In this document: positions 1-42,546 of the stretch, piece by piece
Layout of the letters: the number at the start of each line of letters is the position of its first letter
How positions within the stretch are numbered: the first letter of the stretch is position 1
Origin: Deltaproteobacteria bacterium
Lineage (GTDB): Bacteria > Desulfobacterota > Desulfobacteria > Desulfobacterales > C00003060
Reading direction: 5' to 3'
Assembly: GCA_003647275.1 (NCBI GenBank)
Contig: QMMN01000017.1
Coordinates: forward strand, 1 to 42,546
DNA length: 42,546 nt
Translations under genes and position numbers: made by a program
The notes under the pieces: generated by a model
What the model was told of the DNA's origin: nothing
Databases searched by the model: none
Seen by the model: the letters and a program-made list of their open reading frames with translations, nothing else

Positions 1-109
1 CAAGACGATCAGCCATAGAGCCCGAGGATACAGAAGTGAAAAGACCTTCTCTCTGGCTATAATCCATGGCCTCGGTAAACTCCAACTGCCACAATGTCAG
101 CACAGATTC

Positions 110-301
110 TCATGAGGAGCCAAGAAAAAAGGCACCTTGTTTTTTGACCCTGGGTCCCCACCATCTCATGTAGTCCCCCACCTGGGGGGCTTCTATCTTA
201 AGAACGTCGGCCCCGAGATCTGCCAGCATCAAAGAACAATATGGCCCTGGAAGCAGCCTTGAGAGATCCAGGACCTTCACTCCCGCAAGAGGCCCTGCCA
301 T
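110..301 (-). pseudogene. Truncated CaiB/BaiF-type CoA-transferase, N-terminal 63 residues
   Basis: The peptide opens [20 protein letters not shown] and continues with [18 protein letters not shown], the classic N-terminus of family III (CaiB/BaiF) acyl-CoA transferases, which use a CoA-thioester substrate and an aspartate nucleophile further downstream. The start at 301 is backed by a GGGAGGGAG purine tract 5-6 nt upstream, so this was a genuine gene start. The reading frame stops after AFFLGSS, where a full enzyme would run on for about 350 more residues, and none of the other frames down to the window edge looks like the missing part. The catalytic Asp region is absent, so this is a relic cut by a rearrangement. 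It lies at the window edge, so an adjoining remnant could sit outside. Confidence 0.7.
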
Positions 302-519
302 GTATTCTCCCTCCCTTCATTACTCTGCGCACTGCCATTGAGGCGTTTCTTAAGGCTGGGTACTCACTTAATATGGCCGAGGGGCACAGATCTTGTCAAG
401 GACGATCTTTTGGAGATATTGGCGCATTAGGGGACACCTTTTATTAGGGCAAGAAATCATTATTTAGTGAGAGCGGAAAATGCGGGACGTCCATGAAATA
501 TTGACTTTCAATTCAAATA

Positions 520-615
520 ATGGTTATAGCAGCCAGTCCACGAAAAGCACACATAGATGCCCTTGGTGCAAGACACCGCGTTATCATACGAGGGATAGAA
601 AAGAAGTCGATATCC
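520..615 (+). pseudogene. Relic of a REP-associated (Y1/TnpA-like) transposase N-terminus
   Basis: The first ~32 codons read SPRKAHIDALGARHRVIIRG followed by IEKKSIS. This resembles the N-terminus of Y1-type REP-associated tyrosine transposases, which commonly begin with a PR-x-R-I-D-x-x-G-A-L-H-H-I-I-x-R-G-I-E-R pattern. The similarity ends abruptly and the catalytic HUH motif is missing. Enzymes of this family mobilise short palindromic REP sequences, and several REP-like hairpin repeats occur elsewhere in this window. The match rests on a short stretch recognised by eye, so it is a moderate call. Confidence 0.45.
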
Positions 616-753
616 CTGCGGGCTGCGGGGTTCTTCAATGTTGAAATGTCATGGACGCCCCCTATTTTACCTGATGGTGATGTAAATTTCCCGATGGCAG
701 TGGTGGGATAGAGATTTTGAGGATTTATGACACAAATACAAAGGAGAGAAAGA

Positions 754-3663
754 ATGATTGCAAACAAAACGGTTAAAATTTTTGCTTTATTGCTCATTTC
801 TTTTTTGATGTTTTCTGCCATTTCTTTTGCCGGAAGCGGAGATGAGGCAGAAAGGCTCTGGGAACTTGGAGATAAAGTATACAAGGCCGGGAAATATCAA
901 GAAGCCCTTTCTTACTTTGAAAAATCTCTTTCAATGTGTCGAAAACTCGATGAGCTTGAAGGAATTTCCGCCAATCTAAATAGTATTGGTCTTGTTTATT
1001 GGTCACTCGGTCAACATCGAAGGGCAATTCATTACTATGAGGAATCCCTAAAAATAGACGAAAAACTCAATAATCGCCAGTACATAGCCTTCGATCTAAA
1101 TAATATTGGCGAAGCTTATCGCTCCCTATGCCAGTATGATAAAGCACTCAGTTATCATAAAGATGCATTATCGATAAGAGAACAGTTCGACGTTCCACAG
1201 GACATAGCAGAAAGTTTAAACAACATTGGTATGGTATACTATTCTCTTGGTCACTATGATAAGGCTCTAATCTATTTTGACAAAGCATTAAATGTTCTCA
1301 GGAAAATAAATAACCAGCAATACATTGCTTACACACTCAATAATATTGGAGAGTCTTTCTTCTATCTCGGCCAGTATGAAAAAGCACTCAGTTACCTTGA
1401 AGCGTCTTTGAAAATAAGAAGGCACCTTAATATTCCCCAGGATATCGCATTGGCATTAAATAATATTGGTGGTGTTTACGGTGCTCTTGGTCAGTATGAA
1501 AAAGGACTCAATTACCATGAGGAAGCCCTGAACATATATCAACAACTCAACATGCCATATGACGTAGCCTTAATCTTGAATAATATCGCTGAGTTTTACC
1601 GCACTCTCGGACAATATCAAATGGCACTAAATTACAACAAAGAGTCACTTCGGATTAGAAAGCAACTTAACATTCCTGAGGATATCGCTCAAAGTATGAA
1701 TAATATGGGCCTTATTTATCTTGCTCTCAAAGATTACAGAAAGGCAGAGGAATTTTTTATCGAGGCTGAGAGAGAACAGGCAAAAACAGGAATCTGGAGA
1801 GGGAATACAGGACTAGTGGAGGTGTATCTTGCCACAGGTCAATACGAAGATGCAATCAAACTGCTTAAAAAAATGACACCACAATGGAATGATACTGACC
1901 CATACCGAATTCAGTATTATACCCTGCACGGTCTTACATTAAAAGGCAAAGGGATGCTAAAAGATGCATCATATGAATTTCTTAAAGCAGTTAACATCAT
2001 CGAAGAAATGAGACAGAAGGTTAAAGGAGAAAAATCACAATTTCTCGGCGCGGATGAAAGAATAAGATCATACAGGGGACTCATCGCAACCCTTGCCGAA
2101 AGGGCAATAAAAGGTGAAGTCAAAGACAAAAATTTCAGCACTTATGGTAAAAATTTAGAATCTGCTGCCTTTTATTTTTCAGAGTCCACAAAAGCAAGAA
2201 CACTCGTTGAGGCAATGGCAGAATCGGCAAAAAAGAGCCAGTGTATTGAGATACCGGCATATTTAAAAGAACGGGAACAGTCCCTTCTTAATCAACTTGC
2301 CGCAATAGAAAGACAATGGGAAGATGCATATAAAAAAGGGGAAGATATTTTAAAAAGGCTTAAAGAAAGGAAGGAAATCCTGACAGGTGAACTGGACCAT
2401 CTGATCAAAGAATTACGGCAAAAATACACCAGATACGCAGCCCTGCATTATCCTAAACCTATCCCTCCTGAAGACTTGCCTCTTAAAGAGGATGAGGTTT
2501 TGCTTGAATATGCGATTACAAAAGATGCAGTGTATTTATTTGTGACAAGAAAAGCCGGCGTAAACAAACTGATCAAAATACCTGTAACAAAGGAGGAGCT
2601 TGAAGAAAAGATAAAAACGTTTATGGAGCCGATGAATACCAGGGAATACAACAGGTTCTCCGTAAAAGACGCAAAATCCCTTTATGATCTCCTGCTATCA
2701 GAGGCACTGAAACATACTCATGAAAATGAAAAAATAATCATCGTTCCTGACGGGATACTCGGACTTCTTCCCTTTGAATCACTTGTAAAAGAAGGAAATC
2801 GTGTTGAAGATAGTCTTTATGTGAGTGACGCGTGTATGATAAGTTACTATCAATCAGCCACAGTTCTCTCACTTCAGAGGAACCTGAAGGGAAAAACCCC
2901 TGAGAGAGTCCTTTTTGCACTTGGAAATCCTATCTACAGTGTGGAAGACCCTCGATATATTGTATGGAAAGAAAACAAAAATGTACCTTTTATTGCAGAT
3001 CTGGATCAATATGCATTTAGAGGACTTGCAATAAAGCCCAAGTGGGGAAAGATCACAGAGACGGATACAACAGGCAATAAGGTTGAATTTCCACCACTTC
3101 CTGAGACAGAGCTCGAGGTGAAAGAGATAGCAAAAATCATGGATGTAACGCCGGAGCCTCCAGATGTATTGCTCTCAGTTTCAGCCAGTGAAACAGGGGT
3201 TAGAAAGGCAAGACTTGAAAAATACAGATACATTCACTTTGCCAGCCATGCCTCGCTGCCCGGAATGATTCAGGGGATAAATGAGCCGTTTATCCTTCTA
3301 GGTCAAGTAGAAAATCAGGGAAATGATGACGGATTTTTCACTTTAAGCGAAGTTCTAGACCTGAAACTCAATGCGGATATCGTGATTTTGTCAGCATGTG
3401 TGACAGGCGTCGGCAAGGAAGTAGAAGGAGAAGGCGTGGTAAACTTTGCAAGGGCATTTCAGCATGCGGGTGCAAAGGCTGTGGTGGTGAGCCTGTGGGA
3501 AGTTGCATCAAAGCCGGCGGTGGAATATATGAAAATATTTTATGGGCACCTGAAAGCCGGCAAGGGCAGAAGCGAGGCATTGAGGCTTACAAGGAACGAA
3601 ATAAAAGCAAAATACCCGAATCCGTTCTTTTGGGCTGTGTTTATACTTCATGGTGAGGGATAA
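754..3663 (+). CDS. Secreted TPR-repeat protein with C-terminal CHAT (caspase-like) protease domain
   Basis: I chose the ATG at 754 because AAGGAGAG lies just upstream; an in-frame ATG at 727 has no such site. The product is 969 residues. It starts with a signal peptide (hydrophobic FALLLISFLMFSAISFA, likely cut after SFA near residue 26), then eight ~40-residue TPR units (residues ~32-350) with the repeated LNNIG motif, a helical/coiled-coil linker around 480-560, and a C-terminal CHAT domain. The caspase-type dyad is intact: His832 in HFASHAS and Cys882 in LSACVTG. CHAT domains are clan CD cysteine peptidases. Such TPR-CHAT proteins are usually thought to be activated by partner binding through the TPRs, but here the export signal points to the periplasm or outside. 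No CRISPR or gasdermin-like partner is visible nearby. The substrate is unknown. Confidence 0.88.
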   Translation: MIANKTVKIFALLLISFLMFSAISFAGSGDEAERLWELGDKVYKAGKYQEALSYFEKSLSMCRKLDELEGISANLNSIGLVYWSLGQHRRAIHYYEESLKIDEKLNNRQYIAFDLNNIGEAYRSLCQYDKALSYHKDALSIREQFDVPQDIAESLNNIGMVYYSLGHYDKALIYFDKALNVLRKINNQQYIAYTLNNIGESFFYLGQYEKALSYLEASLKIRRHLNIPQDIALALNNIGGVYGALGQYEKGLNYHEEALNIYQQLNMPYDVALILNNIAEFYRTLGQYQMALNYNKESLRIRKQLNIPEDIAQSMNNMGLIYLALKDYRKAEEFFIEAEREQAKTGIWRGNTGLVEVYLATGQYEDAIKLLKKMTPQWNDTDPYRIQYYTLHGLTLKGKGMLKDASYEFLKAVNIIEEMRQKVKGEKSQFLGADERIRSYRGLIATLAERAIKGEVKDKNFSTYGKNLESAAFYFSESTKARTLVEAMAESAKKSQCIEIPAYLKEREQSLLNQLAAIERQWEDAYKKGEDILKRLKERKEILTGELDHLIKELRQKYTRYAALHYPKPIPPEDLPLKEDEVLLEYAITKDAVYLFVTRKAGVNKLIKIPVTKEELEEKIKTFMEPMNTREYNRFSVKDAKSLYDLLLSEALKHTHENEKIIIVPDGILGLLPFESLVKEGNRVEDSLYVSDACMISYYQSATVLSLQRNLKGKTPERVLFALGNPIYSVEDPRYIVWKENKNVPFIADLDQYAFRGLAIKPKWGKITETDTTGNKVEFPPLPETELEVKEIAKIMDVTPEPPDVLLSVSASETGVRKARLEKYRYIHFASHASLPGMIQGINEPFILLGQVENQGNDDGFFTLSEVLDLKLNADIVILSACVTGVGKEVEGEGVVNFARAFQHAGAKAVVVSLWEVASKPAVEYMKIFYGHLKAGKGRSEALRLTRNEIKAKYPNPFFWAVFILHGEG
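847..1806 (+). repeat. Eight tandem 120-bp units encoding 40-residue TPRs
   Basis: Inside the TPR-CHAT gene the DNA repeats with a 120-nt period. Each unit carries a consensus like LNNIGxxYxxLGQYxKALSY, with variants such as LNSIG, LNNIA and MNNMG. The 40-residue spacing, rather than 34, is that of kinesin-light-chain-like TPRs. Unit similarity is clear at nucleotide level (for example recurrent aataatattgg), which could allow copy-number change by recombination. Confidence 0.8.
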
Positions 3664-3766
3664 AAAAAAGAGGGAAGCGTGTTCGAGACGAGCAAGAGCA
3701 CTCACAAATGATTGAGCAAATGTGATCAAGGTGTTATCCTCAATTTAGCAAAGGAGGAAATTGGTT

Positions 3767-4297
3767 ATGCCCAAATGGTCCAATCTGGAAGAATATCAAA
3801 ACCTATCAAAGGAACAACTGGTTGAGTTGGCACAACTGTATGGGAGATTAGCACTAACGATTGATGGGTTTTGGTTCCTCGGGGTTGAAAATCTGCACAA
3901 CACACAAAAAGCAATCGAACTTGACGAAGAAGTCTGGCGTCAATATGGCAAACGTGAAGGAAGATTATTAAAAAGGTTCTTGTCAATCAATGTTGTTACC
4001 ACGTTAGATGAAATTTGTAAAATTTATCTCTTAACGCCGATTTTTGGAAATTTGGGGGCAAAAGCCGAAATTCGTGACGGGAAATGTTACTTGTCGGTTA
4101 CAAATTGTCATCCACAAAAAGCCAGAATCAGGAAAGGCCTCGGAGAGTTTCCATGCAAAGGCGTGGGTATTGCATATTTTGAAGGTTTACTGACAGAATT
4201 AAATCCAAAGCTACGGTTTCAATGTATTGTTTGTCCCCCTGATGAGCATCCAGAAGATTTGTGGTGTGAATGGGAAGTATGGATTGAAAATAATTGA
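3767..4297 (+). CDS. DUF6125-type conserved protein
   Basis: The C-terminal half carries the pattern I associate with DUF6125: RKGLGEFPCKGVGI, then CIVCPPDEHPEDLWCEWEVWI. Multiple cysteines (GEFPC, CIVC, LWC and two earlier ones) suggest a metal or redox site, but no activity is established. The N-terminal part, with LYGRLALTIDGFWFLGVE, is helical. The ATG at 3767 is preferred because AGGAGG at 3752-3757 lies 9 nt upstream; a TTG at 3761 would be only 3 nt away. The protein is 176 residues, near what I expect for the family. It stands alone downstream of the CHAT gene with a ~100-nt gap, so an operon with it is possible but not demonstrated. Confidence 0.7.
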   Translation: MPKWSNLEEYQNLSKEQLVELAQLYGRLALTIDGFWFLGVENLHNTQKAIELDEEVWRQYGKREGRLLKRFLSINVVTTLDEICKIYLLTPIFGNLGAKAEIRDGKCYLSVTNCHPQKARIRKGLGEFPCKGVGIAYFEGLLTELNPKLRFQCIVCPPDEHPEDLWCEWEVWIENN

Positions 4298-4516
4298 GCG
4301 GCCCGGGAGTTTTGCCGTCCGTAACAGGGTGAAAATATTGCCGAACAGGCTTAACCATGCAAATGCATCAACGCAACGCATATCGTGAAGATACATCAAC
4401 TTGGAAAATCAGAGATGAGGTCTTGGGATAAACGCCCCGACCCCTGATTTAGCGAACCCAGTATCCCTCTTTCTTGTGGGGGACCTCGTTATGGGCACTC
4501 ACAACATCGCAACTAA
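4298..4516. other. Intergenic, no gene seen
   Basis: No open frame with a ribosome-binding site or recognisable domain was found on either strand. The stretch leads into a degenerate coding relic and a palindromic repeat, so the whole 4298-4909 interval reads as decayed sequence between the plus-strand DUF6125 gene and the minus-strand rpsU block. Confidence 0.5.
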
Positions 4517-4711
4517 ACGGGAAATCTACCAGAAGATCCGTTTGACATTGCAGTACTCAAACTTGATCCTGTTACTGCCGATCGCTTGAGAGGAAAGTCT
4601 TTTCTGCGACTTAACGACGTTTCTCTCACCAACGATTTGGCGACCGGCATATTCGGAAGATCGCATTTTCTAACAAACTCTTGGGTATTTTGGGGTTTCA
4701 TCGGCATTTAG
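4517..4711 (+). pseudogene. Possible protein-coding relic (64 codons, no start)
   Basis: Reading from 4517 in the frame ACG GGA AAT gives an uninterrupted protein-like stretch (LPEDPFDIAVLKLDPVTADR, then SFLRLNDVSLTNDLATGIFG) ending at TAG 4709-4711. It has no start codon and is preceded by an in-frame TAA. The composition and phrases such as DIAVLKL recall trypsin-like serine protease folds, but I cannot assign a family. It is most likely the remains of a larger gene. Confidence 0.25.
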
Positions 4712-4799
4712 GGAGGTATGGGGACGTCCATCTCCCACGCATTTCGTGAGATCCCCTTTTTCGTTTTTGGCCTCCCAACAAAGTTTCTACCTAAATCAT

Positions 4800-4875
4800 T
4801 TGAAGCTCCCTGCAGCTTGCTGTAAGAAATGCGTTCGTTTTTGCAGTTTAAAACTTGCAGGGAAAGCGACTTCAA
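4800..4875. repeat. Palindromic repeat, type S (nested inverted repeat)
   Basis: Outer arms TTGAAG (4800-4805) and CTTCAA (4870-4875) enclose inner arms TCCCTGCA (4807-4814) and TGCAGGGA (4856-4863). The interior contains AATGCGTTCGTT. The same words, GAAG-TCCCTGCAGC and AATGCGCTCGCT, recur at 9007-9097 and 12505-12610, so this belongs to a dispersed family in this genome. Confidence 0.6.
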
Positions 4876-4909
4876 CGGGAAAACCCCTTAGGTTACAACG
4901 GAAATTGAA

Positions 4910-5131
4910 CTAGTACCTGGAGTACCTGGCTCTTTTCAACCGGTTTATTCTTTGTCTCCTTTCACTTTCTCGGCGTTTCCGACGGCGGCGTTCGCTTGGT
5001 TTTTCATAGCTCCTCTTGGCCTTTAGTCGGCGGAAAACACCATCCCTCTGTAGTTTTCTTTTCAATACTTTCATGGCCTTCTCAAGGTCGTTGCCAACGA
5101 CCCTAACTTCTAGGCTACCAAATTCCCTCAA
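4910..5131 (-). CDS. rpsU: 30S ribosomal protein bS21
   Basis: The core EVRVVGNDLEKAMKVLKRKL, followed by QRDGVFRRLKAKRSYEKPSE and a strongly basic RRRRKRRESERRQR tail, is that of bS21, a small-subunit protein near the anti-Shine-Dalgarno end of 16S rRNA. I place the start at a TTG (5131) because AAGGAG sits about 6 nt upstream and because bS21 proteins usually begin just before this EVRVV-type strand; the product is 73 residues. ATGs at 5152 and 5161 would add 7-10 residues but lack a clear ribosome-binding site. It follows the RRM gene on the same strand with ~110 nt between them. Confidence 0.85.
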   Translation of the reverse strand: MREFGSLEVRVVGNDLEKAMKVLKRKLQRDGVFRRLKAKRSYEKPSERRRRKRRESERRQRINRLKRARYSRY

Positions 5132-5240
5132 ACCTGTCTCCTTTCTTGCCATCCCGAGCATTGTTGAAAGATTCTGAATCCCGGATATTCGTTTATTGGT
5201 GCAGTTCTATTACGATTCTACGATGCTTAAGGCCCGCCTA

Positions 5241-5576
5241 TCAGGAATGCCGCCAGCCACTTCGGTTTCCACCAACTCGGACTCCACCGCGTCGTCTTCT
5301 GCCACTGCGACGGCCTTGTGGGCGGGGGCCTTGCGAGCGGGGACGAGCCTCATCAACCCTTAGACTTCGGCCCTTCAGATCCTTGTCCTTCAGACCGGTG
5401 ATCGCAGACTCGCCTTCAGTTCTGTCGGGCATCTCCACGAATCCGAATCCTCGCGATTCTCCACTGTACCTGTCCTTGACGATCATGGCCGACGTAACCT
5501 CTCCAAAGGCTTCAAAAGCCTGACGCAAATCCTCTTCGGTGACCTTGTAGGCCAAATTCCCCACATAGATATTCAT
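5241..5576 (-). CDS. RRM-type RNA-binding protein with Arg/Gly-rich tail
   Basis: One RNA recognition motif covers residues 1-80: RNP2 is IYVGNL at residues 3-8 and RNP1 is SRGFGFVEM near residues 40-48. A tail rich in Arg and Gly (GRRSGRRRRGGVRVGGNRSG) follows, as in cyanobacterial Rbp and proteobacterial cold-induced RRM proteins. Such proteins bind single-stranded RNA and are often raised in the cold. The ATG at 5576 is preceded by GAGGAG at a 6-nt spacing. Its minus-strand neighbours are bS21 downstream and FKBP, parvulin and Csp genes upstream, which fits an RNA/protein-folding block. Confidence 0.9.
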   Translation of the reverse strand: MNIYVGNLAYKVTEEDLRQAFEAFGEVTSAMIVKDRYSGESRGFGFVEMPDRTEGESAITGLKDKDLKGRSLRVDEARPRSQGPRPQGRRSGRRRRGGVRVGGNRSGWRHS

Positions 5577-5641
5577 TTTTATCTCCTCAGACGTTGCTTC
5601 TCACATCCGCAAACGTTCCCCACGTCTCTTCCAAATGAAGC

Positions 5642-5663
5642 CCCCCGCAGCAAGCTGCGGGGG
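5642..5663. repeat. Strong 10-bp hairpin with AA loop (type S-like palindrome)
   Basis: CCCCCGCAGC (5642-5651) pairs perfectly with GCTGCGGGGG (5654-5663) around a 2-nt AA spacer. It resembles the type S repeat word TGCAGCAAGCTGCA with C/G substitutions. It lies in the ~275-nt gap between the RRM and FKBP genes; no T-tract follows on the minus strand, so it is not an obvious terminator. The rest of 5577-5853 holds no convincing gene. Confidence 0.6.
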
Positions 5664-5853
5664 ATCAAAGCGAAGACAGATTCGGGTGAATTTTCCTGCT
5701 CAGACGCCAGTTCGCGGCTCTGTCCGCAGTTCTTTGCTCTTGGAAGACTCTCTGGGAGAAGCTTCCTGCTTCCTGGAAGATCCTTTCTTAACGCCTTGCC
5801 CAACACCCCAACACGGTGAATGCCTGATAACTCGGTGGTGATCAAACAAGGAA

Positions 5854-6282
5854 TTACACGATTTCAACTAACTCGATATCAAAGATAAGGTTCTTCCCAG
5901 CCAAGGGATGATTTGCATCCAACGTCACACTCGAATCCGAAACATCGGTGACCATAAGTAGGGTTATTTGACCGTCTGGCCGACGGACTTCCAATTGCTG
6001 ACCAACCTCTAGTTTCAAGTTTGACGGCACTTGTTTTCGATCAATGACCTGGACCATTTGCTCATGATGGGGTCCATATGCCTCTTCCGGCAGGAGCGTA
6101 ACGGACTTCGATTCGCCCGGACTCATTCCAACGATTGCTTTTTCAAAGCCTGGTATGAGGCGACCTTCGCCGATTACAAATTGCATAGGATCGCGGTTAC
6201 TGGAACTATCGAACACTGCCCCATCCTCAAATTTTCCTGTGTAGTGAACCTTGACAGTATCACCATTTCTTGCTTGCGCCAT
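5854..6282 (-). CDS. SlyD-like FKBP-type peptidyl-prolyl isomerase (first copy)
   Basis: The 142-residue protein begins MAQARNGDTVKVHYTGKFED, followed by GAVFDSS, a GEGRLIPGFEKAIVGMSPGE core and the IF (insert-in-flap) segment from ~70 to 120, ending in LDANHPLAGKNLIFDIELVE. This is the SlyD-type FKBP fold, which catalyses prolyl cis-trans isomerisation and chaperones folding clients in the cytosol. It lacks the His-rich metal-binding tail of E. coli SlyD. I prefer the ATG at 6282 because GGAAAGGGG lies upstream and it matches the family start; a longer frame to 6372 would add 30 unrelated residues. A second copy lies at 7628-8059. Confidence 0.92.
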   Translation of the reverse strand: MAQARNGDTVKVHYTGKFEDGAVFDSSSNRDPMQFVIGEGRLIPGFEKAIVGMSPGESKSVTLLPEEAYGPHHEQMVQVIDRKQVPSNLKLEVGQQLEVRRPDGQITLLMVTDVSDSSVTLDANHPLAGKNLIFDIELVEIV

Positions 6283-6420
6283 TCTCTGCCCCTTTCCGTT
6301 TCTGAAGAAATGACTTACCTCGCTGGTCAAACATGAAACTATGTCAACACCAAAAGCCTCTTTAGACGTCAAGTCTGAGGAAGGCCATCGCCCTCAGAAA
6401 CACATGAGATACACTGCGGC

Positions 6421-7416
6421 TCATTTGCCATTTTCTATAAGAAATCTCTCGATCTTGGCTTTTTTCTTCAAGCCTTCAATGTACGAAGTAAGCTGCTTTT
6501 GTATCTTTTCCTGAGTTAGATATTCTTCAAGCCTGTCCCTGACGACCTCAAAAGGGATCATCGATTGAGGTTTTTTGTCCTCAACCTTAATCAAGTGGTA
6601 TCCAAATCTCGTCTCAACGATCCCGCTCACCTGACCCGGTTTTGAAGCAAAGGCCGCCTCCTCAAACGCCCTGACCATCTGTCCCCGAGCAAAATAGCCC
6701 AGATCTCCGCCCCTTACACTGCTGGGACATTCAGAAAACTCCTTTGCAAGGCCTGAAAAGTCAGCACCTGCCTTGAGCTTTTCCTCGATCTTTTCAATCT
6801 TCTTGCGAGCTTCGGCTTTCTTTGATTCCCCAGCATTGGGATCCACCTTGATCAAGATATGGCTAGCCCGCACCTGCTCAGGCTCCTTGAAAAAATTTGC
6901 GTTTCCATCATAATATTCCCTGATTTCCTTGTCAGAAACCGTCACTTTCTGAGCGATCTCCTCGTCGACCAATTGCTGTGTAGCCATCTCACGTCTGATC
7001 TGAAACTTCATGGAATCCTCAGACAGATTCATCTTTCTCAGAAGATCTCTATATTCACCTTCTTTTGGGAACCGTTTCTTCAGTGCTTTGATGCGCTCGT
7101 CTAAAGAGGCCTCATCAACCTGGATCCCCTTGTTTTTGCTCTCTTGATAAAGGAGCTCGAGGTCGACCAAGTCTTCTAGGGCTTTCTTTTTCATATTTGA
7201 CAGCTGAGACTCGTTAAGCAGCATACCCCACCTGCGAAGCCGCTGCTGCAAAAAACCCATCTGCCTGTCAAGATCCACACGGGTGATCACGGCTCCGTTA
7301 ACAACGGCCACTTTTCCTTCTGAAGGTTGCTTTTCTTCCGCCCATGCCGGGACATGCACAACCCCTCCAGCAAGGAACAATAACAACCACAACCATATGC
7401 TACGCTTTAGCTGCAT
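6421..7416 (-). CDS. SurA/PrsA-like periplasmic parvulin peptidyl-prolyl isomerase
   Basis: A signal peptide (MQLKRSIWLWLLLFLAGGVV, likely cut after AWA near residue 26) is followed by a SurA_N-type helical chaperone region (residues ~35-170) with the entry motif KVAVVNGAVITRVDLDRQ. A parvulin PPIase domain spans ~180-280 (VRASHILIKVD, GGDLGYFARGQMV, GYHLIKVEDK). The C-terminal helix re-packs on the N-domain in relatives. The role is outer-membrane or exported protein folding in the periplasm. The start at 7416 has GGAAAGGGGAAG upstream. At 331 residues it has one rotamase domain, whereas E. coli SurA has two. Confidence 0.9.
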   Translation of the reverse strand: MQLKRSIWLWLLLFLAGGVVHVPAWAEEKQPSEGKVAVVNGAVITRVDLDRQMGFLQQRLRRWGMLLNESQLSNMKKKALEDLVDLELLYQESKNKGIQVDEASLDERIKALKKRFPKEGEYRDLLRKMNLSEDSMKFQIRREMATQQLVDEEIAQKVTVSDKEIREYYDGNANFFKEPEQVRASHILIKVDPNAGESKKAEARKKIEKIEEKLKAGADFSGLAKEFSECPSSVRGGDLGYFARGQMVRAFEEAAFASKPGQVSGIVETRFGYHLIKVEDKKPQSMIPFEVVRDRLEEYLTQEKIQKQLTSYIEGLKKKAKIERFLIENGK

Positions 7417-7627
7417 TCAAACTTCCCCTTTCCCATGTTTGAAGAAATACTGTGAATCTTTCGTGCAAAGTCTCCCACTCCCCAGCCTTAGATGTCATTT
7501 CACTTAAACGTTACTCAGTAACTGTTGGGTCATCTCCAGAACCCAGCCCACTCAGCCCTTGTGGCTACAAGTCTCTACGGCCGCAAAACCAAGATAAGTC
7601 GTCTCATCGGATTCATCCTTTCCCTGG

Positions 7628-8059
7628 TCAGCCGTCCCTAGAACTGAGGGAGACGAGCTCCAAATCGTAGATGACGGTACGCCCAGCCAAAGGGTGGTTG
7701 GCATCCAAAATGGCAAAGTCCTCGTTCAGTTCACTCACCCATACCAAGAAGGTTTGGCTTCCGGTGCCAGCTTTGAACTGATGGCCCACCTCCACGTTGG
7801 GAGGGAGTATGTTTCGCGGCACCCGGTGTTGCAAACCAGGCCGGTACTGTCCAAACGCGTCCTCAGGCGCCACCACAACCGTTTTTGATTCCCCGGGCGC
7901 CATCCCAATGACAGCTTTGCTAAACCCCATAACCACCTCACTTCCACCTGCAATGAATTCCAGGGGCGGCCCACCTCGGGAACTGTCAAAAACAGTGCCG
8001 TCTTCCACTCTGGCTGTGTAATGAACCCTAACCATATCACCACTCTTTGCCTGCACCAT
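7628..8059 (-). CDS. SlyD-like FKBP-type peptidyl-prolyl isomerase (second copy)
   Basis: This is a paralog of the FKBP at 5854-6282, opening MVQAKSGDMVRVHYTARVED and closing with LDANHPLAGRTVIYDLELVS. The IF insert is present (QYRPGLQHRVPRNILPPNVE) but diverged, so the two copies may prefer different clients. The ATG at 8059 has AAAGGAG 8 nt upstream; the longer frame to 8125 reads through the csp terminator and is unlikely. Csp lies 110 nt upstream on the same strand, separated by a terminator, so the FKBP probably has its own promoter or lives on read-through. Confidence 0.9.
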   Translation of the reverse strand: MVQAKSGDMVRVHYTARVEDGTVFDSSRGGPPLEFIAGGSEVVMGFSKAVIGMAPGESKTVVVAPEDAFGQYRPGLQHRVPRNILPPNVEVGHQFKAGTGSQTFLVWVSELNEDFAILDANHPLAGRTVIYDLELVSLSSRDG

Positions 8060-8108
8060 TCTTTTCTCCTTTCTGATGCTCAAGTGGTGCCCTTGATGAC
8101 TTCTCCAA

Positions 8109-8147
8109 ACAAAAGGGCATCTCACCTTAGCCCGACGAGATGCCCTT
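8109..8147 (-). terminator. Intrinsic terminator downstream of csp
   Basis: A perfect 11-bp inverted repeat, AAGGGCATCTC (8113-8123) and GAGATGCCCTT (8137-8147), flanks a 13-nt loop. On the minus strand the stem runs into TTTTG, giving a short U-tract about 20 nt after the csp stop codon. Confidence 0.8.
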
Positions 8148-8167
8148 GATGTTGAAACAGTTGAGGT

Positions 8168-8368
8168 CTACAGCTTAACTACGTTCTTAGCTACAGGTCC
8201 CTTGGTGTTCTGTTCTACGTCAAAAGTCACCCGGTCGCCTTCAGCAAGGGTCTTAAATCCAGACCCACTGATGACGGAGTGATGAACAAAAACGTCCTTA
8301 TCGCCTTCCCGCTCAATGAAACCATATCCTTTTTGGTCACTAAACCACTTCACGATTCCTTCTGGCAT
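8168..8368 (-). CDS. CspA-family cold-shock protein
   Basis: The 66-residue protein is a single cold-shock domain, with [20 protein letters not shown] containing the RNP1 motif KGYGFI and DVFVHHSVI supplying RNP2. It binds single-stranded RNA/DNA and acts as an RNA chaperone. AAGGAGG is placed 9 nt before the ATG. A strong terminator follows. The ~750-nt region upstream of the gene is gene-free, leaving room for a long 5' leader of the kind cold-shock genes often use, but I see no definite cold-box. Confidence 0.95.
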
Positions 8369-9006
8369 AGCGCTTATCCTCCTTCCTTTTTCTTTCGTAC
8401 AGCTTTTCAGGCGTTACTTTGGAAGGAGCCACAAGAATCGCATCGCTAAGGCAAAAGGCGGAATTGAAGTGGGTTCCAAAATACGGATCCTGATTTCCGT
8501 ACTCGATCCGGTTCCTTCACATGATCAAGGATCCATGGGAAGGCGACATACACATGGACCGATTTTTTTAAGATAGATCAGCTATGGTTATGTGTCAATG
8601 AAAACTTCACAGTGCGTTAAAGGTAATATCTATTTAGGGTCGGACCTCAGCAGGATTCTGAAATTCTAACAAAAATGCTTCAGAAGGAAGCGTATTTTGG
8701 CCTTAGAAGTCCTTTTTTGACCCCAAAAAGGGGCCCCTAAAAAAAAGCACACTATCTTTTAAAGCAACAATTTTACCCCTAAAAATGGTGTTTTAAGGGT
8801 TGATAACACCTATTTTGTGGATGTTTGCCCTGAAATAACAACAGGATAGCTTGGTCTGACCCCAAATTGACAATTGACCAATAGCTGGGCCGCTCCAAAC
8901 ACCAATCAGAGTTTTGTGCAAGTTTCATGCAAATGAATGATAGAATTGTAGATGAAAAAACGATTGACTCAAGAAGCGGTTTGGTTTATGATTATAAATA
9001 GGGAGA
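8369..9006. other. Gene-free stretch upstream of csp
   Basis: No open frame with coding character is visible on either strand. The stretch includes AT-rich runs and short C/G-blocks (for example around 8710-8790), and it probably holds the csp promoter reading left. It is otherwise unexplained. Confidence 0.5.
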
Positions 9007-9097
9007 TTGAAGTTCCCTGCAGCCCGCAAAGCACTGCTGTCAGGCAGAACCTGCGGGGGCAGCGTTAGCTCTCCTGTGGAGAATGCGCTCGCTCAAT
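9007..9097. repeat. Mosaic palindromic repeat: type S plus REP-like core
   Basis: The left part TTGAAGTTCCCTGCAGC is the type S end seen at 4800. It is joined to the REP-like core GCAAAGCACTGCTGTCAGGC (from 9026), which contains the hairpin CTGCTGTCAGGCAG, and then to GCGGGGGCAGC, which can pair with GCAGCCCGC on the left. It ends with AATGCGCTCGCT. The same core occurs at 12527-12554, 27677-27703 and 38833-38859. Confidence 0.65.
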
Positions 9098-9113
9098 ATA
9101 CACAATGAGATCT

Positions 9114-9300
9114 TTGCACAACCCCTTTGAGCGGTCATTATGAACTTTTTGGGGTACCCATCCGGGCGAAGTGAACGGCCCACGCCAGTGGGCAAATCCT
9201 AAACTGTTTGAGGCCCTGGGGCCGAGTTTTTAGGATTTAGTGAGCAAGCCCGTAGATGGGTCAAAAAGTTCATGTAAATAAGTGAAAAGGGGTTTTGCAA
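9114..9300. repeat. Nested palindromic element, copy A
   Basis: Concentric inverted repeats are visible: TTGCA/TGCAA ends with AACCCCTTT/AAAGGGGTT, then TGAACTTTTT (9141-9150) with AAAAAGTTCA (9263-9272), then ACCCATC with GATGGGT, and an innermost hairpin AAATCCTAAA/TTTAGGATTT around the core CTGTTTGAGG…CCGAGTTTTT. The core is shared with copy B at 31764-31950, whose arms have a different sequence that is still self-complementary. It sits 26 nt upstream of the ilv leader peptide. Confidence 0.75.
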
Positions 9301-9326
9301 GGGGCTATGTAGTATATTCTGTGATC

Positions 9327-9437
9327 ATGATTTCGTTCGGTGCAAACATCGTAGCTTTTTTATCCCTCAGCCTTGCTGTCGTTGTAGTGGTAGTAGGTGT
9401 GGCTGCGTATTGCCTTGCGCCGGAGGGAACAATGTAA
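9327..9437 (+). CDS. ilv leader peptide, 36 residues, Val-rich
   Basis: The 36-codon frame starts ATG ATT TCG and encodes MISFGANIVAFLSLSLAV…, with six consecutive Val codons (GTC GTT GTA GTG GTA GTA, 9378-9395) followed by Gly-Val, and ends at TAA 9435-9437. It is rich in Val, Leu and Ile, the end products of the pathway of the gene downstream. This matches the logic and even the look of the E. coli ilvB leader, which also has runs of Val codons. No strong ribosome-binding site is seen, so its translation rate is uncertain. Its role would be to sense charged tRNA-Val: ribosome stalling at the Val run would expose the antiterminator segment at 9414-9427. Confidence 0.85.
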   Translation: MISFGANIVAFLSLSLAVVVVVVGVAAYCLAPEGTM

Positions 9438-9480
9438 GTTAAAAACCACATCAGAGAATTTCAACCCCCGCCGGCGCAAG
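9414..9480 (+). promoter_or_regulatory. Antiterminator pairing of the ilv attenuator
   Basis: CTTGCGCCGG at 9414-9423, inside the leader frame 18 nt after the Val run, is perfectly complementary to CCGGCGCAAG at 9471-9480. The duplex extends by three more G-C pairs after one mismatch (9425-9427 with 9467-9469). The second strand is the 5' arm and loop of the terminator at 9465-9490, so the two structures exclude each other. A ribosome stalled on Val codons frees the first strand; one reaching the stop codon covers it. Confidence 0.85.
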
Positions 9481-9497
9481 CCGACGGGGGTTTTTTT
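9465..9497 (+). terminator. Rho-independent terminator (attenuator) before ilvB
   Basis: The arms CCCCCGCCGGC (9465-9475) and GCCGACGGGGG (9480-9490) form a stem with one C-A mismatch closed by the tetraloop GCAA, followed by seven T residues (9491-9497). It lies 61 nt before the ilvB start, between leader peptide and gene, so it acts as an attenuator rather than an end-of-operon terminator. Confidence 0.9.
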
Positions 9498-9558
9498 GTT
9501 TTGGGGCTTTCTACAAAAGACTGCAAGCATCAAGAACAGAAACAAAAGGAGGACCATC

Positions 9559-11232
9559 ATGAAATGCAGTGGAGCAGAAATTATCGTGAAGTTGCTGGAA
9601 AGGCAGGGGATAGAGACAATTTCCGGCATTCCCGGCGGCGCCAACTTGCCAATTTACGATGCGTTACGTGACAGCCGAATTCATCATGTGTTGGCACGTC
9701 ATGAACAAGGAGCAAGCTTTATCGCCCAAGGAATGGCGCGAAGCACAGGACGGGTCGCAGTCTGTTTCGGAACGTCAGGGCCGGGAGCCACCAACCTTCT
9801 TACGGCTATTGCGGACGCCAAATTGGACTCGATCCCGATTATCGCCATCACGGGCCAGGTTCCAACTTCCCTGATTGGCACGGACGCTTTTCAGGAAGTT
9901 GACACATACGGTCTGACTCTCCCGATTACCAAGCATAACTTTCTGGTCCAGCGCGCAAGAGAGTTGTTCGAGGTCCTACCGGGATCATTCAAAATCGCTG
10001 GGTCAGGGCGACCCGGCCCGGTGGTGATTGATATCCCCAAGGATATTCAGACTGAGACAGTCGAGTTTGAGAGGTGGCCGGAACCATGGAAGCCCAAGCC
10101 CCAGGCTTCCTGTGACCCAGGAGATATTGAGCGCATCGCCAACATGATTCATGAGGCCAAACGCCCTGTTATCTGTATCGGTGGAGGAATCATTGCTTCT
10201 GGATGCTCAGAAGCCTTGATCGAAATGGCAAAAAAGAATTCAATCCCGGTTACTTCAACGCTGATGGGATTGGGGTGCTTTCCGCCTGATGACCCCCTTT
10301 TCTTGGGAATGGTCGGAATGCACGGTGCGCGGTATACAAACTATATTCTGGAAGAGGCTGACCTGCTCCTGGCATTTGGTGTGCGCTTTGATGACCGGGC
10401 CACTGGTAATGTGCGGGAATTCTGTAAGCATGCCTCGATTATTCATATTGATATTGATCATTCCGAGATCGATAAAATCAAGGCGTCGAATCTCTCGATG
10501 GTGTGCGACGTGGGGTCGGTCCTGCAAAACCTGGTTCCTGAAATTAAGGCTGACAGACGTTTGGACTGGAATTCACGTGTGGCCTGGCTGAAGGCTGAAT
10601 ATCCTGCTGTCTCACCCGCAACCGATAGTTTGCTGCACCCCGTGAACCTTCTATCGCAAGTTAGTAAACGGGTGGAACCTGACACGATTATCACCACCGA
10701 TGTCGGGCAGCATCAAATGTGGGTTGCTCAGACCTATCCGTTCCGCTATCCGCGCACTTTTTTGACCTCCGGCGGCTTGGGAACAATGGGTTTTGGCGTT
10801 CCTGTCGCTATTGGTGCGGCATTGGCAAATCCAGACCGTAAGGTGGTCTGCATTAGCGGTGATGGTTCTTTTTTGATGAACATCCAGGAGCTGGCGACAA
10901 TGGCGGAACAAAATCTGAACATAACGATCATCATTATGAACAACAATCACCTGGGGCTGGTTCGCCAGCAACAGGAGCTATTCTACAACAAACGGATCTA
11001 CGCTGTGAAATTCGATTCAAGTCCTGATTTTGCAGCTGTCGCAGAAGGATTCGGTGTTTCAGCGTATGATTTGAAAAGGAGTCGGGATCCGGTTAAGACA
11101 CTATCCCTGGCATTATCCGCGCCAGGACCGAGCGTTGTCAATGCGCCAATTGACGTTCATGCAAACGTGTACCCGATGGTGCCGCCAGGCGCTGCAAATC
11201 GAGAAATGATAGGAGGTGAAGCCCATGCCTAA
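9559..11232 (+). CDS. ilvB: Acetolactate synthase large subunit
   Basis: The 557-residue protein is a thiamin-diphosphate enzyme with the three AHAS domains: PYR (residues 1-170, catalytic Glu49 in ARHEQGASF), FAD/central (190-330), and PP (360-540) with GDGSFLMNIQEL and the NN ending the ThDP/Mg motif. QVPTSLIGTDAFQE is typical of AHAS. It condenses two pyruvates, or pyruvate with 2-ketobutyrate, at the start of Val/Leu/Ile synthesis. The ATG at 9559 follows AAAAGGAGG. It is preceded by a leader/attenuator and overlaps by 8 nt the start of a decayed ilvN, so its regulatory subunit must be encoded elsewhere or be missing. Confidence 0.93.
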   Translation: MKCSGAEIIVKLLERQGIETISGIPGGANLPIYDALRDSRIHHVLARHEQGASFIAQGMARSTGRVAVCFGTSGPGATNLLTAIADAKLDSIPIIAITGQVPTSLIGTDAFQEVDTYGLTLPITKHNFLVQRARELFEVLPGSFKIAGSGRPGPVVIDIPKDIQTETVEFERWPEPWKPKPQASCDPGDIERIANMIHEAKRPVICIGGGIIASGCSEALIEMAKKNSIPVTSTLMGLGCFPPDDPLFLGMVGMHGARYTNYILEEADLLLAFGVRFDDRATGNVREFCKHASIIHIDIDHSEIDKIKASNLSMVCDVGSVLQNLVPEIKADRRLDWNSRVAWLKAEYPAVSPATDSLLHPVNLLSQVSKRVEPDTIITTDVGQHQMWVAQTYPFRYPRTFLTSGGLGTMGFGVPVAIGAALANPDRKVVCISGDGSFLMNIQELATMAEQNLNITIIIMNNNHLGLVRQQQELFYNKRIYAVKFDSSPDFAAVAEGFGVSAYDLKRSRDPVKTLSLALSAPGPSVVNAPIDVHANVYPMVPPGAANREMIGGEAHA

Positions 11233-11499
11233 TTCGATTATTGAATTGAAAGTTCGTAATCATCCAGGCGTCATACGGTGCTGAAAAAACACCGGGCGCC
11301 AGGCATTCATTCGTGGAAAATCCGTCACCCGCAGGATGTTGAGCCAATCACCATAATCGCAAGGGCACGAAACAAGCATGTTTCATGTGGTCGTGGCCGA
11401 GGCAAGGATTCTAATACAATTGCTTAGCCAAAGCGGAGGTTGCGGCTTATCCAGGACGCTATGCAACATGAATTCAAGGAGGTAAAGAATGCAGGTTAA
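11225..11499 (+). pseudogene. ilvN: Decayed acetolactate synthase small subunit (ilvN)
   Basis: The ATG at 11225 overlaps the ilvB stop and reads MPNSIIELKVRNHPGVI, the ACT-domain start of an IlvN/IlvH regulatory subunit, but hits TGA after 19 codons. Reading on in a second frame gives VLKKH, then IRHPQDVEPITIIARARNKH, and in a third frame FHVVVAEARILIQLLSQSGG. A further shift gives RLIQDAMQHEFKEVKN before TAA at 11497-11499. These are recognisable IlvN segments in order, so at least three frame changes, and probably an internal deletion of the GLFSRRAFN-type region, have destroyed it. Sequencing error cannot explain a missing segment. Confidence 0.75.
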
Positions 11500-12364
11500 G
11501 ACACATATCCATGCCATAAAGATCCCTTTTCAAATTCCGATCGGCCCGCAGAAATCAATTGAACGGTTCGTTTACGCTTATCTTATCTATGGCAAAGATA
11601 AGATTTATCTCATTGACACCGGAGTCGCCTCATCGGAAGTCTTGATTTTCGATTATGTAAGGAAGACAGGACGAAATCCCGATGAGATATCCATGATCGT
11701 TCTTACCCATTCTCATCCGGATCATATCGGATCGGCACAAGCCATAAAAAAGGCAACCGGTTGTACTGTTGCGGCGCACCCTGGCGAAAAATCCTGGATT
11801 GAAGACGTGGAACTGCAGTTCAGGGAACGGCCGGTTCCCGGCTTCCATTCCCTTGTAGGGGGCTCTGTTGAAGTTGACCGGATTCTGGAGGAAGGCAATG
11901 TTCTGGACCTGGGTGACGGCCTCAAGTTGCAAGTGTTCCACACGCCGGGCCACTCTAAAGGTTCCATCTCCCTTTGGCTCCAGGAGGATAGAGTCCTCTT
12001 CACCGGCGATGCGATTCCACTGGCAGGCGATATCCCCATTTATGAAGATGTATTGGCCGCTGTCAGGTCCATAAAGAAGTTAAAGGACATTCATGGAATC
12101 AAGATTTTGCTCGCTTCCTGGAATGACCTGCAGGAAGGTGGCCGGGTATATCAGCTGATGGATGAAGGTTTACACTATTTTCAACATATCCACGAGATTG
12201 TTACCAAGGTGGCTGGTAACACTTCTCAACTGACACCAATGGAATTGTGCGGGCGGGTTATAGAAGATCTCGGATTACCCCAAATAGCCGTGAATCCCCT
12301 TGTTGCCAGGTCCTTTGAAGCAAACTTGGCGGTACGTGATCAGCAAACTTTACTTTACAATTAG
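11489..12364 (+). CDS. Metallo-beta-lactamase-fold hydrolase
   Basis: The 291-residue protein has the MBL metal signature THSHPDHIG (HxHxDH) near residues 74-82, a third ligand region HTPGHSKGS (~150-158) and FTGDAIPLAGD (~170). The N-terminal IYLIDTGVASSEV strand is usual for the glyoxalase-II-like group. The likely reaction is hydrolysis of a thioester, ester or lactone, with the substrate unknown. AAGGAGG lies 6-7 nt before the ATG. The gene start overlaps the end of the ilvN relic, so it may be transcribed with ilvB, although a metabolic link is not obvious. Confidence 0.85.
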   Translation: MQVKTHIHAIKIPFQIPIGPQKSIERFVYAYLIYGKDKIYLIDTGVASSEVLIFDYVRKTGRNPDEISMIVLTHSHPDHIGSAQAIKKATGCTVAAHPGEKSWIEDVELQFRERPVPGFHSLVGGSVEVDRILEEGNVLDLGDGLKLQVFHTPGHSKGSISLWLQEDRVLFTGDAIPLAGDIPIYEDVLAAVRSIKKLKDIHGIKILLASWNDLQEGGRVYQLMDEGLHYFQHIHEIVTKVAGNTSQLTPMELCGRVIEDLGLPQIAVNPLVARSFEANLAVRDQQTLLYN

Positions 12365-12504
12365 ATATCTATGAGTATCATGATGCCTATCTATATGATC
12401 ATCGAGATTGTCCATCTAATTTGGGGTCAGTTCGGCCTCTATCATGCGTCTAAAATACGTGTAAACCTCTGTGGGTCCGAAAGGATATAGGCTTGCACTG
12501 CCAA

Positions 12505-12610
12505 AGCGAGCGCTAACCCCACAGCCCGCGAAGCACTGCCGTCAGGCAGAACCTAGGAGGAATGCGCTCGCTATTGCGGTTCAACGGGGCTTGCTGCAGG
12601 GAGCTTCAAT
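12505..12610. repeat. Mosaic palindromic repeat: REP-like core within AGCGAGCGC arms
   Basis: Arms AGCGAGCGC (12505-12513) and GCGCTCGCT (12564-12572) enclose the REP-like core GCGAAGCACTGCCGTCAGGC with the hairpin CTGCCGTCAGGCAG. To the right, TTGCTGCAGGGAGCTTCAA matches the type S end at 4800 in inverted orientation. The flanking 12365-12504 and 12611-12731 hold no gene. Confidence 0.65.
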
Positions 12611-12731
12611 CCTCGATCATACAAAAATCGTTATGTACGATTGTTTCAGTCCAATTTGGACAGAATTAACATCAGAAAGGTATTAGTTGAGCGCCTCCTC
12701 TGAAAATGGTAAGGAATAAGGAGATGAAATC

Positions 12732-13043
12732 ATGAGTTTTATAAATGAGCATGATCTATATAATTATTTTGAACTTTACGAAGCATATCAGCAAACAGAG
12801 GACCCGGGACTATTGGATGAATCAGACAAAAGACTCTCGCGATATAAAGACCGATTTCATAAGCATCCAGAAGCAGTGTTAAAACTTTTGTCAGAGAAGA
12901 AAAATGATTTTATTCATCGGTATGAGGCATCTTACAAGGACCTAGTCTTTGATCTGGAGATGCATGCCAAAACCATGGAATCAATCAAACGGACCCATAC
13001 CTATGATGCTGAACGCGATATGTGGGTACCAAAGCAGGGATAA
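12732..13043 (+). CDS. Small hypothetical protein, 103 residues
   Basis: I do not recognise this family. AAGGAG lies 8 nt before the ATG, which supports a real gene. The product is acidic/basic mixed and predicted all-helical (NEHDLYNYFELYEAYQQ, VFDLEMHAKTMESIK), with no signal peptide, membrane segment or cysteine. It is isolated between a repeat and the 262-bp element at 13106, so its neighbours give no clue to a role. Confidence 0.6.
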   Translation: MSFINEHDLYNYFELYEAYQQTEDPGLLDESDKRLSRYKDRFHKHPEAVLKLLSEKKNDFIHRYEASYKDLVFDLEMHAKTMESIKRTHTYDAERDMWVPKQG

Positions 13044-13105
13044 CGAGAAAAGCGTGAAAGCGGGGTCAGCCCCTGACGTTGGCAGGCCTCATAACCCATT
13101 ACCTT

Positions 13106-13367
13106 TAGCCCGGATATTTCACGAGCCGAGGTCGCCGCAGCCGCAAGGCGTAGCCCGGGACGCTGTAGTCTGTTACCGCGAGCGGGCTGCAACACAGCGG
13201 ATGCGGTGAGATCGGCTCGCCCAAAGGGTAAAAAATGTCGATGGTTTGTTAGCAAAACCTTAGTGACAAATTGTTACCGCAGAAGGTTTAAGCAAAATCA
13301 TCCTAACAATACCAGACTGTTATCTTTATGAAACTCTATCGACATTTTTTATGAAATGTTCGGGTTA
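13106..13367. mobile_element. 262-bp MITE-like element with terminal inverted repeats and two internal hairpins
   Basis: Termini TAGCCCGGATATTTCA (13106-13121) and TGAAATGTTCGGGTTA (13352-13367) are inverted repeats matching at 13 of 16 positions. Inside lie two side-by-side hairpins. The left GC-rich one runs from CGAGCCGA (13122-13129) to TCGGCTCG (13212-13219) with inner CCGCA/TGCGG and CCGC/GCGG. The right AT-rich one runs from TAAAAAATGTCGAT (13229-13242) to ATCGACATTTTTTA (13338-13351) with inner TTGTTAG/CTAACAA and AAACCTT/AAGGTTT. No coding frame is present. It ends 17 nt before the GNAT start. No clear target-site duplication is visible. Confidence 0.65.
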
Positions 13368-13384
13368 GGCTCGGGCGCCAGGTA

Positions 13385-13933
13385 ATGTTCGATCGGTCAT
13401 CAGAGATGAAGGGCAGGATTCGTCAATGTGACAGTCATGACTTTGAGACGATGTGCGTCATTATCAATGATGCTGCAGAAGCTTATCATGGTATCATCCC
13501 CGAAGACCGTTGGAAAGTACCTTATATGTCTATAGAAGAGCTTCAGCATGAAATCGATGACGGTGTGATTTTTCGGGGATATGAAGAAGCGGGCGAATTG
13601 ATCGGTGTGATGGGAATCCAAGATGTTCAGGATGTAACACTGATCAGACATGCCTATGTGCGCACGGCCAGACGAAATCAGGGCATAGGAAGCAAATTAC
13701 TATCCGAGCTTTGCAAGCAGACCAAGCGCCCGATCTTAATCGGCACTTGGGCAGATGCCGTTTGGGCGATTCGTTTCTATGAAAAACACGGCTTTCGATT
13801 GGTTTCCCCAAAAGAGAAGGATCGGTTGCTGAAAAAATATTGGTCGATTCCTGAACGTCAGGTCGAGACCTCTGTGGTTCTGGCAGACCAGAAGTGGTTC
13901 AAGCTTTGCCAAAAAGAGGCAATCAGCACCTGA
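13385..13933 (+). CDS. GNAT-family N-acetyltransferase
   Basis: The protein has the GNAT fold with motif A VRTARRNQGIGSKLL (the Q/R-x-x-G-x-G/A acetyl-CoA pyrophosphate loop, near residues 92-106) and motif B RFYEKHGFRLV. Acetyl-CoA is the expected donor; the acceptor is unknown. The ATG at 13385 has only a weak AGG upstream; an in-frame ATG at 13406 (MKGRIRQ) is an alternative and fits the common GNAT start just before IRxCxxxD. The gene begins 18 nt after the 262-bp element, so its promoter may lie in that element. Confidence 0.85.
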   Translation: MFDRSSEMKGRIRQCDSHDFETMCVIINDAAEAYHGIIPEDRWKVPYMSIEELQHEIDDGVIFRGYEEAGELIGVMGIQDVQDVTLIRHAYVRTARRNQGIGSKLLSELCKQTKRPILIGTWADAVWAIRFYEKHGFRLVSPKEKDRLLKKYWSIPERQVETSVVLADQKWFKLCQKEAIST

Positions 13934-14017
13934 CGGCGGCATTAACACAGCCCTCATTCAAGCCCGCCTTCAGGGAATTTTATAAAACGCCTGGATCGTT
14001 TGATAAGGATTTAAAAA

Positions 14018-14037
14018 AATGATAAGAGATTATCATT
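14018..14037. promoter_or_regulatory. Perfect 8-bp palindrome upstream of the lipoprotein gene
   Basis: AATGATAA and TTATCATT are separated by GAGA, 70 nt before the lipoprotein ATG. The half-sites resemble those of Fur boxes, but the centre is one base longer than the usual Fur spacing. It could be an operator or a small hairpin. Confidence 0.35.
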
Positions 14038-14107
14038 AGTTTCAGTTAATCTTTAGGGCATATTGGCCCCTTTGGGCGGTGAGAATTCATTAAACGGGGA
14101 GGGATTA

Positions 14108-15424
14108 ATGAAAAAATATCCCCATGTCATGATGTCTAGTATGATTGCAATTCTATTCATAGGCTGTTATCCAGCCGCCCAGAAAAGGATTGTGGAACAA
14201 CCTGAGATCGAAAGTGTGTTCTATCTTCCTGCTGAGATCATAAGCGTAGACAAAGATCTTGTCACAATAAGAGTGGAAAAACCCGTTTTGTTTAAAGGAG
14301 ATGTCAAATTAGCATTACAGCTGGCCCAGGGGATCATACAAAACAGTTATCTTTTGGAGGGAAAGGAAACCCATTTAAACCAGACCAGGGTTAAGGTCAT
14401 GAGAGTTATGGGAGATGACATACAGCTTAAGGTCCTTGGGAAACCAGTGCCTTATAAGCCTGGCGAGGTGGTGAAAATCTCTCTTGAAAAGAAAACAATA
14501 GCCATTCGGGACTTTGAGGTTATCATTGGTAAAAATAAGGAGGTCGCTAAATACGTCCAGGAAGATGTAACCACTGCTTTGGTCAACTCGGGTCAATTCA
14601 ATGTGGTGGAACGGCTAAAACTAAAATCTGTTTTAGACGAATTAACACTGAGCGAATTGGGTTTGACCGATTCTAAGAGTGCCAAACAGATTGGTAAACT
14701 CCTTGGTGCAGACATTATTCTAACCGGCACGCTGGCAGCGACAGGCGAGGAATGGAATGTTAATCTAAGGCTGATAAACACAGAGACCGGCCTCATAACA
14801 ACAGCATTTAACAAGCGTGGCTCTCTGCATGAGTTAAAAGAGGCATCTTTTAGGGAGACCAGAAATATTGACGGTCGTTTTGAGGATAACGCATCAGGGC
14901 TGGCAGGCTGGATTATTGGCACACAATTCGATGATAAGGCCGGTAAAGGGGGCTATCAAAAGGTTTATATTGACGAAACACAGGGAGCCAACGGCACCAC
15001 CAAATCCCTGGCTATGGATTTCAGGTTGGGTTCAGGGAAGAGCAGAAAGCTAAGAAAAATGAGGGGTGGAATTCGTGCCAGCATCATGAATCGACTTAAA
15101 CGTGATCTCAGCCATTACTCTGGAATCAGATTTTTCATTAAGGCAAACAAAGACCTTACGATTAGGTTTCTGTTGGCTGATAGCCAAAAAAACACTGTTG
15201 AGGAAGAAAATTGGTTCCATAATATACTCGTGACAAAAGACTGGCAAGAGGTGTGTATTCCTTTTAACTCACTGTCACTTCAGAAGGTCAGAGGCAGGAG
15301 ACTTAGGACAAACCAAATCCTTGAGCTAAACAACATAGAAAGAATTGAGTGGGTCGTGAGTGAAAGAAATGTGAAACGCCGTACAGAAGGGACAATTTGG
15401 CTTGATGAAGTTACATTTTATTAA
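14108..15424 (+). CDS. FlgO/CsgG-like lipoprotein with C-terminal CIA30/CBM11-like domain
   Basis: The start at 14108 (GGGAGGGATTA upstream) gives [20 protein letters not shown], with a lipobox-like FIGC, so a lipid-anchored protein is likely. Residues ~115-250 carry the FlgO/CsgG-type module ([44 protein letters not shown]). The C-terminal ~170 residues (from [15 protein letters not shown], through [18 protein letters not shown], to [11 protein letters not shown]) look like a galactose-binding-fold domain of the CIA30 or CBM11 kind. I infer an outer-membrane-associated protein that may bind sugar. The two-domain combination is unusual. Flagellar or curli partners are not nearby, apart from an orphan flgE 4 kb downstream. 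Confidence 0.7.
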
Positions 15425-15474
15425 AAGCGGTTTTAAAACCAGTTGTAGCACGAAATGTGCATAGAGAGGTATAT

Positions 15475-17127
15475 ATGGCCCTGCACGAACTGGCTGGAAA
15501 ACCAGCACCACGTAAGCTTCTTGTCAACATCCCAAGACTTGTCAGCGCCTATTACACCCACAAACCAGACGTCTCAAACCCGGCCCAGAAGGTGGCCTTC
15601 GGCACCTCAGGCCACAGGGGCTCCGCCTTCAAGAACAGCTTCAACGAGGACCATATCCTGGCCATCTCCCAGGCCATTTGCGAACACAGAAAATCCAGGA
15701 ACGTGACTGGCCCTCTTTTCATGGGCATGGATACCCATGCCCTGTCTGAACCGGCCATGGCAAGCGCCCTGGAGGTCTTTGCGGCCAACGGCGTTCTGGT
15801 CACGATTCAAAAGGGACTCGGCTACACGCCCACACCGGTCATCTCCCACGCCATCCTGACCTACAACCAGGGCAAAACGAGCGGGCTGGCCGACGGCGTG
15901 GTCATCACCCCCTCCCACAATCCGCCAGACAACGGAGGGTTCAAATACAACCCCCCGCACGGCGGCCCGGCTGATACCGAAACCACCAAGGTCATCGAAG
16001 GCAGGGCCAACGAGATCTTGCGCGGCGAGAACAAGGACGTGCGGCGGACGCCCTTTGAAAAGGCGATTTCCGCCGACACCACCCGCGAGTACGACTACGT
16101 GAGCCCGTACGTGGAGGACCTGGCGAACATCATCGACATGGAGGCCATAGCCGAAGCCGGGCTGAAACTAGGCGTGGACCCCCTGGGCGGGGCGGCCGTG
16201 GACTTCTGGGACCCCATTGCCGAGCGGTTCGGGCTTGATATCGAGGTGGTCAACCGGACTGTTGACCCGACCTTCGGGTTTATGACCGTGGACAAGGACG
16301 GCAAGATCCGCATGGACTGCTCGTCCCCCTATGCCATGGCAAGCCTGATCGGGCTCAAGGACAACTTTGACATCGCCTTTGGCAACGACCCGGACACCGA
16401 CCGCCACGGCATCGTCACCAAGGGGGCCGGGTTACTTAACCCCAACCACTATCTTGCGGTGGCTGTCTGGTATCTCTTCCAGAACCGCCCGAGCTGGAAA
16501 CCCGAGGCTGCTGTTGGCAAAACCTTGGTCTCAAGCGCCATGATCGACCGGGTGGCGGCACACTTGAAACGCAAGCTCTCTGAGGTGCCCGTGGGCTTCA
16601 AGTGGTTCGTGGACGGGCTCATTGACGGCTCGTATGGGTTCGGCGGAGAGGAAAGCGCCGGGGCCGCTTTCTTACGCAAGGACGGCACGGTCTGGACCAC
16701 TGACAAGGATGGCATCATCATGGACCTTTTGGCCGCCGAAATCACCGCCAAAGCGGACCGCCGTCCTGACGAACTGTACAAAGACCTGGAAGAGAAATTC
16801 GGAAGGCCCGTGTACGAGCGCATTGATGCGCCCGCAACGCCTGACCAGAAAGCGGCCCTTAAAAAACTCTCGCCCGATATGGTGACAGCAAAAGAACTGG
16901 CCGGAGAAAAAATCATTGTCAAACTCACCCACGCACCGGGCAACGGCGCCCCCATCGGGGGCCTCAAGGTCGTGGCCGAAAACGGCTGGTTCGCGGCCCG
17001 GCCGTCAGGGACGGAAGATATCTACAAGGTTTACGCGGAGAGCTTCAAAGGGAAGGCGCACCTGGAAAAGATTCAAGAAGAGGCCCAGGCCATTGTGAAT
17101 GCGGCCTTCAAGGCGGCGAGGGTTTAA
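15475..17127 (+). CDS. pgm: Phosphoglucomutase (alpha-D-glucose phosphate-specific)
   Basis: The 550-residue protein matches the E. coli Pgm length. It has FGTSGHRGS near residue 42, the phosphoserine loop [20 protein letters not shown] with Ser147, the Mg site DPDTDRHG, the sugar-binding GGEESAGA and the phosphate-binding [12 protein letters not shown]. It interconverts glucose 1- and 6-phosphate in the cytosol. I prefer the ATG at 15475, after GAGAGG, over an in-frame GTG at 15457. Codon choice is strikingly biased to GGC, CTG, ATC and AAG and richer in G+C at third positions than the neighbouring lipoprotein and bioB genes, which suggests acquisition from another lineage or strong expression. 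Confidence 0.95.
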
Positions 17128-17190
17128 TGTGGCAAGCCGTACGACCAGCCAAAACCAATAAATATTCTATCCTGACAGGGGTTAAAAAAG

Positions 17191-18252
17191 GTGAACCGAA
17201 AAACCTTGCTGACTTTTGCAGAAGCCATCATGGCCGGAAGCATCCCTGATGTTGAAAAGTACAAAGCCCTTGCAGCCATCCCTGATCGTGACGTGCTGAA
17301 CCTTCTCCCGGGGGCAGCCATGATCCGGGAGTTTTATTTTGACAGTGAGATACATATCTGTACGATTTGCAACGGCAAGTCAGGCAGATGCACCGAGGAC
17401 TGCGCCTTCTGTGCCCAATCCGTATCTTCTAAAGCAGATATCCCCATTTATCCCCTCCTGCCAAAAGACAAACTTCAGCAAGGGGGTCTATATGCTGCTG
17501 AAAGTCCCATTAATAGATATTCTATTGTGACAAATGGCAAACGTCTTTCAAAAAAAGAGGTGGCAGCTGTTGCCGAAGCCATTGCTGAACTGGACAAAAA
17601 CAACATTAGCTTCTGCGTCTCCCTAGGCATTTTGGATCAGGATGATTTTGAGGTCTTAAAAGCAGCCGGTGTGAGTCGGTATCATCACAACCTGGAAACA
17701 TCGCAAAGTTATTTCAACCAAATCTGTAGCACACATACTTACCAGGAACGCCTGAATACCGTTAAGGCGGCCAAGGCAGCAGGTCTCTCGGTCTGTGCCG
17801 GTGGGGTGTTCGGCATTGGGGAAACGGACGAACAGGCCCTCGAACTGGCCCTGGCCCTCAGGGCGCTGGATGTCGAGTCTGTCCCAATCAATTTTCTAAC
17901 CCCGATCAAGGGCACACGCCTGGAGAATTGCATGGAACTCACACCCCTTCGATGCCTAAAGATCATAGCCCTTTTTCGTTATGTTTTACCTAATAAGGAT
18001 ATCCTTATATGCGGCGGTAGAAAGGCGAATCTCAGAGAACTGCATCCCTTGATCTTTTATGCAGGGGCAAGCGGCATCATGACGGGTAATTACCTGACGA
18101 CAACCGGTCAGACGCTGCAACAGGATCTGGAAATGATCGAGCAGATAGGTTTAACTGTGAGAAACAAAGTGAACGGTGAAGGAATGGCCAAAATCTGTCA
18201 GCACCACACAACAAGCAGTATACGATCAACCATGGACTGGCTGAGAGGCTAA
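17191..18252 (+). CDS. bioB: Biotin synthase, lacking the usual first [2Fe-2S] cysteine
   Basis: This is a 353-residue radical SAM enzyme with the SAM cluster motif GRCTEDCAFCAQ (Cys67, Cys71, Cys74) and the BioB landmarks YHHNLET, CAGGVFGIGET and NFLTPIKGT. It inserts sulfur into dethiobiotin. Equivalents of E. coli Cys128, Cys188 and Arg260 are visible as Cys142, Cys202 and Arg277. Where E. coli has Cys97, this protein reads NRYSIVTNGK and has no cysteine, so the sulfur-donating auxiliary cluster may be of another type. It uses a GTG start with AGGGG upstream. No other biotin genes are nearby; a hisF relic follows. Confidence 0.93.
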   Translation: MNRKTLLTFAEAIMAGSIPDVEKYKALAAIPDRDVLNLLPGAAMIREFYFDSEIHICTICNGKSGRCTEDCAFCAQSVSSKADIPIYPLLPKDKLQQGGLYAAESPINRYSIVTNGKRLSKKEVAAVAEAIAELDKNNISFCVSLGILDQDDFEVLKAAGVSRYHHNLETSQSYFNQICSTHTYQERLNTVKAAKAAGLSVCAGGVFGIGETDEQALELALALRALDVESVPINFLTPIKGTRLENCMELTPLRCLKIIALFRYVLPNKDILICGGRKANLRELHPLIFYAGASGIMTGNYLTTTGQTLQQDLEMIEQIGLTVRNKVNGEGMAKICQHHTTSSIRSTMDWLRG

Positions 18253-18295
18253 ATTTTTGCACGGGTCCACTTAGCTGCTGGAGAAAAGAGATGTT

Positions 18296-18379
18296 ATGAG
18301 CACAATAAAAATCATGCCATACCTTGATATGAAAGAAGGCCGCTCGCAAAGGGGATACATTTTAAAGAGGGGGAGTTAA
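18296..18379 (+). pseudogene. N-terminal relic of a HisF-like (TIM-barrel) gene
   Basis: The 27-codon frame reads MSTIKIMPYLDMKEGR, very close to the start of HisF-type proteins (IKIMPCLDMKxGRVVKGV), and then runs into SQRGYILKRGS and TAA. The last codon abuts the ATG of the next gene at 18380. A full HisF is about 250 residues, so almost all has been deleted while the start region survived. HisF-like proteins sometimes neighbour bioB, so the relic may mark a former operon partner. Confidence 0.5.
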
Positions 18380-19111
18380 ATGGAAACCATAACGATTCAA
18401 TACTGCTTCACATTGCCAGATGGATCACAAGAGGTCGTTCATTTAAAATTAGATGCACAAAAGCTTAAACTGCTCGATAATACGCCAGAGACTTTGCCTT
18501 CATGGACGAATCTCGATTTTCATCAATGCCCAATTTGCCCTCTTACGATTCACACACATCCGTCCTGCCCGCTGGCCGTTCACCTTGTTAATGTTGTGAA
18601 ACCTTTTGACCGGCTGCTATCATATGAGAAAATCCATGTGGATATTCTTATGGAAGAAAGGTCTATCTCTCAGGATACAACCGTTGAAATAGGGGTCAGT
18701 TCATTAATGGGCGTGGTTATGGCGACTAGTGGCTGTCCTCATACCGCCTTTTTCAAGCCGCTGGCACGTTTTCATCTGCCCTTGGAAAGCGCAGAAGAGA
18801 CGATGTATCGCGCGAGCTCTATGTATTTGTTGGCGCAATATTTCTTAAAGAAAGACGGGCAGGATGTTGATTTTGAATTAAAAGGCCTTACCAAGATCTA
18901 TCATAATATCCAGGTGCTGAATACTGCAATTGCTAACCGTTTGCGAGCTGCGACCAAAACAGATTCAGCGATAAACGCCATTGTTTTGTTGGACATGTAT
19001 GCTAAGACCTTAACACATGTCATTTCTGAATCCCTGGATGAACTTCGCTATCTATTCACACCGTTTTTGATGGAAAATGCGCACGCCATAAAAGACAAGA
19101 CACAACAATAA
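18380..19111 (+). CDS. DUF6901-type conserved cytosolic protein
   Basis: The 243-residue protein shows the family pattern WTNLDFHQCPICPL…HPSCPLAVHLVN, VEIGVSSLMGVVMATSGCPH and a helical C-terminus (MYLLAQYFLKKDGQDVDFEL, then LRAATKTDSAINAIVLLDMY). The CPIC, SCPL and GCPH cysteines suggest a metal site. I recall this pattern from proteins filed under DUF6901, but the family number is from memory and no function is known. GAGGGGGAG precedes the ATG. Its stop codon (19109-19111) abuts the stop of flgE on the other strand, leaving no room for a separate terminator. Confidence 0.6.
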   Translation: METITIQYCFTLPDGSQEVVHLKLDAQKLKLLDNTPETLPSWTNLDFHQCPICPLTIHTHPSCPLAVHLVNVVKPFDRLLSYEKIHVDILMEERSISQDTTVEIGVSSLMGVVMATSGCPHTAFFKPLARFHLPLESAEETMYRASSMYLLAQYFLKKDGQDVDFELKGLTKIYHNIQVLNTAIANRLRAATKTDSAINAIVLLDMYAKTLTHVISESLDELRYLFTPFLMENAHAIKDKTQQ

Positions 19112-20523
19112 TCACGAAATGATATTCAACAGATTTCCTGTCATCTCATCTTCAGTACGAATGACATTAAGATTTGCCTGAAAATTTCTTTTCAGCAAAA
19201 TTAACTTCACAGACTCTTTGGCGATGTCAACATTCGATTGCTCCAATGCATTAGGGACAATACGCCCCAATCCGTTTGTCCCTGGCCGACCGGCAATGGC
19301 GTTGCCTGATTCAGTCGTTTCCGCGTACAGGTTGTTCCCAATTTTGTTAAGACCCTGCGGGTTATTAAATCTGGCAATCGCCACCTGAAACAGGTTCAAG
19401 GTTTGACCATTGGAATAGCTGCCGGTAATGACCCCGTCCGCATCGACACTGACCGACTGGAGATCGCCCGCCCCGTATCCGTCTGTAGCGGAATAGACCG
19501 TATTTGACGGGGCAGCGTGCTGTGTAGACGAAAGCGTGTCATTAACCCATGAAGAACCATTATAAAAGGCGCCGAAATCAAACTGAATCGACATTTGAGT
19601 GGAGCCATCCGATGCGCCTAGAAAGTCTGGATGATACGTGAAATGACCATTGGTAAGATCCGTGGTCACATCTTGAGCGATCCATTGCCGACTCCGTCAT
19701 TAATGTCCATTGTCATATCTGAAAGAGCACCGGAATCGTTAAATACTAAGGTCCCTCGGGCCAATAATCCAAGGTTGTCACCTGCAGCCCCCAATCTTCG
19801 GTCCTCGGCCGGATCGACTGTGACAATATATTCCCACGTGGAATCAGTCCCGCCTTTGTCAAAATAGGATGTCACGTCATGTGTGCCGCCGGCATGATCA
19901 TATACCTTTATTGATGTCCGATATTCATATGCATTGTCACCAATATGCTCCCCGTCGGGATTGTCTCCATCCCATGCACCTGCAAGCGCGTTTATGCCGG
20001 CTGATTTGTCCTCTGCATTTGCATTCAAGTTAATAATCGTCTTCCCATGGGTCGTCTCCTCTGGAGGAGATGTCAATGAGGACAAGGTGATATCCTGGGT
20101 TGCACCTTGTGTTTCACCGGTTATCGGATCAAGCGCCCACCCCTGGACCACATACCCGGAAGTCGTGACAAATCGACCGTCTTTATCAAAATGAAATTGT
20201 CCATCTCTTGTATAATAGGTCTCCCCGCCCGCGTCTTTGACGATAAAAAATCCATGACCCCCCACAGCCATGTCAGTAGGCGAAGAGGTGGATTCGAACG
20301 CGCCGCAAGAAAAATCCCGTGAAACTCCCCCGAGTGTTGTCCCTCGTCCTACTTGTGATGTCCCCGTAGCAGTAGATATATCTTGAGGCGATACCTCCTG
20401 GGAAGTGGCCTCACTCGTTTTGAATCCCTGGGTATCAGCATTGGCAATGTTATTGGCAGAAACATTTAACTTTTTCTCAAGGGTCTTTATTGCTGATATG
20501 GCAGACAAAATACCGTTTATCAT
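19112..20523 (-). pseudogene. flgE: Flagellar hook protein FlgE, broken by a single frameshift
   Basis: The N-terminal part (20523 to 19666) starts MINGILSAISAIKTLEKKLN with VSANNIANADTQGFKT and the Flg-core YYTRDGQFHFDKDGRFVTTSG. It stops at TGA 19668-19666. The C-terminal part continues at once in the -1 frame (TTDLTNGHFTYHPDFLG to ALEQSNVDIAKESVKLILLK). Together they make ~470 residues, a normal FlgE. One extra base at the junction (TGACC to TGGACC) would restore reading through Met-Trp-Thr-Thr. AAAGGAG precedes the ATG. No other flagellar gene lies in the window. It is either a recent pseudogene or a sequencing/assembly error; no slippery heptamer is seen that would suggest programmed frameshifting. 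Confidence 0.85.
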
Positions 20524-20956
20524 CTTTGTCTCCTTTGTTTTCGAGTTCGTCTCAAGTAAGAATCCCTTTCCTGTTTGCCCGCTTTATTCAGGGCCGAGTG
20601 ACAACAAGTAACTTTTTTCAAATGGAAGGCAAAAATGTTAAGTGAAATTGTCGCACAGCTTCTCTAATACGTATCGGATTTATATGAAAAAAGTTTAATC
20701 CGACCGATCCAGTCGTTCCTGCGGGCTCATAACGAAAAAAATCTGATATAAAATCATTAAGTTAAATTTCGTACCCTTTTTCAGCCCTTTGCGAAATGAG
20801 GCCAGAGTTGTTCCACTTGAGGGGTTTCCCTTAAGTTAGGTCTTTTCTCAAGTTCTATCTGATAAACACGAAAAAACAGTAAGACGACCACCGTGACACG
20901 ATTCCTTGGTGCTGACCCGTCCGTGACCTTTTGACTTTATGTTTGTTGGATGCTAA
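20524..20956. other. Divergent intergenic region flgE/cysQ
   Basis: This 433-bp region has no coding frame. It should carry promoters for flgE (reading left) and cysQ (reading right); I could not recognise a sigma-28 or sigma-54 site for flgE. Confidence 0.5.
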
Positions 20957-21853
20957 ATGTTCAGCATGTTTCTCCGGGAATGTCTGACGCTATCCCTGCT
21001 CGCCGCAAAGGAGGCTGGGGACGCCATTCTTGGCGTCTATCAGGGTCATATTGATGTCAGGTACAAAGATGACAAAACACCCCTAACGCTTGCCGATGAA
21101 CGGGCCCACGTCATCATTGGGGACTACTTATCCAGGGAGCCCATGAAACACATTCACATGCTCAGTGAAGAAGGGAAACATACCCCATATGATAAGAGAA
21201 AGGGGTGGGAATATTTCTGGCTGGTCGATCCCCTGGACGGGACCAAGGAATTTATTAAGCAAAGAGGAGAATTCACCGTCAATATTGCCTTGATTCACAA
21301 AAACAGGCCGGTGCTGGGGGTTGTTTTCGTCCCGGCCAGGAGAGTTCTCTATTTTGCTGCAGAGGGCCTTGGTTCGTATAAGCTGGAGAATGCAGAAACC
21401 ATTAGCGCGTTTTTCAATGACAAGGAGAGGTCAGGAAAAGGGAGCGCGCAGCTTGACAGCCTTGTCGCCTCTGCAAAGAGGTTGCCACTGGATCAGTCCA
21501 GCCATCCATCAGGGAACAAGCTGATGATCGTTGGCAGTCGTTCGCATGCCACAAAGGGTCTTGAAGATTTTGTCCAAAGCGTGAAACAGAAATATGCAGA
21601 GGTGGTATTTATTCCCGCTGGCAGCGCCTTGAAATTCGGCTTGATCGCAGAAGGCAGCGCACACATATACCCACGATTCAGTCCAACCATGGAATGGGAC
21701 ACAGCAGCCGGACAGTGTGTTGTTGAACAAAGTGGCGGGGTCGTATTACGCCTGAACGAGAAGACGCCCCTTTGCTACAATAAGAGAGATCTACGCAATC
21801 CTGAGTTCATCTGTGTGGGCAAGCATTACAGAGACTTTGACGATCTCTGCTAA
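20957..21853 (+). CDS. cysQ: 3'(2'),5'-bisphosphate nucleotidase
   Basis: This is an inositol-monophosphatase-fold phosphatase. Metal ligands are visible in MLSEEGKH, the signature WLVDPLDGTKEFIKQRGEFT (WxxDPxDGTxxF) and the C-terminal YPRFSPTMEWDTAAGQCVVE. This last, EWDTAAGQ, marks the CysQ branch, which removes the 3'-phosphate from PAP/PAPS to AMP/APS. At 298 residues it is somewhat longer than E. coli CysQ (~246). The start at ATG 20957 has no clear ribosome-binding site; the ATG at 20966 (MFLRE) is an equal candidate. It stands alone on the plus strand. Confidence 0.87.
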   Translation: MFSMFLRECLTLSLLAAKEAGDAILGVYQGHIDVRYKDDKTPLTLADERAHVIIGDYLSREPMKHIHMLSEEGKHTPYDKRKGWEYFWLVDPLDGTKEFIKQRGEFTVNIALIHKNRPVLGVVFVPARRVLYFAAEGLGSYKLENAETISAFFNDKERSGKGSAQLDSLVASAKRLPLDQSSHPSGNKLMIVGSRSHATKGLEDFVQSVKQKYAEVVFIPAGSALKFGLIAEGSAHIYPRFSPTMEWDTAAGQCVVEQSGGVVLRLNEKTPLCYNKRDLRNPEFICVGKHYRDFDDLC

Positions 21854-21986
21854 ATATTGCTGTGTTTTGATCCCCTGGAACATACGAATACTGACCGGCT
21901 TTTACATGGCAGCCCTCTCAGTGTTCCTCCCGCTCCACCCCCCGCTCAAGCGACCATTCCATGCTGCATTGCAGGCATAAAATTCA

Positions 21987-22880
21987 TTGAAAATATCCGG
22001 ATTTTTTTATCAGGAAAGGCCCCTTTCTGTGCTTGTGTGTAGAATTGTGACACTAAACGGCCTCGAAAATTGGAATATTGTAACGTTTTGTAACAGTGAA
22101 GGCACAGAAGGGGATGTCCTGGGCTACAGAGAGATAAAAGAGATAAAGAGGCCTCAGTTAAACAATCTTGCGCAGACATTTCCCTTCAAGACCTTCACCC
22201 CCCAATATGAACTTTCTGAAATACCAGATCACTGGAGGTATAGGGCCCTTTTCCAGATGTATGGTTTGAACTACTCTACCAGCATGCCGGAGCTTGCCGG
22301 TAAAAGACTGACCCTGTCCTATGTCCCTGCCACCCCTTACGATGAGTGGCTGATAGAATATTACGGGGGCATCTTTAATGTCCCTGCCTATCTTGTTCAC
22401 ATGAAGCCTCAGCTTGACACCTTTGATATCGTGAAGCAGAATATTGTCGATGCCATAAACATGGGCTGGAGGGCTGTTGTACCCCAGAGAAATATCCAGC
22501 TCAACCAGTGGTACGGGGCTGGATGGATCATCATGAATCCAGACACAGGAAGTGCTGGGTATCTGCTTGCAGGCTATCTGGTGTCTGAAAATGAACTTAT
22601 AACAGGTGGTGGAAGTGGAACTGAGTCCTACCGAATAGAAAGTCTTAAGCAACTCGGTGATTTTGCAGAACATCATGCAAAATTAGACCTATTTCTCGGT
22701 AAGATTGCAATTGTAAGTGGAACATTCGGTATAGGAGCAGCTCATGCTGCTGCAGGAAGTTATATTATAGGGTCGTCTATCATCGGAACAATGGTAGGGA
22801 TTGGTCTAATCGGTATAGGTGTTGGTCTTTGTATTGGCGCTATAGGAGTTGGATACATGCTTTTCAGACCAAAATCATAG
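21987..22880 (+). pseudogene. C-terminal fragment of a large transglutaminase-associated cell-surface protein
   Basis: From about residue 45 the product resembles the C-terminal repeat region of large exported transglutaminase-domain proteins, with LAGKRLTLSYVPATPYDEWL, YYGGIFNVPAYLVHMKPQL and AGWIIMNPDTGSAGYLLAGY. The only start is a TTG without a ribosome-binding site, the first ~40 residues look unrelated, and the sequence jumps from MKPQL straight to the MGWRAVVPQ segment. So it is probably truncated at the 5' end and internally deleted. The C-terminus ends in a Gly/Ile-rich membrane segment (GIGLIGIGVGLCIGAIGVGY). It may still be translated, but I call it a fragment. The family is identified by eye only. 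Confidence 0.45.
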
Positions 22881-23128
22881 AGACCAGTAATGAGTGGGTT
22901 CCAGGTTGGTATTTGACATTCTGCCGTTTTCGTGGATGTAACCTTTGTTATCCAATTGATTGACTATGCCTTATGGCAGAACAGAGCCCACACGTTGCCC
23001 GTCACCGTCTTATCAACATGGAACCCATATAGAGCTAAGAAAATTTGAAAGGTAGCATGATACGCACTTATATAAACAAAGCAGTTCAGGTTCCAATATC
23101 TTTATTGGTGTTTTTCTAGTAGCCGCCC

Positions 23129-24007
23129 ATGATAATTCCTGTTGAAAGAAAAATATCTTTTGTATCTTCTATTATATCTCTAATCCTCCTTTTTTTGTTA
23201 GGAAAATTTCTAGGACTCCCGATAATACAAAGATTGGGATTCGGCGTGGGTTTTTTCCTTTTTAGTTTATTTTTTATTTTACTCATGTTCTCAAAAAGAA
23301 ACCTTCCAGATGCCCTGGGAGGTGTCCTTTTTATTGCATTAGGTTTCTTAGGTTTTAGTTGGTTGGCTTCAATAGAATTATTAGGTGATAAAAACCCCAT
23401 CGCAATGACTTTCAATTTATCCATAATTAAGGCCTGCCTTATATTATATGTGATTTATGCGGCCTTATATTTTGTGGTTTTCTGGATCTGGTTTCTTGTG
23501 GGCAGTATTTTGGGGAGAGGTTTGGTTGTAGATGATTCACGTTGGATAAAAAAATTTAGAATATATACTATGAGCCTTGGATTTAGTATTTTTTCTGTAC
23601 TTTTGTCCTTTTTATATGCGCTTCTAAGTTCCACGGAAAATTGGGTTATGAAAGTTGAACAATTCGAAATGAATTTTTATTTGACCCCGTCAATATTACT
23701 ATGGCAGATAGGAACTTGGTTGCTAATACTTTTCTTATCAATAAAAATGATAGATGATGAAGAATTGGCCGAACATATAAGCACAAAAGGGCTTTCTCGC
23801 TTTAGGTCTAAGAAAACAATATACATAGGGTTTGCCATACTTTTGGCAACCTGTACTTTTTTTGAAGCCTTCCGCGGCCTCTGGTGGGTCTGGTTTGGGA
23901 CTGCAATATGGGTTACCTTGATGTTTGCATCCTTATGGAAGATATGGAAGCACGTCTTTGATGTACCTGAAACAAAGGAGAAACATATGGCAAGCAGCCC
24001 GCCTTAA
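23129..24007 (+). CDS. Polytopic membrane protein of unknown function
   Basis: The 292-residue protein has about seven hydrophobic segments (first IISLILLFLLGKFLG, later IIKACLILYVIYAALYFVVF, SLGFSIFSVLLSFLYALL, ILLWQIGTWLLILFL, YIGFAILLATCTFF). No transporter or enzyme motif is recognisable. The gene is notably AT-rich compared with neighbours. It follows the transglutaminase-associated fragment on the same strand; similar large surface proteins are sometimes paired with small membrane proteins, so a former partnership is possible. The ATG at 23129 lacks a clear ribosome-binding site and the true start may differ. Confidence 0.6.
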   Translation: MIIPVERKISFVSSIISLILLFLLGKFLGLPIIQRLGFGVGFFLFSLFFILLMFSKRNLPDALGGVLFIALGFLGFSWLASIELLGDKNPIAMTFNLSIIKACLILYVIYAALYFVVFWIWFLVGSILGRGLVVDDSRWIKKFRIYTMSLGFSIFSVLLSFLYALLSSTENWVMKVEQFEMNFYLTPSILLWQIGTWLLILFLSIKMIDDEELAEHISTKGLSRFRSKKTIYIGFAILLATCTFFEAFRGLWWVWFGTAIWVTLMFASLWKIWKHVFDVPETKEKHMASSPP

Positions 24008-24440
24008 CCTTGACCCTTTTACAGGTGGCGACGAAATGGATGAGAAATTTATAACATCTGATATCTTAAAAAGGATGAAAGAATTGGAAAAACTTAAGTA
24101 ATAAAGCGGCATCAGGCAATCGCTCCTCCATTTGTACCTTGGAGAATACGTCTGGCGCTACAACCCCGTCACCTGAATTTAAAAGAACAAGAAGACCACC
24201 TAGAAGTTATTACAGAAATATATTAGGTCCGGATAATCGAACTTTATCCATGTCTTATTATATCATGGTTGAATTAAATCATTGCCAGTCGATCTCATAA
24301 AATTTCAAATTTTTGATGTCGTAGAAGCCTGTTGAAACAATCGTTAAGGATGCATGTACTGGCTACGTTATCTTCATCCTTTTTCTCGGGACGGACGGCA
24401 TGGCTGTCTGATAATCACTCAATGTTATGTAAGAGCCTGC
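24008..24440. other. Gene-poor stretch with a tiny open frame
   Basis: The only candidate is a 21-codon frame at 24036-24101 (MDEKFITSDILKRMKELEKL), which continues upstream without a start as NLDPFTGGDE and is probably a C-terminal relic. The remainder, up to the terminator at 24441, shows no gene or strong repeat. Confidence 0.4.
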
Positions 24441-24482
24441 AAAAGCCGTGATCAGGGGGATTCCCCTGGCGCGGCTTTTTTG
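24441..24482. terminator. Bidirectional intrinsic terminator after tgt
   Basis: AAAAGCCG (24441-24448) pairs with CGGCTTTT around an inner hairpin AGGGG-GATT-CCCCT. The T-run continues to 24481 on the plus strand, and the A-run at 24441 provides the U-tract for minus-strand transcripts. It begins only 9 nt beyond the tgt stop codon, so its main duty is tgt. Confidence 0.85.
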
Positions 24483-24490
24483 CTAAAATC

Positions 24491-25690
24491 TTAGCTTGAA
24501 GAAAGCCACTCCTGCTTTAGTGTCGCAAGCCTTCCCTCTTTGATCGCAGCGCGGATCTGGTGCATCAATGATTCAATAAAGTACAAATTGTGAATGGTGG
24601 CCAGGCGTATGGCCGAAAGTTCCTTGGCCAAAAATAGATGCCGCAGATAAGCCTTAGAGTAATTGCAACAGGTATGGCAATGGCATCCTTCCTCAATCGG
24701 ACGAGGATCATCCTTAAATTGCGCATTCAGGATATGTATCCTGCATCGCTCCGCCCCTTTAGCAAAGAGCGTCCCGGTGCGGGCCGTTCGCGTGGGTACG
24801 ACACAATCAAAGAGATCAACCCCCCGCTTTACCACCTCAAAGATGTCCTCTATCTCACCGATCCCCAGAAGATGCCGTGGTTTGTCTTGAGGCAGCAGAG
24901 GAATCGTCCATTCCAGGACCTGATACATCTCCTCCTTGGACTTGCCGAGAGAGCCACCAATGGCATAGCCGTCAAAACCCTGGTCTGCAATGAATGTAGC
25001 GCTCTGCTGCCTCAAGTCTTGGTACGCCCCACCCTGAACGATTCCCAGGATCGCTTGACGCCTGTTTGAAGTGCGCTGGCATGCCTCCAACGCGCGCACA
25101 GACCAGCGATGGGTCCGCTCCATTGCATCCCTGGTGTAATGGTAATCGTGGAGCGGCGAGGTACATTCGTCCAGGACCAGGATGATGTCTGCACCGAGTT
25201 TGCGCTCTATCTCCATCACACCCTCGGGTGTGAAACGGTGTCGCGAGCCGTCCAGATATGAGATAAATTCGACCCCATCCTCATCCACCCTGACCAACGA
25301 CTTTCCTTTTTTCGAGCCGAGATGCCTTCCGCGATCTTTTTCCTCGGGAAAAATCGGTGCGATCTTTCCCACCCCATGCGCTTTACCCGCACCAAGGCTA
25401 AAAATCTGGAAGCCGCCAGAGTCAGTCATCAATGGCCCGTCCCAACCCATGAACCGGTGGAGTCCCCCCATCCTCTCTATGAGGTCTTCGCCCGGTTGGA
25501 GGTGGAGATGGTAGGCATTGGTGATCATCACCTGGCTTCCGATCTTACGAAGATCCTCCATGGATACAGCCTTGACCGTTGCTTGTGTGCCCACAGGAAC
25601 AAATGAAGGCGTTTCGATGGTGCCATGAGGGGTAACCAGCCTCCCGGTCCGTGCATCGTCTTCTTTTGCTAACAGTTCGAATGAGAACAT
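24491..25690 (-). CDS. tgt: tRNA-guanine transglycosylase with a 30-residue insertion and altered specificity loop
   Basis: The 399-residue TIM-barrel enzyme exchanges G34 of GUN-anticodon tRNAs for a 7-deazaguanine. Visible are Asp90 in MTDSGGFQ, the nucleophile Asp295 in FDCVVPTRTAR, and zinc ligands Cys336, Cys338, Cys341 and His367 (CHCHTC, TIHN). Two features differ from E. coli: about 30 extra residues follow FSLG (residues ~101-140), and the substrate loop GGLAVGEPK is here GGSLGKSK, one residue shorter. That loop influences preQ1 versus queuine choice in known enzymes. The start at 25690 overlaps the TGA of the upstream DUF2419 gene by one base (TGATG), implying translational coupling and queuine salvage. 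A terminator follows. Confidence 0.93.
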   Translation of the reverse strand: MFSFELLAKEDDARTGRLVTPHGTIETPSFVPVGTQATVKAVSMEDLRKIGSQVMITNAYHLHLQPGEDLIERMGGLHRFMGWDGPLMTDSGGFQIFSLGAGKAHGVGKIAPIFPEEKDRGRHLGSKKGKSLVRVDEDGVEFISYLDGSRHRFTPEGVMEIERKLGADIILVLDECTSPLHDYHYTRDAMERTHRWSVRALEACQRTSNRRQAILGIVQGGAYQDLRQQSATFIADQGFDGYAIGGSLGKSKEEMYQVLEWTIPLLPQDKPRHLLGIGEIEDIFEVVKRGVDLFDCVVPTRTARTGTLFAKGAERCRIHILNAQFKDDPRPIEEGCHCHTCCNYSKAYLRHLFLAKELSAIRLATIHNLYFIESLMHQIRAAIKEGRLATLKQEWLSSS

Positions 25691-26652
25691 CAGTAAAAAA
25701 TGGTCAATGTCCGATGATAAGGCTTGACCTTGAATACCGCATCCTGGCCCAGATTCCATAGCATCCAATCGATCTCGAACGCTCTCAAGCCCTTTCCCAT
25801 CCGATCCAGTTCCTGGCGAATCAGCTCAACCGCCCGGATGGTATTGGCCCTGATCTCAACCTCCTCAGGGCTTCCCGCCTCAAGGAGAATCTTTTGATCT
25901 ACCTTTTGCGCCAGAGCACGTTCATAATGCAAGATCCCCAGATGACGTAGCACTTGGGGCAGCTTGTAATCAGCAAAGGCCGTTAGTTTATGAATATCCG
26001 TGAAACGACCCCAGTTTTGACCATTGAATGCGCCATAAAGGTCGGCCGCAAATATCTGCGCCCGCTTATAGAAAAAGACTTTGTGACCCAAGTATTCAGC
26101 AACGTCCTGGAACGATACCAATTTTTCGGCCAACAACAGGGCCAGTCTTATTGCCGACCTTTCAGCAGCCTCCACCAACTTGTGGGCCTGCCCTTCATAT
26201 TCTCTGAGCAGGACCTGTCCCAGTTCATTGAGGATCTGCCTACGATGCTCTATGAGCGGCAATTCCCCTCGCCCACCCAAAAGCTGTTTCAATTGACCTA
26301 AAGAAAGCTCAGCCAGATACTCGGCCTTGGTGATCGGAATCCCTGATTGAACAGCCTGTTTAAGGGAGACTGCCAGAGCATAATAGCCAGAAAGTCTTCT
26401 CGATTCGTATTCGATCTCCCACTTGGCCCCTGCTGATAACGGCCAGAAGCAGAAGTTGAGGCTGTCCAAGACCAGAAGGTAAGAGACTGTATCCTCGCTA
26501 TTGCCACAAAAATGGTAGCGGCGGTCCCAGGATGGCACCTGGCTTCCATCTGCAAGCCATTTTCGCGAGAAACGGACTAAGGCTTGTTTGTCAATCCGTA
26601 CCTGTTGGCTGTTGTCTGCGACATGGATAGCTGTCTCAGGGACTTCCCACAT
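25690..26652 (-). CDS. Queuosine salvage protein (DUF2419; Q nucleoside hydrolase family)
   Basis: Family landmarks are LNFCFWPLSAGAKWEIEYE, LSGYYALAVSLKQAVQSG, FADYKLPQVLRHLGILHY, EIRANTIRAVELIRQEL and the C-terminal FEIDWMLWNLG. This is the PF10343/Qng1-type family, whose characterised members release queuine from queuosine 5'-phosphate. Expected product: queuine for the Tgt encoded immediately downstream with a TGATG overlap. I start it at the ATG 26652 (MWEVPETAIHVADNSQQVRI, the normal family start); a longer frame to 26769 runs into the response-regulator gene and is unlikely. No strong ribosome-binding site is seen, so coupling to the upstream response-regulator message is possible. Confidence 0.88.
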   Translation of the reverse strand: MWEVPETAIHVADNSQQVRIDKQALVRFSRKWLADGSQVPSWDRRYHFCGNSEDTVSYLLVLDSLNFCFWPLSAGAKWEIEYESRRLSGYYALAVSLKQAVQSGIPITKAEYLAELSLGQLKQLLGGRGELPLIEHRRQILNELGQVLLREYEGQAHKLVEAAERSAIRLALLLAEKLVSFQDVAEYLGHKVFFYKRAQIFAADLYGAFNGQNWGRFTDIHKLTAFADYKLPQVLRHLGILHYERALAQKVDQKILLEAGSPEEVEIRANTIRAVELIRQELDRMGKGLRAFEIDWMLWNLGQDAVFKVKPYHRTLTIFY

Positions 26653-26680
26653 TGTTTGGTAGGATGAGTTGGTTGTAAGG

Positions 26681-27046
26681 TTACGCAAGGAGTTCGCGAA
26701 CCGACGACAGCAGTTCTTTTGGTTCGATAGGTTTAGTGAACGTACGCATGGCGCCAAGCCCCTTGGCAACCTTGAGATGAGTCTCTGGTTCGATACGGCC
26801 CCCTCCAGATATAGCGATAATCTTCACATCTGGAGATGTCTGTCTGAGCTCCATAATGGTCTCAATGCCTTCCTTTTCAGGCATGATGAGGTCTGTGATA
26901 ACCAGGTCGGCCGGTTCTTCCTGGTGGAGCCTCATCGCCACTTTACCGTCAGGGGCGTCCACGACCTCGTATCCCTCACGTTCAAACATTTGTCGGAGCA
27001 TCGCCCGAATTTGAACATCATCGTCTATGACAAGAATGCGCGCCAT
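26681..27046 (-). CDS. Single-domain response regulator (CheY-like receiver)
   Basis: The 121-residue protein is one receiver domain: acidic pocket VIDDD (residues ~6-10), phospho-acceptor Asp in LVITDLIMP (~Asp53), Thr/Ser position in IIAISGGG and Lys in FTKPIEP. There is no output domain, so it would signal by phosphorylation-dependent docking. AGGGGG lies 9 nt before the ATG. It directly follows the relic of another receiver/kinase gene and precedes the queuosine-salvage gene by 28 nt; whether it regulates that pair is unknown. Confidence 0.9.
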   Translation of the reverse strand: MARILVIDDDVQIRAMLRQMFEREGYEVVDAPDGKVAMRLHQEEPADLVITDLIMPEKEGIETIMELRQTSPDVKIIAISGGGRIEPETHLKVAKGLGAMRTFTKPIEPKELLSSVRELLA

Positions 27047-27347
27047 AACTCATATCCCCCTTTCCCATTTTCTCAATCCAGCACGGTCGGATCGCCTCGG
27101 CAATTTCGCTCTTGACAAGAGGCTTCATGACATACTCCTGAATGTCTATGGCCCTGGCCTTCACGCTGCTGGTCCGCGCCGGGACCTGGTAGCCGAGCCG
27201 ATCTAACATCTATTGCAACATGCGAACAATCTGCTCTTTGTCATCGACCAGGAGAATATTTTCCTTACCCTTTAGGGCCGACTCGATGGATACGGTTTCC
27301 GGTGTGAGGGCGTTGGTGTCGGTTCGGGGCAGATAGTAGATAGACAT
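27018..27347 (-). pseudogene. Broken hybrid histidine kinase tail: receiver domain with stop codon and internal deletion
   Basis: Reading left from 27347, the sequence gives MSIYYLPRTDTNALTPETVS (YLPR is the usual end of a histidine-kinase ATPase domain), then a receiver start ENILLVDDKEQIVRMLQ, an in-frame TAG, and MLDRLGYQVPARTSSVKA. It then jumps to RAIDIQEYVMKPLVKSEIAE, the end of the receiver. The middle ~60 residues with the phospho-Asp are gone. A stop codon plus deletion make it non-functional, and the kinase body is absent. The intact receiver at 26681-27046 overlaps its tail. Confidence 0.7.
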
Positions 27348-27398
27348 CGAATGTGGTCCTTTTACCGGGCTCACTGTAAGAAGTGATATTCCCACCAT

Positions 27399-27670
27399 AA
27401 CTCAGTACCACTGCATAGTCGGAAGTTTATTGTAGCTATTCAGGCAGGATAAGGGAGAAATTTCCATAAGCTATCCCATTTATGATAAATAATAACATAA
27501 AAGCCTTTAGATATCAAGGAATTTGACAGGATTTCACCTGTTGGCATCATGTGAGCTTACAGTGAAGCAGGTATTCCCTTACCTCCCCTTTTATTTTCAG
27601 CCTAAAAGGATCTGGAAATTCGTCCGCCTTTGGGAGGGGCTGTAATTTGGTGTCTTGACCGGCCCGCTTC
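27399..27670. other. Intergenic, AT-rich, no gene
   Basis: No coding frame or clear promoter is recognisable. It leads into a REP-like repeat. Confidence 0.5.
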
Positions 27671-27721
27671 CCGGACGCGAAGCACTGCCGTCAGGCAGAA
27701 CCCCCGCCCGGAAGGGCGGGG
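27671..27721 (+). repeat. REP-like double-hairpin repeat, copy 3
   Basis: The 51-bp unit runs CCGGACGCGAAGCACTGCCG then TCAGGCAG, AACC and the hairpin CCCGCCC-GGAA-GGGCGGG. It contains two stems, CTGCC/GGCAG and CCCGCCC/GGGCGGG (GNRA-type loop). It differs from the inverted copy at 38815-38865 at only three positions. It lies 47 nt beyond the stop codon of the radical SAM gene that reads toward it. Confidence 0.75.
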
Positions 27722-27767
27722 AGGCTTCATATCGTCTTTTTTCGAGCGTCTTGTGTCTGACACGCTG

Positions 27768-29108
27768 CTACTCTCGCGCCAGTTTCTTAAAATACGAGAT
27801 TTTTTCCCATGAAAATGACGCCTTCTGGCAGGGAAAGATGGAATTATTCTGAAAGATCGGATCAGACGTCAGGTCATAGCGAGAGGCCCTGACAGCCGCA
27901 GGCCAAAGCGCGGTGTGCGGAATGGGGGAGTATTGAGCCAGGATGGGGCTCACGCCAAAGGTCTTCACCATCTTAATAGATGTCTCAAGTTCGACAAGGT
28001 CCTGTCCCGGCAGACCATAAAGGAGATAGGCACCTATGGCTTCGCCTTTGAAGCCTGCCTTTTTCAAGTGATGGAGGGCCTGCTCAAATTCATCTGGTCC
28101 TACCTTAGTGTCTATGGCCTCGCGCCCGTCAAAAGAGGCCGTTTCAAGCCCCAATCGAATCGTCTTAAACCCAGCACGAAACAGCATCTTTGCGACCTCT
28201 TTTGACAGGGGCCTTATGTGGAGTGCATTGGGTGTATGGAAGCGCACCTGGAGCCCCCGAGCCACAACCCCTTCAAGGATGGGTATGATATGACGGTCGG
28301 CGTCGATCAGCAGGGCATCATCATAGAAGACAAAATCTAATACTGCATATTTCTTATGCCAGAAGGCGATTTCCTCCACCACATGCTCTGGTGACCTGCG
28401 CCTGAACCCGGGGTTTAAAAAACCCGACGCACAATAGGCGCAGCGGAAAGGACAACCCTGGCCCGTAAGGATGGGAACATAGGCAATAGAGGATTGCAGG
28501 TCAAAGGCCGGGTAAGGATAGGTGTCAAGCTCATCAGGAGTAAACCGGCAAGAGTTGGTATATCCTGTAAACTGGCCAAGGAGCTCCAGGAGGCTGGTTT
28601 CGCTCTGACCGGAAAGGACCATGTCTGCGCCAGCATGTCGCACAGCATGTTCATGGCAAAGAGTGGCATAAATGCCTCCCAGCACCACGGGCACTTCGGG
28701 CAACATTTCCCGAACGACCTGAATGAGGGCGAATACCCCCGGATACCAGTATGTCATCATCGAAGTCACGAGTACCGCTGCTGGCCGTGGGTTACTGTTG
28801 ATGGCCTTTCGCAGCAACCTTTCCGGTATCCCGTATCTGGAATAATGCCTGGGAATATCATAGAGCTTTTCGGGTTTTGGAAGCCGTCTTTTCAGATAAT
28901 GGCCCTTTCCAAAGCGACCGACTCTGCCAGGGTAGGTTAGTTCAGGATGAAAGCGGTCCAGACAGTCAATATAGCTGACGCCATAGCCATGCATCCTGAG
29001 GATGCTGGCAAGGGTGAGGAGCCCAATCGGCTTGGCCCAGAAATCAAAGGCCGCAAAATCGTCTATCCAGGGGTTGATCAAAAGGACATGAGGCGCGTCT
29101 TTTGGCAT
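27768..29108 (-). CDS. B12-binding radical SAM protein
   Basis: The 446-residue protein has an N-terminal cobalamin-binding-like Rossmann region (residues ~1-200: KPIGLLTLASILRMHGYGVS, then VPVVLGGIYATL and GADMVLSGQSE) and a radical SAM barrel with the cluster motif GCPFRCAYC near residues 218-226, followed by FYDDALL and RLGLETAS. Such enzymes methylate or rearrange unreactive carbons using SAM and B12; no substrate can be named. It lies 99 nt downstream of ahbB on the same strand, a pairing that hints at tetrapyrrole-related or co-regulated work. The start codon lacks a convincing ribosome-binding site. Confidence 0.85.
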   Translation of the reverse strand: MPKDAPHVLLINPWIDDFAAFDFWAKPIGLLTLASILRMHGYGVSYIDCLDRFHPELTYPGRVGRFGKGHYLKRRLPKPEKLYDIPRHYSRYGIPERLLRKAINSNPRPAAVLVTSMMTYWYPGVFALIQVVREMLPEVPVVLGGIYATLCHEHAVRHAGADMVLSGQSETSLLELLGQFTGYTNSCRFTPDELDTYPYPAFDLQSSIAYVPILTGQGCPFRCAYCASGFLNPGFRRRSPEHVVEEIAFWHKKYAVLDFVFYDDALLIDADRHIIPILEGVVARGLQVRFHTPNALHIRPLSKEVAKMLFRAGFKTIRLGLETASFDGREAIDTKVGPDEFEQALHHLKKAGFKGEAIGAYLLYGLPGQDLVELETSIKMVKTFGVSPILAQYSPIPHTALWPAAVRASRYDLTSDPIFQNNSIFPCQKASFSWEKISYFKKLARE

Positions 29109-29207
29109 ATCATGTTCTGTTGTTCATCATTGCAACCCAGCCACTCAATTCCTCGTGGAGGCACCAAGGCATTAAGACAGCAAATGAAAAAGCAACAAGA
29201 GCGTGGT

Positions 29208-29720
29208 TTACGGAAAGTACTTCATGGAGGTCTTTTTCAACTCATCACGGCTGAAAAGGAGGGTATAGTTCTTGACCGATGTCTTGGCGGACATATCCTC
29301 GGCCATCTTATAACATGCCTTTTCTGTCTTCCCATGAATCATGGTATATAGATTGTAGGGCCATTCTTTAACAGGGTTTCGGCTGTAACAATGAGACACC
29401 CCTTCAAAGGAGGCCATCATTTCTCCCACCTCATCTATCCGGTCCTCATCAACCTGCCAGGCCACCATGGCATTGGCCTCGTATCCGGAAATCTGATGGC
29501 GGATCGTGGCTCCGAAGCGGCGAATGGTCCCATTCTCGTGAAGTTTTTGCAAGGTCTTCAGCACGACCTCTTCTTCAACACCGATCTTTTGGGCAAGTTC
29601 CAGGAATGGGCGCTTTGTCACAGGGATATTTGTCTGAATCAACGCTATGATCTTTTTTTCAAGTTCGGTCAATTTGGAACGAGGTTTTACGGATTTTGGT
29701 GATTTTTGCTTATCGGTCAT
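29208..29720 (-). CDS. ahbB: AhbB-type siroheme decarboxylase subunit (Lrp/AsnC-like)
   Basis: The 170-residue protein has an N-terminal winged-helix region (LTELEKKIIALIQTNIPVTK, with LHENGTIRRFGATIRHQISG) and an AsnC-like C-terminal domain containing HCYSRNPVKEWPYNLYTMIH. The motifs fit AhbA/AhbB and NirD/L/G/H proteins, which decarboxylate siroheme to didecarboxysiroheme in the alternative haem pathway of sulfate reducers and archaea. AGGGG precedes the ATG at 29720; a longer frame to 29777 is less likely. The partner AhbA is not in the window. A transcription-regulator role is the alternative, but the WPYN motif argues for the enzyme. Confidence 0.82.
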   Translation of the reverse strand: MTDKQKSPKSVKPRSKLTELEKKIIALIQTNIPVTKRPFLELAQKIGVEEEVVLKTLQKLHENGTIRRFGATIRHQISGYEANAMVAWQVDEDRIDEVGEMMASFEGVSHCYSRNPVKEWPYNLYTMIHGKTEKACYKMAEDMSAKTSVKNYTLLFSRDELKKTSMKYFP

Positions 29721-29849
29721 GATAGCCCCTTGGAAATCAAATGATTGTCGGATATCATATAAAGACCTATATGGCAACCATCAAGCCGGACACCAACGTT
29801 ATTCCTTATTCGGTTCAACGGTTTACGAGGACAGGAAGGAGGTATGGTC

Positions 29850-30290
29850 ATGAGGATGATCGGCGTCATCGGGGCGGGTAGCTGCAACGACGAGATTTAC
29901 GAAATGGCACGAAAGATTGGGGTCGGCATTGCCAGGGGGGGTGCCATCCTGGTATGTGGTGGGCTGGGCGGTGTCATGGAAGGTGCCTGTCGCGGTGCTT
30001 ATGAGGCAGGCGGTCAGACTGTCGGGATCCTTCCTGGCCCCGAGAGGGGCCACGCCAACCCCTATGTCACGATTCCCATCGTGACCGACCTAGGCCATGC
30101 CCGCAATGTCCTGATCGTAAGAAGTTCTGACGCCCTCATAGCGATCTCCGGGGGATACGGTACCCTGTCTGAAATAAGTATCGCCCTTAAACTGAGGAAA
30201 CCGGTTGTTGGGCTTTCCACCTGGCCCAACATAGAGGGAATTCAGTATATGGCGACACCCGAGGAGGCCCTGGATGCCGTCTTGACCTAG
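29850..30290 (+). CDS. TIGR00725-type LOG-like Rossmann protein
   Basis: The 146-residue protein has IGVIGAGSCNDEIYEMARKI, GGAILVCGGLGGVMEGACRG and ISGGYGTLSEISIAL. The last is the GGxGTxxE nucleotide-binding signature of LOG/lysine-decarboxylase-like proteins (nucleoside-monophosphate phosphoribohydrolase family). The function of this subgroup is unproven. AAGGAGG at 29836-29842 sits 7 nt before the ATG at 29850, which I prefer over the ATG at 29844. The gene is transcribed away from ahbB and converges with the deaminase gene. Confidence 0.85.
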   Translation: MRMIGVIGAGSCNDEIYEMARKIGVGIARGGAILVCGGLGGVMEGACRGAYEAGGQTVGILPGPERGHANPYVTIPIVTDLGHARNVLIVRSSDALIAISGGYGTLSEISIALKLRKPVVGLSTWPNIEGIQYMATPEEALDAVLT

Positions 30291-30407
30291 GAGGCGATCG
30301 GGGAATTATCAGTCTGTTCGTTTTTTGTGTTCTCTGGGTACTCTGTGAAAGAGAAAAAAGGATAACCCTTTCGCTATGCTAGGTCATCAGATAGATGGAA
30401 AAAAGAA

Positions 30408-31751
30408 TCAATCAATAGGTGATGTTTGCGAGGCAATCTTGCGCGCCAGGTGTGCGACATATCCGATGGTGGTTTCAGGATTGAAGGTAAGGAGTGCCCT
30501 ATCCTTGACGATCAAACGGCCATCAATGATGACGTCTCTCACATCGCCCCCGGTCACCGCATAAACCAGGTGAGAAACAGGATCATAAAGGGGGGTCAGA
30601 TGCGGCTTGTGGGTGTCGATAATGATCAAGTCGGCTTTCTTGTCCACTTCAAGCGAGCCGATTTGTTTTCCGAGGCCAATAGCCTCTGCTCCACCTCTGG
30701 TGGCCAGGGTCAATACTTGCCTGGCATCCAGGACCGTGGGATCAAGGGTCTTCACCTTGTGGAGCTTGGCAGTGGTGTCCATCTCCTGAAACAGGTCCAG
30801 ATTGTTATTGCTCGCACACCCATCCGTGCCGATCCCCACGGCAAGCCCCTTTCTCAGAAATTCAGGGATAGGGGCCACGCCTGAGGCCAGCTTCATCTCA
30901 CTTTCCGTTGTGACCGAAACCCCCACACGACGCCTGGCCATGCAGGCCATGTCTGGCTCATTGACCCAGATGGCGTGAACCACAAGGGTGCTGGCATTTA
31001 ATACGCCGATCCGTTCAAGGTATTGAACAGGGCTTGTCCCGTGCCTTTGTTCAATCTGCCTTACCTCGCTTTGTGTCTCCGCCACATGGATTTGAAAAAG
31101 TGTGCCGGTTTCATCGGCTACCCTGCGGGCTGCTTTGAGTGTCTCCTCAGAACACGTGTACGGGGAATGACAGAAAAGCCCGGGGGTGATCAGGGGGGTC
31201 TTGCCATTCCATTCCTCGATGAATCGCACAGCTTCTGCCACATTCTTTTTGGGATCATGCACCCCGGGTGCGGGAAAGTCCACAATCCCCTGTGCAAGGA
31301 TGGCCCGCATTCCCGACGCTTGCACGGCTGCAGCGACTGCATCTTCAAAAAAATAGCCGTCACAGAATGTGGTGGTGCCGGACAAGAGCATCTCCGCGCA
31401 GGAAAGAAGGGCGCCGGCATGCACGCTTTCCGGGTTCAACCACCGACCTTCAGCCTTGAACACATACTCGTTCAGCCATGTCATAAGGGGTAGATCGTCG
31501 GCCAGCCCGCGAAACAAGGACATGGCTGCATGGGTATGGGTGTTCACCAATCCGGGCATGATGATGCCCCCTCTGGCGTCTATGACATGGCGGGCTGCAG
31601 GGAGTGGCTGATGAGCCGCCCTTTCCTCAACGCGCTTCAGTCTGCCATCGGCTATGCACACCAGACCCCTGTTGAGAACGTCAAAGTCTGCACTAACCGT
31701 TAAGACCGTGCCGTTATGGATCACAATATCGTATCCTGTATTTTTTTGCAT
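30408..31751 (-). CDS. Amidohydrolase, MTA/SAH deaminase-like paralog 1
   Basis: The 447-residue metal-dependent amidohydrolase has the HTHAAMSLFRGLADDLPLMT motif (first two ligands), HVAETQSE, HAIWVNEPD and GIGTDGCASNNNLDLFQEMD (the Asp ligand). These fit the MtaD/TrzN-like family deaminating 5'-methylthioadenosine, S-adenosylhomocysteine or related nucleosides. Compared with its neighbour at 31940-33259, it has lost the family motif HNPESNMKLASG and reads TTESEMKLASG, so specificity may differ. AAGGGA precedes the ATG. It is last in the PNP-deaminase-deaminase cluster and is separated from paralog 2 by a nested palindrome. Confidence 0.85.
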   Translation of the reverse strand: MQKNTGYDIVIHNGTVLTVSADFDVLNRGLVCIADGRLKRVEERAAHQPLPAARHVIDARGGIIMPGLVNTHTHAAMSLFRGLADDLPLMTWLNEYVFKAEGRWLNPESVHAGALLSCAEMLLSGTTTFCDGYFFEDAVAAAVQASGMRAILAQGIVDFPAPGVHDPKKNVAEAVRFIEEWNGKTPLITPGLFCHSPYTCSEETLKAARRVADETGTLFQIHVAETQSEVRQIEQRHGTSPVQYLERIGVLNASTLVVHAIWVNEPDMACMARRRVGVSVTTESEMKLASGVAPIPEFLRKGLAVGIGTDGCASNNNLDLFQEMDTTAKLHKVKTLDPTVLDARQVLTLATRGGAEAIGLGKQIGSLEVDKKADLIIIDTHKPHLTPLYDPVSHLVYAVTGGDVRDVIIDGRLIVKDRALLTFNPETTIGYVAHLARKIASQTSPID

Positions 31752-31763
31752 TCTATCCCTTGA

Positions 31764-31950
31764 TGACTTCGTAAAAAGTCTTTGAGAGCCCCATCCTGGT
31801 CACTTTTTGCTAAAGGCTCTTAGTGAAGCGAAGCGTAAAAATTGCAAACTGTTTGAGGGCACTAGCCCGAGTTTTTGCAATTTCGTGAAGCGAACTTAGA
31901 ACCTTCAAAAAGTGACCAATAAAGCGAATTGAAGACTTTTTACGCAGTCA
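31764..31950. repeat. Nested palindromic element, copy B
   Basis: Outer arms TGACTTCGTAAAAAGTC (31764-31780) and GACTTTTTACGCAGTCA (31934-31950) match at all but one position. Inside are GGTCACTTTTTG and CAAAAAGTGACC, then AAATTGCAAAC and GTTTTTGCAATTT around the core CTGTTTGAGGGC-ACTA-GCCCGAG. The core equals that of copy A (9114-9300). It fills the whole gap between the two deaminase genes and its right arm encodes the last residues and stop codon of paralog 2. Confidence 0.8.
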
Positions 31951-33259
31951 TCGCCTTGATACCTTGCGCAATCCGGTTCACAGTCGCCATGACTTCATCT
32001 ACGTCGAGTGTGGTCAGGGCCCGGTCTTCCATCAACACCCGGCCATTCACAATGGCGGTGACCACATCATTTCCCGTTACGGCATAGACGAGGTGGGAAT
32101 AAATATTGTACAGGGGAGTCAGGTGCGGACGATTGATGTCGATAATAATAATATCTGCCTTTTTGCCGGCCTCCAGTGAGCCGATGATGTCGCTCATGCC
32201 CAACACCCGGGCCCCATCAATGGTTGCCATCCTCACGACAGTCCGGGCGTCCAGGACCGTGGGATCGAGGGTGTGCACCTTGTGGAGCTTGGCAGCGGTG
32301 TCCATCTCCTGAAACAGGTCCAGATTATTGTTGCTCGCACACCCATCCGTGCCGATCCCCACCGTGACGCCATGTTCAAGGAGTGCAGGGATCGGAGCAA
32401 TGCCTGAAGCAAGTTTCATGTTGCTCTCCGGGTTATGGGCCACCTTGACGTCAAAGCGTTTCAGAAGCCCCATATCTTCTTTGGTCAGGACAACACAGTG
32501 ATCAGCGATCAGATTCGGGTTGAGAAATCCTATGTCTGCCAAGTGTGCCACAGGGGTTCGGCCATATTTTTCCATGATCTGGGCCACCTCTCGCTCTGAT
32601 TCCGACAGATGGATGACCATAGGCACCCCGTTTCTATCGGCAATAGCCCGGGCTTTTTGCAGAAGTTCTGGAGAGCACAGATAGGGAGAATGCGGCTCCA
32701 CGGCAATGGTAATCAGGGGATCACCCCGCCACTTTTCAATCAGGTCTTCTGTGTACTTCAAGCCCTCTTCCACAGGGCCGTAATTTGGAGATGGAAAATC
32801 ATAGATCACTTCACCTACCACAGCGCGCATCCCGGCCTCTTTGGCAGCCTGGGCCACAGCGCCTTCAAACAGGTACATGTCACAAAAAGTGGTGGTCCCT
32901 GATAGAATCATCTCAGAGCAGGCAAGGCGTGTTCCCTGATAGACGAGATCAAAAGTAAGTTTGGCCTCGGCAGGGAAAATATAATCATGGAGCCATGTCA
33001 TGAGGGGCAGATCGTCGGCCAGGCCCCGGAACAGGGTCATGGCCGCATGGGTGTGCGTGTTCACCAGGCCTGGCATGATAATGCCCCCGCGGGCATCAAT
33101 GTTTTTTTCGGCCTGGTATGAGGCGCTTACAGCATCTTGTGGCCCCACCTGGACGATGCGATCGCCGGATACAGCCACAGCCCCCCTTTCAATCAGGGTA
33201 CCCTGGGGGTCCATGGTCAGGACCGATCCGTTTGTAATCAATATATCGGTTGATTTCAC
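31940..33259 (-). CDS. mtaD: 5'-Methylthioadenosine/S-adenosylhomocysteine deaminase-like, paralog 2
   Basis: The 439-residue amidohydrolase has the intact family motifs: HTHAAMTLFRGLADDLPLMT, HLSESEREVAQIM, DHCVVLTKEDM, VAHNPESNMKLASG and GIGTDGCASNNNLDLF. It should deaminate MTA, SAH or adenosine to the inosine-type nucleosides. A purine nucleoside phosphorylase lies just upstream in the same direction (69 nt), so products could be cleaved next, as in the deaminase-then-phosphorylase route known from Pseudomonas. The start is GTG (33259) without a strong ribosome-binding site. Its terminal Met-Thr-Ala-stop is encoded by the arm of the nested palindrome, implying that the insertion changed the C-terminus. 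Confidence 0.88.
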   Translation of the reverse strand: MKSTDILITNGSVLTMDPQGTLIERGAVAVSGDRIVQVGPQDAVSASYQAEKNIDARGGIIMPGLVNTHTHAAMTLFRGLADDLPLMTWLHDYIFPAEAKLTFDLVYQGTRLACSEMILSGTTTFCDMYLFEGAVAQAAKEAGMRAVVGEVIYDFPSPNYGPVEEGLKYTEDLIEKWRGDPLITIAVEPHSPYLCSPELLQKARAIADRNGVPMVIHLSESEREVAQIMEKYGRTPVAHLADIGFLNPNLIADHCVVLTKEDMGLLKRFDVKVAHNPESNMKLASGIAPIPALLEHGVTVGIGTDGCASNNNLDLFQEMDTAAKLHKVHTLDPTVLDARTVVRMATIDGARVLGMSDIIGSLEAGKKADIIIIDINRPHLTPLYNIYSHLVYAVTGNDVVTAIVNGRVLMEDRALTTLDVDEVMATVNRIAQGIKAMTA

Positions 33260-33292
33260 TTGTGGTACGACTCTGTTCAGCGCATTGAGTCT

Positions 33293-33316
33293 ACCCTAAT
33301 GTTGCAACGTTAGGGT
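33293..33316. promoter_or_regulatory. 24-bp near-perfect palindrome upstream of mtaD
   Basis: ACCCTAATGTTG and CAACGTTAGGGT are inverted repeats with a single mismatched pair. The site sits 34 nt upstream of the mtaD GTG and 12 nt beyond the PNP stop. No T-tract follows on either strand, so an operator is as likely as a terminator. Confidence 0.45.
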
Positions 33317-33327
33317 CTATGCACCAA

Positions 33328-34155
33328 CTAAACAGACAACTTTTCTATGACCCTTCTTATGATGGCCCGCAAGCGGGGTGCTGTTCGCTCTGCTGCGGCG
33401 ATGATCTCCTCCACCCGAGCGGGCTTTAAATGGTCTGGAAGATTCATATTGGTAATGACCGAAAATCCGAGGACGGCCATCCCCCCGTGGACCGCTACAA
33501 TCACTTCAGGGATGGTAGACAACCCTACGGCATCAGCCCCAATGGTTTTAAGAAAGCGAATCTCGGCGCCCGTCTCAAGAGAGGGGCCGGAGAGCCCCAC
33601 GTAGACGCCCTTCTGGACCCGGATGCGATTTTCAAGAGCAGCCTCTTCGGCAAGGGCGATCAACCTGCGGTCATAGACCTGAGACATGTCAGGGAACCGT
33701 GGCCCCCACTCATCCACATTCGGCCCGATGAGAGGGTTGTTGCCCGTAAGATTGATATGGTCGGTTAAGACCATAATATCACCCACATTAAACAGGGGAT
33801 TAATCCCCCCTGCTGCATTGGACAATATAAGGGTCTTGACCCCCAGCAACTGCATGACCCTGACAGGAAGGGTAATTTCTTGCATGCTATATCCTTCATA
33901 ATAGTGAAACCGTCCCTGCATGGCCATGACTGCCTTGCCTGCCATGTGGCCAAACAACAGTCTTCCGTGATGCGTTGGAACCGTAGAGATCGGGAAGTGG
34001 GGTATGTCTTTGTAGTCAACGGATATGGCGTTTTCCATGCCCTCTGCACTATCACCGAGGCCGGTCCCGATGAGTAATCCTATCAGCGGTGGGGCCGCAA
34101 TCTTGGCCCGAACAAACTCAGTGGCCTCAAGGACTTTATTTTTGAACGATTCCAT
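33328..34155 (-). CDS. Purine nucleoside phosphorylase, trimeric (PNP-I) type
   Basis: The 275-residue protein has GLLIGTGLGDSAEGM (phosphate loop), THHGRLLFG, SNAAGGINPLFNVGDIMVLT, GVYVGLSGPSLETGAEIRFL and GLSTIPEVIVAVHGG with VITNM. This pattern is the PunA/PNP-I type (6-oxopurine nucleosides, with the Asn in ITN), not the MTAP type. Given the two downstream deaminases, methylthioinosine or inosine are likely substrates, with phosphorolysis to hypoxanthine and a ribose 1-phosphate. AAGGAGC precedes the ATG by ~7 nt. It is first in a three-gene minus-strand cluster and divergent from rseC. Confidence 0.87.
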   Translation of the reverse strand: MESFKNKVLEATEFVRAKIAAPPLIGLLIGTGLGDSAEGMENAISVDYKDIPHFPISTVPTHHGRLLFGHMAGKAVMAMQGRFHYYEGYSMQEITLPVRVMQLLGVKTLILSNAAGGINPLFNVGDIMVLTDHINLTGNNPLIGPNVDEWGPRFPDMSQVYDRRLIALAEEAALENRIRVQKGVYVGLSGPSLETGAEIRFLKTIGADAVGLSTIPEVIVAVHGGMAVLGFSVITNMNLPDHLKPARVEEIIAAAERTAPRLRAIIRRVIEKLSV

Positions 34156-34317
34156 GATAAGCTCCTTTTTTATTTATGGGAAATCAGGACGTACCTTAGA
34201 ACAGATAACAAATATGAGTCAAACAGAAATTCATTTGTTCGTTGGCTTGGTTCGGGATGCCGGTCTTGCCGGTCGCCCGGTCCAACGGACGAAATGCGCT
34301 GAACAGGCCTGACAAAC

Positions 34318-34806
34318 ATGGGTGAGAAGCTAACAAAAACTGGCGTCGTAAAAGCGGTCCAGGGCCATATGGCCCTGGTGGTGACCAGAATGGAACCAGA
34401 GTGCGAAAGTTGCAAGGCCCGGGATGCCTGTTCAGTCATGGGGGGTGGGGGCGCCAACATAGAGGTATGGGTCCGCAACACTGCCAGGGCTCAACCCGGG
34501 GATGCCGTGACCATAAGCATCAAGGGGGCTTCCCTGTTAAAGGTATCATTTCTGGTTTATATGGTCCCTATACTCGCCCTCATAGGGGGCATCATTCTTG
34601 GACATGTGCTATCCATGCTGATTCCTGTTGACAAGAATGTTCTTGTGGGCCTTTTCTGCCTGCTTGCCTTATTTGGCACATTCTTATGGCTTAAGAAAAA
34701 GAGTAATAAGCTCGCAAACAAACAGGAATTTATCCCAGAAATCATATCAAAGACGATCCACCGAGATCCTATACCACCTATTGATTTTTCCTGTCCTGGA
34801 AAATGA
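34318..34806 (+). CDS. RseC-family (SoxR-reducing system) membrane protein
   Basis: The 162-residue protein has a small N-terminal domain with GVVKAVQGHMALVVTR and the cysteine cluster CESCKARDAC, then two membrane helices (VSFLVYMVPILALIGGIILG and VLVGLFCLLALFGTFLWL) and a soluble tail. This layout is that of RseC, found with Rnf/SoxR-reducing complexes in many anaerobes. No rnf gene is in view. The ATG at 34318 has only a weak upstream site. It precedes the glycosyltransferase gene by 70 nt in the same direction. Confidence 0.85.
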   Translation: MGEKLTKTGVVKAVQGHMALVVTRMEPECESCKARDACSVMGGGGANIEVWVRNTARAQPGDAVTISIKGASLLKVSFLVYMVPILALIGGIILGHVLSMLIPVDKNVLVGLFCLLALFGTFLWLKKKSNKLANKQEFIPEIISKTIHRDPIPPIDFSCPGK

Positions 34807-34876
34807 GTGAGGCTTACGTATTCAGTTTCTCGATGTATCCCTTCCTGCCATTTCCAGATACGAAAGGAGATGAACC

Positions 34877-36244
34877 ATGTCCAATTTCGCTCAACAACAC
34901 ACCAAGATTACAACTTTTTACCTCCTCACCAAATCCAACCCCACCTTGAAATCAGAACTCCGCCACTATTCCAAGTGGAAAAAAGCGGTACTCATTATCC
35001 CTCTCCTGGCATCCGAATATACGGATCCCAGAAAGCGACTCGTTTTTGAAAATATCCTCAAACAACTTCGCTCTGCCTCGTACCTTTCTCATATTATTTT
35101 TGGCCTGGATCAGGCCAAAACAGAAGATGTGCATGAACTGGCGCGCCTCCTTCATCGTTATGGTTTTAAAAACTACCTCATCCAACACAATGATGGCCCT
35201 GGTTTTTCCGCGATTTATGACAAGTTGTCTCAGGCAGGGTTCGGCCTTGATGTGCGAGGGAAGGGAAGGAACATGTTCCTTTCTTTTGGGATCGCCATTG
35301 CTTTGGGGGCCCAAAGTGTTGGGCTCATTGACGCCGACATCCTTACCTTCCGACGAGAGCACCTGGACCGGCTCTTTTATCCGGTCCAGAGCCTGAATTA
35401 TCAATTTTCTAAAGCGTTTTACGCGCGCTTGAAAAGCGGGCAGATGTACGGCCGGGTCAAAAGGCTGTTGCTTGATCCTTTGCTCATTGCCCTCAAACGA
35501 AAATTTACAGAGACCAAAGAAGAAAAAATATTACGGCTGGTCGATTTCCTCTTGAATTTCAACTATCAGCTCTCAGGAGAAGTCGTCTTCGACACCAGCC
35601 TGCTAAAACGAATGCATTTCGCAATGAATTGGGGCGTGGAGATCTTTACACTCATTGAAGTCTATCGTAAGGCTACCAACGTCGCCCAAGTGGAAATTTC
35701 TTTTGACCCCTTTGATCACAAGCACCAACCCGTATCAGAGACCGATGGAGAGAAAGGCCTCCACAAGATGGCAACCGATATTGTCACGACACTTTTGAGT
35801 GCCCTGGTTATTGAAGAAGGGTTGGAGATTTCGGATCATTTCATTCGTGATTTAACGGTGACATATTTGGACGTGGCAGATAACCTCATCAGAATGTATG
35901 GGGACAATGCCGCCTTTTCCGGTCTCGATTATGAACCCAATATGGAAGAGGCTGTGGTTGACGGGGTATTCAAAAACGCCATCCTTTATGCCGGTGATTT
36001 GTTGATTTCGCCTTACCGGCTCGTGGACCGATTCACGAGTTTTGTGGGAAGCCATGAAGCATTCAAACCCTTCCTGGCTTCCGGTTTATTACAGGCCATC
36101 TCGGAAACAGCCCAAAAGACGCGAGACCAGCTTTTTGAGACCCCTCAAACGGTTTCCTGGGAACGTGTTGCACGAAAAATGCCCGATATTTTTTATGACA
36201 TCATTGATGTCGTGGAAAAGGAAAAGAAACTTTACCTCAAATAA
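34877..36244 (+). CDS. Glycosyltransferase related to glucosyl-3-phosphoglycerate synthase
   Basis: The 455-residue GT-A enzyme has a UDP/metal motif LIDADIL (DxD, residues ~153-159), NMFLSFGIAIALGAQSVG before it, and the acceptor-side block NYQLSGEVVFDTSLLKRMHF with MNWGVEIFTLIEVYRK and DHKHQPVSETDGEKGLHKMA. These resemble GpgS/glucosylglycerate or mannosylglycerate synthases. It may make a compatible solute or glycolipid precursor; substrate assignment is inference. AAAGGAG lies 8 nt before the ATG. A phosphatase partner, usual for GpgS pathways, is not adjacent. Confidence 0.75.
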   Translation: MSNFAQQHTKITTFYLLTKSNPTLKSELRHYSKWKKAVLIIPLLASEYTDPRKRLVFENILKQLRSASYLSHIIFGLDQAKTEDVHELARLLHRYGFKNYLIQHNDGPGFSAIYDKLSQAGFGLDVRGKGRNMFLSFGIAIALGAQSVGLIDADILTFRREHLDRLFYPVQSLNYQFSKAFYARLKSGQMYGRVKRLLLDPLLIALKRKFTETKEEKILRLVDFLLNFNYQLSGEVVFDTSLLKRMHFAMNWGVEIFTLIEVYRKATNVAQVEISFDPFDHKHQPVSETDGEKGLHKMATDIVTTLLSALVIEEGLEISDHFIRDLTVTYLDVADNLIRMYGDNAAFSGLDYEPNMEEAVVDGVFKNAILYAGDLLISPYRLVDRFTSFVGSHEAFKPFLASGLLQAISETAQKTRDQLFETPQTVSWERVARKMPDIFYDIIDVVEKEKKLYLK

Positions 36245-36559
36245 AAGCAAACTTAAGCGGTCAGCAAACAGCCATCACTTATAAAGGAATACGCTTGGGA
36301 TTTGAATCTTTTCCGACAGTCTCAGCAGTAAGCATAACCTTTGGGCTATACCGCTATATACAATGATGGGCATGTGCACACAGGAGCAATAATACCTCAA
36401 TAAGGAACCATCTATTCTCCCTTCTCCGGTAATCTGACTAATTCGACGACGGCTTTTGGATAACGGTTTGCGTATATGAGAAGCTCAATTGGAAGCAAAG
36501 GTTTTGAGGAAAGCCAAAGGATGAAGCCTCATATCCGCTGTTATCGGAAGTCGAGTAAA
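36245..36559. other. Gene-free gap between convergent genes
   Basis: Between the glycosyltransferase and trmO, read toward each other, I see neither an open frame nor a strong terminator hairpin. Confidence 0.5.
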
Positions 36560-37045
36560 TCATTCTGTAAATCTCCCATCATCTTGTAATGTTGAAAGTT
36601 TATATACATTTTTCTTAAGCCATCCTATTTTCTTTGCTTCTCTAACGTCGAAATCTGGTACATAAGGCTTTATATCCAAAAGGGGAGTGCCATCTACAAT
36701 GTCTACGTCTTGAATGTGGAGTATGTTGTCTTGAATCCTGACAAGACGCACTACCGAGATGCCTATTGGGTTCGGCCTACTTGGACCTCGTATTGCAAAG
36801 ACTCCATGCACTTCGCTATCCATATACGGCTTCACCGTTAAGGATGCCTTCTTGGATAAATGAAAGTGGTATATCAAAATAATGTAAGAAAATCCTTCAA
36901 CATCTTTCAACCCTGCAGCATATTCTGGGAACACCTCAACTTCTCCGTTGATACCCTTGGCACCTGCAGGTTGGATAGGTGTCCCTTGAGGTTGTTTATA
37001 CGGAGAATGAATGACACCAATTGGCTTGTACCTTATCTCATTCAT
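36560..37045 (-). CDS. trmO: TrmO/TsaA-family tRNA t6A37 N6-methyltransferase
   Basis: The 161-residue beta-barrel protein shows IGVIHSPYKQPQGTPIQPAG, HLSKKASLTVKPYM, GVFAIRGPSRPNPIGISVVR (the family signature RSPxRPNPIG) and VDIVDGTPLLDIKPYVPDFD. The family methylates t6A37 to m6t6A37 on tRNA-Thr using SAM. The protein is shorter than E. coli TrmO (235 aa) and lacks its C-terminal extension, as in archaeal and many bacterial members. AGGGA precedes the ATG by 8 nt. It is alone on the minus strand. Confidence 0.88.
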   Translation of the reverse strand: MNEIRYKPIGVIHSPYKQPQGTPIQPAGAKGINGEVEVFPEYAAGLKDVEGFSYIILIYHFHLSKKASLTVKPYMDSEVHGVFAIRGPSRPNPIGISVVRLVRIQDNILHIQDVDIVDGTPLLDIKPYVPDFDVREAKKIGWLKKNVYKLSTLQDDGRFTE

Positions 37046-37362
37046 AGCTTCATCCCTTTAGGCGTGCAATTGCCGACAACTTGTTCATTTCCGAACTAAA
37101 TCCAGATGGGTCTCTCAATTTCGGGTCATATCCGAACCTGTTCCCAATATGACTAACTCACATAGCACCTTTTGTCTCAAGTTTAGATATCTTGCTGTTC
37201 ATCAGCCCCCCAGTTCAATTGCGTTGAAAATCAGAAATGCTAATATGACTCATGAGAGCATCTAATCGTTTACATCTATACAGGCTGTTATCCAAATAGC
37301 TGAGCGGTCTACTTTTTGAGAGCCGTCAGTGGAAATCTTTTTTTGAGATCAGGTCACTGATA
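37046..37362. other. Gene-free stretch upstream of trmO
   Basis: No coding frame is seen on either strand. It should include the trmO promoter (minus strand). It contains the small hairpin ATCAG-GTCA-CTGAT near 37348-37361, and the same hairpin type occurs at 38716-38729. Confidence 0.4.
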
Positions 37363-37437
37363 TTACCTAACAGGCTCCACAATGGCATTATATGTGGTTT
37401 CGCTATCATCCGTGGTCATGATAAACAGGATTTTCAT
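37363..37437 (-). pseudogene. Truncated DsrE-like gene, first 24 codons
   Basis: After AAGGAG and an 8-nt spacer, the frame reads MKILFIMTTDDSETTYNAIV then EPVR and stop. The first 18 residues match the start of DsrE/DsrF-type sulfur-relay or peroxiredoxin-like proteins (KILFIxTxDDPETxxNA), normally ~110-120 residues. It lies 50 nt downstream of the NifU-like gene on the same strand, so it was probably the second gene of that operon. Confidence 0.5.
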
Positions 37438-37487
37438 GCCGAATTCTCCTTTTGGCAGCACTTCGCGTGGCAGGGAAAGTAGGCCAG

Positions 37488-37937
37488 TCAACGCGGCCTT
37501 TGGGATGGTTTCTCAGGGCTCATGCAGGCATCCAGGGCTGTCTGCAACGTCTCGGCAGCCAGGAACGCACAGTGAACATCATCTTCAGGAAGCCCTCCGA
37601 GGACCTTGAGGATTGCCTCACCATCGATATCCGGGACCTCTTCAAACTTTTTCCCAACGGCCAATTCGCATGCGACTGAAGCGCATACCGCGCTGCAGCC
37701 ACAGCCGTCCGTGGTAAAGGAGGCATCTGAGATAAGTTCTCCCTGAAGGCGCAGAAAAATTTCCATGGTGTCACCACAGCTACCGGTGACACGAGCGTAT
37801 CCTGTGGGATCTTCCATACGTCCCATGAACCTTGGATTCCGCCACCGCTCATACACCTTCTCTCCGTAGGTTTGAATAACCTCCTGATTGATCTCTTCCT
37901 GCAAGCGATCAGCAAACTCATCAAGTGAATGGCTCAT
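37488..37937 (-). CDS. NifU/IscU-type iron-sulfur scaffold protein
   Basis: The 149-residue protein has the three scaffold cysteines in TGSCGDTMEIFLRL, GCGCSAVCASVACEL and DVHCAFLAAETLQTAL, and an N-terminal YGEKVYERWRNPRFMGRMED resembling the NifU-N entry. It would assemble [2Fe-2S] clusters for delivery. GGAG lies 12 nt before the ATG, rather far. No cysteine desulfurase is adjacent. A truncated dsrE-like gene follows. It is divergent from the PilZ gene. Confidence 0.85.
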   Translation of the reverse strand: MSHSLDEFADRLQEEINQEVIQTYGEKVYERWRNPRFMGRMEDPTGYARVTGSCGDTMEIFLRLQGELISDASFTTDGCGCSAVCASVACELAVGKKFEEVPDIDGEAILKVLGGLPEDDVHCAFLAAETLQTALDACMSPEKPSQRPR

Positions 37938-38143
37938 CTTGTCTTAATCTCCTGCCCGTCTAACGAATGTTTCGAAATTTTAAAACCAGTTACAGTGAAA
38001 ATAATATCACTTTGTTCCTATGGTTACAAGCACAAGATAACAAATGACAGCGTAATGGAGTAATGAACAGGGCCGATAATATGCCATAGACGTTGGGCGA
38101 TAGGCCCTGGGAACCACAAAAAGGGGGCTCGGGACAAAGCCCG

Positions 38144-38170
38144 TTGACATCCCGCCAAGATTGGTATAAT
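38144..38170 (+). promoter_or_regulatory. Consensus sigma-70 promoter for the PilZ gene
   Basis: TTGACA (38144-38149) and TATAAT (38165-38170) are both perfect consensus hexamers, separated by 15 nt, with an extended -10 TGG directly before TATAAT. A start near 38177 would give a ~90-nt leader before the PilZ gene. Confidence 0.7.
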
Positions 38171-38264
38171 TTCTGTTAAAAATAAAAACGACTTTTCGGA
38201 TGGCCATGCATCAGCGTGAAACTAAGGGCATGTTTGACAGACATCCATTGGAGTGAGGAAAAAG

Positions 38265-38603
38265 TTGAATATGATCCGTGATAAGAGGAAAAAACCGAGG
38301 ATAGAATTTCGCCTGCCTGTCATGATCAAGGGTCAGCCAGGATTAAAGAAGATAAAGGACTTTAGCCTGTGCGGGCTATTTATAGAGGTGCAAAATGCCT
38401 CCCAGTTTAAACCAGGTGATGAAATCGATCTTCTCATGAAGCTCCCCGATCACAAGAATGCTATCCAGGTAAGGGCCCGGGTTGTGCGTGTGGCACAAAA
38501 AGGTATCGGTGTTGAATTCATCGATATGAACCCTCAGCATGCCATGGCCCTAGAGTTTTGTTTTCATGTTTTCAAGAATACGATACCGCTACCTGGCAGC
38601 TAA
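38265..38603 (+). CDS. PilZ-domain protein
   Basis: A single ~100-residue PilZ domain is visible: RDKRKKPRIEFRLPVMIKG (the RxxxR c-di-GMP switch region) and DFSLCGLFIEV (the D/NxSxxG motif). It likely senses cyclic-di-GMP in the cytosol. The TTG at 38265 is placed 6 nt after GAGG; ATG 38271 and GTG 38253 are in-frame alternatives and differ by only a few residues. A perfect-consensus promoter lies upstream. The output partner is not known. Confidence 0.85.
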   Translation: MNMIRDKRKKPRIEFRLPVMIKGQPGLKKIKDFSLCGLFIEVQNASQFKPGDEIDLLMKLPDHKNAIQVRARVVRVAQKGIGVEFIDMNPQHAMALEFCFHVFKNTIPLPGS

Positions 38604-38687
38604 GAAAGACAACCATTTTAAGGACATAGCGACTGCTTGTAGCCTTCAACAGGTTGGTGCCAAAACAGTTATCAGGTGAGCTTCAGG

Positions 38688-38714
38688 AAAGCGATCAAAA
38701 GGTCGCCTTTTTTT
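38688..38714 (+). terminator. Weak candidate terminator after the PilZ gene
   Basis: AAAGCGA (38688-38694) can pair with TCGC-C-TTT (38703-38710) with one bulge, running into a seven-T tract (38708-38714), about 85 nt beyond the PilZ stop. The stem is short, so this is tentative. Confidence 0.35.
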
Positions 38715-38814
38715 GATCAGATCACTGATTATCCCCTAATCGGTACGACAAGCACAGCATTTGGCATACCGAACCTCATTTACAATGGGCTCCCCAGGCT
38801 TGTATGGGAAAACC

Positions 38815-38865
38815 CCCCGCCCTTCCGGGCGGGGGTTCTGCTTGACGGCAGTGTTTTGCGTCCGG
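38815..38865 (-). repeat. REP-like double-hairpin repeat, copy 4 (inverted)
   Basis: This is the reverse complement of the 51-bp unit at 27671-27721, with three substitutions (two in the linker, one in the smaller stem). The GC-rich hairpin with its GGAA/TTCC loop is unchanged. The remaining 38715-38814 and 38866-39035 show no gene. Confidence 0.75.
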
Positions 38866-39035
38866 GGAGCAGATCGGTCACATCTACGTGTACCTCCTTT
38901 AAGTGATTCGTGCATTTTTCATCAAAAAGATGACCCTTTGATCGCCTGTAAGCATCATAACAATGGCCAAAATCTTAATCGTGGTGATTTGACCCAACAG
39001 CCTGCTAAATAAGGTCGAGATGAAGGAGGAATGAT

Positions 39036-39257
39036 ATGCCTAACAAAAAGGAGACTTTGATTGTTCGGGCTAATGTGGAGATGACCGCGGCTTCCCTTCA
39101 AGCCATCGTTGAAAACGCCAAGAAGGTCTCTGGGCCAGACAAAAAAGGGGGTTATCGCATTGATACGGCAGACAAGGTTAGTGAAATGGTATCTCGGTTT
39201 TTACTGGAGAATGACTTTGAAAGTTTTGTCAAAAATATCGATAATTACAAGCAATAG
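39036..39257 (+). CDS. Small hypothetical protein, 73 residues
   Basis: AAGGAGG lies ~7 nt before the ATG, a strong sign of a real gene. The sequence (MPNKKETLIVRANVEMTAAS, then LQAIVENAKKVSG and KVSEMVSRFLLENDFESFVK) is predicted helical and soluble. I recognise no domain. It precedes the UvrD-type helicase by 28 nt on the same strand, so the two are probably one operon, but a functional link is unproven. Confidence 0.7.
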   Translation: MPNKKETLIVRANVEMTAASLQAIVENAKKVSGPDKKGGYRIDTADKVSEMVSRFLLENDFESFVKNIDNYKQ

Positions 39258-39285
39258 CGACTTTATACATACCTGATCATACCTG

Positions 39286-41286
39286 ATGAAACAATACATC
39301 ATCAAAGAAGAACCCCTCCGGTCCGAAGAAAAGGCCTTTTCCATTCCCTATGAGGAAGCCCTAAACCCCGCCCAATACGAGGCTGTAACCACCTTACAGG
39401 GGCCCTTGCTGGTCATTGCAGGGGCTGGAAGCGGCAAGACCCGAGCCCTGACATACCGGGTTGCCCGGCTGGTTGAGGAAGGGGTTTCGCCGTCGGCCAT
39501 CCTGCTCCTGACCTTTACGCGAAAGGCAGCCCAGGAGATGCTGAGAAGGGCTGCAGAACTCCTAGACCATCGTTGCGAAAAGGTTGCTGGCGGGACATTT
39601 CATTCTTTTGCCAATTTCACCCTGCGAAAATATGCCCAAAGGTTAGGATTTGAATCAGGGTTCAATATTTTGGATCGGGCCGATGCAGAAGACGCGATCA
39701 ATCTGGTGCGCACCAAGTTGAGATTAAATCTGAAAGAGCGCCGGTTTCCCAGAAAGACAACCATTGCCACCATATATAGCAAGGCCATCAATAAGGCGGT
39801 TCCCATTGAGGAGGTCATCCTTAAAGACTATCCCCATTTCTTGAAAGACACCGCAGACCTCCTTCGCCTTTATGAGGCGTACCAGGCGTATAAGCGGAAA
39901 AATCTGCTCATGGATTATGATGATCTTTTGATCCACCTGAGGGCCTTGCTCGAAAAAAACCCAGATGTGCAGGAAGCGCTTTCCCAGACTTATCATTATA
40001 TCATGGTGGACGAATACCAAGACACGAACAAGATTCAGGCTGATATTATCAGGCTCCTTGCCGTCGCCCACAATAACGTCATGGTGGTGGGAGACGACTC
40101 CCAAAGTATCTATGCCTTTCGCGGGGCCAATTTTCGAAACATCATGGAGTTCCCCGCGATGTTTCCGGGCACAAAGATCGTTAAGCTGGAAGAAAACTAC
40201 CGCAGTACCCAGCCCATATTGAACGTTGCCAATGTGATTATTGGCCGGGCAAAAGAAAAGTACACCAAGGTCCTTTTCACGCAAAAGAAAGGCGGGAGCG
40301 TGCCGGCCCTGGTGGTCGCTGAAGATGAACGGATGCAGTCACAGTTTGTGACCCAAAGGATCCTTGAACTCCGGGGGGAAGGGATTCCACTCAATGAAAT
40401 TGCCGTGCTCTTTCGTTCCAGCTATCATTCCTTTGACCAGGAGATTGAGCTCAATAAAAGAAACATCCCCTTTGTCAAGGTGGGCGGATTCAAATTCATG
40501 GAAACCGCCCACATCAAAGATCTTCTGGCGCATCTGAAAATACTTGCAAATCCCCTGGACACTGTTAGCTGGCATCGTATTCTCCTCCTTGTAGAAAACA
40601 TCGGACCCAAGGGGGCAGAAGACATATTTCAGCGTGTCGCAAGTTCAGGTCTGGGTGTCCGGGGTTTGGCCACCATAAAACCCAAGCCGCGTTATGCCCG
40701 GTCCTTTGAAAGACTGAGGAAGGAACTGGAGGGCCTGAGTGTGAACCACCTCCCCTTAGTCGAGCTCGGGGCCAGGCTCCTGCGTTATTATGAACCGATT
40801 TTGGAGAAAAAATATGACGACCACCCCAAGCGCGCCAAAGACCTGGAGCATCTCCTGACAATCATGGAACGCTACCAAAGCCTTGAAACGTTCCTTTCTG
40901 ATATGGCCCTTGAGCCCCCCAATGCCAGTATAAACGACATTCTGGCCACCGATTATGAGGATGAGCATCTCGTTCTTTCGACCATTCATTCGGCCAAGGG
41001 GCTTGAGTGGCATACGGTCTTTGTCATCTGGGCCTTAGAGGGACGATTCCCCGTGACCTATGCGGCACGTAGTGATGAAGAGATGGAGGAAGAGCTTCGT
41101 CTCATGTATGTCGCGGCTACGCGGGCAAAAGAGAATCTTTACTTTACCTATCCGATTGACATATACGACCGGGGGACGGGGGCAGTCTTTTCCAGGCCCT
41201 CCCGGTTTATTGAAGGCATTTCCGAGGAAATACTAGAACCCTGGTACTTGGTGAGCCACCAAGAAGCAGATGAAGACCAATGGTAA
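39286..41286 (+). CDS. UvrD/Rep/PcrA-type superfamily 1A DNA helicase
   Basis: The 666-residue 3'-5' helicase has motif I GAGSGKT (residues 46-52), Q-motif LNPAQYEAV, motif Ia LTFTRKAAQEM, motif II VDEYQDTN (241-248), motif III GDDSQSIYAFRGA, motif IV LEENYRST, motif V STIHSAKGLEWHTVFV and motif VI RLMYVAATRAKENLY. It translocates on ssDNA for repair or replication restart. There is no nuclease domain. The start lacks a clear ribosome-binding site, and coupling with the small upstream gene is likely. The rhomboid gene follows after 45 nt. Confidence 0.93.
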   Translation: MKQYIIKEEPLRSEEKAFSIPYEEALNPAQYEAVTTLQGPLLVIAGAGSGKTRALTYRVARLVEEGVSPSAILLLTFTRKAAQEMLRRAAELLDHRCEKVAGGTFHSFANFTLRKYAQRLGFESGFNILDRADAEDAINLVRTKLRLNLKERRFPRKTTIATIYSKAINKAVPIEEVILKDYPHFLKDTADLLRLYEAYQAYKRKNLLMDYDDLLIHLRALLEKNPDVQEALSQTYHYIMVDEYQDTNKIQADIIRLLAVAHNNVMVVGDDSQSIYAFRGANFRNIMEFPAMFPGTKIVKLEENYRSTQPILNVANVIIGRAKEKYTKVLFTQKKGGSVPALVVAEDERMQSQFVTQRILELRGEGIPLNEIAVLFRSSYHSFDQEIELNKRNIPFVKVGGFKFMETAHIKDLLAHLKILANPLDTVSWHRILLLVENIGPKGAEDIFQRVASSGLGVRGLATIKPKPRYARSFERLRKELEGLSVNHLPLVELGARLLRYYEPILEKKYDDHPKRAKDLEHLLTIMERYQSLETFLSDMALEPPNASINDILATDYEDEHLVLSTIHSAKGLEWHTVFVIWALEGRFPVTYAARSDEEMEEELRLMYVAATRAKENLYFTYPIDIYDRGTGAVFSRPSRFIEGISEEILEPWYLVSHQEADEDQW

Positions 41287-41331
41287 CACCCCATTGACCC
41301 TATCCTCAGGCTTTGATAGCCTGCGAACGTC

Positions 41332-42303
41332 ATGATTCCCATTCGAGATACCATCCGGTCAGAAACCTATCCGGTTGTCAACAATGTCATCATTGCCATC
41401 AATGTATTGGTCTTTTTGATAGAGTTGAGCCAGGGGCAAAGGCTTCACGAATTTATCTATGTGTACGGGCTGGTACCCGCCCGTTACGGTGTCCCCCAGA
41501 TTTCGGCCTACTTCACCACGGGCCAGCAGGTCTTTTCTTTTCTCACCTTCATGTTCTTGCACGGCGGTTTTTTTCACCTCCTGGGCAATATGTGGTCACT
41601 ATATATCTTTGGGGACAATGTGGAGGATCGGCTAGGACACATCCGCTACCTTCTTTTTTATTTGCTGTGTGGACTGGCCTCAGGGATCTCCCATCTCGTG
41701 ATTAACTGGTACTCCGAGATACCGACCATTGGCGCCAGCGGTGCCATTGCCGGGGTCATGGGGGCCTACTTTGTCCTCTATCCCAGGGCAAAGGTACTGA
41801 CCCTGGTGCCCATCTTCTTCTTTTTCCAATTTTTGGAAATCCCCGCTTTCCTTTTTCTGGGGGTCTGGTTGTTGTTTCAGTTTCTGAGCGCAGCCGGGAC
41901 CTCAGCCCAGGCTGGGGGTATTGCGTGGTGGGCGCATATCGGGGGCTTTATATTTGGCATCATCTTTCTAAAACTCTTTGAGATGTTCCCCAAAATGGGT
42001 GTAGGCAGAAGGGTCCGGGACCTGACTAGAAAACGGACGACACCGCGTTTGCAGGTGATTCGGCCTGTCGGGTTAGGAACAGACCCGGATCTCTATGGCG
42101 TTATTCCCATCACGGAGCGCGAGGCCCTCTTTGGTACACGCAAACTGGTCAACATCCCCGAGGGTCTTAAGAAAAGGACCTTCTTCTTGACCATCCCCCC
42201 GGGTGTCTCAGAGGGAAGCACGCTGCGACTAAAGGGGATGGGACGACGATTGGCAGAAGATGTGCAAGGGGACCTTTACTTGAAGGTACAGATAAGGGGT
42301 TAG
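41332..42303 (+). CDS. Rhomboid protease fused to a DnaJ C-terminal-like domain
   Basis: Residues 1-215 form a six-helix rhomboid: MIPIRDTIRSETYPVVNNVI, the H-x-x-x-N site FHLLGNMW (His82, Asn86), catalytic Ser136 in GASGAIAG and His202 in AHIGGFIFG. After a basic linker (~220-245) come ~70 residues (DPDLYGVIPITEREALFGTR, IPPGVSEGSTLRLKGMGRRL, GDLYLKVQIRG) that match the DnaJ C-terminal peptide-binding domain: IPxGxxxGxxLRLKGxG and GDLYxxVxI. This would place a client-binding module on the cytosolic side of an intramembrane protease. No J-domain is present. Confidence 0.85.
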   Translation: MIPIRDTIRSETYPVVNNVIIAINVLVFLIELSQGQRLHEFIYVYGLVPARYGVPQISAYFTTGQQVFSFLTFMFLHGGFFHLLGNMWSLYIFGDNVEDRLGHIRYLLFYLLCGLASGISHLVINWYSEIPTIGASGAIAGVMGAYFVLYPRAKVLTLVPIFFFFQFLEIPAFLFLGVWLLFQFLSAAGTSAQAGGIAWWAHIGGFIFGIIFLKLFEMFPKMGVGRRVRDLTRKRTTPRLQVIRPVGLGTDPDLYGVIPITEREALFGTRKLVNIPEGLKKRTFFLTIPPGVSEGSTLRLKGMGRRLAEDVQGDLYLKVQIRG

Positions 42304-42546
42304 GTACTTTGATGAATGGCTTGCGTCTTTGCCCATAACCTGATAATATATTTTATTTCAACCTGGAAGACCTGGTCCTGTGGGCCAGGTCAGAGTTCAA
42401 TGGCTCTGCCATATATGAAACAAGTGAGCTAAGGTTGAGGAATTGTGTTGTTATTAAATCTGTGTGCGCTGAAAGCGCCTCCTTAACTTTAGGCATTTTA
42501 GGCACCTTAGTTCACTTTAGGCACTCTTGGCTTGGTCACTGTGGCC
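42304..42546. other. Window end: intergenic with a hairpin and short direct repeats
   Basis: A perfect hairpin GACCTGG/CCAGGTC lies at 42369-42391 without a T-tract. Near the edge, TTTAGGCA occurs three times between about 42488 and 42525. No coding frame is identifiable. Confidence 0.4.

Follow-up and report, generated by a model that had tools for sequence, protein, structure and literature searches.

A predicted valine-codon attenuator of the ivbL type in front of an AHAS I-type ilvB gene with a broken ilvN

The closest described counterpart of the device analyzed here is the ivbL leader of the ilvBN operon from Escherichia coli, for which one study reports that ribosomes lingering at the ivbL stop codon raise attenuation (PMC5373646). 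AHAS I has already been published from Desulfovibrio (PMC5727371). Our literature search for attenuation or a leader peptide of ilvB in Deltaproteobacteria found no papers. PMC2965389, which describes a second terminator in tandem in rimP leaders, contains no mention of ilv, Desulfo, Geobacter, deltaproteobacteria or delta-proteobacteria. Two attenuators in one leader are known from the mgtCBR operon of Salmonella, which reads two different signals, has stem-loops unlike intrinsic terminators, and is described by its authors as a singular case of such a leader responding to different signals (PMC3641672).

We analyzed a stretch of 42,546 bases from a Deltaproteobacteria bacterium (the window), in which an open ilvB gene encodes an AHAS I-type large subunit of 557 residues (9559–11232). 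All positions refer to the window, and all features lie on the + strand unless stated otherwise. Very probably, the device in front of ilvB is a transcription attenuator that works through the ribosome, as in E. coli ivbL-ilvB, and is mainly specific for valine, as predicted from its sequence, pairings, conservation, and folding behavior; stalling, termination, and a valine response would presumably follow in the organism. As an ivbL-type Val attenuator, the device is of an ordinary kind; less ordinary is its setting, in which the promoter has probably been displaced and ilvN is dead.

The leader and its exclusive pairings

The ivbL-like leader ORF comprises 36 codons (9327–9437, translation MISFGANIVAFLSLSLAVVVVVVGVAAYCLAPEGTM), beginning with an ATG at 9327 and ending with the TAA stop codon at 9435–9437. 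We found no clear Shine-Dalgarno-like stretch in the sequence close before 9327. The leader translation contains six Val codons in a row (9378–9395), the putative stall site, and this run of six is unique in the six frames of the window. GTA accounts for half of the eight Val codons of the leader vs. 12% of all Val codons counted across 21 ORFs in the window. The sequence CTTGCGCCGG (9414–9423) follows 18 nt after the Val run and belongs to segment 2 (9414–9427), the presumed 5′ strand of the antiterminator, located within the leader ORF. Its complement CCGGCGCAAG (9471–9480) resides inside the terminator hairpin, where segment 3 (9467–9480) represents both the 3′ strand of the antiterminator and part of the 5′ arm and loop of the terminator. 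The extended antiterminator pairing between 9414–9427 and 9467–9480 includes 13 of 14 positions with one mismatch. The intrinsic terminator (9463–9497) is composed of a hairpin (9463–9492, about −23.6 kcal/mol) and a tract of seven T (9491–9497), 61 nt away from the ilvB ATG at 9559. Segment 1 (9336–9345) pairs with 9415–9424 in the ribosome-free fold. A preliminary description of this DNA had listed the 36-codon leader with its six Val codons, which translation reproduced to the base, as well as CTTGCGCCGG with its distance from the run, the perfect complement in the hairpin, the seven T, and the spacing to ilvB, all of which we found as described.

In the predicted mechanism, a shortage of Val-tRNA would stall the ribosome on 9378–9395 and leave segment 2 free, which could then capture segment 3 once transcribed and let the polymerase pass into ilvB. 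With plentiful Val-tRNA, the ribosome would reach the stop codon and cover segment 2, allowing hairpin 9463–9492 to form and transcription to end at the T tract.

The folding computations are in line with such a switch. The fold of 9327–9500 has an energy of −61.3 vs. −48.4 ± 4.1 for 200 dinucleotide shuffles, none of which was as low. The antiterminator (−24.9 kcal/mol) was not equaled by any of 500 mononucleotide shuffles (z −5.0), and the pairing between segments 1 and 2 is also good (z −2.9). Folding both exclusive structures, as the preliminary description had proposed, bore out the alternative: with segment 2 free and the RNA ending just past segment 3, 12.0 antiterminator pairs are expected, whereas the complete terminator gives 11.5 terminator pairs at equilibrium, even with segment 2 free. 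Masking the RNA through the stop codon leaves the terminator as the sole possible structure. Because the terminator wins at equilibrium even when segment 2 is free, the switch must be kinetic. The same script applied to the E. coli row L043 yielded 10.1 antiterminator and then 10.8 terminator pairs, which is the same switch as in the window. Among the hallmarks of a ribosome-mediated attenuator, a leader with a codon run, a terminator before the first structural gene, an exclusive antiterminator, and conservation are seen for the window. The geometry of ribosome-stalling attenuation by valine, suggested earlier for this locus, agrees with the anatomy, with the conservation among relatives, and with the E. 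coli-like folding in the same computation.

The pattern scan for terminators in the window did not give hairpin 9463–9492 among its + strand sites, and the number of terminator-like sites it reported was not above that of shuffles (5 vs. 5.3). The scan also reported a weak terminator-like stem at 9338–9351 inside the leader, followed by TAGCTTTTTT.

Upstream repeats, ilvB, and the loss of ilvN

An inverted-repeat element of about 200 bp resembling a MITE (9107–9306), the ends of which were defined by aligned copies, stops 20 nt before the leader ATG. Its inverted repeats read TTGCACAACCCCTTT / AAAGGGGTTTTGCAA. The genome contains at least 23 stretches matching the element, including fragments and the window copy, with 36 of 52 candidates scored, and the best other copy among the matches listed is 97% identical. 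The element also occurs in 8 of 13 other genomes searched from the same genus; at least 46 matching stretches were found in one genus member and at least 44 in G026, which belongs to another family. A second dispersed repeat (9006–9093) has three other copies of 79–88 nt with 92–95% identity and many shorter pieces in the genome, amounting to 39 matching stretches, mostly short, including 12522–12554 and 27676–27702 in the window.

Upstream of both repeats lies a promoter-like site (8964–8992), TTGACT-17-TATGAT, matching at 10 of 12 positions. Its −35 element is located 363 nt before the leader ATG, or 75 nt if both repeats are subtracted, which falls within the TTGAC distances (55–92 nt) of the leaders L114–L117. 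The site may be the original promoter of the leader, with the repeats having been inserted later. Since the 4-kb region contains 8 promoter-like sites vs. 5.1 ± 2.5 in shuffles, the site is weak by itself. Within 150 nt upstream of the window leader, we found no TTGAC and a best site of 8/12; the MITE-like repeat fills this stretch. Among relatives, 30 of the 47 modules have a TTGAC no more than 150 nt ahead of the leader, but 7 of 8 enterics, E. coli among them, likewise lack it, so that its absence in the window is no proof against a promoter. On the upstream side, the first genes that have Pfam matches (6421–7416 and 7628–8125) are on the other strand.

The ilvB gene itself belongs to the AHAS I clade, which consists of 44 rows with a support of 100/99 and includes the E. 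coli row L043, presumably AHAS I as judged from its IvbL-like leader. The IlvB from the window shares 55.5% identity with that of E. coli, and the nearest group is L126/L127 (95/82). An acquisition of the gene from enterics was considered and is not supported, as IlvB groups with L126/L127, with the deeper order unresolved in the tree. Contamination of the MAG was rejected: a UvrD gene carried by this contig shares 84% identity with its counterparts in same-genus genomes, and the repeat family occurs in 8 of the 13 genomes of the genus that were searched for it. Two full-length ilvB genes are present in the genome, along with two weak partial matches. The second one, on C28, is 46% identical to that of the window and is followed by an intact small-subunit gene. 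No ilvB of the window type was found in the 21 other genus genomes searched, where at E ≤ 1e-100 17 genomes have one match each of the second (C28) kind with 45–49% identity and 4 have none.

Behind ilvB, an ilvN pseudogene (11225–11485) matches over 17 codons and then runs into stops, without any open match thereafter, confirming the earlier impression that ilvN is destroyed. Against a profile of eleven IlvNs, the window matches positions 2–18 of 91 only, and the adjacent single-ACT small subunit that marks AHAS I (ilvBN) is represented in the window by this pseudogene. Among the 44 AHAS I-type loci with enough DNA (L046, which has no downstream DNA, is outside this count), 34 have ilvN within 1.5 kb, and intact ilvN is missing in 10 including the window, the other nine being L126, L127, L134, L137, L138, L139, L047, L049, and L051. 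The distribution of ilvN requires at least five state changes, of either direction, on the tree, and the nearest rows of the window, L126 and L127, are among the loci without ilvN.

A genome-wide search found no match at the level of a true ilvN in six genomes (G701, G584, G479, G517, G656, and G764, carrying L126, L127, L134, L137, L138, and L139). Their best matches scored between 1.3e-13 and 9.7e-17 in open frames of 164–262 codons, whereas true ilvN genes reached 1.1e-33 to 9.2e-41 in the five genomes used as controls. We read these weak matches as the long IlvH type, like the C28 gene of G000 (1.3e-17). Longer branches in the lineages without ilvN were also considered, but the medians of 1.27 vs. 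1.03 belong to overlapping distributions, and we make no such claim.

These observations bear on a first alternative, namely that the device is a fossil, a once-functional attenuator cut from its promoter by the repeat in an operon that is decaying after ilvN has gone. The repeat ending 20 nt before the leader ATG, the second repeat upstream of it, the broken ilvN, and the lack of this gene type in the 21 genus genomes searched would all fit such a history. However, ilvB is open and matches 104 of 106 positions invariant in the other rows, which themselves deviate at 0–6 positions (L132, with one in-frame stop, was excluded from this comparison), and its root-to-tip path is the shortest of the clade. 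A decay of ilvB was rejected on the grounds of its 557 open codons, the two deviations, and an unchanged rate. The leader and both pairings are also intact, and the promoter-like site at 8964–8992 persists. We therefore consider a fossil rather unlikely, and a ribosome-mediated attenuator remains the preferred reading. This device would belong to the ilvB lineage of AHAS I and predate the repeat now upstream of it.

A Val-rich leader is kept in 10 of the 10 loci without intact ilvN (L126 and L049 have four Val in eight codons, and L051 has no T run). Relatives without ilvN keeping the Val leader lend comparative support to attenuation as the remaining valine feedback. In the window, attenuation may accordingly be the main valine feedback left on the ilvB locus, as the preliminary description had it, although the second ilvB with its intact small-subunit gene, the repeat just upstream of the leader, and the unchanged rate of ilvB qualify this view. 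Whether codon-sensing attenuation can replace allosteric feedback once the regulatory subunit is lost is a question that these loci make testable.

Val leaders in AHAS I-type loci

We compared 45 AHAS I-type loci, 44 of which are in the tree (L046, being partial, was left out). A module was defined as a frame with at least three Val in eight codons followed by a hairpin with at least four T, the antiterminator being no criterion. Modules were returned by 43 of the 45 loci, and by 42 once L037 was dropped; 47 modules occur in these 42 loci, five of which have two (L037 and a spurious third module of L119 were removed before counting). In L037, from Fusibacter paucivorans, a T-box-like GGTACCGCG and a terminator replace the Val leader of an AHAS I-type ilvB. 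L132 and L051 gave no module due to the lack of a run of four T after the hairpin; inspection by eye shows the Val leader and a GC hairpin in both. The leaders of L140–L143 have three Val only.

A Val-rich leader with a terminator in 42 of the 45 loci, including E. coli, means that the device is not special to the genome of the window, and a comparison with relatives, which had been suggested as a check, came out in its favor. The complementary segment, which had also been expected in relatives, was recovered in part: the antiterminator beats 95% of shuffles (matched by ≤25 of 500) in 33 of the 47 modules and does not in 14. The distance from the leader stop to the terminator is 21–32 nt in 38 of 41 non-identical modules (25 nt in the window) and 35, 40, and 49 nt in the rest, after six modules that duplicated others in segment 2 and arm had been collapsed (47 to 41) for the spacing and swap tests. 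When arms were swapped among loci, treated without correction for relatedness, none of 20,000 permutations reached the observed pairing sum. The own arm of the window ranks 9 of 41 in this test, which is not telling by itself because a core is common to all loci. We looked for a general stem between segments 1 and 2 across the 47 modules and found none. In the folding test, the antiterminator of L115 hardly forms (0.1 pairs); in both modules of L118 and in the first ones of L120 and L121, the antiterminator persists even with a complete terminator.

The occurrence of the full device in Desulfobacterota had been regarded as notable, which is not supported: at least 8 genomes besides its own in the class sample (389, own included) have an AHAS I-type ilvB, and in all 8 of these, among the matches listed, it is preceded by a Val leader and a terminator. 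The order sample (389, own included) gave the same ≥8 genomes and the phylum sample (395, own included) at least 19 besides its own, with at most 3 candidates scored per genome in all three samples. The window thereby adds one more case of a well-understood regulator that goes with AHAS I-type ilvB across phyla.

As a contrast set, we used other ilvB loci scoring ≥300 bits with 250 nt upstream. In 15 of these 92 rows, a terminator accompanies a leader that is rich in V or in I/L/V. L122, one of the 15, is the window's own neighborhood, and six of the leaders share an ending that is presumably that of the ilvGMEDA leader. Also among the 15, with ilvB genes outside the AHAS I set and a terminator at a like spacing, are L093 (a Fibrobacteres MAG), which has a Val run, and L028, L030, and L031 from the order of the window, which have I/L/V-rich leaders.

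A second alternative is a multivalent device sensing valine together with leucine or isoleucine. Besides Val, the branched-chain codons of the leader include four Leu and two Ile, and the E. coli ilvB leader responds to Val and Leu. However, Val alone forms a run, positioned 18 nt before segment 2, and the runs in relatives are also of Val, in a count that covered Val codons. Joint sensing thus appears improbable, and we retain the mainly valine-specific attenuator. It is very improbable that an ordinary terminator merely follows a chance reading frame without regulation, given the unique Val run, the shuffle tests, and the steady geometry in relatives. A T-box or another tRNA- or ligand-binding leader, for which the T-box-like leader of L037 provides a precedent, is scarcely credible here, as the window gave no Rfam match at gathering thresholds anywhere, searches up to E of 10 returning sub-threshold matches only.

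Tandem modules and comparison with described systems

In five loci (L118–L121 and L137), ilvB is preceded by two consecutive Val leader-terminator modules. L118–L121 come from four of six searched genomes of genus g109, the other two having no match at E ≤ 1e-175, and L137 comes from the single genome, out of 24 in its family, that gave such a match. In all five, a TTGAC lies within 150 nt of the first leader and none before the second. Some of the tandem pairings are modest, with z of −0.3 to −1.3 for the first modules of L119–L121 and −0.7 for the second of L137. Our literature search, covering open-licence papers, brought up no amino-acid attenuators arranged in tandem for the same signal.

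Taken with the distribution of ilvN, the sequences leave room for a tentative, possible but not favored, reading, in which valine feedback might have moved from the enzyme to the transcript, IlvN having been lost repeatedly while the Val leader was kept, and the window being caught in mid-loss. Attenuators in series in one genus and one further genome, both reading valine, would then require two read-throughs and might steepen the response. We hold this the less probable because, at equilibrium, the antiterminator persists in the first modules of L118, L120, and L121, and because the pairing in several tandem modules does not exceed that of shuffles. The double-Val leaders of L118–L121 and L137 would be a natural system in which to see whether a pair of like attenuators gives a sharper response.

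Like the tandem attenuators of Salmonella mgtCBR, and unlike the window, these five loci carry two successive leader ORFs on a single leader RNA. They differ from mgtCBR in that Val codons abound in both leaders and an intrinsic terminator belongs to each of them.

The ilvGMEDA leader ilvL (L065 and L107) resembles that of the window in its branched-chain codons and in a terminator at a like spacing; however, it contains a mixture of Ile, Val, and Leu and is associated with another ilvB clade. The AHAS I-type leaders from the same order (L114–L117) share with the window the leader, the terminator, and the single module, whereas they have a TTGAC 55–92 nt before the leader and an intact ilvN. 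The ivbL-ilvBN operon of E. coli has an AHAS I-type ilvB, a leader with a Val run, the segment 2/3 logic and spacing, and a terminator starting with AACCCCGCCGGCGCAA, all as in the window, which in turn differs from E. coli in the rest of the leader peptide, the broken ilvN, and the repeat just upstream.
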